In this document: positions 1 to 41,008 of the stretch, one piece after another
Layout: each line of letters starts with the position of its first letter
How positions within the stretch are numbered: the stretch's first letter is position 1
From: Ruminiclostridium sp.
GTDB lineage: Bacteria; Bacillota; Clostridia; Oscillospirales; Ruminococcaceae
NCBI GenBank assembly: GCA_017624025.1
Contig: JAGANY010000010.1
Span: forward strand, 1 to 41,008
Length of the DNA stretch: 41,008 bases
Direction: 5' to 3'
Notes under the pieces: model-generated
Told to the model about the DNA's origin: nothing
The model's input: only the letters and a program-made list of their open reading frames with translations
Databases searched by the model: none
Program-made: the position numbers and the translations under genes

Positions 1-272
1 AGTGATGAGTGATGGAATCGCCTACGGCGATGGATTTAAATAAAACTCTGCACAAACGCGCTTCATAAAAGGCTTTTTTAAAATTCACGCCCACAGGGCG
101 CTCCTCAACTATTCACTATTCATTATTCACTTTTCACTTTAAAAATCACATTATAGGGTTTATCGACAAGCTGAAAGGTCACAGCGTACTGTGACCTTTA
201 ATTTTTTTCAGATACGTCCGCCGGAAGAGGACACCTCAATTTTTCACTTTTCACTCTTAACTCTTCACTATT
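1..272. repeat. Intergenic repeat region, two copies of a hairpin-bearing repeat
   Basis: This stretch holds no convincing gene. It contains imperfect copies of an intergenic repeat that recurs at 16802-16998, 23786-24092 and 36031-36220. Recognisable parts are runs built from variations of TTCACTATTCA near 110-140 and 238-272, a small ATCGCC/GGCGAT hairpin near 18-33, a GTCCGCC-type hairpin near 217-230, and a strong hairpin with arms AAGGTCACAG and CTGTGACCTT at about 174-198 followed by T residues. The last resembles a Rho-independent terminator and probably ends transcription arriving from outside the window. Exact boundaries are uncertain. Confidence 0.7.
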
Positions 273-353
273 TTGTAACCGATTTGTAATAATTTGTAAC
301 CGTTTTGTAATTGCTTTTCGGATTACGGAGTGATATACTTTAATCGTAGGAAA

Positions 354-698
354 TTACCTCTGCCTTGCCCTTGCGGCACTTACATAACCGTCGCTGTAGT
401 AGGCGATAACGCTTTTTTCACGCTTTTCATCAAGGTCATACCCCTTTACCGTCATACCCGAAAGGTTCATAAGCTCCGCCGCACGTACCTCCTTTGCGTC
501 GCACCGCATAACGTTTATTCCGCCGCACACAATAAAGAACTCGCCGTTCACAACATTTATCGCACCCTCGTCCCCCAGCTTTTTCTCGCGGAAGGTCTCA
601 CTGTCACGTTCGGTAACATATTTTATGGGAGTCTTATCGAATTTAAGAAGCATATCATAAGGCATTCCGCTCTGTTTTTTCTTCTTTCCAAACAGCAT
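354..698 (-). CDS. Conserved-looking hypothetical protein, 114 aa
   Basis: I do not recognise this protein. A longer reading begins at 776, but the ATG at 698 is preceded at good spacing by GAGGGG, and the perfect promoter at 733-761 lies inside the longer reading, so 698 is chosen. The product is a small soluble protein that starts with a basic stretch (MLFGKKKKQSG), followed by alternating hydrophobic and charged segments that look like a compact beta-rich domain. There is no signal peptide or membrane segment. It is transcribed divergently from the PASTA pseudokinase, and the two promoters lie back to back between 733 and 809. Confidence 0.6.
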   Translation of the reverse strand: MLFGKKKKQSGMPYDMLLKFDKTPIKYVTERDSETFREKKLGDEGAINVVNGEFFIVCGGINVMRCDAKEVRAAELMNLSGMTVKGYDLDEKREKSVIAYYSDGYVSAARARQR

Positions 699-732
699 TT
701 CTATCCCCTCTTCTACGGTTTTTTGTAATTTT

Positions 733-761
733 ATTGTACCATTTCCCCCGAATAATGTCAA
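733..761 (-). promoter_or_regulatory. Sigma-A-type promoter of the 114-aa gene
   Basis: On the minus strand TTGACA (761-756) is separated by exactly 17 bp from TACAAT (738-733), about 35 bp upstream of the ATG at 698. This is a near-consensus housekeeping promoter. Confidence 0.8.
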
Positions 762-780
762 GGTTTGTGCATACATACCA

Positions 781-809
781 TTGACACAATCAGCGATTGA
801 GTGTAAAAT
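781..809 (+). promoter_or_regulatory. Sigma-A-type promoter of the PASTA pseudokinase gene
   Basis: TTGACA (781-786) is followed by a 17-bp spacer and TAAAAT (804-809). The start codon at 873 gives a leader of about 55 nt, which contains the paired direct repeat at 812-846. Confidence 0.75.
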
Positions 810-811
810 TG

Positions 812-846
812 ATATAGTTATGTTTGTTTTTAATATAGTTATGTTT
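812..846 (+). repeat. Paired 14-bp direct repeat spaced two helical turns, candidate operator
   Basis: The sequence ATATAGTTATGTTT occurs at 812-825 and again at 833-846, with starts 21 bp apart. The pair lies immediately downstream of the -10 box, so a protein bound side by side on one DNA face could block transcription. No cognate regulator is evident. Confidence 0.6.
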
Positions 847-872
847 AAATATATAGAGGAACTGATTTATCT

Positions 873-2678
873 ATGGAAAACAATTTAAAGCTTTGTATGG
901 GCTGTATGTGCCGCAAAGAGTACAGCGGACCCTGTGAAATGTGCGGATATATGGATAATACCGCTTATCTCCCTTCGTATCTTCCGCCTAAAACAGTGCT
1001 TATGAACCGCTATATCGTAGGAAAGCTCCTTGCATATAACGGCGAGGGTGCTGTATATATCGGATACGATACCGAGCTTAATAAGGCTGTGGAGATAAAG
1101 GAATATATGCCCGATTTACTCTGCACAAGAAAAAAAGGCGAAAATACAATAACGGTAAACAGCGATTCCCTCCCTCTCTATAAATCCTATCTTTCGGAAT
1201 TTGCCGACCTCTATAAGACGCTTATGAATAACGATGAAACCGAAAGCGTCCAGAAAATCTATGGCATCTTCTCCGAAAATAACACAGGATATGTTATAAT
1301 GGAGCGTCTCGGAGGAATCCCCCTTTCCGAATATCTTAAGAATTTCGGCGGAGTTATGAACTGGGAAAGCGTAAGAGAAATCTTTCCGCCCCTCTTTACC
1401 GCCCTTAATATTCTTCATTCCTGTGGAATCGTCCACAGAGGCTTAAGCCCCGAATCCATATTTATTGACGAAAGAGGCAGACTTAAGCTTACCGCCTTCG
1501 GAATCTCCGCAAGCCGTACCGCCGATTCCAGTCTCAACCAGGAGCTTTTCCCCGGCTACGCCGCTCCCGAGCAGTATTCCCTCTCCGAGAGACAGGGAGG
1601 CTGGACAGATATATACGGAATCTGTGCGGTTCTTTACCGCGTTCTTACGGGTACAGAGCCTCAGCCTGCCGATGAACGTATCCGTGACGATATGCTTGCC
1701 GAACCGTTCCTCGTAAACCGTTCAATTCCCCAGAATGTTTCAAGAACTATCGTAAACGGTCTTTCCCTCGACCAGAATAACCGTATCCATAATGTAAATA
1801 TGCTTGTCGGAAAGCTTTTTGAACAGCCTAAGGCAAACGACGAACCCGACGGTCCCGTAAGACCTCTTGTCGCTCCCGAAAATATTCCGCCGCTGGCTGA
1901 GAAAAAGCCTGTACAGAAGAAGCCTGTACAGAAATCAAGAAAAAAGAAAAAGGAAAAATCGAATATCGGTACTATTGTCGGTATCTCCGTATTCCTTGCT
2001 ATTGTAACGGGCTTTATTATCGCTATCGCTTATTTCTCGAAGCAGCCCGCCACTATTCCCCCTCCCCAGCAGACAACAACCTCTGCAACAACAACTCCTC
2101 CCGTTACAACCGCACCTATTACGACTGCTCCCACAAGTGCATCGGAAACCACAACAACGGCTGACAATGCGGAAAAGATACTCCTTCCCGACTTTGTAAA
2201 CCGCTTCTATAATACCCTCGAATCCCGTTACTCTATGCTCGTTTTCAACCCTACATACGAGTATAACGATACCTATGCCGAAGGAATCGTCTTCGACCAG
2301 GATATCGAAGCAGGTACCGAGGTTACAGGCGGAACTATCGTAAACCTTAAGGTAAGTAAGGGTCCCGAATCCGTTGCCCTTCCCGATTACGTAGGTATGA
2401 AGGTTGAAGAATATACCTCGAAATTAAGCGAGCTCGGTATAAAATACGACACCGAATCCGAAGAAACCTCCGAGGTAAAGGGCGGATATGTCGTACGCTG
2501 CAGCAAGGAGATAGGCGACAAGGTTCTTATCGCCGAGGACGAAAGCGTTATTGTATATTACGCTGTCGCTCCGAAGAAGACAGAAACAACGCCCGAAGAG
2601 CCCGAAGAGCCTGAGGAAGCCGAAACCGAAGAGGCTGAACCGGAAGAGCCGGAAGAAACCGAACCCGAAGAAGAATAA
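873..2678 (+). CDS. Membrane PASTA-domain protein with a degenerate Ser/Thr kinase domain (pseudokinase)
   Basis: The 601-aa protein has a four-cysteine zinc-ribbon-like start (C8, C11, C21, C24), a protein-kinase fold at about 47-316, a basic linker, one membrane helix at about 366-388, a Thr-rich spacer, two PASTA repeats at about 436-565 and an acidic Glu/Pro tail. The fold keeps the ATP-site lysine (K76 in VEIK), the APE motif (231-233) and the helix-F aspartate (D246). The catalytic HRD is HRG (188-190), the catalytic-loop Asn is replaced, and DFG is AFG (208-210). Active relatives (PrkC/PknB) sense muropeptides through PASTA domains and phosphorylate division and cell-wall proteins. This one most likely acts as a scaffold or sensor rather than an enzyme. 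It is followed 21 bp later by pheA, which may be cotranscribed. Confidence 0.88.
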   Translation: MENNLKLCMGCMCRKEYSGPCEMCGYMDNTAYLPSYLPPKTVLMNRYIVGKLLAYNGEGAVYIGYDTELNKAVEIKEYMPDLLCTRKKGENTITVNSDSLPLYKSYLSEFADLYKTLMNNDETESVQKIYGIFSENNTGYVIMERLGGIPLSEYLKNFGGVMNWESVREIFPPLFTALNILHSCGIVHRGLSPESIFIDERGRLKLTAFGISASRTADSSLNQELFPGYAAPEQYSLSERQGGWTDIYGICAVLYRVLTGTEPQPADERIRDDMLAEPFLVNRSIPQNVSRTIVNGLSLDQNNRIHNVNMLVGKLFEQPKANDEPDGPVRPLVAPENIPPLAEKKPVQKKPVQKSRKKKKEKSNIGTIVGISVFLAIVTGFIIAIAYFSKQPATIPPPQQTTTSATTTPPVTTAPITTAPTSASETTTTADNAEKILLPDFVNRFYNTLESRYSMLVFNPTYEYNDTYAEGIVFDQDIEAGTEVTGGTIVNLKVSKGPESVALPDYVGMKVEEYTSKLSELGIKYDTESEETSEVKGGYVVRCSKEIGDKVLIAEDESVIVYYAVAPKKTETTPEEPEEPEEAETEEAEPEEPEETEPEEE

Positions 2679-2699
2679 GAGCAAAAGGACTGAAAGACA

Positions 2700-3848
2700 A
2701 TGGATTTAAACGCAATCCGTGCGGAAATAGATAAGATTGACGAGGAGCTTGTAAAGCTTTTTGAAAAACGCTCCGAGCTTGCCTGTGACGTTGCAAGATA
2801 CAAGAAGGAAAACAATATGGAGGTTTTCCAGAAGGGCAGAGAGCAGTTCATTCTCGATAAGGTTAACGCAAGCGTTTCCGAGCCTATGAAGAGCAGTGCG
2901 AATATCCTGTTCACTACGATAATGGACCTTTCGAAATGCCGCCAGTGGCAGCTTCTTACCGAAAAGAAGGACTTTAACGTTCATAAGCCCATGAGCGGAA
3001 GACCTATCGCCGCTACCGTTACAAAGGGAAGCTATTCCGCTGTAGCCTGTGAAAAATTCTTTGACGGAAAGTGCGATGCAAAATATGTCCGCCACTTTGA
3101 AGAGGTTTTCGAAATGGTTGAAAAGGGCGAGGTGGATTACGGCGTTTTACCTATCGTAAACTCTACAGCAGGCGACGTTAATGATACCTACGACCTTATG
3201 GGAAAGCATAATTTCTATATCTGTAAAACCGCCGATATCCATATTTCCCACGTACTTGCCGCTAAAAAGGGAGCAAAGCTTTCCGATATAAAAACCGTTT
3301 GTTCCCACGAAATGGCTATAAAGCAGTGCAGCGGCTTCATAAACGAAAACAACCTTTCCTTCGTCGAAGCAAGCACTACCGCAAAGGGTGCCCAGATAGT
3401 TGCTAAGTCGGAAGATACCGATTGTGCCGCTATTTGCTCGGCTATGTGTGCGGAAATGAACGGACTTGAGGTTATAGCTGAAAATATTTCCGATATAAAG
3501 GACAATTATACAAGATTTATCCTTTTCTCCAACCGTCTCGAGGTTGCCGAGGACGCTTCCGTTATATCCCTTTCCCTTACCCTTCCCCATACTCCCGGAA
3601 GCCTTTACCGTCTTCTTACCCGCTTCTCCTATTGCGGACTTAACCTTCTCCGTATCGAGAGTAAGCCCATGCCCACAGGCTTTGCGGATATGAAGGATGA
3701 AGCCTTCGACTTTATCTTCTATCTCGATTTCGAGGGAAATATAAGAAACGAATCCGTCGTAAAGCTGCTTAATAATCTCGAGGACGAAATGAAATATTAT
3801 CGTTTTCTCGGTAACTACTCCGCTATTTCCGAAGAGCATAAGGAATAG
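2700..3848 (+). CDS. pheA: Bifunctional chorismate mutase / prephenate dehydratase (P-protein)
   Basis: This 382-aa cytoplasmic enzyme converts chorismate to prephenate and then to phenylpyruvate, the committed steps to phenylalanine. An AroQ-type chorismate mutase helix bundle occupies about 1-85 (DKIDEELVKLFEKRSELA). A prephenate dehydratase domain follows at about 103-275 with the catalytic TRF triad at 271-273. A C-terminal ACT domain at about 287-375 carries a GALA-like segment (PGSLYRLL) and an ESKP motif in place of the usual ESRP; it normally binds phenylalanine for feedback inhibition. The length is typical of P-proteins. The start ATG is preceded by AAAGGA. It lies 21 bp after the pseudokinase gene and ends before a clear terminator. 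aroE and aroK of the same pathway are elsewhere in the window. Confidence 0.95.
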   Translation: MDLNAIRAEIDKIDEELVKLFEKRSELACDVARYKKENNMEVFQKGREQFILDKVNASVSEPMKSSANILFTTIMDLSKCRQWQLLTEKKDFNVHKPMSGRPIAATVTKGSYSAVACEKFFDGKCDAKYVRHFEEVFEMVEKGEVDYGVLPIVNSTAGDVNDTYDLMGKHNFYICKTADIHISHVLAAKKGAKLSDIKTVCSHEMAIKQCSGFINENNLSFVEASTTAKGAQIVAKSEDTDCAAICSAMCAEMNGLEVIAENISDIKDNYTRFILFSNRLEVAEDASVISLSLTLPHTPGSLYRLLTRFSYCGLNLLRIESKPMPTGFADMKDEAFDFIFYLDFEGNIRNESVVKLLNNLEDEMKYYRFLGNYSAISEEHKE

Positions 3849-3882
3849 TTAAGATTTAAGAAAAAATATGAATATTTTTTTA

Positions 3883-3920
3883 AAAAAAGACGTAAAAGAC
3901 TTGTTTTTTACGTCTTTTTA
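3883..3920 (+). terminator. Rho-independent terminator after pheA
   Basis: AAAGACGTAAAA pairs with TTTTTACGTCTTT across a short loop, flanked by A residues upstream and T residues downstream. The inverted A/T tracts suggest it could work in both directions. Confidence 0.85.
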
Positions 3921-3930
3921 TTGTATAATA
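3902..3930 (+). promoter_or_regulatory. Probable promoter of the carboxyltransferase cluster
   Basis: TTGTTT (3902-3907) is followed by 17 bp and TATAAT (3925-3930). The -35 box lies inside the downstream arm of the pheA terminator. A second TATAAT overlaps at 3930-3935, so the exact start point is uncertain. Confidence 0.55.
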
Positions 3931-4001
3931 TAATATGGTAAATTATTATGGGGGCATATGTGGCTTCCATTCCAAAAATAAATGACTGGAGGATTTCTCA
4001 A

Positions 4002-5378
4002 GTGGCAAGAAAGACATTGGCTGAAATGGAGCAGACGCTCACAGACAGCAAGGCAAGACAAAGAATTGTTTCTCTCTTCGACGAGGACAGCTTTATCGAA
4101 ATCGATAAGTTCGTTTCTCCCGACGGCGAAACAGCAGGCGTTATCACAGGCTATGGTCTTGTTGAGGGTGCACCTGTTTACGCATTCTCTCAGGATATTA
4201 CCGTTAAGGGCGGTGCTATGTGCAAGGCTTCTGCAGCAAAAATTTCAAAGATGTATGATTTAGCAGTAAAGAACGGTGCTCCCGTTGTCGGCATCTACGA
4301 CAGCAAGGGCGGAAATATTGCTGAGGGTGCAGCTACATTAAAGGCATACGCTGATATCGCTGCTGCTTCCGCTAAGCTTTCCGGCGTTGTTCCCCAGATT
4401 TCTCTCGTTGCAGGTGTATGCGGCGGTGCGGCAGCTATGACTGCTTGTATGGCTGACTTCGTTGTAATGACAGAAGCTGCTGAATTCTTTATGACAGCTC
4501 CTTTCGTAGCTGAAGACGGAAATCTTCCCGGTGCAGGTACAGCGGCAAATGCTGCAAAGTCCGGTACAGCGGCTATCGTAGCCAAGGATGATGACGCAGC
4601 GGTAAAGGAAGTAAAGAAGCTTATCGGAATCCTTCCTTCCAACAACTTAGAGCTTTCCGGCAACGATTATTTTGCTGAAAATGACGCAGATATCACAGAC
4701 GCTCTCACAGGGCTCGATATGATAAAGGCTATTGCTGACAAGGACAGCGTAACCGAGCTTTACTCCGAATTTGGTGCTGCTTCCTGTGTAGCTATCGGCA
4801 GCCTCAGCTGGAGAACAGCAGGCTTCGTTGCTACAAACAAGAACGGTGCAAAGCTTTCCGCTGACGACAGCGCTAAGATTGCTCGTTTCGTTTCCTTCTG
4901 TGACGCATTCTCTATCCCTGTAGTAACAGTTCTCGACAGCGAAGGCTTCGAAGGCGGCGTTGCTTCCGAACTCGCCGGCAGCGTAAGAGACACAGCAAAG
5001 CTTGCACAGGTTTATATGAGCGCAACAACAGCAAAGGTTACCGTTATCACAGGCAAGGCTTACGGCAGTGCTTACTGTGCATTCGCTCCTGCAAGCGATA
5101 TGGTTATTGCTTTAGAAACAGCAGTTATTTCTCCCGCTTCTCCTAAGGCTTCCGTAATCTTCTTAAAGGGCGACGAATTAAACGGCACAAACGAAGCACA
5201 GCTTATCGACGAATATATCGAAAACGCTGCTTCTCCCTTCGCATTAGCGGCACAGGGCAACGTTGACAGAATTATCGAAGCTTATGAAACACGCGACGCA
5301 GTTCTTTCCGCTGTTGAAATGTTAAGCAGCAAGAGAGTTTCCTCTCCCAAGAGAAAGCACATCAATTTCGTTTATTAA
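4002..5378 (+). CDS. Biotin-dependent carboxyltransferase subunit (12S transcarboxylase / MmdA / PccB family)
   Basis: The 458-aa subunit transfers a carboxyl group between an acyl-CoA and biotin. The GTG at 4002 is chosen because GGAGG lies 9 nt upstream (3988-3992); an in-frame ATG at 3948 has no such site. Two crotonase-fold halves are visible. The first has an oxyanion-type glycine run GVCGGAAAM, and the second has GKAYGSAY. The C-terminus is the family-typical short basic tail (KRKHINFVY). At 458 residues it is shorter than the roughly 510-530 usual in this family. It is followed by a free biotin carrier and a biotin-less oxaloacetate-type subunit, the exact composition of Propionibacterium transcarboxylase. 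The acyl-CoA substrate cannot be told from sequence; methylmalonyl/propionyl-CoA or malonyl/acetyl-CoA are the likely pairs. Confidence 0.82.
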   Translation: MARKTLAEMEQTLTDSKARQRIVSLFDEDSFIEIDKFVSPDGETAGVITGYGLVEGAPVYAFSQDITVKGGAMCKASAAKISKMYDLAVKNGAPVVGIYDSKGGNIAEGAATLKAYADIAAASAKLSGVVPQISLVAGVCGGAAAMTACMADFVVMTEAAEFFMTAPFVAEDGNLPGAGTAANAAKSGTAAIVAKDDDAAVKEVKKLIGILPSNNLELSGNDYFAENDADITDALTGLDMIKAIADKDSVTELYSEFGAASCVAIGSLSWRTAGFVATNKNGAKLSADDSAKIARFVSFCDAFSIPVVTVLDSEGFEGGVASELAGSVRDTAKLAQVYMSATTAKVTVITGKAYGSAYCAFAPASDMVIALETAVISPASPKASVIFLKGDELNGTNEAQLIDEYIENAASPFALAAQGNVDRIIEAYETRDAVLSAVEMLSSKRVSSPKRKHINFVY

Positions 5379-5396
5379 TAGAAAGGAATTATAACA

Positions 5397-5759
5397 ATGA
5401 AAAGATACAATATTACCGTAAACGGTACAGCTTATGATGTAACAGTAGAAGAAACAGACGCTTCCGCAGCTCCCGTTGCTGCTGCAGCTCCCGCTCCTAA
5501 GAAGGCTGCTCCTAAGGCTGCTGCTCCCGCAGGCGCACAGGGCGGCGTAAAAATCGAAGCTCCTATGCCCGGTACAGTTATGGACGTTAAGCTTAAGGTA
5601 GGCGACAAGGTTACAAACGGTACACCTATCGTTATTATCGAAGCTATGAAGATGGAAAACGAAATCCCCGCAACTTGCGACGGTACAATCGCTTCTATCA
5701 ACGTAAACAAGGGCGACTCTGTAAACACAGGTACACTTATCGCTACTATCAACGCATAA
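5397..5759 (+). CDS. Biotin carboxyl carrier protein (1.3S-like)
   Basis: The 120-aa carrier shuttles carboxyl groups between the two neighbouring catalytic subunits. It has an N-terminal beta segment (KRYNITVNGTAYDV), an Ala/Pro-rich flexible linker at about 22-50, and a C-terminal biotinyl domain with the canonical EAMKMEN motif; lysine 85 is the biotinylation site. Size and layout match the 1.3S subunit of transcarboxylase and the gamma/delta carriers of decarboxylases. It is distinct from the AccB at 29274, which has a different N-terminus and an ESMKLMN motif. An AAAGGA site precedes the ATG, and the gene lies 18 bp after the carboxyltransferase, so the cluster is one operon. Confidence 0.93.
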   Translation: MKRYNITVNGTAYDVTVEETDASAAPVAAAAPAPKKAAPKAAAPAGAQGGVKIEAPMPGTVMDVKLKVGDKVTNGTPIVIIEAMKMENEIPATCDGTIASINVNKGDSVNTGTLIATINA

Positions 5760-5781
5760 TAAAGCTGAAAGGAAAAAGACA

Positions 5782-7179
5782 ATGGCACAGGTTAAAATTA
5801 CCGAAACCGTCTTACGTGACGCACACCAGTCACTTCTCGCTACACGTATGACAATGGACGAAATGCGTCCTATCTTAAGCACAATGGATAAGGTCGGCTT
5901 CCACTCAGTAGAATGCTGGGGCGGCGCTACTTTTGACTCCTGCTTACGTTTCTTAAACGAAGACCCCTGGGAAAGACTCAGAATCTTAAAGAAGGAAATG
6001 CCCAACACAAAGCTTCAGATGCTTTTCCGTGGTCAGAATATGCTCGGCTACCGTCACTATGCTGATGACGTTCTCGAATACTTCGTTAAGAAGTCCGTTT
6101 CCAACGGCATCGACATCATCCGTATCTTCGACGCATTAAACGACATCAGAAACCTCGAAACTGCTGTTAAGGCAGCAAAGAAGGAAGGCGCTGAAACACA
6201 GATCGCTATTTCCTATACATTAGGCGATATCTTTACAACAGACTACTATGTTGATTATGCAAAGAGAATCGAAGCTATCGGTGCAGACTCGATCTGTATC
6301 AAGGATATGGCTGCTCTTCTTACTCCCTATGAGACAGAAAAGCTCGTTAAGGCTCTTAAGGCTAACGTAAAGATTCCGATCCAGCTTCACACCCACTACA
6401 CATCCGGTCTCGCATCAATGTGCTTATTAAAGGGTATCGAAGCAGGCGTTGACATCATCGACACAGCTATGTCTCCTCTCGCCCTCGGCACATCCCACGC
6501 TCCTACAGAGTCTATGGTTGCCGCTCTCCAGGGTACAGAATATGACACAGGTCTCGACTTAAAGCTTCTCACAGAAATCAGAGACTACTTTATGGGTCTT
6601 CGTAAGAAGTACATCGACAGCGGTCTTCTTGACCCCAAGATGCTTGCTGTTGACGCTAACGCTCTTATTTACCAGGTTCCCGGCGGTATGCTCTCTAACC
6701 TCCTTTCACAGTTAAAGCAGGCCGGCAAGTCCGACCAGTTCGAAGAGGTATTAAGAGAAGTTCCCCGTGTTCGTGAAGATGCAGGCTTCCCGCCTCTCGT
6801 TACTCCTACCTCCCAGATCGTTGGTACACAGGCTGTATTCAACGTAATTATGGGCGAACGCTATAAGACAGTTACAAAGGAATTCAAGGGTCTCGTAAAG
6901 GGCGAATACGGTAAGACTCCCGCTCCTATAAGCCCCGAATTCCGCAAGAAGATTTTAGGCGACGAAGCTCCTATCGAATGCCGTCCTGCTGACCTTATCG
7001 CTCCCGAGCTTGATAAGCTTAAGGCTGACGCTGCTAAGTGGACTGAACAGGAAGAAGACGTATTAAGCTACGCTATGTTCGGACAGGTTGCTGAAAAGTT
7101 CTTCGAAAAGCGCCGTGACAAGAACAACGGTATCGACAACGTTCACGCTGACAAGGCTAACAAGGTTATGCCTGTTTAA
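5782..7179 (+). CDS. Oxaloacetate/pyruvate carboxyltransferase subunit (5S transcarboxylase / OadA-PycB type, no biotin domain)
   Basis: The 465-aa TIM-barrel enzyme exchanges a carboxyl group between oxaloacetate/pyruvate and biotin. Family motifs are LRDAHQS near the start (metal ligand D13), the carbamylated lysine in ICIKDMA (K174) and the metal-binding HTHYTSG (H203, H205). The PYC_OADA tail follows the barrel. OadA and PycB usually run to about 590 residues or more with a fused biotinyl domain; here the protein stops before it and the domain is supplied by the preceding gene, as in the 5S subunit. No gene for the multi-membrane-spanning beta subunit of sodium-pumping decarboxylases is next to it, since pheA lies upstream and dpaA downstream. 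The start is preceded by AAAGGA. Confidence 0.9.
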   Translation: MAQVKITETVLRDAHQSLLATRMTMDEMRPILSTMDKVGFHSVECWGGATFDSCLRFLNEDPWERLRILKKEMPNTKLQMLFRGQNMLGYRHYADDVLEYFVKKSVSNGIDIIRIFDALNDIRNLETAVKAAKKEGAETQIAISYTLGDIFTTDYYVDYAKRIEAIGADSICIKDMAALLTPYETEKLVKALKANVKIPIQLHTHYTSGLASMCLLKGIEAGVDIIDTAMSPLALGTSHAPTESMVAALQGTEYDTGLDLKLLTEIRDYFMGLRKKYIDSGLLDPKMLAVDANALIYQVPGGMLSNLLSQLKQAGKSDQFEEVLREVPRVREDAGFPPLVTPTSQIVGTQAVFNVIMGERYKTVTKEFKGLVKGEYGKTPAPISPEFRKKILGDEAPIECRPADLIAPELDKLKADAAKWTEQEEDVLSYAMFGQVAEKFFEKRRDKNNGIDNVHADKANKVMPV

Positions 7180-7194
7180 GTAAAGACAGAATTA

Positions 7195-7230
7195 TTGAGG
7201 GAAGCCCTTTTGAAAAAGAGCTTCCCTCAA
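7195..7230. repeat. Inverted repeat after the carboxyltransferase operon
   Basis: TTGAGGGAAGC (7195-7205) and GCTTCCCTCAA (7220-7230) form an 11-bp perfect stem 16 bp after the stop codon. There is no T tract, so it may stabilise the mRNA 3' end rather than terminate. Confidence 0.6.
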
Positions 7231-7260
7231 ACTCCCTTCCGAAAACTTTCAGTTTAAATA

Positions 7261-7296
7261 AAAAACCATAGGGTATTACCCTATGGCTTTTTTATT
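7261..7296 (+). terminator. Rho-independent terminator of the carboxyltransferase operon
   Basis: CCATAGGGT (7266-7274) pairs with ACCCTATGG (7278-7286) around a 3-nt loop, followed by C and a run of T. Confidence 0.9.
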
Positions 7297-7322
7297 TATA
7301 TTAAAAGTCTTTGGAAGAGGGT

Positions 7323-7360
7323 TCGGGAGAAAGCCTTTCTTCAGAAAGGCTTTCTCCCGA
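7323..7360. repeat. Perfect 18-bp inverted repeat upstream of dpaA
   Basis: TCGGGAGAAAGCCTTTCT (7323-7340) is followed by TC and its exact reverse complement (7343-7360). It ends 9 bp before the -35 element of the dpaA promoter. It could be a second terminator insulating the sporulation operon or a member of a genome repeat family. Confidence 0.65.
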
Positions 7361-7369
7361 TAAAACAAT

Positions 7370-7398
7370 CACCTTTTTCCTGCTTTAATCATATTTTA
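7370..7398 (+). promoter_or_regulatory. Sigma-K-type (late mother-cell) promoter of dpaA-dpaB
   Basis: CACC (7370-7373), a 16-bp spacer and CATATTTTA (7390-7398) match the Bacillus sigma-K consensus mACm-N16/17-CATAnnnTA at every defined position. Expected transcription starts about 20 bp before the ATG at 7427. In Bacillus subtilis the spoVF operon is sigma-K-dependent. No competing sigma-A promoter is evident. Confidence 0.65.
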
Positions 7399-7426
7399 TA
7401 TAAATGAATGTGAAAGGAATGATTAT

Positions 7427-8239
7427 ATGCGAGATATTATCTTTCTCGGCGGTGACGAGCGTATGCGTTTTGCAAAGGAAAGACTCGGAGAAAAATATAA
7501 CTGCTCGACCGATACAAAAAAAGACAGCAAAGCCTTCGGCTATGCCGTTCTCCCCTTACAGAAAAGTACTGAAAACGAAATAATTTTCGGGACAGATATA
7601 AAATACAATAGTCTCCCACGCTTTTTAAAGAAAAACGCTGTTGTACTTACGGGACATAACTGCCCTTTGCTTAAAAAAATATGCGAGGAAAACGGCTTCA
7701 GCCTTATAAACTATGCCGAAGAAGAGGCTTTCGCTGTGGCTAACGCCGTACCGACAGCCGAGGGGGCTGTTGCAATCGCAATAAACAGCCGTAAGGAGAC
7801 CCTCTTTAAAAGCAACATACTTATAACAGGCTACGGGCGTATCTCTAAAATCCTTTCGGGCTATATGCTTGCCTTAGGCGGAAGGGTAAGGGTTGCCTGC
7901 CGAAAGAAAAGTGACCTTGAATGGGCGGAAACGAGAGGCTTTATCCCCATCGACATAACCGATAAGGACGCATTTCTGAAAGCCTTAGCCTGTTCCGATA
8001 TTATCTTCAACACGGTTCCTGCCGAAATATTCGGAAAAGACGAAATAAACGCTGTTAAAAGCGGAGCAGTATATATCGAGCTTGCCTCCTCGGACGGCTT
8101 CGGAGACGAAAAGCCTAATTTCCCCGTCATTATCGCAAGAGGTCTCCCCGGTAAGACTGCCCCAATAACAGCAGGAAAAATAATCGCCGATACAATTGCT
8201 TCGATAATCGCTGAAAGGAGTGAAAACTATGAACTTTAA
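7427..8239 (+). CDS. dpaA: Dipicolinate synthase subunit A
   Basis: The 270-aa subunit forms, with DpaB, the enzyme that oxidises dihydrodipicolinate to dipicolinic acid in the mother cell. Dipicolinate is then moved into the forespore and gives spores heat resistance. An N-terminal DpaA-type domain is followed by a Rossmann NAD(P)-binding domain with GYGRIS at 135-140. The family signature LPGKTAPITAG lies near the C-terminus. The length agrees with SpoVFA (about 300). AAAGGA lies 8 nt before the ATG. The 3' end overlaps the first 11 bp of dpaB, indicating translational coupling. Expression is predicted from the sigma-K-like promoter at 7370-7398. Confidence 0.93.
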   Translation: MRDIIFLGGDERMRFAKERLGEKYNCSTDTKKDSKAFGYAVLPLQKSTENEIIFGTDIKYNSLPRFLKKNAVVLTGHNCPLLKKICEENGFSLINYAEEEAFAVANAVPTAEGAVAIAINSRKETLFKSNILITGYGRISKILSGYMLALGGRVRVACRKKSDLEWAETRGFIPIDITDKDAFLKALACSDIIFNTVPAEIFGKDEINAVKSGAVYIELASSDGFGDEKPNFPVIIARGLPGKTAPITAGKIIADTIASIIAERSENYEL

Positions 8240-8612
8240 GGAAATAAAGATAGGCTTCGCTATGTGCGGTTCATTCTGTACCTTTTCCCATTGCTTCGAG
8301 GTTCTCGATGAGCTTAAAAGGCTTGGTGCGGAAATCGTGCCGATAATGTCCTTTAACGCCTACAGTATCGATACCCGTTTCGGAAAAGCCCACGAGCATA
8401 TTAAACGGCTTGAGGAGACCTGTGACCGAAAGGTAATCCATACCATCGAGGACGCCGAGCCTATCGGCCCGAAAAACCTTACGGATATTATGCTCGTTGC
8501 AAACTGCACAGGCAACACCCTCGCAAAGCTTGCCAACAGCATAACCGATACAGCGGTTATTGTAAAACGGAAATACGTGATAATGTTTTTCGGATATACC
8601 TGTTATCCTTGA
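8229..8612 (+). pseudogene. dpaB: Dipicolinate synthase subunit B, 5' part (split gene, first 107 codons)
   Basis: The reading frame is SpoVFB up to residue 107 (...CTGNTLAKLANSITDT), then runs into element DNA and ends after about 20 unrelated residues at 8612. The ATG at 8229 follows AAAGGAG at ideal spacing. Flavoprotein-fold features of DpaB are present: GFAMCGSFCTF at the start and a SFNAYSIDTRFG segment. The missing C-terminal half is found, in frame, at 15872-16147. Joining at the shared TAC (8549-8551 and 15871-15873) gives codons for ITDTPVTMAVKSHLRN and a 198-aa protein, about the length of Bacillus SpoVFB. The gene is therefore not decayed but interrupted by an element that can leave precisely. 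As it stands the truncated product should be inactive. Confidence 0.92.
8541..8576 (+). other. Left attachment site (attL) of the dpaB intervening element
   Basis: The chromosomal arm (to 8548, dpaB codons) meets the element arm (from 8552). The shared core TAC is at 8549-8551. The element arm GTTATTGTAAAACGG begins at 8556 and is a near mirror image of the element arm at the other end (15848-15867). ATAAC (8541-8545) and GTTAT (8556-8560) flank a 10-bp centre whose midpoint falls within the AC of TAC. Confidence 0.75.
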
Positions 8613-8661
8613 AAACGCTATGGGTTATAAGGGCAGTTAATATGTTTAAATATAAAATTTA

Positions 8662-8690
8662 TTGATTATTCGCTAAAAATGTGATATAAT
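8662..8690 (+). promoter_or_regulatory. Sigma-A-type promoter for the element's nuclease/methyltransferase genes
   Basis: TTGATT (8662-8667), a 17-bp spacer and TATAAT (8685-8690), preceded by TGA as an extended -10. The leader to 8790 contains an inverted pair AGCGTGT/ACACGCT (about 8703-8737) that could be an operator or hairpin. The promoter lies inside the element, so these genes are expected to be on in vegetative cells. Confidence 0.7.
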
Positions 8691-8789
8691 TATAACTTGT
8701 AACAGCGTGTGGTTTTCTGTCCTTAAAATGACACGCTATGTTGCAGTATAATATATTCAGAAAGTTTTTTTAAAGGAGAGATATTGATT

Positions 8790-9632
8790 ATGGATGAATT
8801 ACAGCGATACTTAAAAACAGCTTCCCCTGACAACATCATCATAGGCGAACCTGATTGCAATTTATTAATAGTAGGTTATGAAGAAAACCGCATCACAAAT
8901 ATCAAAACCATTTTGCTCACAGTAGGCTGTCCCGATATAACCGACACAGATACCTGTATAAACGAGCTTCGTTTAAAATACAGAAACAATAATACCTTTA
9001 AGAACTTGTTTGACCACGGAAAAAAACTTTCTGAAATCGCAGCTATCTCGTTTGTTATGGTTGCATATAAGTCTAAAAATCCTGATGAAATTACTGAGCA
9101 TTATCTTAACTCGATGAATTTCGTTTCAAAGCAGATATATCCTGAACAGACTGAACCGCAGATGCACAGCAGCGATGGCTTTGTTTCTTATGTTTATGGT
9201 TTGCTCGGCAATAGTTTTACTGATGCAGGAACTTGTAAAAGCAAAAACAAATCGTTGGCAGACGCATTTCACGTATGGAGCAGAGAAAAGCTCTCCGCCC
9301 ATATTATCAAACAGGATTTTGACGCAATTTATTGCGGCGAAAAATATGCGATGATTGAAATAAAACGTTCTCCGACCAAGACGCTTGAAAGATGGACTCC
9401 TTATCCCGATGACAAGCGTAACTACGATATTCAGTTCAAGATTTCTCAAATAATGAATGCCCCGTTTTTTACCTTCCATCACAACGGAGTTCCGTGCGAT
9501 GATAACACACGCATAGGCTGTTATAAAATAACTTCAGTAAACGCTTTAAGTAAAAGCTGGATATCGTATAATAAAGAAATCATCACGCTTGAAAACGTTA
9601 TGGACAAGCTTGCGGAGGCAACAAATGAATAA
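8790..9632 (+). CDS. Putative restriction-like nuclease paired with the downstream methyltransferase
   Basis: I do not recognise the family of this 280-aa soluble protein. Around residues 176-192 it has a D-(x)n-E-x-K arrangement (QDFDAIY ... MIEIK), with D176 or D178, E190 and K192, followed by a charged helix with a glutamine (IQFKISQI). That pattern is typical of PD-(D/E)XK nuclease cores. The N-terminal 150 residues show no motif I can name. AGGAGAG precedes the ATG at 8790 at good spacing; a TTG 6 nt earlier is too close to it. The gene overlaps the methyltransferase gene by 8 bp, so the two are cotranslated. A restriction role is inferred from the motif and the partner. Confidence 0.7.
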   Translation: MDELQRYLKTASPDNIIIGEPDCNLLIVGYEENRITNIKTILLTVGCPDITDTDTCINELRLKYRNNNTFKNLFDHGKKLSEIAAISFVMVAYKSKNPDEITEHYLNSMNFVSKQIYPEQTEPQMHSSDGFVSYVYGLLGNSFTDAGTCKSKNKSLADAFHVWSREKLSAHIIKQDFDAIYCGEKYAMIEIKRSPTKTLERWTPYPDDKRNYDIQFKISQIMNAPFFTFHHNGVPCDDNTRIGCYKITSVNALSKSWISYNKEIITLENVMDKLAEATNE

Positions 9633-11478
9633 ACTTAAAATGAAAACCGCAAACAAAGCCGATGAGAATTACCAAAAGCTCGCCGCACTTTTTCCAAATG
9701 CCGTAACCGAAACTATCGACAAAGCAACAGGCGAAGTTATCCGTGCCATAGATAAAGACGTTCTTATGCAGGAAATAAACACAGCCGTTGTTGAGGGTAA
9801 GGACGAGCGATACCAGTTCACCTGGCCGAATAAAAGCAAGTCTATCCTTCTCGCAAATTCGCCCATCGAAAAAACTCTCCGCCCCTGCCGTGAAGAAAGC
9901 GTTGACTTCGATAGCACGGAGAACCTCTACATAGAGGGCGATAATCTTGACGTCCTAAAGCTCCTTCGTGAAACCTATCGGGGCAGGATCAAAATGATCT
10001 ACATAGACCCACCCTATAACACAGGCAACGACTTCGTTTACAACGACAACTTTACTGTTAGTACAAAAGAATATCTCGCAAACAGCAAACAGCTCGACAA
10101 GGATGGCAACTGCCTTGTCGATGACCTGGAAAGCAGCGGCCGTTTCCATACCGAATGGCTTAATATGATATATCCGAGACTGAAGCTTGCAAAGGAGCTG
10201 CTCAGCGAGGACGGTTCAATATTTATAAGTATTGACGATAACGAAATTAAAAACCTTATAAAAACCTGTGATGAGGTTTTCGAAGAAAAAAATTTCGTTG
10301 CTAATATTGTGTGGCAGAAAAAATATGCTGCCACAAACGACGCCAAGGGTTTTTCAACGACCCACGACTATGTCGTTGTATATGCAAAAAATATTGACCG
10401 TTTTGACAGAAATCTTCTTCCCCGTACTCCTAAACAAAACGCACCGTATAAATACGATGACGGTGACGGCAAGGGATTATGGAGAAGTGATAATATGCTT
10501 GTAAAAACATTTTCACAATCAGCTGTTTATCCAATCACAAATCCCAATACAGGAAAAGATTATTATCCCCCCGAAGGCAGCTGCTGGCGGGCAAGCAGGG
10601 AGACTATGAATGTATGGCTTTCAGAAAACAGAATATATTTCGGAAAAAACGGAAAAGGTGCTCCCCAGCTGAAAAGATATTTAAACGAGGTTCAGCAAGG
10701 CAGAGTTCCTATCACTTGGTGGAATTTTGAAGAAGCCGGTCATAATGACGCTGCCAACAGAGAGGTTAAAGCACTTTTTGAAAGCAAACCGCCCTTTGAT
10801 ACGCCAAAACCAACAACATTGATAAAGCTGATGCTGTTAATCGCCTCAAAGCCGGATTCGATAATTCTGGACTTTTTTTCCGGTTCTGCTACAACCGCTC
10901 ATTCGGTTATGCAGTTAAACGCAGAAGATGGCGGTAAACGAAAATTTATTATGGTTCAGCTTCCCGAGGTATGTTCGAAAGGAAGTGCCGGCTTTAAAGC
11001 CGGCTACAAAAACATCTGTGAGATAGGCAAGGAAAGAATACGCCGTGCAGCAAAAAAAATAGCTGATGAAAACCCCTGTGCAAAATTCGACGGCGGTTTC
11101 CGTGTTCTTAAGCTTGACAGCTCAAATATGAAGGACAGCTACTATAATTCCCCTGAATCCGATGCATCTCTTTCGGAAAAGACTGATGACAATATCAAAG
11201 AAAACAGAACTCCCGAAGATTTACTGTTCCAGGCTATGCTGGACCTCGGTATTCCCCTTTCAAGCAAGCTTACCGAAAATGTTATTGATGGTAAAAAATT
11301 GTTCAACGCCGAGGACAATTGCCTTATTGCCTGCTTTGACAAGGAACTTACCGATGAAATAATAACAGCAGCCGCCAAGCAGAAGCCTGTTTATTTCGTT
11401 ATGCGTAAAAGCACATCAACGGGATGCGAAAAGATTTTCGCCGCATACAGCCCGAATACAATAGTAAAGTATTTATAA
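9625..11478 (+). CDS. Type III-like DNA adenine-N6 methyltransferase (Mod)
   Basis: The 617-aa protein carries the beta-class order of methyltransferase motifs: catalytic DPPY at 128-131 (MIYIDPPYNTGNDF) followed much later by the SAM-binding DFFSGS at 416-421. The flanks match type III Mod subunits: an N-terminal LFPNAVTE start, FTWPNKSKSILLANSPIEKTLRP, a target-recognition region of about 230-400, and the C-terminal FRVLKLDSSN and FAAYSPNT segments. The start ATG at 9625 follows GGAGG. Type III Mod is normally followed by a helicase-nuclease Res of about 900-1000 residues; none is here, and the next gene is opposite. The overlapping upstream gene may supply the nuclease, or the enzyme may be an orphan. 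Confidence 0.9.
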   Translation: MNKLKMKTANKADENYQKLAALFPNAVTETIDKATGEVIRAIDKDVLMQEINTAVVEGKDERYQFTWPNKSKSILLANSPIEKTLRPCREESVDFDSTENLYIEGDNLDVLKLLRETYRGRIKMIYIDPPYNTGNDFVYNDNFTVSTKEYLANSKQLDKDGNCLVDDLESSGRFHTEWLNMIYPRLKLAKELLSEDGSIFISIDDNEIKNLIKTCDEVFEEKNFVANIVWQKKYAATNDAKGFSTTHDYVVVYAKNIDRFDRNLLPRTPKQNAPYKYDDGDGKGLWRSDNMLVKTFSQSAVYPITNPNTGKDYYPPEGSCWRASRETMNVWLSENRIYFGKNGKGAPQLKRYLNEVQQGRVPITWWNFEEAGHNDAANREVKALFESKPPFDTPKPTTLIKLMLLIASKPDSIILDFFSGSATTAHSVMQLNAEDGGKRKFIMVQLPEVCSKGSAGFKAGYKNICEIGKERIRRAAKKIADENPCAKFDGGFRVLKLDSSNMKDSYYNSPESDASLSEKTDDNIKENRTPEDLLFQAMLDLGIPLSSKLTENVIDGKKLFNAEDNCLIACFDKELTDEIITAAAKQKPVYFVMRKSTSTGCEKIFAAYSPNTIVKYL

Positions 11479-11589
11479 TCGGTTAAAGAAAACGACAGCG
11501 TTTTTCTTTCAGATAAATAAGCCGATTTATGAATATCTGCCCTTGATATTTTCGGTTTATACCAACTTGTATAACCGTAGCTTTAAAAT

Positions 11590-11626
11590 AAAAACCCGCG
11601 AAGAAATATTCACGGGTTTTTCTTTT
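11590..11626. terminator. Bidirectional terminator between the methyltransferase and the diguanylate cyclase
   Basis: AAAACCCGCGAA and its near complement TTCACGGGTTTT form a stem with A and T tracts on either side, placed between two converging genes. A second AAAGAAAACG/CGTTTTTCTTT hairpin lies at about 11485-11509. Confidence 0.85.
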
Positions 11627-13539
11627 TATTCAGTTTTAGCCAGCTGTTTCTTTCGCTCTGTCTTATCCTCGTACATACGCTTGTCCGCAATCTTGAAAAG
11701 ATTCTGGATATCGTAATCGTCTTCGACAATACAGTATCCCATAGAGAATCTCAGCGGAACGATTATATTCTTGCCGAGAGAAGCTGTACTTGTGGACTGG
11801 ATATAGCGAAGAGTTTCGAGGGTTCTCATAAGCTCCTCCTCGCTGTCATAATCGTACAGGAATAATACGTATTCGTCTCCGCCCTGTCTTGCGGAAACAC
11901 TGCTCTTTATACCGAAATTGTTTATGAGATTTGCAATCTTCTTAAGGTAGATATCGCCCTTTTCGTGACCGTAGGTGTCGTTTATCCCCTTAAGTCCGTC
12001 GGCGTCTATCATTATTATTGCGCTGTGTCCGAGCTCTTCGGGATTTGCCATAAGCTCTTCAAGGCGTGCGTTGATACCTCGGCGGTTATAAAGCCCTGTA
12101 AGAGTATCGATGTCTCTTTCACGCTCAAGCTCCTTACGCTTATTCATCTCGTCGGTAACATCAACCATAACGCCGAATACAACACCGTCGTTTTCGTTTT
12201 CTTCAATGCGGATATATCTTTTATCTGTGAGGTAGATATTTTCTTCATCCGAAATAGGATTGCTTCTTATACCGTCAATTCGGGTTTTGAAATTGTCAAT
12301 GTCTGTAAGTGCTTCTTTTTCTTCCATACTTTCAGCATTCATAAGAAGCGGTACGTGTCCTGTATAGCGGACAATATTTGACTTTCCGCCGTATTCGTAT
12401 GTACCGATATAGAGATTGGTCTTGCTTAAAATATAGGAGATACGCTTGCTGTTTTCGAGGAGGCTCTTTATCATCGTATTGATGTATTCGCTGAGCTCCG
12501 CAAGCTCCTTACTGCTCTTTACATCAACCTGTGTGTTGAGATTGCCCTCGGAGATAGCAAGAAGCTTTTCGTTGACCTCGTGAAGCTCTCCGACAACGTA
12601 TTTATTAAGATGGTTTGTAACAAGCTTTATAAGGATTAATGTTATCGTTAAAAGGCTCAGCACAATCCAGAGTACCGTTGCGGGCACACGGCGGTAGATA
12701 TGCTGTGCGGTTATTACACAGCCGATATAGTTTCCGTCAAGCTCCGTAAAGATACAGAAGGAAAGAATGCCGTCTATGGTATTATGGAAGCCGTCGGGGT
12801 CGTTTTTTATCTTGTCCATATTAAAGCCCACATCCTCGGCGTTAAGACCTAAATTGTCCATATCCGAAGAACCCAGTATTTCAAAGGTCTCGCTGTTGAT
12901 ACTGTAATAATTAATATCGGGGTTTACACGGAAAAGAGAGAATATATAGGAAAGCTCGTTCTTTTCTGTTATCTTAAGCACGTTTACAGGCTCCATACCT
13001 ATCTGGACGATATATTCTCCGCTTTCGCTCCATATCGCCGAATACTGCATTGGCTTTTCTTCAGCAGTGTTGGGAGTTATATCCTGGACAAGCTTTAAGG
13101 ACTTGTCCGTAAGCATAGGCTTAAAGAACTTTATCTGCTCGCCTGAATCAAATGTAAGATTATAATATTCAGGGTGTGTGCCTGTATAGATTCTGCCTGT
13201 TTTATCGAAAAGATGTATTTCATCAATTTCAACCATTTCGGCTATTTTTTTAAGACCTTCAAGGTCATTCATAACCGCCGGGTCTTTCTCAATAATATGA
13301 GAAACCGTTTCGGCGTTATTGAGACAGGTCTCGTTATATTCGGCTTCGATTTCTTCAAGCTCCTTCTTATTTTCAAGAAGCACCTGTTCTATCTGACGAA
13401 GCGTGCGGTGTGAATCATCAACAGCACGGTACTGTTCGGTAATAAACTGTACGGTTGCGAGGAACACAAGAATCGCTGCAATAAGAATAAATGTTATCCG
13501 ATACAGGTACCTGCGTATTATTTTATTTAAAGGCTTCAT
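11626..13539 (-). CDS. Membrane-bound diguanylate cyclase (GGDEF) with an extracytoplasmic sensor and HAMP-like linker
   Basis: The 637-aa protein has a membrane helix at about 14-33, an extracytoplasmic sensor region of about 34-284 that looks like a Cache-type fold, a second helix at about 285-308, a HAMP-like segment at about 310-362, a PAS-like region, and a GGDEF domain at about 475-637. Catalytic features are kept: DADGLKGIND (D512, D514) and GGDEY at 553-557, where Tyr for Phe is a tolerated change. No RxxD inhibitory site lies upstream of GGDEY, so product feedback may be absent. It should make cyclic di-GMP in response to an external signal. It is the largest cargo gene of the dpaB element and is unusual there. 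AGGAG precedes the ATG, and a perfect promoter lies at 13613-13641. Confidence 0.9.
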   Translation of the reverse strand: MKPLNKIIRRYLYRITFILIAAILVFLATVQFITEQYRAVDDSHRTLRQIEQVLLENKKELEEIEAEYNETCLNNAETVSHIIEKDPAVMNDLEGLKKIAEMVEIDEIHLFDKTGRIYTGTHPEYYNLTFDSGEQIKFFKPMLTDKSLKLVQDITPNTAEEKPMQYSAIWSESGEYIVQIGMEPVNVLKITEKNELSYIFSLFRVNPDINYYSINSETFEILGSSDMDNLGLNAEDVGFNMDKIKNDPDGFHNTIDGILSFCIFTELDGNYIGCVITAQHIYRRVPATVLWIVLSLLTITLILIKLVTNHLNKYVVGELHEVNEKLLAISEGNLNTQVDVKSSKELAELSEYINTMIKSLLENSKRISYILSKTNLYIGTYEYGGKSNIVRYTGHVPLLMNAESMEEKEALTDIDNFKTRIDGIRSNPISDEENIYLTDKRYIRIEENENDGVVFGVMVDVTDEMNKRKELERERDIDTLTGLYNRRGINARLEELMANPEELGHSAIIMIDADGLKGINDTYGHEKGDIYLKKIANLINNFGIKSSVSARQGGDEYVLFLYDYDSEEELMRTLETLRYIQSTSTASLGKNIIVPLRFSMGYCIVEDDYDIQNLFKIADKRMYEDKTERKKQLAKTE

Positions 13540-13569
13540 TTATTTCTCCTGTATGATTTATATAAACAT

Positions 13570-13589
13570 ATTGATATTTAATTATCAAT
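13570..13589. repeat. Inverted repeat in the diguanylate cyclase leader, candidate operator
   Basis: ATTGATA and TATCAAT form perfect 7-bp arms around 6 A/T bases. It lies between the promoter (13613-13641) and the ATG at 13539, a position suitable for repression. Confidence 0.55.
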
Positions 13590-13612
13590 ACGGAATTTTA
13601 TATATATAATTT

Positions 13613-13641
13613 ATTATACCATTTCGGGCTTAATGTGTCAA
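13613..13641 (-). promoter_or_regulatory. Consensus sigma-A promoter of the diguanylate cyclase gene
   Basis: On the minus strand TTGACA (13641-13636), exactly 17 bp, then TATAAT (13618-13613): a perfect match. The diguanylate cyclase is expected to be made in growing cells from within the element. Confidence 0.85.
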
Positions 13642-13693
13642 TGATATTTCAAAGTGAAATTTCAATTACTAATAAAAACCCTGTTTCTTTTAT

Positions 13694-13831
13694 TTATACA
13701 GGATTAAGCATACGCCTGTACATATCCGCCATCGCCCTTGCAACAATCTCCCTGCTCCCTTTTTCGTCCTTTGTGATTATGTAAATATTTTTCGGGATGT
13801 TTTTCTTACGCTTCGGTTCCGAACTATTCAT
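13694..13831 (-). CDS. Small basic protein, 45 aa, next to the recombinase
   Basis: A 45-codon frame begins with ATG at 13831 directly after GAGGAGAAATTT, a strong ribosome-binding site. The product is basic (11 Lys/Arg against 5 Asp/Glu). It has a short KRKK cluster near the N-terminus, a beta-like stretch (NIYIIT) and an amphipathic helix (REIVARAMADMYRRML). I do not recognise it. It lies between the diguanylate cyclase and recombinase genes, divergent from the latter. Small basic proteins beside large serine recombinases can be directionality factors, such as SprB of SP-beta, but no sequence resemblance is claimed. Confidence 0.6.
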   Translation of the reverse strand: MNSSEPKRKKNIPKNIYIITKDEKGSREIVARAMADMYRRMLNPV

Positions 13832-13937
13832 AAATTTCTCCTCATAGCCTGTTTTTCAATATTCGCTTTTTTTCAAGCTTATGAGATAATCGATTGTCCT
13901 TATTACAAAAAAAGCTTCGGGTGACGCATCTTTAGTC

Positions 13938-14062
13938 GGAATATTCTTTGTAAAAATCCGCTCATAATATGAAATAAAAAATTTGAATTTCACCCTTTAC
14001 CTTTCTATACAGGGAATTTTTTTCACAATCCGACCGACTTCCCCCTCAATTTGTAGTATAAT
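13938..14062 (+). promoter_or_regulatory. Upstream region of the recombinase gene; weak promoter candidates
   Basis: TATAAT at 14057-14062 lies 28 bp before the ATG but has no recognisable TTGACA 17 bp upstream, which would suit an alternative sigma factor or an activator. Further up, AATATT (13940-13945) and CATAATAT (13963-13970) resemble sigma-E elements, but the 17-bp gap is longer than usual. Neither is convincing alone. The contrast with the consensus promoters of the other element genes suggests the recombinase is not constitutive. Confidence 0.25.
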
Positions 14063-14090
14063 AAAACAAATCTACAACGGAGGTGGTTGT

Positions 14091-15713
14091 ATGAAATTCG
14101 CTATCTACTCACGAAAATCCAGATTTACAGGCAAGGGGGAATCAATCGGCAACCAGATAGACGAATGCCGAAGATATATAATGACCCGTTTTCCCGACGC
14201 AAAGGAAAGCGACATTTTCATTTACGAGGACGAGGGCTATTCGGGTAAGAATACGAAGCGTCCACAATTCCAGCAGATGATGACGGAGGAGGAAAGAGAG
14301 CCTTTCGATTTAATAGTTGTTTACCGCCTTGACCGAATAAGCCGTAATATGGCCGACTTTGCAGTGCTTATGGATAAGCTTACAAAGAAAGACACTTCCT
14401 TTTATTCCACAAACGAGAGATTTGACACATCCACACTTTCAGGTCAGATGATGATGACGATTTCCGCCGCCTTTGCCCAATTTGAACGTCAGATAATTGC
14501 CGAGCGTGTAAGGGATAACGTCTATAAACTCGCTAAAACAGGCCGTTGGCTTGGCGGTACTCCGCCCCTCGGATTCCACGCTGAAAAGGTAGAATTTGTT
14601 GACGATTCAGGCGAAGAACGAAGATGTTGTAAGCTTACAGAAAACGAAGAAGAAATTGAAATTGTACGTCTTATATATGCGAAATATCTCGAAACACATT
14701 CCATAACAAAAGTAAAGACATATATGATGAACAGCGGTTATAAGACCCGTCTGAACGCAAATTTCCACGTTTCAACCCTTCGCTACATACTCACAAATCC
14801 AACCTACTGTACAGCAGACATAAAGAGCCTCGAATTCTTCCGTAGCAAGGATTGTGACATTGCAGATATCGATGAAAAATGTAATGGCGAGCGTGGATTT
14901 ATAGGGTATAAAAAAACCTTGACCCAAAACGATGATAAGCGTGAGGCAACCGATATGTCCGAATGGACAATAGCCCTCGGAAAGCACAAGGGAATTATCC
15001 CCAGCAAAGACTGGATTGAGGTACAGAATATCATCGAGGGCAACTCCGAAAAGAAGCTTGGTTTCCGCCAGTCCCACAATTCAGTTGCACTTCTTTCAGG
15101 TGTGCTTCGCTGTAAATGTGGAAGCTATATGCGCCCTAAATATTACAAGGCAAATAAGGACGGCGAAAAGCCTTTCACCTATATGTGCGAGCTTAAAGAA
15201 ACAAGCAAGCGTCAACAGTGCGACTGCCAGAATGTCAACGGAAGAGTTGTTGACAAAATGGTTTGCGACGCACTTCTTGACTATGAAAATGACAGTGGTG
15301 TTTTTGCGAAGTATGTGGGCGAAATTGCCCACATAGGAAGCAAAAACGAAAACATAGCAAACCTTATCAAAAACCAGACAGCAACTATCGCAAAAAAGAA
15401 AAAGACCATTTCCGGTCTTTTACGAATGGCAGGAGATGACGACAATCTCACCGCCGAATATGTCCGTGATGAAATAGCTCAGCTTCACAAAGAAATAGGA
15501 GAAGCCGAAAATGAAATCAAGCGTCTTGAACGTCTGAAAAAGAGCGGCGAAACTCTTTCGGAAGCTGTAAACAGCACCGAGGAAATGCTTAAAGCATTCA
15601 AAACTGGCTTTGATAAAATGAGCGTTGAAAATAAGCGTACATTTATACGCAAGTGCGTAAGTAAAGTCGAATGGGACGGAGAAAACATCAGCGTTTTTCT
15701 CCTGGATAGATGA
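14091..15713 (+). CDS. Large serine recombinase, predicted excisionase of the dpaB element
   Basis: The 540-aa site-specific recombinase has a resolvase catalytic domain at about 1-150 with the nucleophile S10 in IYSRKS and the arginine cluster YRLDRISR (R79, R82, R85). A recombinase DNA-binding domain follows at about 155-250, then a zinc-ribbon domain with CKC at 341-343 and further cysteines at 366-379, a coiled coil at about 423-500, and a C-terminal beta segment. This is the order found in large serine integrases and in the skin recombinase SpoIVCA. The ATG at 14091 follows GGAGGTGG; a longer frame from 13983 lacks such a site. The gene ends 158 bp before the right core, the usual place for the enzyme acting on the adjacent att site. 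No consensus vegetative promoter is seen. Confidence 0.95.
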   Translation: MKFAIYSRKSRFTGKGESIGNQIDECRRYIMTRFPDAKESDIFIYEDEGYSGKNTKRPQFQQMMTEEEREPFDLIVVYRLDRISRNMADFAVLMDKLTKKDTSFYSTNERFDTSTLSGQMMMTISAAFAQFERQIIAERVRDNVYKLAKTGRWLGGTPPLGFHAEKVEFVDDSGEERRCCKLTENEEEIEIVRLIYAKYLETHSITKVKTYMMNSGYKTRLNANFHVSTLRYILTNPTYCTADIKSLEFFRSKDCDIADIDEKCNGERGFIGYKKTLTQNDDKREATDMSEWTIALGKHKGIIPSKDWIEVQNIIEGNSEKKLGFRQSHNSVALLSGVLRCKCGSYMRPKYYKANKDGEKPFTYMCELKETSKRQQCDCQNVNGRVVDKMVCDALLDYENDSGVFAKYVGEIAHIGSKNENIANLIKNQTATIAKKKKTISGLLRMAGDDDNLTAEYVRDEIAQLHKEIGEAENEIKRLERLKKSGETLSEAVNSTEEMLKAFKTGFDKMSVENKRTFIRKCVSKVEWDGENISVFLLDR

Positions 15714-15842
15714 ATTCAGCACTAATTCTCCGTCAAAGTGTAAACAAAAAATCTGCACCCAATCCATAAACGAAAGATTGCGTTTGTTTTTTGTACACTT
15801 TTTCCGACGGAGAATTAGTGCAAGGCACGAGGTCATCTATCC
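15704..15842. repeat. Long nested inverted repeat between recombinase and attR
   Basis: GGATAGATGA (15704-15713, the end of the recombinase gene) pairs with TCATCTATCC (15833-15842). Inside it, GCACTAATTCTCCGTC (15719-15734) pairs perfectly with GACGGAGAATTAGTGC (15806-15821), and an inner AAAGTGT...ACAAAAAA arm continues the pairing. The roughly 140-bp palindrome could terminate transcription, protecting the 3' part of dpaB, or act in recombination. Confidence 0.85.
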
Positions 15843-15847
15843 GCAAT

Positions 15848-15881
15848 GTTTTCCATTTTCTAATAACTGCTACGCCAGTTA
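15848..15881 (+). other. Right attachment site (attR) of the dpaB intervening element
   Basis: The element arm (15848-15867) ends in CTAATAAC, followed by TGC, the shared core TAC (15871-15873), and then dpaB sequence GCCAGTTACAATGG. Reading the element arm outward matches the left element arm at 15 of the first 18 positions. TAAC (15864-15867) and GTTA (15878-15881) again flank a 10-bp centre with AC at its midpoint. Confidence 0.75.
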
Positions 15882-16147
15882 CAATGGCGGTAAAAAGCCA
15901 TCTCCGCAACGACAGACCCGTACTTCTTAACATTGCCACAAACGACGCTCTCGCCGGAGCCTCGAAAAACATTTTCTCGCTTATAAACTACAAGAACTAT
16001 TATTTCGTGCCTATGACCCAGGATGATTATGTAAAAAAGCCCTGCTCCCTTATGGGCGATTTCGGCTCGATACCTGTGGCTTTACGCTACGCTTACGAAA
16101 AGAAACAGCTTCAGCCTGTCATAGGGGTCGATAGCCACAGCTCTTGA
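15872..16147 (+). pseudogene. dpaB: Dipicolinate synthase subunit B, 3' part (codons 108-198)
   Basis: From the ACG codon at 15872 the frame encodes the C-terminal half of SpoVFB: PVTMAVKSHLRNDRPVL, then ATNDAL, KNYYFVPMTQDD, KKPCSL and a final KKQLQPVI. All are strongly conserved in the family (Bacillus has STNDAL, FFIPFGQDD, KKPNSM, QQLQPI). There is no start codon or ribosome-binding site of its own: the open frame upstream of 15872 runs through element DNA and is not a real N-terminus. Together with 8229-8551 it makes a 597-bp gene. Stop is TGA at 16145-16147. It is intact, so selection appears to maintain it. Confidence 0.92.
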
Positions 16148-16173
16148 CACAAGGCGGTATATGGTGATATAAT
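16144..16173 (+). promoter_or_regulatory. Promoter of the lipoprotein gene
   Basis: TTGACA (16144-16149) overlaps the dpaB stop codon; after 18 bp comes TATAAT (16168-16173) with TGA just upstream (extended -10). The leader to the TTG start at 16198 is very short. The gene is therefore not dependent on dpaA-dpaB transcription. Confidence 0.65.
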
Positions 16174-16197
16174 TTTCTTCGGAAAGGTGTGTTTTAC

Positions 16198-16770
16198 TTG
16201 AAGAAAATTATATCGCTTCTGCTTTTATGCATATTGCTTACGGGTTGTTCCTCGGAGCAGTCGGAAACCTCTGTTTCCTCTGATAACGTGCCTGTAACAA
16301 CGACAGCTTCCGCTCCCGTTACAACTAAAAAGGAGAAGCCGAAGCTTTCTGTTGAAGGGCTTGAAATAGAATATGACGGAGAGGATATCTACGTATATAT
16401 CCCTGCCGATTACACAGATGAAAACATCGGCGAATATTTCAGAGAGACTGAGGGCATTATCTATGTCCCCGATGAAGACAGTATGTTTTGTGTTGAAAAC
16501 AGAGCGCTTTACAGCAAGGATATGACTAAGCTTTACGCTGTGCCTGCCGAATGCGAGGATATTATTCCGGGCGGTTCGGTCGAGCCTGTACAGAAATGCT
16601 TTACGGTTCCCGAAAGCGTAACCTGGATATCCCCGAACGCTTTCTATATCATAACCACAAGCCGTCCTCTCATAAATATCTATCTCCCCGACAGCATTAC
16701 CGAGGAGAACAGGAAAGAGCTTGTACTCTGGGGCGGAACATACGTCCACAGGATAGAGGATATGAAGTAA
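16198..16770 (+). CDS. Lipoprotein with a BspA-like leucine-rich-repeat segment
   Basis: The 190-aa protein starts at TTG 16198, 10 nt after GAAAGG; a GTG 9 nt earlier is too close to that site. It has a lipoprotein signal peptide (KKIISLLLLCILLTGC, lipobox cysteine followed by Ser-rich sequence), a Thr/Ser-rich tether and a small C-terminal domain. The segment FTVPESVTWISPNAFY and the following IYLPDSITEENR resemble one and a half BspA-type (LRR_5) repeats, which occur in many cell-surface proteins of gut Firmicutes. The function is unknown. It sits directly after dpaB but has its own promoter and terminator. Confidence 0.8.
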   Translation: MKKIISLLLLCILLTGCSSEQSETSVSSDNVPVTTTASAPVTTKKEKPKLSVEGLEIEYDGEDIYVYIPADYTDENIGEYFRETEGIIYVPDEDSMFCVENRALYSKDMTKLYAVPAECEDIIPGGSVEPVQKCFTVPESVTWISPNAFYIITTSRPLINIYLPDSITEENRKELVLWGGTYVHRIEDMK

Positions 16771-16801
16771 AAAATACGGTGCAGAAAGCACCGTATTTTT
16801 T
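16769..16801 (+). terminator. Terminator of the lipoprotein gene
   Basis: AAATACGGTGC and GCACCGTATTT form an 11-bp stem around a short loop with flanking A and T runs, beginning at the stop codon. Confidence 0.9.
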
Positions 16802-16998
16802 AGTGAAGAGTTAATAGTGAAGAGTGAATAATTGAGGTGTCCGCCAAGGGCGGACAGATTTGAAAAATAAAAAAATAAAGTCACAGTTTACTGCAACCTT
16901 TTTTTCTTATAATCCATCGCCACACTGAAATTATTTTTAAAATCTGTAGCCGAAGGCTACTCCTCAACTCTTCACTATTCATTCTTCACTATTCACTA
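16802..16998. repeat. Intergenic repeat copy with terminal inverted repeats
   Basis: The ends AGTGAAGAGTTAATAGTGAA (left) and TTCACTATTCACT (right) are imperfect inverted repeats about 35 bp long ending in TGAGG/CCTCA. Inside are GTCCGCCAAGGGCGGAC, a weakened AGTCACAG/CTGCAACC hairpin, and GTAGCCGAAGGCTAC. It resembles the copies at 1-272, 23786-24092 and 36031-36220 and looks like a miniature mobile element without coding capacity. Confidence 0.75.
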
Positions 16999-17030
16999 AA
17001 AAAAGCGGTGCATTATGCACCGCTTTTTTT
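16998..17030 (-). terminator. Terminator of the DUF4298-like gene
   Basis: AAAAAAGCGGTGCA and TGCACCGCTTTTTT form a perfect stem around ATTA or less; it overlaps the stop codon region of the minus-strand gene and is symmetrical enough to work in both directions. Confidence 0.9.
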
Positions 17031-17304
17031 ATACGATTTCGCTGAACAGGTTATAAAGACCGTCTTCGGACAAAACACCGCGTTTTAAATCCTTCGGAAG
17101 CTCTCCTCTTTCGTCCGCTTCGAAATCTCTTAGCCAAAGACCGTTTTCGTAATAGAACGAAAGCTCGTCAAGCATATCCCTTATACGCTCATCCATATCG
17201 GAAATAGAGGGAGATTTTTTTACTGCCTCGCTTACGGTATCGAAATATAATTCCATTCGCTCTATACGGCTTATAATGTCCTTAAGCTTTTCCCTAATTT
17301 TCAT
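17029..17304 (-). CDS. DUF4298-family protein, 91 aa
   Basis: This short, acidic, largely helical cytoplasmic protein matches the DUF4298 pattern I remember: an N-terminal helix with MELYFDTVSEAV, then YYENGLWLRDFEADERGELP and the signature KRGVLSEDGLYNLF near the C-terminus. The function of the family is unknown. AAGGAG lies just before the ATG at 17304. It stands alone between a repeat and galE, on the same strand as galE but downstream of it, and could be read through from galE although a repeat lies between them. Confidence 0.85.
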   Translation of the reverse strand: MKIREKLKDIISRIERMELYFDTVSEAVKKSPSISDMDERIRDMLDELSFYYENGLWLRDFEADERGELPKDLKRGVLSEDGLYNLFSEIV

Positions 17305-17348
17305 TCTTATCTCCTTACGGTTTTAAAACATCGATGAACCTTGAAATT

Positions 17349-17432
17349 ATGAAGTGCGGACTGCTAACGGGTATCGGGGCTTCCGCCCCTTTCCCCCGAC
17401 AAGCCTTTGAAAAGGCTTGACCTAAACTTTTT
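17349..17432. repeat. GC-rich hairpin repeat downstream of galE (copy 1)
   Basis: An approximately 85-bp segment with CGGGGCTTCCGCCCC, CCCCCGACAAGCC and AAAAGGCTTGACC recurs in the same orientation at 18505-18592 with about four-fifths identity, so galE is bracketed by direct repeats. Confidence 0.75.
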
Positions 17433-17438
17433 TTGCTG

Positions 17439-18437
17439 TTATTTTACGTTCTTAACATAGTTCCAGGCGTCTCTGCACATTTCCTCGAGAGTATGGGTTG
17501 CAGACCAGCCTAATTCGTTCTTAGCCTTGTCGGGTACGCTGTAGCATTCGGCAGCGTCTCCGGGACGGCGGTCGGTTATTGAATAGGGAATTTTTATGTC
17601 ATTGACACGCTCGAAGGTTTTTATAATATCAAGCACAGAGTAGCCGTTTCCTGTACCGAGGTTGTAAGGAACAGCACCCTTCTTTTCTCTTACGCTCTTA
17701 ACGGCTGCAAGGTGTCCGAGAGCTAAATCGACAACGTGGATATAGTCTCTTATACAGGTACCGTCGGGGGTCGGATAATCGTTGCCGAATACCTTTAATT
17801 CCGCCTGCTTGCCTGTGCAGACGTTTATGATAATGGGCATAAGGTTGTTGGGAATACCGTTGGGGTCTTCGCCAATCTTACCGCTGGAATGTGCTCCGAT
17901 AGGATTGAAATAACGTAAAAGTGCTATGCTCCATTCGGGGTCGGAAGCACATAAATCACGGCACATATCCTCAATCATAAGCTTTGTTCTTCCGTAGGGG
18001 TTAATTGCGGAGAGAGGGAAGGTCTCGTTTACGGGTACTGTTTCGGGGATGCCGTAAACTGTGGCGGAGGAGCTGAAGATAAGCTTTTTACAACCGTGCT
18101 TCTTCATAGCTTCAAGAAGCACGAAGGTACCGCCTAAGTTGTTCTTGAAGTACATAAGAGGCTCTCTTACGCTTTCACCTACAGCCTTATAGCCTGCAAA
18201 ATGGATAACTGCCTCGATTTCATTTTCGGAGAAGATTTTTTCCATATCCGCTTCACTGCACATATCCGCTTCATAGAATTTAAAATCCTTACCGCTTATT
18301 TCCTTTATAAGCTCAACAGCCTTGGGCTTCGAGTTATAGAAATTATCCATAACCACGATTTCCTCGCCTGCATTAAGAAGCTCGATACAGGTATGTGAAC
18401 CGATATATCCTGCTCCGCCTGTTACTAAAATTGCCAT
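17439..18437 (-). CDS. galE: UDP-glucose 4-epimerase
   Basis: The 332-aa NAD-dependent enzyme interconverts UDP-glucose and UDP-galactose for galactose use (Leloir pathway) and for cell-surface polysaccharides. It has the N-terminal Rossmann motif GGAGYIGSH (7-15), the SSSATVYG segment with the catalytic Ser around 124, and the YxxxK pair Y148/K152 in NPYGRTK. The C-terminal region (NLGTGNGYSV, RRPGDAAECY) is typical of the substrate-binding domain. Length is standard. GGAGG precedes the ATG at 18437. It has its own promoter far upstream, leaving a leader of about 200 nt. No other gal genes are adjacent. Confidence 0.96.
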   Translation of the reverse strand: MAILVTGGAGYIGSHTCIELLNAGEEIVVMDNFYNSKPKAVELIKEISGKDFKFYEADMCSEADMEKIFSENEIEAVIHFAGYKAVGESVREPLMYFKNNLGGTFVLLEAMKKHGCKKLIFSSSATVYGIPETVPVNETFPLSAINPYGRTKLMIEDMCRDLCASDPEWSIALLRYFNPIGAHSSGKIGEDPNGIPNNLMPIIINVCTGKQAELKVFGNDYPTPDGTCIRDYIHVVDLALGHLAAVKSVREKKGAVPYNLGTGNGYSVLDIIKTFERVNDIKIPYSITDRRPGDAAECYSVPDKAKNELGWSATHTLEEMCRDAWNYVKNVK

Positions 18438-18504
18438 AATGTATTCCTCCTTAAAAGCTGTATAAAAACGTACGTTTTTTCAGACTGCCGATAAACTTTG
18501 TCTT

Positions 18505-18592
18505 TATGATGTGCGAAGCGGTCACGGGTTCCGGGGCTCCCGCCCCTTGCCCCCGGCAACCCTTTTAAAAAATGGTTGACCGAAAATTTCCT
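18505..18592. repeat. GC-rich hairpin repeat in the galE leader (copy 2)
   Basis: Second copy of the repeat at 17349-17432 with CGGGGCTCCCGCCCC and the CCCCCGGCAACCC block. It lies between the galE promoter and start codon, so its hairpins would be in the galE mRNA leader. Two related palindromic motifs CGTACGTTTTTTC flank it (near 18469 and 18628). Confidence 0.75.
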
Positions 18593-18650
18593 TTACACGC
18601 TTCGCTCGTTTTTTTCAAGAATAAAACCGTACGTTTTTTCTTACAGCCTT

Positions 18651-18679
18651 ATTGTACCACGTTTTTTTCTTCGTTACAA
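18651..18679 (-). promoter_or_regulatory. Promoter of galE
   Basis: On the minus strand TTGTAA (18679-18674), 17 bp, TACAAT (18656-18651). The predicted leader of about 205 nt is long and contains the GC-rich hairpin repeat. Confidence 0.65.
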
Positions 18680-18718
18680 TAAAAAATAAGTTCATTTATA
18701 TGGATTTTTGTTGCAGAT

Positions 18719-19528
18719 TTACTTTTCTCTGTATTCTGTCGGAGTTTTTCCCGTAAGCTTTTTGAAGCTTCGTGAAAAATAAAGATTGTCCTCGTAGCCG
18801 ACAGAACGTGCAACCGCCGTTACTGACAGGTCGGTTTCCGAAAGAAGCCGTTTCGCCTGTGAAATACGGTAAGAAATAAGATAATCCACAGGGCTTATGC
18901 CTGTCTCTTCCTTAAAGACGCGGAAAAGGGTCGAACGGGATACCCCCGCTTTCTCCGCAATATCCTCTACCGTTACGGGAAGCGGATAGTTTACCGCAAT
19001 ATAATCTCTCGCCGTCCTGAAGCATTTCCGTGAAGAACCGCTCTGCTTTTTTTCCGAATACTTTACTAAAAGGGAGAGAAGGATATAAAGCCGTCCCGTA
19101 AGACCGATAGCTTCAAACCGCTCATTCCCAGCATTTCCGAGTATGTCCTCCATAGCTCTGAAAATCTCGCTGTTACAGTTTTTTATAACAGGGTTTTCTT
19201 CGGTAAAATCCGTTCTCTTAAGGATGACCTCTGCGTCTGCCCCCGAAAAATTCACCCAGTAGTATTCCCAGGGCGTTTCCTCGTCGGCATAGTATTCAAT
19301 TTCCGTTCGGGGACGTATAAGAAACATATCCCCTGCCGAAAGGCTGTAGCTTCCCTCGGGAGTAACGTATGTGCCCTTTCCCGAAACGATAAGGTGGAGA
19401 ATATACTGCTCTCGTATGCCCTTTCCCCAGCGGTAGGAGGCTTCGCATTTCTCGTGACCCGAATAGGTCACATAAAGGGAAACAGCCTCCGAAGAGGTTG
19501 TTTTTACAGTATGCTTGAAGGTATTCAT
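18719..19528 (-). CDS. AraC-family transcriptional regulator
   Basis: The 269-aa protein has an N-terminal AraC-type cupin at about 30-120 (ILHLIVSGKGTYVTPEG, LSAGDMFLIRP, WVNFSG) and a C-terminal double helix-turn-helix at about 170-265 (VTVEDIAEKAGVSRSTLFRVFK; SVTAVARSVGYEDNLYFSRSFKK). Such proteins sense a small ligand, often a sugar, and activate nearby genes. The start is set at 19528, where ATGA overlaps the stop of the preceding gene by 4 bp; an ATG 15 nt earlier has no good binding site. It is the last gene of a seven-gene minus-strand run. The next gene downstream is galE, with an independent promoter. Its target is not known. Confidence 0.9.
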   Translation of the reverse strand: MNTFKHTVKTTSSEAVSLYVTYSGHEKCEASYRWGKGIREQYILHLIVSGKGTYVTPEGSYSLSAGDMFLIRPRTEIEYYADEETPWEYYWVNFSGADAEVILKRTDFTEENPVIKNCNSEIFRAMEDILGNAGNERFEAIGLTGRLYILLSLLVKYSEKKQSGSSRKCFRTARDYIAVNYPLPVTVEDIAEKAGVSRSTLFRVFKEETGISPVDYLISYRISQAKRLLSETDLSVTAVARSVGYEDNLYFSRSFKKLTGKTPTEYREK

Positions 19529-19857
19529 TCCCAGTTTTTCCATATATCCGGACAGTAGCCGACTGTCGCCTTTGTTCCGTTTCTTACGATTGGTGTTTTA
19601 TAAATCGAGGGCTTTTCCATAAGCTTTTCCGCTTTTGCGTCCTCTAAAAGATACTTTATTTCGTAGTAATCCTTGCTTTTTTCATCAATAAGGCTTTCGA
19701 GTCCCCCTACCGCTGAAATAACGCTCTGAAGCTCACGCTTGCTTAAGCCTTTTTCAAGGATATTTACCGACTGGAACTTTATTCCCCGTTCTTTAAAATA
19801 ACGCTCCGCTTTCTTCGTATCGAAGCATTTCGATTTTCCGAAAATCTGGATATTCAT
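19525..19857 (-). CDS. ArsC/Spx-family thioredoxin-fold protein
   Basis: This 110-aa protein has the ArsC/YffB/Spx fold: IFGKSKCFDTKKAERYFKERG at the N-terminus with a single cysteine (C11) in place of a CxxC pair, a KxLSKRELQSV helix and the PIVRNGTKATVGY segment near the end. It may act as a glutathione- or thioredoxin-dependent reductase. True arsenate reduction is unproven, and no ars genes are near; Spx function is less likely because the CxxC is absent. Its ATG overlaps the stop of the fumarase gene by one base (TAATG), so the pair is translationally coupled. Confidence 0.82.
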   Translation of the reverse strand: MNIQIFGKSKCFDTKKAERYFKERGIKFQSVNILEKGLSKRELQSVISAVGGLESLIDEKSKDYYEIKYLLEDAKAEKLMEKPSIYKTPIVRNGTKATVGYCPDIWKNWE

Positions 19858-20699
19858 TATATTACAGCCTCCTTGTGGCGTGTAACGTGACAGCCGATGT
19901 TGACCGCTACGGGAAGGCCTGCTATATGAGTGGGAGCGGTCTCTATGTTTACGTAAAGCCCTGTGACAGTACCGCCGAAGCCCTGGGAGCCGATGCCTGT
20001 AAGATTGATATTCTTAAGCATTTCCGCCTCCATTTCCGCATAAAACTCGTCGGGGTTACGCTTATCGAGATTACGGCAAAGTGCCTTCTTCGAAAGATAA
20101 GCTACCTGTTCGAAATCTCCGCCGATGCCTACGCCTACAACGATAGGCGGACAGGGATTGCTTCCCGCAAGGCTTACGGTCTCGGTTACGAAGGCTATTA
20201 TATCCTCTCTTGTGGCAGAGGGGGTGAACATCTTGAGCCTGCTCATATTTTCGCTTCCGAAGCCCTTCGGAGCAACCATTATTCTTACCTCCTCGCCGTC
20301 AACGATAGAGGTATGTATGATTGCGGGAGTGTTGTTGTTTGTATTTACACGGCGTAAGGGGTCTTTTACTACGGAAAGGCGGAGCTTTCCCTCAACATAT
20401 CCCTTCGCTACGCCCTCGTTTATTGCATTATAGAGATTACCGCCCGTAAAATGAACATCCTGTCCGATTTCGAGGAAGATAACCGCCATTCCTGTATCCT
20501 GGCAGATTGGAACATTAAGCTCCTCGGCACAGTCGATATTCTTTACGAGGTCTCCGAGTACCTCCTTGCATACAGGGCTTTCTTCACAGGGAATACTGTT
20601 CTCGATAACCTCTCTCATACCACAGGGAAGCTTAAGGTTCGCCTCCTCGCAAAGACGGGCAACGGTATCCTTTATAACATTTACATCAATCTCTCTCAT
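19857..20699 (-). CDS. Class I fumarate hydratase, alpha subunit
   Basis: This 280-aa iron-sulfur hydro-lyase subunit matches the N-terminal part of FumA and TtdA. The three cluster-binding cysteines are in place: C66 (PICQDTG), C183 (GSNPCPP) and C270 (NIGCHVTRH). GIGSQGFGG is also conserved. It normally works with a beta subunit of about 190 residues encoded next door; here the following gene is ArsC-like and no beta gene is seen in the window. Fumarate hydratase is more likely than tartrate dehydratase, but sequence alone does not settle it. The ATG at 20699 is chosen because AAAGGA lies about 10 nt upstream; the gene overlaps the preceding one by 14 bp. Confidence 0.88.
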   Translation of the reverse strand: MREIDVNVIKDTVARLCEEANLKLPCGMREVIENSIPCEESPVCKEVLGDLVKNIDCAEELNVPICQDTGMAVIFLEIGQDVHFTGGNLYNAINEGVAKGYVEGKLRLSVVKDPLRRVNTNNNTPAIIHTSIVDGEEVRIMVAPKGFGSENMSRLKMFTPSATREDIIAFVTETVSLAGSNPCPPIVVGVGIGGDFEQVAYLSKKALCRNLDKRNPDEFYAEMEAEMLKNINLTGIGSQGFGGTVTGLYVNIETAPTHIAGLPVAVNIGCHVTRHKEAVI

Positions 20700-21246
20700 T
20701 TTCCTCATTCCTTTCGCCATTCTCTTCGGGTTCAACGCCCAGTATCTCCATCATCTTAAGCTCGATTTCTTCGAGGCGTCTGCTGTTGAAGCGAAGTGCG
20801 GAAAGGCAGATATACGCACGTACGATAACCGCACAGAATGAAATCATAAGAGCTTTCATAAGGTCGAAATCCGCTGTGAATAAAAGGCAGTATGTAATAA
20901 TAAGAAAGTAGATAAGAAGCGTAGCGATTACGCCCCAGAATACCGCCCAGGAGCCTGCCGTTTTACAGGCATAGCCCTTTACACTGCATTTTTCGAGTCC
21001 CTTTTCGATATAGAAGCGAAGACAAGTATCACACATATCGGTCTTATACGAATGATGATATTTAAGGCAGTACTGGTTCTCCTCCTTTTCCTTTTCGAGC
21101 AGGAAAAGAGGCGAGCCCTTAAGCTTGTAGAGTGCAAGCTCGCCCTGGTCCTTTATTATTCCGTCAAGGCGTTCCTTAAGCTCTTTTTCTGAAAAACTGC
21201 TGTTTTCTTCGTAGGGGATACGTATGAATTTTTTCAATTTCACCAC
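20686..21246 (-). CDS. Hypothetical membrane protein with Cys-rich segment
   Basis: I do not recognise this 186-aa protein. A charged N-terminal region is followed by a cysteine-rich stretch (C60, C72 and C75 as CDTC, C87, C94) that could bind a metal, two adjacent membrane helices at about 99-123 and 129-150, and an acidic C-terminal tail (GVEPEENGERNEENERD). Two GTG codons and a TTG are possible starts after AAAGG; the precise start is uncertain. It lies 19 bp after the amidohydrolase gene and overlaps the fumarase gene, so it belongs to the same operon, but no link to those enzymes is obvious. Confidence 0.75.
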   Translation of the reverse strand: MVKLKKFIRIPYEENSSFSEKELKERLDGIIKDQGELALYKLKGSPLFLLEKEKEENQYCLKYHHSYKTDMCDTCLRFYIEKGLEKCSVKGYACKTAGSWAVFWGVIATLLIYFLIITYCLLFTADFDLMKALMISFCAVIVRAYICLSALRFNSRRLEEIELKMMEILGVEPEENGERNEENERD

Positions 21247-21265
21247 TGCCTTTCGTAAGATTTCA

Positions 21266-22432
21266 TCAGATTCTTTCTCCGCCCATTATAACGATTTCGG
21301 GAGCTTTCGAAATATCGTGGAAGCTTCCTCTGAAAAGAACGATATCGGCGTCCTTTCCGATTTCGATGCTTCCAACCCTGTCCTCGATTCCACAGAATCT
21401 TGCGGGATTTATTGTAACAGCCTCAAGGGCTTCCTTTTCCGTAAGTCCGCCTCGCATAGCAAGACCTGCCATAACGGGAAGATACTGGATAGGGTTTTCG
21501 GGATGGTCGGTACAGATAGCAACCTCCATTCCGTTATCCTTCAGTATTTTTGCGTTTCTTATATCCGCATTCATAAGCTCGGGCTTACAGCGGTCGCCGA
21601 ATACGGGGCCTACAACACACTGTGTTCCCTTATCGAGCTCGTCCGCAATAAGACTGCCCTCGGTAGCGTGTATAAGCACATAATCAAGGCCGAATTCCTC
21701 CGAAAGACGTACGGCTGTAAAAATATCATCCGCACGGTGACAATGGAAATGAGCCTTTATTTCTTTTTTAAGAAGAGGTATAAGTGCCTCGCATTTTATA
21801 TCATAATCGGGTCTCGAGGTCTCCTCGTCGGTACCCTTCGTTTTTTCATATTCGGCCGTTTCTTCCATATACCGCTTAGCCTTGTAAAGCTGTTCACGGA
21901 TAATCGAAGCGGTAGCCATACGTGTTGTGGGGGTGTCCTCTTTTTCATTGTAAACGGTCTTCGGATTTTCGCCCAGAGCCATCTTCATAGAACAGGGATT
22001 TTTTATGATACGCCTGTCGATACGCTTGCTTCCGTAGGCCTTCATAGCTACAAAAGTACCGCCGATAGGGTTAGCACTTCCCATACCCGTAATAACTGTT
22101 CCGATACCGCCCTTTACCGCCTCCGTAAAGCAGTAATCCATAGGATTTACTGCATCGATTGCACGTAAATGGGGAGTAGAGGGGTCGGTCTCCTCGTTCC
22201 CGTCGTCTCCCTCGAAGCCGTAGCCGTTGGCGAAAACACCGATATGACAGTGTGCGTCAATAAATGCGGGATAGGCGGTAAGCCCCTCCCCGTCAATATC
22301 TCCCTCTTTGGCGTTACGAGGCATTTCCGACATCGTGCCGAAGGCTTTAATCTTGCCGTCTTCGGTTTCGATATAGCCTTTTCCGATATCCTCCCCTGTT
22401 ACGGGGACGATTCCTATATTGTAAATTATCAT
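21266..22432 (-). CDS. Metal-dependent amidohydrolase (imidazolonepropionase-like)
   Basis: The 388-aa hydrolase has the amidohydrolase-superfamily layout: a small N-terminal beta domain, the metal-binding HCH (61-63, in FIDAHCHIG), histidines in AHFHCHRADD (228-232) and IHATEG (H255), and the catalytic aspartate in CTDHPENP (D309). The C-terminal GSIEIGKDADIVLF rebuilds the beta domain. It probably hydrolyses a cyclic amide or similar bond; the substrate is unknown. It overlaps aroK by 4 bp (ATGA) and is the third gene of the shikimate operon, though it has no established role in that pathway. The long antisense frame over this region is a shadow. Confidence 0.9.
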   Translation of the reverse strand: MIIYNIGIVPVTGEDIGKGYIETEDGKIKAFGTMSEMPRNAKEGDIDGEGLTAYPAFIDAHCHIGVFANGYGFEGDDGNEETDPSTPHLRAIDAVNPMDYCFTEAVKGGIGTVITGMGSANPIGGTFVAMKAYGSKRIDRRIIKNPCSMKMALGENPKTVYNEKEDTPTTRMATASIIREQLYKAKRYMEETAEYEKTKGTDEETSRPDYDIKCEALIPLLKKEIKAHFHCHRADDIFTAVRLSEEFGLDYVLIHATEGSLIADELDKGTQCVVGPVFGDRCKPELMNADIRNAKILKDNGMEVAICTDHPENPIQYLPVMAGLAMRGGLTEKEALEAVTINPARFCGIEDRVGSIEIGKDADIVLFRGSFHDISKAPEIVIMGGERI

Positions 22433-22920
22433 TTTATACCTTCCAGTATCATATCAAGAATTTCCGTTTCGCTAAGGTTAGAATTTACAGAAAAATCCGA
22501 ATGCTTAAGATAGATTTCTCTTCTTTTATCGAAAAGCTCCTTAAGCTGTTCCTTTGTGTTCTTCATAACGAGGGGGCGGTGTGTATCGCCCTTTATTCTC
22601 GAGTAGCAAAGCTCGAAATCAGCGTCAAGGAAAACAACATTACCCGTATTTCTTGCTGTTTCGGCGGTTACGGGATTTATAACTGCCCCTCCGCCTGTAG
22701 CAACAATGCTGTTTATGGGCATTTCACGGATATATTTTTCTTCAAGCCTTCTGAAATGCGGTTCTCCGAACTTTTCGAAGATTTCGGGAATAGTCATACC
22801 CTCTTTTTCCTCGATATAAGCGTCCAGGTCAACAAGAGTACAGCCGAGCTTTTCCGAAAGCTTCTGTCCCATAAAGGACTTTCCGCATCCCATAAAACCG
22901 CAGAGATAGATATTTCTCAT
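22429..22920 (-). CDS. aroK: Shikimate kinase
   Basis: This 163-aa enzyme phosphorylates shikimate to shikimate 3-phosphate. It has the P-loop GFMGCGKS (8-15), the DLD of DLDAYIEE, the shikimate-binding FRRLEE and GGGA segments, and the lid motif HRPL. Length is typical. The ATG at 22920 is preceded by GGAGG and overlaps the aroE stop by 4 bp (ATGA); a longer frame from 22986 would overlap aroE heavily and is rejected. Directly following aroE, it forms consecutive steps of aromatic amino-acid synthesis, complementing pheA at 2700. Confidence 0.95.
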   Translation of the reverse strand: MRNIYLCGFMGCGKSFMGQKLSEKLGCTLVDLDAYIEEKEGMTIPEIFEKFGEPHFRRLEEKYIREMPINSIVATGGGAVINPVTAETARNTGNVVFLDADFELCYSRIKGDTHRPLVMKNTKEQLKELFDKRREIYLKHSDFSVNSNLSETEILDMILEGIK

Positions 22921-23768
22921 ACAAGAGCCTCCATGTCGGAGATAAGGGTCTTTATATCCTCGTCCTTGAACTTCGAATTGTTCCATATACCGTGAGCGAC
23001 TACTGCCTGGAAAACGAGCATAGCCATACCGCTCATAGCTCTTATACCGAGCTTTCCAGCGGTTTTTACGAGCAATGTGTCACGGGGATTATATACGACG
23101 TCAAAAACGTACCCTGCCCCGTAGAGAATCTCCTCGTCACAGGGCATATTATCAACCTTCGGGAACATTCCCACAGGGGAAGCGTTCATAACAAGGTCAA
23201 AAACAGGCATTTCATCAAAGTCCGAGGGAGAAACAACATTTCCCTTTATAGTTACGATACGTACTCTCGCCTCGGGGTTCATCTTCTTTATCTCGGAAAC
23301 TACCTCCTGTGCAGCTTCAAGTCCCTGCTTAAGCACAGCTATCGTAAGGTCTCCGTTAAAGAGAGCGGTCTCGATAGCCATCATTCTTCCTACGCCTCCG
23401 CAACCGATAAGAAGCACTCTCGAAGAAAGATTTGCTCCTAAAAGGTCGATAGATTTTCTGAAGCCGAGAATATCGGTATTGAAGCCGTATTTTACGTCGC
23501 CCTCGTTACGGATACAGTTTACCGAGCCATACTGCTGTGCACCTGTGGAAAGCTTGTTGCAGTAGTCAATAATCGAAATCTTATGAGGAATAGTAATATT
23601 AAAGCCGTCAAGCTCCGCCAGCTCATCGTATTTATTTTTAAGCTCCTCGGGAGGGATATCCATCTTTACATACTCCGCTTCGATTCCCGAAAGCTTAAAA
23701 AGGCGTTCGTGGATGTTGGGAGAAAGGGTATGTCCTAAAGAGTGACCGATAATTGCGTATTTTTTCAT
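22917..23768 (-). CDS. aroE: Shikimate dehydrogenase
   Basis: This 283-aa NADP(H) enzyme reduces 3-dehydroshikimate to shikimate. N-terminal substrate-domain motifs are HTLSPNIH, NITIPHK (catalytic lysine) and NTDILGF; the Rossmann loop is GCGGVGRM, and NASPVGM and the FQAVVAHGIW helix are typical of the C-terminal part. GGAAAGGA precedes the ATG. It is the first gene of the minus-strand run that continues through aroK, the amidohydrolase, a membrane protein, fumarase alpha, the ArsC-like protein and AraC. Its promoter must lie in or next to the repeat region 23786-24092 and could not be placed confidently. Confidence 0.96.
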   Translation of the reverse strand: MKKYAIIGHSLGHTLSPNIHERLFKLSGIEAEYVKMDIPPEELKNKYDELAELDGFNITIPHKISIIDYCNKLSTGAQQYGSVNCIRNEGDVKYGFNTDILGFRKSIDLLGANLSSRVLLIGCGGVGRMMAIETALFNGDLTIAVLKQGLEAAQEVVSEIKKMNPEARVRIVTIKGNVVSPSDFDEMPVFDLVMNASPVGMFPKVDNMPCDEEILYGAGYVFDVVYNPRDTLLVKTAGKLGIRAMSGMAMLVFQAVVAHGIWNNSKFKDEDIKTLISDMEALV

Positions 23769-23785
23769 AATTATGTCCTTTCCAT

Positions 23786-24092
23786 TAAAAATGAATGATG
23801 AAGAATGAAAGATGAAGGATTAGGGTATTGCCTACGGCAATGATTTTAAATAAAACATTACAGATGTACGCCTTGTAAAGTCAATCCTCATCATCAACCA
23901 CTTCCGTCTGACGCTGTAATATCTGAATGATGAAAGATTTGGAGTGTCCGCTTTCTCTTAAAATTTATAATCCGTCCGCCGTAGGCGGACACCGCAATCA
24001 TTCATTCTTCATCATTCATCATTCATCTATTCAAATCCGTCCGCCACAGGCGGACACCACAGCTATTCATTATTCACTCTTAACTCTTCACT
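23786..24092. repeat. Intergenic repeat region between fabD and aroE
   Basis: The 325-bp gap holds no gene. It is made of repeat-family sequence: AATGATGAAGAATGAAAGATG at the left, CATTCATTCTTCATCATTCA and TTCACTCTTAACTCTTCACT at the right, several GTCCGCC/GGCGGAC hairpins (about 23980 and 24042) and a TGCCTACGGCA hairpin near 23829. It seems to be two copies nested or side by side. An ATTACAG/CTGTAAT pair spans about 23857-23924. Confidence 0.75.
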
Positions 24093-24093
24093 A

Positions 24094-24993
24094 TTAAGCG
24101 TCCATTGCCGATGCAGTTACATCGTCAAGAGTCTTCTTTACGAGACCCACAAGAGTCTTTCCGGGTCCGCATTCAACAAATGTATCAATGCCTGCCTCCT
24201 TCATAGCGTTAAGCTCGTCTGTGAAGCGTACGGGGGAGCAGATATGACGGGAGAGAATATCGTGAATGTTGCTGAAATCCGTAAGAAGTCCGCCTGTAAC
24301 ATTGGAATAGAACTTTTTTTCGGGTACTTTAAATTCAACTCCGCTTATAAGACCTCTGAATTCTTCGGCTGCCTCCTTCATAAATTCAGAATGGAAAGCC
24401 GCCGCAACAGCGAGAGGAATAACTCTCTTTACGCCGTTCGCTGTAAGCTTTTCGGAAGCCTTTGCGATACCGCTTTCGCTTCCCGCAATAACGGTCTGCT
24501 GCTTTGAATTGTAGTTTACGGGGGTTACATAGTCTCCGCCCTCGGTAACCTCTTTACAGATTGCTTCAATAAGTGAAACATCGCTGCTCATAACCGCCGC
24601 CATCTTGCCGCCGTTCTTTACGGCTGCCTTTTCCATACACATTGCACGGTTCTTTATAAGACCGAAGCCTGTTTCGAGAGATACTGCCCCCGAAATAACG
24701 AGAGCGGCATATTCGCCTAAGGAATGACCTGCAACAGCAGTAAAATCGTTGCCCTCGTTTATGAACTTTTCGGCACAGAGAAGAGACATTGTAAAAATAA
24801 CGGGCTGTGAAACGGCTGTACGCGAAAGCTCGGACATTTCAGCTGTGAACATTGTATTTTTAAGGTCGAAGCCTAAAATATCGCTTCCTGCCTCAAATAT
24901 TTTTTCATAAGCGGAAGGGTTTTCGTTGTAGATTTTTTCTCCCATACCCTGATACTGGGAGCCCTGTCCCGAGAATAAAAGTGCTGTTGACAT
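24094..24993 (-). CDS. fabD: Malonyl-CoA:ACP transacylase
   Basis: The 299-aa enzyme moves malonyl groups from CoA to acyl carrier protein for fatty-acid elongation. It has the N-terminal FSGQGSQ, the nucleophilic serine S91 in GHSLGEY, the histidine in AAAFHSEFM, and the C-terminal ECGPGKTL. The ATG at 24993 follows AAAGGAAAG; a frame from 25041 has no such site. It is transcribed divergently from the fab operon, sharing the intergenic region 24994-25226, whereas in most Firmicutes fabD is inside the operon. Confidence 0.95.
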   Translation of the reverse strand: MSTALLFSGQGSQYQGMGEKIYNENPSAYEKIFEAGSDILGFDLKNTMFTAEMSELSRTAVSQPVIFTMSLLCAEKFINEGNDFTAVAGHSLGEYAALVISGAVSLETGFGLIKNRAMCMEKAAVKNGGKMAAVMSSDVSLIEAICKEVTEGGDYVTPVNYNSKQQTVIAGSESGIAKASEKLTANGVKRVIPLAVAAAFHSEFMKEAAEEFRGLISGVEFKVPEKKFYSNVTGGLLTDFSNIHDILSRHICSPVRFTDELNAMKEAGIDTFVECGPGKTLVGLVKKTLDDVTASAMDA

Positions 24994-25069
24994 ATTTTTT
25001 CTTTCCTTTCTTTGCTGCAGCCGCCTGTACTGTAACGACATTTTGTAACATTATGACGATAAAAAATAT

Positions 25070-25098
25070 TTGACAAAGCTTTTAAAAATTGGTATAAT
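25070..25098 (+). promoter_or_regulatory. Consensus promoter of the fab/acc operon
   Basis: TTGACA (25070-25075), 17 bp, TATAAT (25093-25098): a perfect sigma-A match. Transcription would start near 25105, leaving a leader of about 120 nt that begins with the 24-bp tandem repeat. Confidence 0.88.
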
Positions 25099-25110
25099 AT
25101 TATAGTGTGT

Positions 25111-25158
25111 TTTTAAAGAAGCATTATCATATAGTTTTAAAGAAGCATTATCATATAG
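25111..25158 (+). repeat. Two tandem 24-bp direct repeats in the fab operon leader
   Basis: An identical 24-base unit beginning TTTTAAAGAAGCATT and ending ATCATATAG occurs at 25111-25134 and 25135-25158 without a gap, just after the predicted transcription start. It does not resemble the published FapR or FabT operators as I remember them. It is a candidate operator for control of lipid synthesis, or a leader RNA element. Confidence 0.8.
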
Positions 25159-25226
25159 TATGCGGCTAATAATTTCCGCTACTTATTATATACTATTTGA
25201 AGAATAAAATCAAGGAGAATTTGCTG

Positions 25227-26228
25227 ATGAGAGGTATAAAAATTTTAGGCACAGGCGTTTACACCCCCGAAACAAAGATAACCAACAATGATTTATCTGA
25301 AATTATGGAGACCGATAACGAATGGATAGTTTCCCGTACAGGTATCGAGTCCCGTAATTATTCCAAGAATAAATCAAATCACTATATGGCGGCCGAGGCT
25401 TCCAAGGCGGCTATCGAAAACGCTGGCTTAAAGCCTGAAGACATCGACCTTATTATCGCTTCCTCCTGTTCGACCGAATATTTTTATCCTAACCTCGCAA
25501 GTCTTATCCAGGGCTGTATCGGTGCGGTAAATGCGGCTGTTGTTGAAATAAATACCGCTTGTACAGGCTTTATCTCCGCCCTCGATATTGCGAGCCGTTA
25601 TCTTATGGACGGCGATTATAAAAAGGTTCTCGTTGTAGCAAGCGAAAGACTCGCACCCCACGTTGACTTCGGCGACCGTGCCTCCTGTATTCTCTTCGGA
25701 GACGGTGCCGGTGCGGCGGTTATCGAACACAGCGACAAGCCCCTCTACTCCTATTTAAGCGGCAAGGCAGATAAATTCGAGGCTCTTTACTGTCATATCA
25801 ACAAGCAGAATAACTGCCCCTATATCGAAGACAAGGACGAAACTACCTCCCTCCCCGCTTTTGACGGCGAAAATAAGCTCGAATATCTCCAGATGGACGG
25901 TAAGGGCGTATATAAGTTTGCTGTTGACGCTATGACTGTGGCTGTTGAAAAAACTCTCGCAAAGGCAGGGCTTACGAAGGAAGATATCGACCTCGTTATC
26001 CCTCATCAGGCTAATATAAGAATTATCCAGAGTGCCACAAAGGCTCTCGGTATCCCTTCGGAAAAGGTATTCGTGAATATTGCGAACCACGCTAATACTT
26101 CAAGTGCGTGTATTCCTACCTGTCTCGACGACCTCAATAAGGAAGGAAGAATAAAGGACGGTATGAAAATCTGTCTTGTAGGCTTCGGTGCAGGTCTTAC
26201 AAGCGGTGCAATTATATTTGAACAGTAA
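25227..26228 (+). CDS. fabH: 3-oxoacyl-ACP synthase III
   Basis: The 333-aa condensing enzyme starts fatty-acid synthesis by joining an acyl-CoA primer to malonyl-ACP. The catalytic triad is visible: C112 in NTACTGF, His in PHQANIR, and Asn in NHANTSSA. The GFGAGLTSGA motif is at the C-terminus. The ATG at 25227 lies 9 nt after AAGGAG; an earlier in-frame start at 25197 lacks one. It is the first gene of the nine-gene operon, behind a consensus promoter and the tandem repeat. Confidence 0.96.
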   Translation: MRGIKILGTGVYTPETKITNNDLSEIMETDNEWIVSRTGIESRNYSKNKSNHYMAAEASKAAIENAGLKPEDIDLIIASSCSTEYFYPNLASLIQGCIGAVNAAVVEINTACTGFISALDIASRYLMDGDYKKVLVVASERLAPHVDFGDRASCILFGDGAGAAVIEHSDKPLYSYLSGKADKFEALYCHINKQNNCPYIEDKDETTSLPAFDGENKLEYLQMDGKGVYKFAVDAMTVAVEKTLAKAGLTKEDIDLVIPHQANIRIIQSATKALGIPSEKVFVNIANHANTSSACIPTCLDDLNKEGRIKDGMKICLVGFGAGLTSGAIIFEQ

Positions 26229-26246
26229 ACGGGAAAGGAAAGAAAA

Positions 26247-27173
26247 ATGAACACAAAAATTACAGAACTCCTCGGAATCAAGTACCCTATCTTACAGGGC
26301 GGTATGGCTTGGATAGCTGAAAGCAGTCTTGCCGCCGCTGTTTCAAATGCAGGCGGTGCAGGAATCATAGCAGGCGGCAGTGCTCCTGCTGAGCTTATAA
26401 AGGAAGAGATTCATAAGGCAAAGGCTCTTACCGATAAGCCCTTCGGCGTAAACATTATGCTTATGGCTCCCAACGCCGACGACCTCGCACAGCTCGTTAT
26501 CGATGAAAAAATCCCCTTTATAACAACAGGTGCGGGTAACCCCGGTAAATATATGGAAAAGTGGCTCGAAGCAGGTATAAAGGTCATCCCTGTTGTTCCA
26601 AGCGTTGCTCTCGCAAAGAGAATGGAACGTGCCGGTGCTGCCGCTGTTATCGCCGAAGGCACAGAAAGCGGCGGTCATATCGGCGAAAATACAACAATGT
26701 GTCTCGTACCCCAGGTTGTTGACGCTGTAAGCATCCCCGTTATCGCTGCAGGCGGTATTGCTGACGGAAGAGGTATTGCCGCTTCCTTTATGCTCGGTGC
26801 CGAGGGCGTACAGGTCGGTACACGCTTCCTCGCCTGTGAAGAATGCAAGATTCACCCCACATATAAAGAACTCGTTATCGACGCAAAGGACACAGACAGC
26901 GTTGTAACAGGCAGATACACAGGTCATCCCTGCCGTAACGTAAAGACAAAGTTCGCTAAGCGTCTCGCAACAGGCGAAAAGGACGGCACACTTACTCCCG
27001 ACGAATTTGAACAGCTTACAGTCGGTGCATTAAGAAAGGCTGTACAGGACGGAAACCTTGACGAAGGCTCCTTCCTCTGTGGTGCTATTGCAGGTATGAT
27101 AAACGAAGTAAAGCCCGCAAAGGATATCGTAGAAGAAATGTTTACACAGGCTGAAAAGCTTTTAAACAAATAA
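26247..27173 (+). CDS. fabK: Enoyl-ACP reductase II (FMN-dependent)
   Basis: The 308-aa flavoprotein performs the last reduction of each elongation cycle. It is of the nitropropane-dioxygenase-like FabK type: PILQGGMAWIA at the start, GGAGIIAGG, the ESGGHIGE segment with H144, IPVIAAGGIADGRG and GAEGVQVGTRFLA for FMN phosphate binding. FabK is structurally unrelated to FabI, the triclosan target; no FabI is seen here. AAAGGAAAG precedes the ATG, 18 bp after fabH. Confidence 0.95.
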   Translation: MNTKITELLGIKYPILQGGMAWIAESSLAAAVSNAGGAGIIAGGSAPAELIKEEIHKAKALTDKPFGVNIMLMAPNADDLAQLVIDEKIPFITTGAGNPGKYMEKWLEAGIKVIPVVPSVALAKRMERAGAAAVIAEGTESGGHIGENTTMCLVPQVVDAVSIPVIAAGGIADGRGIAASFMLGAEGVQVGTRFLACEECKIHPTYKELVIDAKDTDSVVTGRYTGHPCRNVKTKFAKRLATGEKDGTLTPDEFEQLTVGALRKAVQDGNLDEGSFLCGAIAGMINEVKPAKDIVEEMFTQAEKLLNK

Positions 27174-27201
27174 ATATATAGAAAAGGAAGGAAAAGGAAT
27201 T

Positions 27202-27939
27202 ATGGTAGCAATCGTAACAGGTGCCTCCCAGGGTATCGGTGAATGTATCGCAAAAAGACTGGCTAAGGACGGATATAACGTAGCAATAAACTGCTATCCC
27301 TCCGACGGGGATATCGAAAAGGCAGGAAAGGTTGCCGAAGAATGCCGTGCTATGGGCGTTGAGGCAGAGATTTTCGCCGCTGACGTATCTAAGTATGACC
27401 AGTGTGAAAAAATGGTAAAGGAAATAAAGGAACGCTTCGGTGCTATCGACGCTCTCGTAAATAATGCAGGTATCACCAAGGACGGTCTTTTAGCAAGAAT
27501 GAGCGAGGAGCAGTATGACTCCGTTATCGCTGTAAACCAGAAATCTATTTTCAATATGATGAAGCCCGTATGCTCCGTTATGATGAAGCAGAAGCACGGT
27601 GCTATCGTTAATATGGCTTCGGTTGCAGGTCTTTACGGCAACCCCGGTCAGTTCAACTACAGCGCTTCAAAGGCAGCTATAATCGGTATGACAATGAGTG
27701 CGGCTAAGGAATTCGGAGCAAGAAATATCCGTGTAAACGCTGTTGCTCCCGGTCTTATAAAGACACCTATGACCGACGCTCTTACCGACGAACAGAAGGA
27801 CAAGATTTTCGGTCAGATAGCTCTTAAGCGTTTCGGCGAAGTAAGCGAAATCGCTTCTACCGTTTCCTTCCTTCTTTCCGAAGAAGCCTCCTATATTACA
27901 GGACAGACAATCGAAATAAGCGGCGGACTCGCTATGTAA
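27202..27939 (+). CDS. fabG: 3-oxoacyl-ACP reductase
   Basis: This 245-aa short-chain dehydrogenase reduces 3-oxoacyl-ACP with NADPH. It has the TGASQGIG cofactor loop (7-14), NNAG (87-90), and the catalytic residues S140, Y153 and K157 (YSASK). The C-terminal YITGQTIEISGGLAM is the usual family ending. It is 28 bp after fabK with a good AAGGA site, and is followed by a 79-bp gap before fabF that contains no recognisable promoter. Confidence 0.96.
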   Translation: MVAIVTGASQGIGECIAKRLAKDGYNVAINCYPSDGDIEKAGKVAEECRAMGVEAEIFAADVSKYDQCEKMVKEIKERFGAIDALVNNAGITKDGLLARMSEEQYDSVIAVNQKSIFNMMKPVCSVMMKQKHGAIVNMASVAGLYGNPGQFNYSASKAAIIGMTMSAAKEFGARNIRVNAVAPGLIKTPMTDALTDEQKDKIFGQIALKRFGEVSEIASTVSFLLSEEASYITGQTIEISGGLAM

Positions 27940-28018
27940 ACCGCCGATACAGCAAAATCCCCTCGCTGTCCGCTTAATATAAACAGGACGGCGTCTTACT
28001 GAAAGGAATATTGATATA

Positions 28019-29254
28019 ATGAGCAGAGTAGTTATAACAGGACTTGGCGTAGTAAGTCCTATCGGAAATACGGTAGAGGAATTCTGGGACAGCATAAAGG
28101 CAAATAAGCACGGCTTTGAGCTTAACGAATGGTTCCCGGGACAGAGCGAAGAAAAAAACGTTACCGCTAAGGTAAAGAATTTCGACGTAAGCGAATATGT
28201 TGATAAAAAAGCGGCCCGCCGTATGGATACACTTACACAGTATGCGGTTTACGCTTCGAAGAAAGCTCTCGAGGACGCCGGAAGCGATTTCTCCGACCTT
28301 GACCCTTACCGCTGCGGCGTTATTATCGGTTCGGGTATCGGCGGTATCCTTACAACCGAAGAACAGATTTTAACCTACCACAACAAGAACAACAGCCGTG
28401 TATCTGTTTTCACGATTCCTATGATGATTGGAAATATGGCGGCAGGTACTGTTGCTATCCAGACTAAGTTCAAGGGTGCAAACTACTGTACAGTTTCCGC
28501 CTGTGCTTCCGCAACACACGCTATCGGCGAAGCATTCCACGCTATAAAGAACGGCTATCTCGACTGTGCAATCGCCGGCGGTGCCGAGGCTTGCCAGTTA
28601 GGCTTCGCTATGGCAGGCTTCAACAATATGCACGCTGTTACAAGAAGCCAGGACCCCGACAGAGCGTCTATCCCCTTCGATAAGGACCGTTCGGGCTTCG
28701 TTTTAGGCGACGGTGCCGGTATCGTTATCCTCGAAGAATATGAACACGCTAAGGCAAGAGGTGCTAAGATATACGCTGAAATCGCCGGCTACGGTGCAAC
28801 CTGTGACGCATACCACGAAACAAGCCCCGACCCCGAGGGCTTCGGCGGTGCGAAGGCTATGGAGCTTGCGGTAAAGGAAGCGGGCGTTCCCTTCGAGACC
28901 ATAAACTACTGCAACGCACACGGCACTTCTACTCCCATTAATGACAGGACTGAAACAAACGCTCTTAAGATTACCTTCGGCGACCACGCAAGAAATATGG
29001 TAATCAACTCCACAAAGTCTATGACAGGTCACCTTTTAGGTGCGGCAGGCGGTGTTGAGGCCGTTGCAACAGTACTCCAGATGAAGAATGACCTTGTACA
29101 CGCTACTGTAGGCTTAAAGGAATGCGACGGGGACTGTGACCTCGATTACTGTAAGGGCGAAAACAGAAATATGAAGATAACAGGAGCAATCAGCAACTCC
29201 CTCGGCTTCGGCGGACATAATGCTACAATCTGCTTCTTACCCGTAAACAACTGA
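28019..29254 (+). CDS. fabF: 3-oxoacyl-ACP synthase II
   Basis: The 411-aa condensing enzyme elongates acyl-ACP. It has the nucleophilic C162 in TVSACASATHAIG, the two histidines in NAHGTSTPINDRTE and KSMTGHLLGAAGG, and the C-terminal NSLGFGGHNAT. Length is normal for FabF. AAAGGA lies upstream of the ATG at 28019. It belongs with fabH, fabK and fabG in one operon, and accB follows 19 bp after its stop. Confidence 0.96.
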   Translation: MSRVVITGLGVVSPIGNTVEEFWDSIKANKHGFELNEWFPGQSEEKNVTAKVKNFDVSEYVDKKAARRMDTLTQYAVYASKKALEDAGSDFSDLDPYRCGVIIGSGIGGILTTEEQILTYHNKNNSRVSVFTIPMMIGNMAAGTVAIQTKFKGANYCTVSACASATHAIGEAFHAIKNGYLDCAIAGGAEACQLGFAMAGFNNMHAVTRSQDPDRASIPFDKDRSGFVLGDGAGIVILEEYEHAKARGAKIYAEIAGYGATCDAYHETSPDPEGFGGAKAMELAVKEAGVPFETINYCNAHGTSTPINDRTETNALKITFGDHARNMVINSTKSMTGHLLGAAGGVEAVATVLQMKNDLVHATVGLKECDGDCDLDYCKGENRNMKITGAISNSLGFGGHNATICFLPVNN

Positions 29255-29273
29255 TAAGAAAGGAACTGTGACT

Positions 29274-29741
29274 ATGAAGTACAAAGATTCACTTGTAGCA
29301 ACCGTAAAGGAATACGTTGACCTTATGAAGGAGAGTAATTTAAGCTACTTAAAGGTAAAGAACGACGATTTCGAGCTTGAGCTGGGCGAAAAGCGTCCTC
29401 CTATGCCCCCTATGCCTCCTATGATGACTCCTATGGGCGTTCCCGCTCCCGCTGTACAGGCTAATATAATAAACGAAGCTCCCGCGGCTTCCGCCCCCGT
29501 ACTTAGCGGCAACATCGTAAAATCTCCTATCGTTGGTACATTCTACGCTGCTCCCGCTCCCGGAAAGGCTCCCTATGTAACCGTAGGCGCTTCCGTAAAT
29601 AAGGGCGACGTACTCTTTATTATCGAAAGTATGAAGCTTATGAACGAAGTAACGAGCGAATTTTCGGGCAAGGTTGCCGAAATTCTCGTTAAGGACGGCG
29701 AGGCTGTTGAATTTGACCAGCCTATCCTTCGCATTGAATAA
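29274..29741 (+). CDS. accB: Biotin carboxyl carrier protein of acetyl-CoA carboxylase
   Basis: The 155-aa protein carries biotin for malonyl-CoA formation. It has an N-terminal helix region (KEYVDLMKESNLSYLKV), a Pro/Met-rich linker at about 41-60 and a biotinyl domain ending in ESMKLMNEV with K121 as the modified lysine. The ATG at 29274 is chosen because AAGGA is 9 nt upstream; a GTG at 29268 is too near. It differs clearly from the carrier at 5397, so the cell has at least two biotin carrier proteins with separate partners. Confidence 0.95.
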   Translation: MKYKDSLVATVKEYVDLMKESNLSYLKVKNDDFELELGEKRPPMPPMPPMMTPMGVPAPAVQANIINEAPAASAPVLSGNIVKSPIVGTFYAAPAPGKAPYVTVGASVNKGDVLFIIESMKLMNEVTSEFSGKVAEILVKDGEAVEFDQPILRIE

Positions 29742-29759
29742 TATAAGGGGGAAGAAATT

Positions 29760-30185
29760 ATGAAGATGAACATCGAACAGATAAAGGAAATTATCCCTCA
29801 TCGTGACCCGTTTTTACTTATTGACGAAATTGAAGAAATCGAAGAAGGAAAGCGTGTTGTAGCTTTAAAGCACATCAAGGCCGACGATTTCTGGTTCAAG
29901 GGTCATTTCCCCGAATACCCCGTTGTACCGGGCGTGCTTATTCTCGAAATGATGGCACAGGCAGGTGCCGTATCTATGCTTATGATGCCCGAAAATAAGG
30001 GCAAGATAGGCTTCTTCGGAGGCGTAAAGGAAGCTAAGTTCCGCCGCCAGGTTGTTCCCGGCGATACTCTCCGATTAGAAGTTGAGATTATAAAGGTAAA
30101 GGGTCCCGTAGGCGTAGGAAAGGGCATCGCAACAGTAAACGGCGAAAAGGCTTGTACAGCTGAAATCTCCTTCGCAATAAAGTAA
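29760..30185 (+). CDS. fabZ: 3-hydroxyacyl-ACP dehydratase
   Basis: The 141-aa hot-dog-fold enzyme dehydrates 3-hydroxyacyl-ACP. The catalytic H49 is in [14 protein letters not shown] and E63 in [22 protein letters not shown] at the start is the family signature. It sits between accB and accC, an arrangement known from other Clostridia. A GGGGAAG site precedes the ATG. Confidence 0.96.
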
Positions 30186-30209
30186 ATCCCTCGTAGAAAG
30201 GATTACGGA

Positions 30210-31553
30210 ATGTTTGATAAAATTCTTATCGCCAACAGAGGCGAAATTGCTATACGTATTATAAGAGCCTGCCGTGAGCTTGGTATTGAGACAGTTGCCG
30301 TTTATTCAACAGCCGACAAGAGTGCTCTTCACGCACAGATTGCCGACCAGGCAGTATGTATCGGCGGCCCGAGAAGCACCGACAGCTATCTTAATACAAA
30401 GGCTCTTATTGCCGCTTGTGAGATTACGGGAGCAAAGGCTATCCACCCAGGCTTCGGTTTTCTCTCTGAAGACAGTAATTTTGTACGTCTTTGTGATAAA
30501 TGCGGTATAAAATGGATAGGCCCCAACGCTTCCGCTATGGAGGCTATGGGCAACAAGGCTAACGCAAAATCCGCTATGATAAAGGCGGGCGTTCCCGTTG
30601 TAACAGGTTCGGAGGGCGTTGTTGAAACCCTCGAGGAAGCAAAGAAAATTTCCGCTGAGGTAGGCTACCCCGTTCTTGTAAAGGCAAGTGCGGGCGGAGG
30701 CGGAAGAGGTATCCGCCGTGCCGACAGCGAGGAAGAGCTCGAGGCGGCAATTACCGCCGCTAAGCAGGAAGCAAAGCAGTTCTTCGGAAACGATGATATA
30801 TATATCGAAAAGTTTATCGTAAACCCCCGCCACGTTGAGATACAGATTATTGCCGACGAACACGGAAACGCTGTTCATTTAGGCGAGCGTGACTGCTCCT
30901 GCCAGAGAAGAAACCAGAAGGTTCTCGAGGAAAGCCCGAGCCCCGTTATGACTCCCGAATTAAGAGAAAAAATGGGCCAGGCAGCCTTAAGAGCGGCAAG
31001 CGTTTACGGCTATTACAATGCAGGTACCGTAGAATTCCTCGTAGATAAGGACAAGAATTTCTACTTTATGGAAATGAACGCACGTATCCAGGTTGAACAC
31101 CCCGTTACCGAAATGGTAACAGGCGTTGACCTTATAAAAGAGCAGATACGTATCGCTATGGGACTTCCCCTCTCCTTTAAACAGGAGGATATCTCCCTCA
31201 GCGGCCACGTTATCGAATGCCGTATAAATGCAGAGGATCCGAAGCACGGCTTCCGTCCCTGCCCCGGAAAGATCCACTCCATTCATATGCCCGGCGGCCC
31301 CAACGTACGTATCGATACCGCCGTTTACCAGGGATATGAAATACCCCTGTACTATGACAGTATGATTGCAAAGCTTATCGTTAAGGGCAGAAACCGTGAG
31401 GAAGCTATCACGAAGATGAAGGTGGCTCTTTCGGAAATGCTTATCGAGGGCATTCAGACAAATATCGATTTCCAGCTTAATCTTCTTCGTGACGAAGAGT
31501 TCGAGAGCGGAGACTTCGATATCGGCTTCCTTAACCGTAAGGATTTAACATAA
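30210..31553 (+). CDS. accC: Acetyl-CoA carboxylase, biotin carboxylase subunit
   Basis: The 447-aa ATP-grasp enzyme carboxylates the biotin of AccB using bicarbonate. It has the N-terminal ILIANRGEIAIRI, the glycine-rich ATP loop KASAGGGGRGIRR, ERDCSCQRRNQKVLEE, and the metal/catalytic segment MEMNARIQVEHPVTE. Length is standard. AAAGGA precedes the ATG 24 bp after fabZ. It works with AccB, AccD and AccA encoded alongside; it might also serve other biotin carriers, but the transcarboxylase-type carrier at 5397 does not need it. Confidence 0.96.
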   Translation: MFDKILIANRGEIAIRIIRACRELGIETVAVYSTADKSALHAQIADQAVCIGGPRSTDSYLNTKALIAACEITGAKAIHPGFGFLSEDSNFVRLCDKCGIKWIGPNASAMEAMGNKANAKSAMIKAGVPVVTGSEGVVETLEEAKKISAEVGYPVLVKASAGGGGRGIRRADSEEELEAAITAAKQEAKQFFGNDDIYIEKFIVNPRHVEIQIIADEHGNAVHLGERDCSCQRRNQKVLEESPSPVMTPELREKMGQAALRAASVYGYYNAGTVEFLVDKDKNFYFMEMNARIQVEHPVTEMVTGVDLIKEQIRIAMGLPLSFKQEDISLSGHVIECRINAEDPKHGFRPCPGKIHSIHMPGGPNVRIDTAVYQGYEIPLYYDSMIAKLIVKGRNREEAITKMKVALSEMLIEGIQTNIDFQLNLLRDEEFESGDFDIGFLNRKDLT

Positions 31554-31569
31554 CATTATCGGAGGCAAA

Positions 31570-32466
31570 ATGGCACTTGAGGATTTATTCAAGGTCGTAA
31601 AAGACCGTTTAAAAGATGAAAAGAAGCCCGAAAAAAAGGCTGAAAGCGTAGAAATACCGAAAAACCTTCTTTTTAAATGTCCAAGATGCAACACTGTTGT
31701 ATATCGTGAGGAATTCGAAAAGAACAAGCAGGTATGTATGGCTTGTAATTACCACGCACGTATAAGCCACCGTGACCGTCTCGAAATGACCATAGATAAG
31801 GGAAGCTTCCGTGAATTTGACGCCGGAATGACCTCCCTTAACCCTATCGATTTCCCCGAATACGAGGAAAAGCTTGCCGCGCTTAAGGAAAAATGCGGTA
31901 TGAACGAGGCTATTGTTACGGGTCTTTGCCGTATAAGAGGCTACGAAGCAGTTATCGGCATTATGGACAGTAATTTTATGATGGCAAGTATGGGAAGCGT
32001 TGTAGGCGAAAAGATTACCCGTGCTTTTGAATATGCAACAGAGCATAAGCTCCCCGTAATTATGTTTACGGCTTCGGGCGGTGCGAGAATGCAGGAGGGT
32101 ATCGTTTCCCTTATGCAGATGGCAAAGACCTCCGGTGCTGTTGCACGTCACGGAGAAGCAGGCCAGCTCTACATTACGGTTATGACCGACCCTACAACAG
32201 GCGGCGTTACCGCTTCCTTTGCGAGCCTCGGCGACGTTATTATTGCCGAGCCTAAGGTACTTATCGGCTTTGCAGGCAGACGAGTTATCCAGGATACTAT
32301 CCGCCAGCAGCTCCCCGACGATTTCCAGTCAGCAGAATTCCTGCTGGAAAACGGCTTTGTTGATATGATAGTTGAGCGTAAGAAGATGCGTTCGACCTTA
32401 TCTAAGCTTATGATGATGCACAACTATAAGAAAACGGAAGAACAGCTTCCGGGAAAGGACGGCTGA
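31570..32466 (+). CDS. accD: Acetyl-CoA carboxylase carboxyltransferase, beta subunit
   Basis: The 298-aa subunit has a four-cysteine zinc ribbon near the N-terminus (C37, C40, C56, C59 in FKCPRCNTVVY and QVCMACNYH) followed by the crotonase-fold carboxyltransferase half with FTASGGARMQEG and TDPTTGGVTASFA. With AccA it transfers the carboxyl group from biotin to acetyl-CoA. GGAGG lies just before the ATG. Its stop is one base from the accA start, so the two subunits are probably made in equal amounts. Confidence 0.96.
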   Translation: MALEDLFKVVKDRLKDEKKPEKKAESVEIPKNLLFKCPRCNTVVYREEFEKNKQVCMACNYHARISHRDRLEMTIDKGSFREFDAGMTSLNPIDFPEYEEKLAALKEKCGMNEAIVTGLCRIRGYEAVIGIMDSNFMMASMGSVVGEKITRAFEYATEHKLPVIMFTASGGARMQEGIVSLMQMAKTSGAVARHGEAGQLYITVMTDPTTGGVTASFASLGDVIIAEPKVLIGFAGRRVIQDTIRQQLPDDFQSAEFLLENGFVDMIVERKKMRSTLSKLMMMHNYKKTEEQLPGKDG

Positions 32467-32467
32467 G

Positions 32468-33271
32468 ATGAATACTCTTACTGCTACGGAGCGTCTTGCG
32501 ACTATCCGTCATAAAAACCGTCCGACAGTTATGGACTATATCCCCGTTATCTTCAACGATTTTCTCGAAATGCACGGCGACCGCCACTACGGAGACGACG
32601 CGGCAATTATGGGCGGCGTAGCTACCCTTAACGGTATCCCCGTTACAGTTATCGCACAGGTAAAGGGCAGAAACCTCGACGAAAACAAGAAGTCTAACTT
32701 CTCTATGCCCCATCCCGAAGGCTACCGCAAGGCTTTACGCCTCGTTAAACAGGCAGAGAAGTTCCACAGACCCGTTATCTGTCTCGTTGATACTCCCGGT
32801 GCATTCTGTGGTATCGAAGCGGAAAAGAGAGGCCAGGGCGAAGCTGTTGCACGTAATATTATGGAATTTATGCTTGTAAAAACGCCCATAATCTCTGTTG
32901 TATTGGGCGAAGGCGGAAGCGGCGGTGCACTTGCTCTTGCGGTATGCGATGAGCTTGCTATGCTCGAAAACGCTCTTTATTCCGTAATTTCTCCCCGAGG
33001 CTTTGCATCTATTTTATGGAAGGATGCTTCTAGAGAGGCAGAAGCGGCAGAGCTTATGAAGATTACTGCCGAAGACCTCGTAAAATTCGGCGTTTGCGAG
33101 AAGATTATCGACGAGCCTAACGGCGGTGCTCATACGGATATGAATTTTACAGCTATGAATATTTCCGACTATCTTAACGAGGCATTGCCCCGTCTTATGA
33201 AATTCGACACAGATACCCTTTTACAGAACAGATATGAGAAATTCCGCAAGATAGGTATGTTCGAGGAATAA
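32468..33271 (+). CDS. accA: Acetyl-CoA carboxylase carboxyltransferase, alpha subunit
   Basis: The 267-aa subunit has the characteristic FLEMHGDRHYGDDAA, FSMPHPEGYRKALRL, LVDTPGAFCGIEAE and EGGSGGALALA segments, which form the acyl-CoA side of the active site. It is shorter than the E. coli protein of about 320 because the N-terminal helical extension is missing, as in other Clostridia. It starts one base after accD with AAAGGA inside the accD end. It is the last gene of the fab/acc operon; no clear terminator follows before the acpP promoter. Confidence 0.95.
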   Translation: MNTLTATERLATIRHKNRPTVMDYIPVIFNDFLEMHGDRHYGDDAAIMGGVATLNGIPVTVIAQVKGRNLDENKKSNFSMPHPEGYRKALRLVKQAEKFHRPVICLVDTPGAFCGIEAEKRGQGEAVARNIMEFMLVKTPIISVVLGEGGSGGALALAVCDELAMLENALYSVISPRGFASILWKDASREAEAAELMKITAEDLVKFGVCEKIIDEPNGGAHTDMNFTAMNISDYLNEALPRLMKFDTDTLLQNRYEKFRKIGMFEE

Positions 33272-33360
33272 ACAAATTGCATAAAAATTAACGTTTCTTT
33301 TTGGTTTTATACATCAAAAGTTAAAATTTAAAAAAAACGGTAAAATTTTCGGAAAAGCTA

Positions 33361-33389
33361 TTGATTTTTTAAATAGTATCATTTATAAT
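33361..33389 (+). promoter_or_regulatory. Promoter of acpP
   Basis: TTGATT (33361-33366), 17 bp, TATAAT (33384-33389), in an A/T-rich gap of 185 bp after accA. An own promoter fits the need for abundant acyl carrier protein. Confidence 0.75.
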
Positions 33390-33456
33390 GGTAAAAGCTG
33401 ATACAGTGAAACTGTACTAATTTATTAATTATTAATCTTATTGGAGGATTTGAAAG

Positions 33457-33690
33457 ATGATTTTTGAAAAGGTAAAGAGCATTATCGTTGACCAGCTTGA
33501 CGTTGACGAAGATAAGGTAACAATGAACGCTAATATCCAGGATGACCTCGGTGCTGACTCCCTCGATATCGTTGACCTCGTAATGAGCTTCGAAGACGAA
33601 TTCGATATGGAAATTCCTGATGACCAGGTTGAAAATATCAAGACTGTAGGCGACGTAGTTAAGTACGTTGAAGAAAACACAGAAGCATAA
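33457..33690 (+). CDS. acpP: Acyl carrier protein
   Basis: The 77-aa acidic helical protein carries growing acyl chains. The phosphopantetheine site is S35 in [12 protein letters not shown]. Length and charge are typical. GGAGG is 9 nt before the ATG. It completes the type II fatty-acid synthase set in this region, being transcribed separately from the operon upstream and followed by a terminator. Confidence 0.96.
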
Positions 33691-33696
33691 TTTATT

Positions 33697-33725
33697 ACCG
33701 CTGTACTGACGTACGGCGGTTTTTG
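33697..33725 (+). terminator. Terminator of acpP
   Basis: ACCGCTGTAC and GTACGGCGGT pair around TGAC with one mismatch, followed by TTTTT. Confidence 0.85.
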
Positions 33726-33751
33726 CTTATATAAACGAAGGGAGTATTGCT

Positions 33752-34000
33752 TTGGAGGACATATTTGAATGGCTTATACCTGTATTGTTTTTTTCAGTCC
33801 CTTTGGTAAGCCTTCTTATATATCTCGTTTCGGTCACAGGCTGGATTTTTTCTCCTAAGGAAAGTCACAGGCGTGAAAAATTCAACAAGCTTTGTAAGGC
33901 TTCGTCACGAATTATTATAGGCTGGCTTACCGTTTTCGGAGTTATTATGATTTTCGTGCTTGTTTTTATTCTTGTTTTCGGCATACCAGCCCAGCAATAA
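33752..34000 (+). CDS. Small membrane protein, 82 aa
   Basis: I do not recognise this protein. It begins at TTG 33752, 8 nt after GGGAG. It has two hydrophobic helices (about 7-32 and 53-76) separated by a basic loop (SPKESHRREKFNKLCKASSR). With so short a chain, both ends are probably on the same side of the membrane. It sits alone between the acpP terminator and the leuA promoter. There is nothing to indicate a function. Confidence 0.6.
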   Translation: MEDIFEWLIPVLFFSVPLVSLLIYLVSVTGWIFSPKESHRREKFNKLCKASSRIIIGWLTVFGVIMIFVLVFILVFGIPAQQ

Positions 34001-34013
34001 ATTAAAAAAACTC

Positions 34014-34042
34014 TTGACAAATCCAAAAACCTCTGTTATAAT
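34014..34042 (+). promoter_or_regulatory. Promoter of the T-box leader and leuA
   Basis: TTGACA (34014-34019), 17 bp, TATAAT (34037-34042): consensus sigma-A promoter. Transcription starts near 34049 and enters the T-box. Confidence 0.88.
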
Positions 34043-34048
34043 AACGAT

Positions 34049-34316
34049 AATCTAATATTGTAAATGCAATGACAGGGAACAAAGCAGTCATTTCTTTTTC
34101 AGAGAGCCGTTGTGTGGTGTGAAACGGTATTGAAGGATTGTCATAACTCGCCCTTAAGCAGTCGGCCGAAATAACAGTAGGTTTGAACGGGTTCTCCCGT
34201 TACAGAGAAGCACATTGATGGATGTGTATTAAGCGGATGTATTGTAATAATACATCAAAAAGAGTGGTACCGCGAGGATTATCCCCGTCTCTTATTATAA
34301 GAGACGGGGTTTTTTA
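34049..34316 (+). promoter_or_regulatory. T-box riboswitch, probably leucine-specific, with terminator
   Basis: The 320-nt leader of leuA has the hallmarks of a T-box: AGAGAG with GGTG in the stem I region, the T-box sequence GTGGTACCGCG at 34264-34274, and a terminator with CCCCGTCTC and GAGACGGGG arms (34283-34309) followed by T residues. Uncharged tRNA binding would favour the antiterminator and allow leuA transcription. In stem I the likely specifier is CTC (34147-34149, in AACTCGCCC), a leucine codon, consistent with the downstream gene. The specifier call rests on position and context, not on a folded model. Confidence 0.88.
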
Positions 34317-34369
34317 TTTGTATTGCAATATTGATTGAATTTTTATAAATGCCGAAAGGAAAAAAGCTT

Positions 34370-36043
34370 ATGAACACACAGAAGTATCAGAAAAACTACT
34401 TTATGCCCCCCGAAAGCTGTTACGACTGGACAAAGAAGGAATGTATCGAAAAGGCACCGATATGGTGCAGTGTTGACCTTCGTGACGGCAACCAGGCTCT
34501 TATCGTGCCTATGAATTTAGAGGAGAAGCTCTCCTTCTTCAAGACCCTTGTTGACGTAGGCTTTAAGGAAATCGAAATCGGCTTCCCTGCCGCAAGCGAG
34601 ACCGAATACGAGTTCTGCCGTGCTCTTATCGAAAGAAAGCTTATCCCCTCCGATGTAAAGATACAGGTTCTTACCCAGTCCCGTGAGCATATCATAAAAA
34701 AGACCTTCGAGGCTCTCGAGGGTGCTGAAAACGCTATCGTTCATCTCTACAACTCTACCTCTGTCGCACAGCGTGAGCAGGTTTTCCGCAAGAGCAAGGA
34801 AGAAATTACTGAGATTGCGGTTACGGGAGCAAGGCTTCTTAAGGAATATGCCGAAAAGACCCCCGGCAACTTCAGCTTCGAGTATTCCCCCGAAAGCTTT
34901 ACGGGTACTGAACCCGAATACGCCCTCGAGGTATGCAATAAGGTTCTCGAAATATGGGAACCGACTCCCGAAAATAAGGCTATTATTAACCTTCCCGTAA
35001 CGGTACAGCTTTCAATGCCCCATATCTACGCCTGCCAGGTCGAATATATGTGCGACAATCTCTATAAGCGTGAAAACGTAATAGTTTCCCTCCATCCCCA
35101 TAATGACAGAGGCTGTGCGGTAGCCGACGCCGAGCTCGGACTTCTCGCCGGAGCACACCGTGTCGAGGGTACTCTTTTCGGAAACGGCGAGCGTACAGGA
35201 AACGTCGATATCGTTACCCTCGCTCTTAATATGTTCAGCCACGGTGTTGAACCCGAGCTTGATTTTACCGATTTGCCGAAGCTCGTAAAGATTTACGAGC
35301 AGATGACCTGTATGCACGTAAGCGACCGCCAGCCCTACAGCGGTTCTCTCGTTTTCGCTGCCTTCTCCGGCTCACACCAGGACGCTATCGCAAAGGGTAT
35401 GCACTGGAGAAGCGAGGAGGGTCACGACCCTCACTGGTCAGTACCCTATCTTCCTATCGACCCTATGGATATCGGCAGACAGTATGACGGTGATATTATC
35501 CGTATCAACAGCCAGAGCGGAAAGGGCGGAATCGGCTTCCTTCTCGAACAGAAATACGGTATCTCCCTTCCTCCGAAGTTCCGTGAGGTCGTGGGCTACG
35601 CTGTAAAGGATGTTTCCGACAAACAGCACCGCGAGCTTTCCCCCGAGGACGTTTACGATATCTTCAGAGGTCAGTTCGTCAACGTAACCTCTCCCCTTAA
35701 GGTTACAGAGGTTCATTACAAGCAGAACGAGGGCAGATTCACAGCAGAGCTTAAAACAATGTTAAGAGGCGAGAAGAAGGTCATAAGCGGAGAAGGAAAC
35801 GGCCGATTAAACGCTGTTACAACGGCACTTAAGTCCCTCCTCGGAGTTAATTTCTCAATCATAAGCTACTCCGAACAAGCCCTCGAGCAAGGCTCACAGT
35901 CGAAGGCTATGTCCTATATCGAAATAAGAGGCGAGAACGGAACAGTATCCTGGGGTGCGGGTACTGATACGGATATTATCTTGTCGTCTGTTTATGCTCT
36001 TACAAGTGCTATCAACAGAGGGAGCTTAGTGGATGAAGGATGA
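34370..36043 (+). CDS. leuA: 2-isopropylmalate synthase
   Basis: The 557-aa enzyme condenses acetyl-CoA with 2-oxoisovalerate, the first step of leucine synthesis. Motifs are VDLRDGNQAL (metal and substrate site), HPHNDRG (metal-binding histidines) and GNGERTGNVD. A C-terminal regulatory domain for leucine feedback follows from about 430. It is the longer LeuA type of about 560 residues. The ATG at 34370 is 9 nt after AAAGGA. It is controlled by the T-box at 34049-34316. The last codons (LVDEG) and the stop TGA lie at the edge of the intergenic repeat 36031-36220, so the natural C-terminus may have been altered by repeat insertion. Confidence 0.95.
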   Translation: MNTQKYQKNYFMPPESCYDWTKKECIEKAPIWCSVDLRDGNQALIVPMNLEEKLSFFKTLVDVGFKEIEIGFPAASETEYEFCRALIERKLIPSDVKIQVLTQSREHIIKKTFEALEGAENAIVHLYNSTSVAQREQVFRKSKEEITEIAVTGARLLKEYAEKTPGNFSFEYSPESFTGTEPEYALEVCNKVLEIWEPTPENKAIINLPVTVQLSMPHIYACQVEYMCDNLYKRENVIVSLHPHNDRGCAVADAELGLLAGAHRVEGTLFGNGERTGNVDIVTLALNMFSHGVEPELDFTDLPKLVKIYEQMTCMHVSDRQPYSGSLVFAAFSGSHQDAIAKGMHWRSEEGHDPHWSVPYLPIDPMDIGRQYDGDIIRINSQSGKGGIGFLLEQKYGISLPPKFREVVGYAVKDVSDKQHRELSPEDVYDIFRGQFVNVTSPLKVTEVHYKQNEGRFTAELKTMLRGEKKVISGEGNGRLNAVTTALKSLLGVNFSIISYSEQALEQGSQSKAMSYIEIRGENGTVSWGAGTDTDIILSSVYALTSAINRGSLVDEG

Positions 36044-36220
36044 ATGATGAAGGATGAATGATTGTGGTGTCCGCCGAGGGCGGACGGATTTTAAATAATA
36101 AAAAACAAGGTCACGGTTTACTGTGACCTTGTTTTTTATTATAATCTATCGCCAAAGGCGATACCTTAATCTTTCATCATTCATTTTTCATCATTCATCT
36201 TAATTATTCATCATTCATCC
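36031..36220. repeat. Intergenic repeat copy with terminator-like hairpin after leuA
   Basis: The segment begins GGATGAAGGATGAATGATGA and ends ATTATTCATCATTCATCC, imperfect terminal inverted repeats. Inside lie GTCCGCCGAGGGCGGAC, a strong hairpin AACAAGGTCAC/GTGACCTTGTT at about 36104-36132 followed by T residues, and TATCGCCAAAGGCGATA. The central hairpin probably terminates leuA transcription. Confidence 0.8.
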
Positions 36221-36250
36221 GCTTACTGCAATGATTTCTCCCAATTTTCA

Positions 36251-36279
36251 TTGACAAAAATAAAAATATATAGTATAAT
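36251..36279 (+). promoter_or_regulatory. Promoter of secA
   Basis: TTGACA (36251-36256), 17 bp, TATAAT (36274-36279): perfect sigma-A match, about 55 bp of leader before the ATG at 36340. Confidence 0.88.
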
Positions 36280-36339
36280 AGATGGGAATATTGAATAATA
36301 AAAGGGTGAATTATCCCCAAAAGAAAGGATTGCTATAAA

Positions 36340-37197
36340 ATGGGACTTTTCAGTAAGCTTTTCGGAAGCTATTCCGAAAAGGAGGTAAAAAGAATAGAGG
36401 GCACAAAACAGGCTGTCCTTAATCTCGAGCCTATGTACCAGGCTATGACTGATAAGGAGCTCCAGAATCAGACTAATGTCCTTAAGGGACGTCTCGCTGA
36501 AGGCGAATCTCTCGATTCTATCCTCCCCGACGCATTCGCTGTATGCCGTGAGGCCATGTGGCGTGTTATCGGTATCAAGCCTTATCCTGTACAGATTATA
36601 GGCGGTATCGTTCTCCATCAGGGACGTATTGCGGAAATGAGAACAGGTGAAGGTAAGACTTATGTCGCTGCTCTTCCCTCTTATCTTAACGCTCTTACAG
36701 GAAAAGGCGTTCACGTTGTAACCGTAAACGACTACCTCGCAAAGCGAGACAGCGAGCTTATCGGCCGTGTACACCGCTTCCTCGGACTTACAGTAGGCCT
36801 TATTATCCACGATAAGCCTAACGATGAAAGAAGAAAGGCTTATGCCTGTGATATAACATACGGCACAAACAACGAGTACGGCTTCGACTATCTCCGTGAC
36901 AATATGTGCATAAGAAAAACCGAAAAGGTTCAGCGTGAAATGAACTTCGCTATTGTCGATGAAGTTGACTCTATCCTTATTGATGAAGCAAGAACTCCTC
37001 TTATTATTTCGGGCAGAGGCGACAAGCCTACCGAAAATTACGAAAAGGCTGATAAGCTCGCAAGAATGCTTAAGCCTATAAAGGTTGTTGAGGTTGACGC
37101 AAAGGAAGAACAGGACGATTATGACGGCGATTATATTATCGACGAAAAGGCAAAGACCGCTACTCTTCTTCCCTCGGGCGTAAAGAAGGCCGAGTAA
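36340..37197 (+). CDS. secA: Preprotein translocase ATPase SecA, N-terminal part (ends at an in-frame TAA)
   Basis: This 285-aa part contains the first half of the SecA motor: [13 protein letters not shown] (Walker A, about 97-108), [11 protein letters not shown], the [16 protein letters not shown] signature and [19 protein letters not shown] (Walker B and following). It stops at TAA 37195-37197 within VKKAE-stop-YFGIENL, a place where other SecA proteins continue without a gap. The seven codons after the stop and the rest of the gene at 37219 are in the same frame. SecA drives protein export through SecYEG and is essential, so a real null allele would be lethal. A sequencing or assembly error, or read-through, is more likely than true loss. 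AAAGGA precedes the ATG. Confidence 0.9.
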
Positions 37198-37218
37198 TAT
37201 TTCGGCATTGAAAACCTT

Positions 37219-39066
37219 ATGGACCCCGATAACCTTACTCTTCTCCACCACGTTAACCAGGCTATCAAGGCTCACGGCTGTATGCACCTCGATATCGAAT
37301 ACGTTGTTAAGGACGGCGAAATCGTAATCGTTGACGAATTTACGGGACGTCTTATGTTCGGTCGTCGTTTCAACGAAGGTTTACACCAGGCTATCGAAGC
37401 AAAGGAAGGCGTAAAGGTTAAGAACGAGAGCAAGACCCTCGCTACCATTACCTTCCAGAACTTCTTCCGTCTTTACAATAAGCTTTCCGGTATGACCGGT
37501 ACAGCTATGACCGAGGAAACCGAATTCAGAGGTATCTACGGCCTTGACGTTATCGAAATTCCTACAAATAAGCCTGTTATCCGTATCGATAACCAGGATC
37601 AGGTATATAAGAATGAACACGGTAAGTTTACCGCTGCTATAAGACAGATTCAGGAATGCCACGAAAAGGGTCAGCCTGTACTTGTAGGTACAATCTCTAT
37701 CGAAAAGTCCGAGCTTCTTTCCAAGATGCTCAAGAAGACAGGCATAAAGCACGAGGTTCTTAACGCAAAGAACCACGAGCGTGAAGCTGAAATCGTTGCA
37801 CAGGCAGGCAAGAAGGGTGCTGTTACCATCGCTACAAATATGGCGGGCCGTGGTACAGATATTATGCTCGGCGGTAACCCCGAATATCTCGCTAAGGCAG
37901 AAATGAGAAAGCAGGGTATCGACGACGAGCTTATTAACGAAGCAACAGGCTTCGCTGAAACAGACAACGAGGATATCTTAAAGGCAAGAGCCCTCTATAC
38001 CGAGCTTAACAACAAGTATAAGGAACAGATTGCTCCCGAAGCTGAAGAAGTAAGAAATGCGGGCGGTCTCTTTATCCTCGGTACAGAGCGTCACGAATCC
38101 CGCCGTATCGATAACCAGTTAAGAGGCCGTGCAGGCCGACAGGGCGACCCCGGCGAAAGCTGTTTCTTCGTATCCCTCGAGGACGACCTTATGCGTCTCT
38201 TCGGCGGTGAAAAGGTACAGGCAATTATGGAGACCCTTAAGATTGACGAGGATATCCCGATTGAAACAGGGCTTCTTACAAAGACTATCGAATCCTCACA
38301 GCGTAAGATTGAAGGCAGAAACTACTCTATCCGTAAGTCTGTCCTCGATTTTGACGATGTTATGTCACAGCAGAGAATGACAATCTACTCCCAGCGTTCA
38401 AAGGTTCTCGACGGAGACGATATAAGCGACAATATCCACTCTATGATTACCGAGAGCATCCAGGAAAATATCGATATGTACTGCCAGGGCGATATTGCCG
38501 AAAACTGGAACCTTACAGGTCTCAGAGAGCATTATGCAGGCGTTCTTACTACTCCCGACGACCTCGTTTATACAACAGAAGAGCTTAACGAGGTTCAGAA
38601 GAAGGATATCGTAGAAGAGCTTACCGACCGTGCCCTCGCAATCTACTCCGCTAAGGAAGCCGAATACGGCCCCGAAATTATGCGTGAGGTTGAGCGTGTC
38701 GTTCTTCTTAAGAACGTTGACTCAAAGTGGATGGACCATATCGACGCTATGGATGAGCTTAAACAGGGTATTTACCTCCGTTCTATGGGTCAGAAGGACC
38801 CCGTTGTCGAATACCGTTTCGAAGGCTTCGCTATGTTCGACGAAATGATTGCCTCTATAAGAGAGGATACAGTAAGAATGATTCTTACCTTCCGTATCAA
38901 TCCCCAGAGACAGGCTCCCCAGAGAGAACGTGTAATGCGTCCCGACGCTCCCAACTCCGGTGCAACCGTACGCAAGACCGCTGACCAGAAGGTAGGCAGA
39001 AACGACCCCTGCCCTTGCGGAAGCGGAAAGAAGTATAAGAAGTGCTGTGGAGCAGGACTTGAATAA
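37219..39066 (+). CDS. secA: Preprotein translocase ATPase SecA, C-terminal part (in frame after the TAA)
   Basis: The 615 residues from the first Met after the stop hold the remainder of SecA: the preprotein-binding region (FTGRLMFGRRFNEGLHQAIEAKEG), TNMAGRGTDIMLGGNP, QLRGRAGRQGDPGES of the second ATPase half, the helical scaffold and wing regions, and a C-terminal SEC-C zinc motif NDPCPCGSGKKYKKCC. Codons from 37198 belong to the same frame. No ribosome-binding site precedes the ATG at 37219, so separate translation is unlikely. Together with the N-terminal part, the gene spans 36340-39066, about 908 codons, the normal size for SecA of this type. Confidence 0.9.
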   Translation: MDPDNLTLLHHVNQAIKAHGCMHLDIEYVVKDGEIVIVDEFTGRLMFGRRFNEGLHQAIEAKEGVKVKNESKTLATITFQNFFRLYNKLSGMTGTAMTEETEFRGIYGLDVIEIPTNKPVIRIDNQDQVYKNEHGKFTAAIRQIQECHEKGQPVLVGTISIEKSELLSKMLKKTGIKHEVLNAKNHEREAEIVAQAGKKGAVTIATNMAGRGTDIMLGGNPEYLAKAEMRKQGIDDELINEATGFAETDNEDILKARALYTELNNKYKEQIAPEAEEVRNAGGLFILGTERHESRRIDNQLRGRAGRQGDPGESCFFVSLEDDLMRLFGGEKVQAIMETLKIDEDIPIETGLLTKTIESSQRKIEGRNYSIRKSVLDFDDVMSQQRMTIYSQRSKVLDGDDISDNIHSMITESIQENIDMYCQGDIAENWNLTGLREHYAGVLTTPDDLVYTTEELNEVQKKDIVEELTDRALAIYSAKEAEYGPEIMREVERVVLLKNVDSKWMDHIDAMDELKQGIYLRSMGQKDPVVEYRFEGFAMFDEMIASIREDTVRMILTFRINPQRQAPQRERVMRPDAPNSGATVRKTADQKVGRNDPCPCGSGKKYKKCCGAGLE

Positions 39067-39127
39067 TAGCCTCAAACTCGCCCCTTTTCCCCGTGAAGAG
39101 GGGCATACATACCGAAAGGATAAACCC

Positions 39128-40288
39128 ATGATAAACGAAATCAGAAACGAACTCACAAACCATATTATTCCTTTCTGGGATAATCTCGAGGATAAGGAAA
39201 ACGGCGGTTTCTACGGCTTTATGGATAATGACCTTAAGCTCGACAAGAACGCTCCTAAAGGCGTTATTCTCCACTCCCGAATCCTCTGGTTCTATTCAAA
39301 CTGTTACCTTACCTTAAAGGACGAAAAGTGTCTCGAAAAGGCAAAGGGCTGTTACGAATTTATGTCAAAGTACTGTGTTGACCGTGAAAACGGCGGTGTT
39401 TACTGGATGGTTAACGCTGACGGCTCGGTTAATGACGATATGAAGCATACATACTGTCAGGCGTTCTTCGTTTACGCTCTCGCAAGCTACTATGACGCAA
39501 GCAAGGACGAATCCGCCCTCGCTTTAGCTATGGAGGTCTTTAAGACTATTGAAGAAAAATGCACAGACGATGTTGCATATCTCGAGGCTATGTCGAGAAA
39601 GTGGGAGCTTGTTGAAAACGACGCTCTCTCCGAAAACGGACTTATGGCTGATAAGACAATGAACACAACTCTTCACCTCCTCGAAGCATACACAGAGCTT
39701 TACCGTGTATCGAAGAACGAGGATGTCCTTTCCCGCCTTAAGTTCCAGACAAGAATCTTCCTCGACAAGATTTTCTATGCCGAGGACGACAGACTTCTCG
39801 TATTCTTCGACAAGAACCTTAAGGTTATCGGCGATATCCATTCCTACGGCCACGATATCGAAGCAACCTGGCTTTTGGACAGAGCCTGTGAGGTTATGGG
39901 CGACGAGGCTCTTACTAAGGAAGTTTCCGCTATGAACGAAAGAATCGTAGCGAACATAAAGAAGCTCGCTTACCGTGGCGGCTCTCTCCTTAACGAAAGA
40001 GACAAGTCCGAAATCAACACCTGGCGTATCTGGTGGGTACAGGCTGAGGCTGTTGTGGGCTTTATGAACGGCTATAAGAAATATAACAACCCCGAATACC
40101 TCGAGGTTGCAGAGTCAATCTGGAATTATATAAAGAACAATATCGTTGACAAGCGTGAGGGCGGAGAATGGTTCTCACAGCTTGATGAAAACGGCGTACC
40201 CGCACAGTTCAAGGCTGTGGTTGACCCCTGGAAGTGTCCTTACCACAACGGCAGAATGTGCCTCGAAGTTATCAACAGAACCAAGTAA
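39128..40288 (+). CDS. Cellobiose 2-epimerase
   Basis: The 386-aa cytoplasmic enzyme of the N-acylglucosamine 2-epimerase superfamily converts the reducing-end glucose of cellobiose to mannose, allowing 4-O-glucosyl-mannose to be phosphorolysed. It closely follows the Ruminococcus albus enzyme as I remember it: HIIPFWDNL, ENGGFYG, KGVILHSRILWFYSN, ALSENGLMADKTMN, GDIHSYGHDIEATWL (H242), RVWWVQAEA-like INTWRIWWVQAEAVVGF, and PWKCPYHNGRMC (H373), with both catalytic histidines kept. The ATG at 39128 follows GAAAGGA; a frame from 39047 overlaps secA and is rejected. No mannan phosphorylase gene is adjacent. Confidence 0.93.
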   Translation: MINEIRNELTNHIIPFWDNLEDKENGGFYGFMDNDLKLDKNAPKGVILHSRILWFYSNCYLTLKDEKCLEKAKGCYEFMSKYCVDRENGGVYWMVNADGSVNDDMKHTYCQAFFVYALASYYDASKDESALALAMEVFKTIEEKCTDDVAYLEAMSRKWELVENDALSENGLMADKTMNTTLHLLEAYTELYRVSKNEDVLSRLKFQTRIFLDKIFYAEDDRLLVFFDKNLKVIGDIHSYGHDIEATWLLDRACEVMGDEALTKEVSAMNERIVANIKKLAYRGGSLLNERDKSEINTWRIWWVQAEAVVGFMNGYKKYNNPEYLEVAESIWNYIKNNIVDKREGGEWFSQLDENGVPAQFKAVVDPWKCPYHNGRMCLEVINRTK

Positions 40289-40318
40289 TCGGCTTTAAGG
40301 GAATTTTAAGGAGTCCTT

Positions 40319-41008
40319 ATGAGAAAATTTAAACGCACAAGCTTTTCCGCCGTTATCCTTACGGCAGTATTATCCCTCTCCGCTTGCTCACAGCAGGCTA
40401 AAATCGATGCGGAAATAAAACTTCCCGTTCTCGACAGCTCCACAGGAGACTCGTTCAAGAGAGCAGTTGTGACACTTGCCGATATTGAAGAAACGAAGAA
40501 CGTAGGCGGTAATATCGGCTATGTCTATGCCGATACCCTCTATACCTCCTTCGAAAGCAATATCGTGGAATTTGTCGCTGAGCGTGGACAGGCTCTTAAA
40601 GAGGGCGACGTAATAGCCGTTTTCGACTCCTCATCCCTCGATTACGAATACAATAACCAGAAGATACTTGCTGACGACGCCTACGCAAAATACCTTGCCA
40701 CAGGCTCGGAAAAAGCAAGGCTTGAATACGAGATACAGGCTAAACAGCTCGAATACGTCCAGTACAAAATCGACCAGTTTACCATAAAGGCTCCCTACGA
40801 CTGCATCCTTACAAGTGCCGAAAACTTTACGGCAGGCTCGGTCGTTGAATACGGCACAAAGGTATGCACTGTTGCGAAGGAGGACGAAATATACCTCTAC
40901 ACAGGCGACAGCACCAATCTTTTCAGAGTGGGAATGACCGTTGAAGCGAAGTTCGGAACTAACGATTCCTATAAAGGCCGTGTTGTAATGGTGCCCGGAG
41001 GCGGAAGC
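40319..41008 (+). CDS. Lipoprotein membrane-fusion (efflux adaptor) protein, partial at the window edge
   Basis: The frame opens at ATG 40319 after AAGGAG and runs off the window after 230 codons. It starts with a lipoprotein signal peptide (FSAVILTAVLSLSACSQQ). The following region has the HlyD/MacA-type plan: a half lipoyl domain (NIVEFVAERGQALKEGDVIAVFD), a short helical hairpin (about 110-150), the second lipoyl half (FTIKAPYDCILTSAENFTAGSVV), and the start of a beta-barrel domain. Such adaptors work with an ABC transporter or RND pump, usually encoded just downstream, which is outside this window. Confidence 0.85.
   Translation, partial: MRKFKRTSFSAVILTAVLSLSACSQQAKIDAEIKLPVLDSSTGDSFKRAVVTLADIEETKNVGGNIGYVYADTLYTSFESNIVEFVAERGQALKEGDVIAVFDSSSLDYEYNNQKILADDAYAKYLATGSEKARLEYEIQAKQLEYVQYKIDQFTIKAPYDCILTSAENFTAGSVVEYGTKVCTVAKEDEIYLYTGDSTNLFRVGMTVEAKFGTNDSYKGRVVMVPGGGS

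Follow-up and report, generated by a model that had tools for sequence, protein, structure and literature searches.

A cassette splitting the dipicolinate synthase gene dpaB in Ruminiclostridium carries a serine recombinase from a family found beside split sigK genes

In the 41,008 bp stretch of Ruminiclostridium sp. DNA analysed here (contig JAGANY010000010.1, the window hereafter), the dipicolinate synthase gene dpaB is interrupted between codons 107 and 108 by what is probably a mobile skin-type large serine recombinase (LSR) cassette, retargeted from sigK and likely excised in the mother cell such that dpaB is rebuilt. The architecture and ancestry of this cassette are solid, and its programmed excision is something we infer strongly. 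The anatomy of the element, its recurrence at a single dinucleotide and the place of its LSR among those of split sigK genes together make the skin-type cassette the best reading. Dipicolinate is a chemical that hardens spores and the dpaB product is one part of its synthase; if excision is programmed, dipicolinate synthesis, and hence spore heat resistance, would depend on DNA rearrangement.

The dpaAB locus

The dpaA-dpaB operon (spoVF), which is expressed in the mother cell, spans 7427-16147 on the forward strand. Beginning from its 5' end, it contains an intact dpaA for dipicolinate synthase subunit A (7427-8239; DpaA_N domain; NF006162, E 2.6e-50, below the curated cut-off), codons 1-107 of dpaB (8229-8549; NF006161 positions 1-115, E 2.2e-41) and, beyond an intervening element at 8550-15871, codons 108-198 of dpaB with the stop codon (15872-16147; NF006161 positions 105-191, E 5.8e-29). 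The frame of the 5' half continues for about 20 more codons inside the element, to a stop at 8612. A sequence-only reading of this DNA had described two intact halves in one frame, the first ending at 8551, around an insert of 7,322 bp; the halves, the frame and the insert length agree with our results, and the end of the 5' half is corrected to 8549, since 8551 counts in the TAC (8549-8551) that is common to both sides of the split.

Rejoining the flanks yields a computed junction of 597 bp encoding 198 aa, which aligns without a gap over 198/198 residues to an intact metagenomic DpaB (P0001, 86% identity), the two proteins being identical across ITDTPVTMAVKSHLRND, i.e. over the joint. This gap-free alignment bears out the expectation that the halves can be rejoined at the shared TAC in line with the known protein, while the stretch common to all loci is AC. 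In a search of 5.8 billion proteins with the joined DpaB, the 8,000 candidates richest in common words were scored, and none of the 120 proteins listed is a closer intact allele (best 86%). The genome's own dpaB matches, as listed, are the two halves only, so the absence of a second intact dpaB, a check named beforehand, holds for an assembly that is 58% complete in 66 contigs, and at that completeness a second copy may lie elsewhere in the genome. Split dpaB genes have pN/pS ratios of 0.10-0.24, inside the 5-95% range of intact genes (0.087-0.288), as expected of live genes and equally of recent insertions.

Element anatomy and cargo

Five proteins of the element were scanned. From the left end these are a 280 aa protein (8790-9632, forward) with no family match in domain, family and PADLOC/PHROGs profile searches; a type III-like DNA methyltransferase (9625-11478, forward; PADLOC MTase_III, E 3.6e-222; N6_N4_Mtase), for which no Res partner was recognised; a HAMP-GGDEF, diguanylate cyclase-like protein on the reverse strand (11626-13539; domain matches); a 45 aa reverse-strand protein (13694-13831) that is a tentative directionality-factor candidate, with homologues in the G148 and G192 elements; and a 540 aa LSR with Resolvase, Recombinase and zinc-ribbon domains (14091-15713, forward), assigned by domain matches, family model and tree. 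The LSR gene adjoins the 3' half of dpaB, as the sequence-only reading had it, with 161 bp between its aligned end and that half. Between the LSR gene and attR, repeat analysis finds a hairpin with 16 bp perfect arms (15719-15821, forward); a similar insertion is present in split genome G173 and absent from the other six.

No phage structural genes were recognised among these five proteins with PHROGs, where all matches are to methyltransferases, integrase, invertase or, over the GGDEF protein, unknown families; the element does not class with prophage-like elements of the vfbin and SP-beta kind, which carry recognisable phage genes. The best NCBIfam match of the LSR is CcrB, at 147 bits against a cut-off of 900, which does not make it a Ccr recombinase of SCC. 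Repeat analysis found no long direct repeat flanking the element, and its G+C content is unremarkable except for one A+T-rich kilobase (13001-14000). In G148, G173 and G192 (L069, L073, L075) a helix-turn-helix protein is encoded at the left end of the element, starting close to attL; it is absent from the window's element.

Attachment sites

Junction comparison and attP symmetry place attL at 8530-8571 and attR at 15852-15893 (both forward), with AC at 8550-8551 and 15872-15873 as the predicted crossover dinucleotide. When the flanks are exchanged, the predicted attP has 16 of 20 complementary positions around AC and the predicted attB has 11. Random AC-centred pairs average 5.05, reach 11 or more in about 0.6% of cases and reach 16 in 0 of 200,000; moving the attP junction by 1-6 bases leaves a symmetry of only 2-10. 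Codon 108 starts with AC at the joint in 7/7 left and 11/11 right junctions read, a set that includes three genomes outside the genus (G032 and G016 in the family, G262 in the order). Because the 5' tblastn query itself stops at codon 107, the ends of its alignments alone cannot place the break, which the dpaB model limits place independently at about positions 94-115. Neither attP nor attB has a match in viral contigs, and no excised joint or circle was seen there; a degenerate att pattern finds 8 stretches in these contigs, with an LSR in none. The locus thus shows a mother-cell gene interrupted, halves that can be rejoined in frame, and a serine recombinase near one end of the element with att sites, all of which are marks of a skin-type element.

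Recurrence in the genus

Among 71 genomes of the genus, 49 carry a full dpaB, providing the related uninterrupted genes that the sequence-only reading had looked to for comparison; eight have halves only, and 14 have none recognisable (two of them match weakly, through other flavoproteins), which means that dpaB can be lost. The eight split cases among 57 dpaB-bearing genomes are G000 (the window), G148, G154, G157, G158, G173, G174 and G192. Measured on the dpaB model, the 5' pieces of these genomes reach to positions 113-115, and the 3' pieces begin at 94-105. Both halves were seen in five of the eight, and the 3' half alone in three; both are open in 5/5 genomes showing both, and the 3' half is open in 8/8. 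The halves lie on separate contigs in G173 and G192. In G158 (L072) a single contig carries them 8.8 kb from each other and on opposite strands, through inversion or misassembly.

An LSR gene lies 59-164 bp upstream of the dpaB 3' half, in the same direction, in 8/8 of these genomes. A family model built from the eight LSRs scores at least 892 bits in the split genomes and 551 bits for the next best in the genus; the high scores of its own members are by construction, and the result is the absence of the family elsewhere, its presence being 0/49 in genomes with intact dpaB (none above 542 bits) against 8/8 in split ones. Five of the seven further split genomes were found again under differently named records. 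The element had been taken for an independent clostridial case: clostridial it is, but it is not isolated, being one of eight splits at the same codon in the genus, and the cassette family has moved between species.

As far as sequence reaches, the LSR is the sole gene found in all of the elements; those of G154, G157, G158, G173, G174 and G192 are only partly covered, so that other common genes may be missed. The G148 element is a 40 kb island, rich in polysaccharide genes as read from translations; that of G174 carries a type I restriction system and a PemK-like toxin gene, that of G158 a conjugative coupling protein, and that of G154 a TPR protein. Synonymous divergence (dS) of the LSR is 0.40 against 1.7-1.8 for host genes in the pair G148/G192, and 0.62 against 2.46 in G000/G174, with LSR dN/dS ratios of 0.04-0.09. 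LSR dS values so far below those of the hosts indicate that the family moved between species; they also mean that the insertions may be recent, so that intact halves do not prove function. Vertical inheritance of a split kept by purifying selection would have spoken for function, but these same dS values do not support it, and we dropped the proposal.

Ancestry of the recombinase

Relatives of the LSR were taken as the best 80 of at least 541 confirmed candidates in contigs representing one genome per species, with the best 80 of 130 relatives on phage contigs as a control. Of the former, 64 lie within 1.5 kb of a sigK half, seven within that distance of a dpaB half, and nine are unassigned; 71/80 are thus beside half of a mother-cell sporulation gene, compared with 3/80 phage-contig relatives. 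Five of the seven dpaB loci are from the query genomes themselves, and without them the count is 66/75 beside a sigK or dpaB half. None of the 80 has an intact contiguous sigK nearby, both sigK halves were seen 2.7-11.5 kb apart in 12, and the median distance from LSR to sigK 3' half is 80 bp (n=53). Cultured species with an LSR of this family beside a split sigK include Sporomusa ovata DSM 2662 (L101) and [Clostridium] viride DSM 6836 (L105). The sigK model also matches sigma-E and other sigma factors, and its hits did not enter these counts.

In a tree of 65 rows, picked by hand and built by a quick method, the eight dpaB LSRs group with six LSRs from sigK, two from spmA-like genes and four unassigned ones in a supported clade of 20 rows, itself nested in a supported 50-row clade with 31 LSRs at sigK. 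L030, L145 and L148 are on long branches and uncertainly placed. In the spmA-like cases (G160, and contig C92 of G158) the gene next to the LSR is a 5' fragment encoding a Gate domain, which from sequence likeness we take to be spmA. These neighbourhoods (64/80) and the tree make the recombinase kin to the LSRs of sigK elements and support, with the anatomy, a skin-type element.

LSRs of the family also lie beside sigK 3' halves in Faecalibacterium prausnitzii (L144) and Gemmiger formicilis (L164). Both genera are usually regarded as non-sporing, and these LSRs are perhaps remnants of lost sporulation.

Control of excision and alternative readings

A motif scan identifies a sigma-K-like promoter of dpaAB (AC-N17-CATATTTTA, 7371-7398, forward) ending 28 nt before dpaA, in accord with the earlier proposal of a sigma-K promoter ahead of the dipicolinate genes. 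CATANNNTA occurs within 130 nt before dpaA in 42/50 genus genomes, where mononucleotide shuffles give a mean of 3.9 and at most 12; the longer form AC-N14-18-CATANNNTA occurs in 27/50 (1.1 when shuffled). A scan restricted to sigma-K-like sites finds 0 in the window's element, where 3.3 are expected by chance, and such a site precedes the LSR in 0/8 split genomes. The regions upstream of the LSRs contain a sigma-A-like pattern in 5/8, the window's own not among them. In a study of Clostridioides difficile (PMC5025042), the LSR of skinCd is constitutive and sigma-A-driven and its directionality factor is under sigma-E and SpoIIID; sigma-A-like LSR promoters would fit that scheme by analogy.

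No sporulation-controlled directionality factor was recognised in the window's element. Homologues of the 45 aa protein occur in 3/71 genomes (the window, G148 and G192), all with split dpaB. These proteins of 45-61 aa are true homologues in the three elements and are absent from five of the eight split genomes, so we retain them as a lead and not as the factor.

Under the skin-type reading, the LSR would recombine attL with attR at the AC dinucleotide, and the two dpaB halves would rejoin into a 198-codon gene in the mother cell during sporulation. As for skinCd and SP-beta, excision would probably call for a directionality factor whose production is confined to the mother cell, and the forespore would keep the cassette, which would thereby be inherited.

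The element may instead be a plain mobile-element insertion that uses conserved dpaB sequence as an integration site and knocks the gene out, with excision rare and untied to sporulation, an account we regard as unlikely. It would agree with the movement of the LSR family between species, with LSR promoters that are sigma-A-like in 5/8 and sigma-K-like in none, with an element free of sigma-K-like sites, and with the 14/71 genomes without a recognisable dpaB, about eight of which keep spoIVA. A general integration habit, however, does not predict that 71/80 relatives (against 3/80 on phage contigs) lie beside mother-cell genes, nor does it sit well with dpaB halves that are open wherever both were seen (5/5) and a 3' half open in 8/8. 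skinCd, whose LSR is likewise constitutive and sigma-A-driven, undergoes programmed excision (PMC5025042).

SpoIVA was also tried as a test of sporulation. The window's genome encodes SpoIVA at full length, together with a sigma-E-like factor that scores just short of its cut-off. The test is not decisive, SpoIVA being full in 5/8 split genomes, in pieces in G157 and not found in G148 and G158; of the 14 genomes that lack dpaB, eight have it as well, one of them only in part.

Quite improbable is a reversible cassette without developmental control, somewhat like SCC, that leaves at a low rate in growing cells and gives a mixed population. Variable cargo with restriction-modification genes, a fixed site, CcrB as the best NCBIfam match and sigma-A-like LSR promoters fit such a cassette, and a precedent exists in the yin element, whose excision was observed in a fraction of the cells at every stage of growth (PMC10747680). 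The CcrB match, however, reaches only 147 of the 900 bits at cut-off, the 64/80 relatives beside sigK halves tie the clade to sporulation genes, and the presence of the LSR family in 0/49 genomes with intact dpaB means that no excised-and-kept state was seen. Misjoining of two contigs within dpaB is scarcely credible even in a genome 58% complete in 66 contigs, because the joint between LSR and 3' half recurs in seven more genomes, five of them refound under differently named records, and the two element ends form a symmetric attP.

Other split sporulation genes

An order-level dpaB search covered 394 genomes, and ten with weak or partial best scores were followed up. In another family of the order dpaB is broken more than once. 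G262 (L081, L082, L083) has it in pieces 15-107, 108-about 132 and about 130-192, with an LSR gene just upstream of each piece and the first 14 codons not located. G244 (L276, L080) has codons 1-13, about 14-150 and the rest, with two elements between that each have their own LSR, one of them carrying a MobA/MobL relaxase. G032 (L030) has a 2.7 kb element at the same dpaB codon as the window, with a 14 bp shared core, a transporter-like gene and a short, 359 aa LSR in reverse orientation that ends at the junction. In two further Clostridia (L145, L148), a 39%-identical LSR precedes a 3' part of dpaB by 45-722 bp; in these the dpaB similarity begins near codon 115, not 108.

Three mother-cell genes (dpaB, spoIVA and sigK) are split in G157 (L289, L291, L292, L079): the 3' end of spoIVA lies 17 kb off, behind type I restriction genes and a 615 aa LSR, and the 5' half of sigK lies beside a 532 aa LSR, its 3' half not being located. 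G151 (L290) has an intact spoIVA and, 5.4 kb downstream, a second copy of its last 94 codons, matching the split point of spoIVA in G157; no LSR match was found in that stretch, which is perhaps an element that restores the 3' end of spoIVA. G160 (L293, L294) combines an intact dpaB with a sigK divided over two contigs; the 5' half borders an LSR fragment where its contig ends, and the second contig carries the 3' half. In G119 (L035) about 4 kb of DNA, including a serine recombinase gene, separates the parts of dpaA.

These loci lead us to a broader proposal, which we hold tentatively and which could well prove wrong. The skin-LSR clade may have radiated over mother-cell genes (from sigK to dpaB and spmA) of mostly uncultured Clostridia, exchanging cargo freely, with other LSR elements doing likewise in spoIVA and dpaA. 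The mother cell would then be a true soma, trimmed at several loci at once (three genes in G157; dpaB broken at three places in G262), a resistant spore would need several programmed excisions, and defence and other islands would find safe harbours in sporulation genes. Gene-intervening elements of sporulation have so far concerned few genes in few species; here one LSR family is at sigK halves (64 of the best 80 species-level relatives) and has a branch in dpaB at one dinucleotide in eight species of one genus. The set offers natural LSRs with predicted att sites and an instance in which a recombinase was retargeted from one host gene to another, which makes it possible to test directly why mobile elements settle in the genes of the mother cell.

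Comparison with known systems

The SCC cassettes of staphylococci resemble the window's element in their fixed site, LSR and variable cargo, and in CcrB being the best NCBIfam match. They differ in that this match falls far below its cut-off (147 bits against 900) and in that SCC sites leave their target gene working, whereas the window's target is broken mid-gene. The gin element in gerE of Bacillus cereus ATCC 10987 (PMC5595907) is likewise a non-prophage element with restriction-modification genes in a mother-cell gene, but is 28.6 kb long and has three recombinases and a known directionality factor, with another target and host.

The skin elements in sigK (skinBs of B. subtilis, skinCd of C. 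difficile) resemble the window's element in that each interrupts a mother-cell gene and carries a serine recombinase, and, for skinCd, in sigma-A-driven LSR expression, comparable to the sigma-A-like promoters of 5/8 LSRs in the dpaB family (PMC5025042). That 2016 paper describes the skin element as an exception in clostridia, and no clostridial dpaB case was found in the open-licence literature searched. The window's LSR falls within a clade found beside sigK halves. Unlike skin, the window's element targets dpaB and has no recognised directionality factor, its cargo is variable and in the window non-phage, and its family moves between species.

The original study of vfbin, in Bacillus weihenstephanensis KBAB4, is reportedly that of Abe in 2013. 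In that strain, according to later accounts (PMC4191935, PMC10747680, PMC5595907), excision of vfbin from spoVFB (dpaB) during sporulation rebuilds the gene. The likeness lies in the interruption of the same gene; compared by description, vfbin is presented there with phage-related genes, whereas the window's element, whose host is a clostridial MAG, has no recognised phage structural gene. vfbin in Bacillus spoVFB is the closest known case, and the window's element differs from it in cargo, host and spread.
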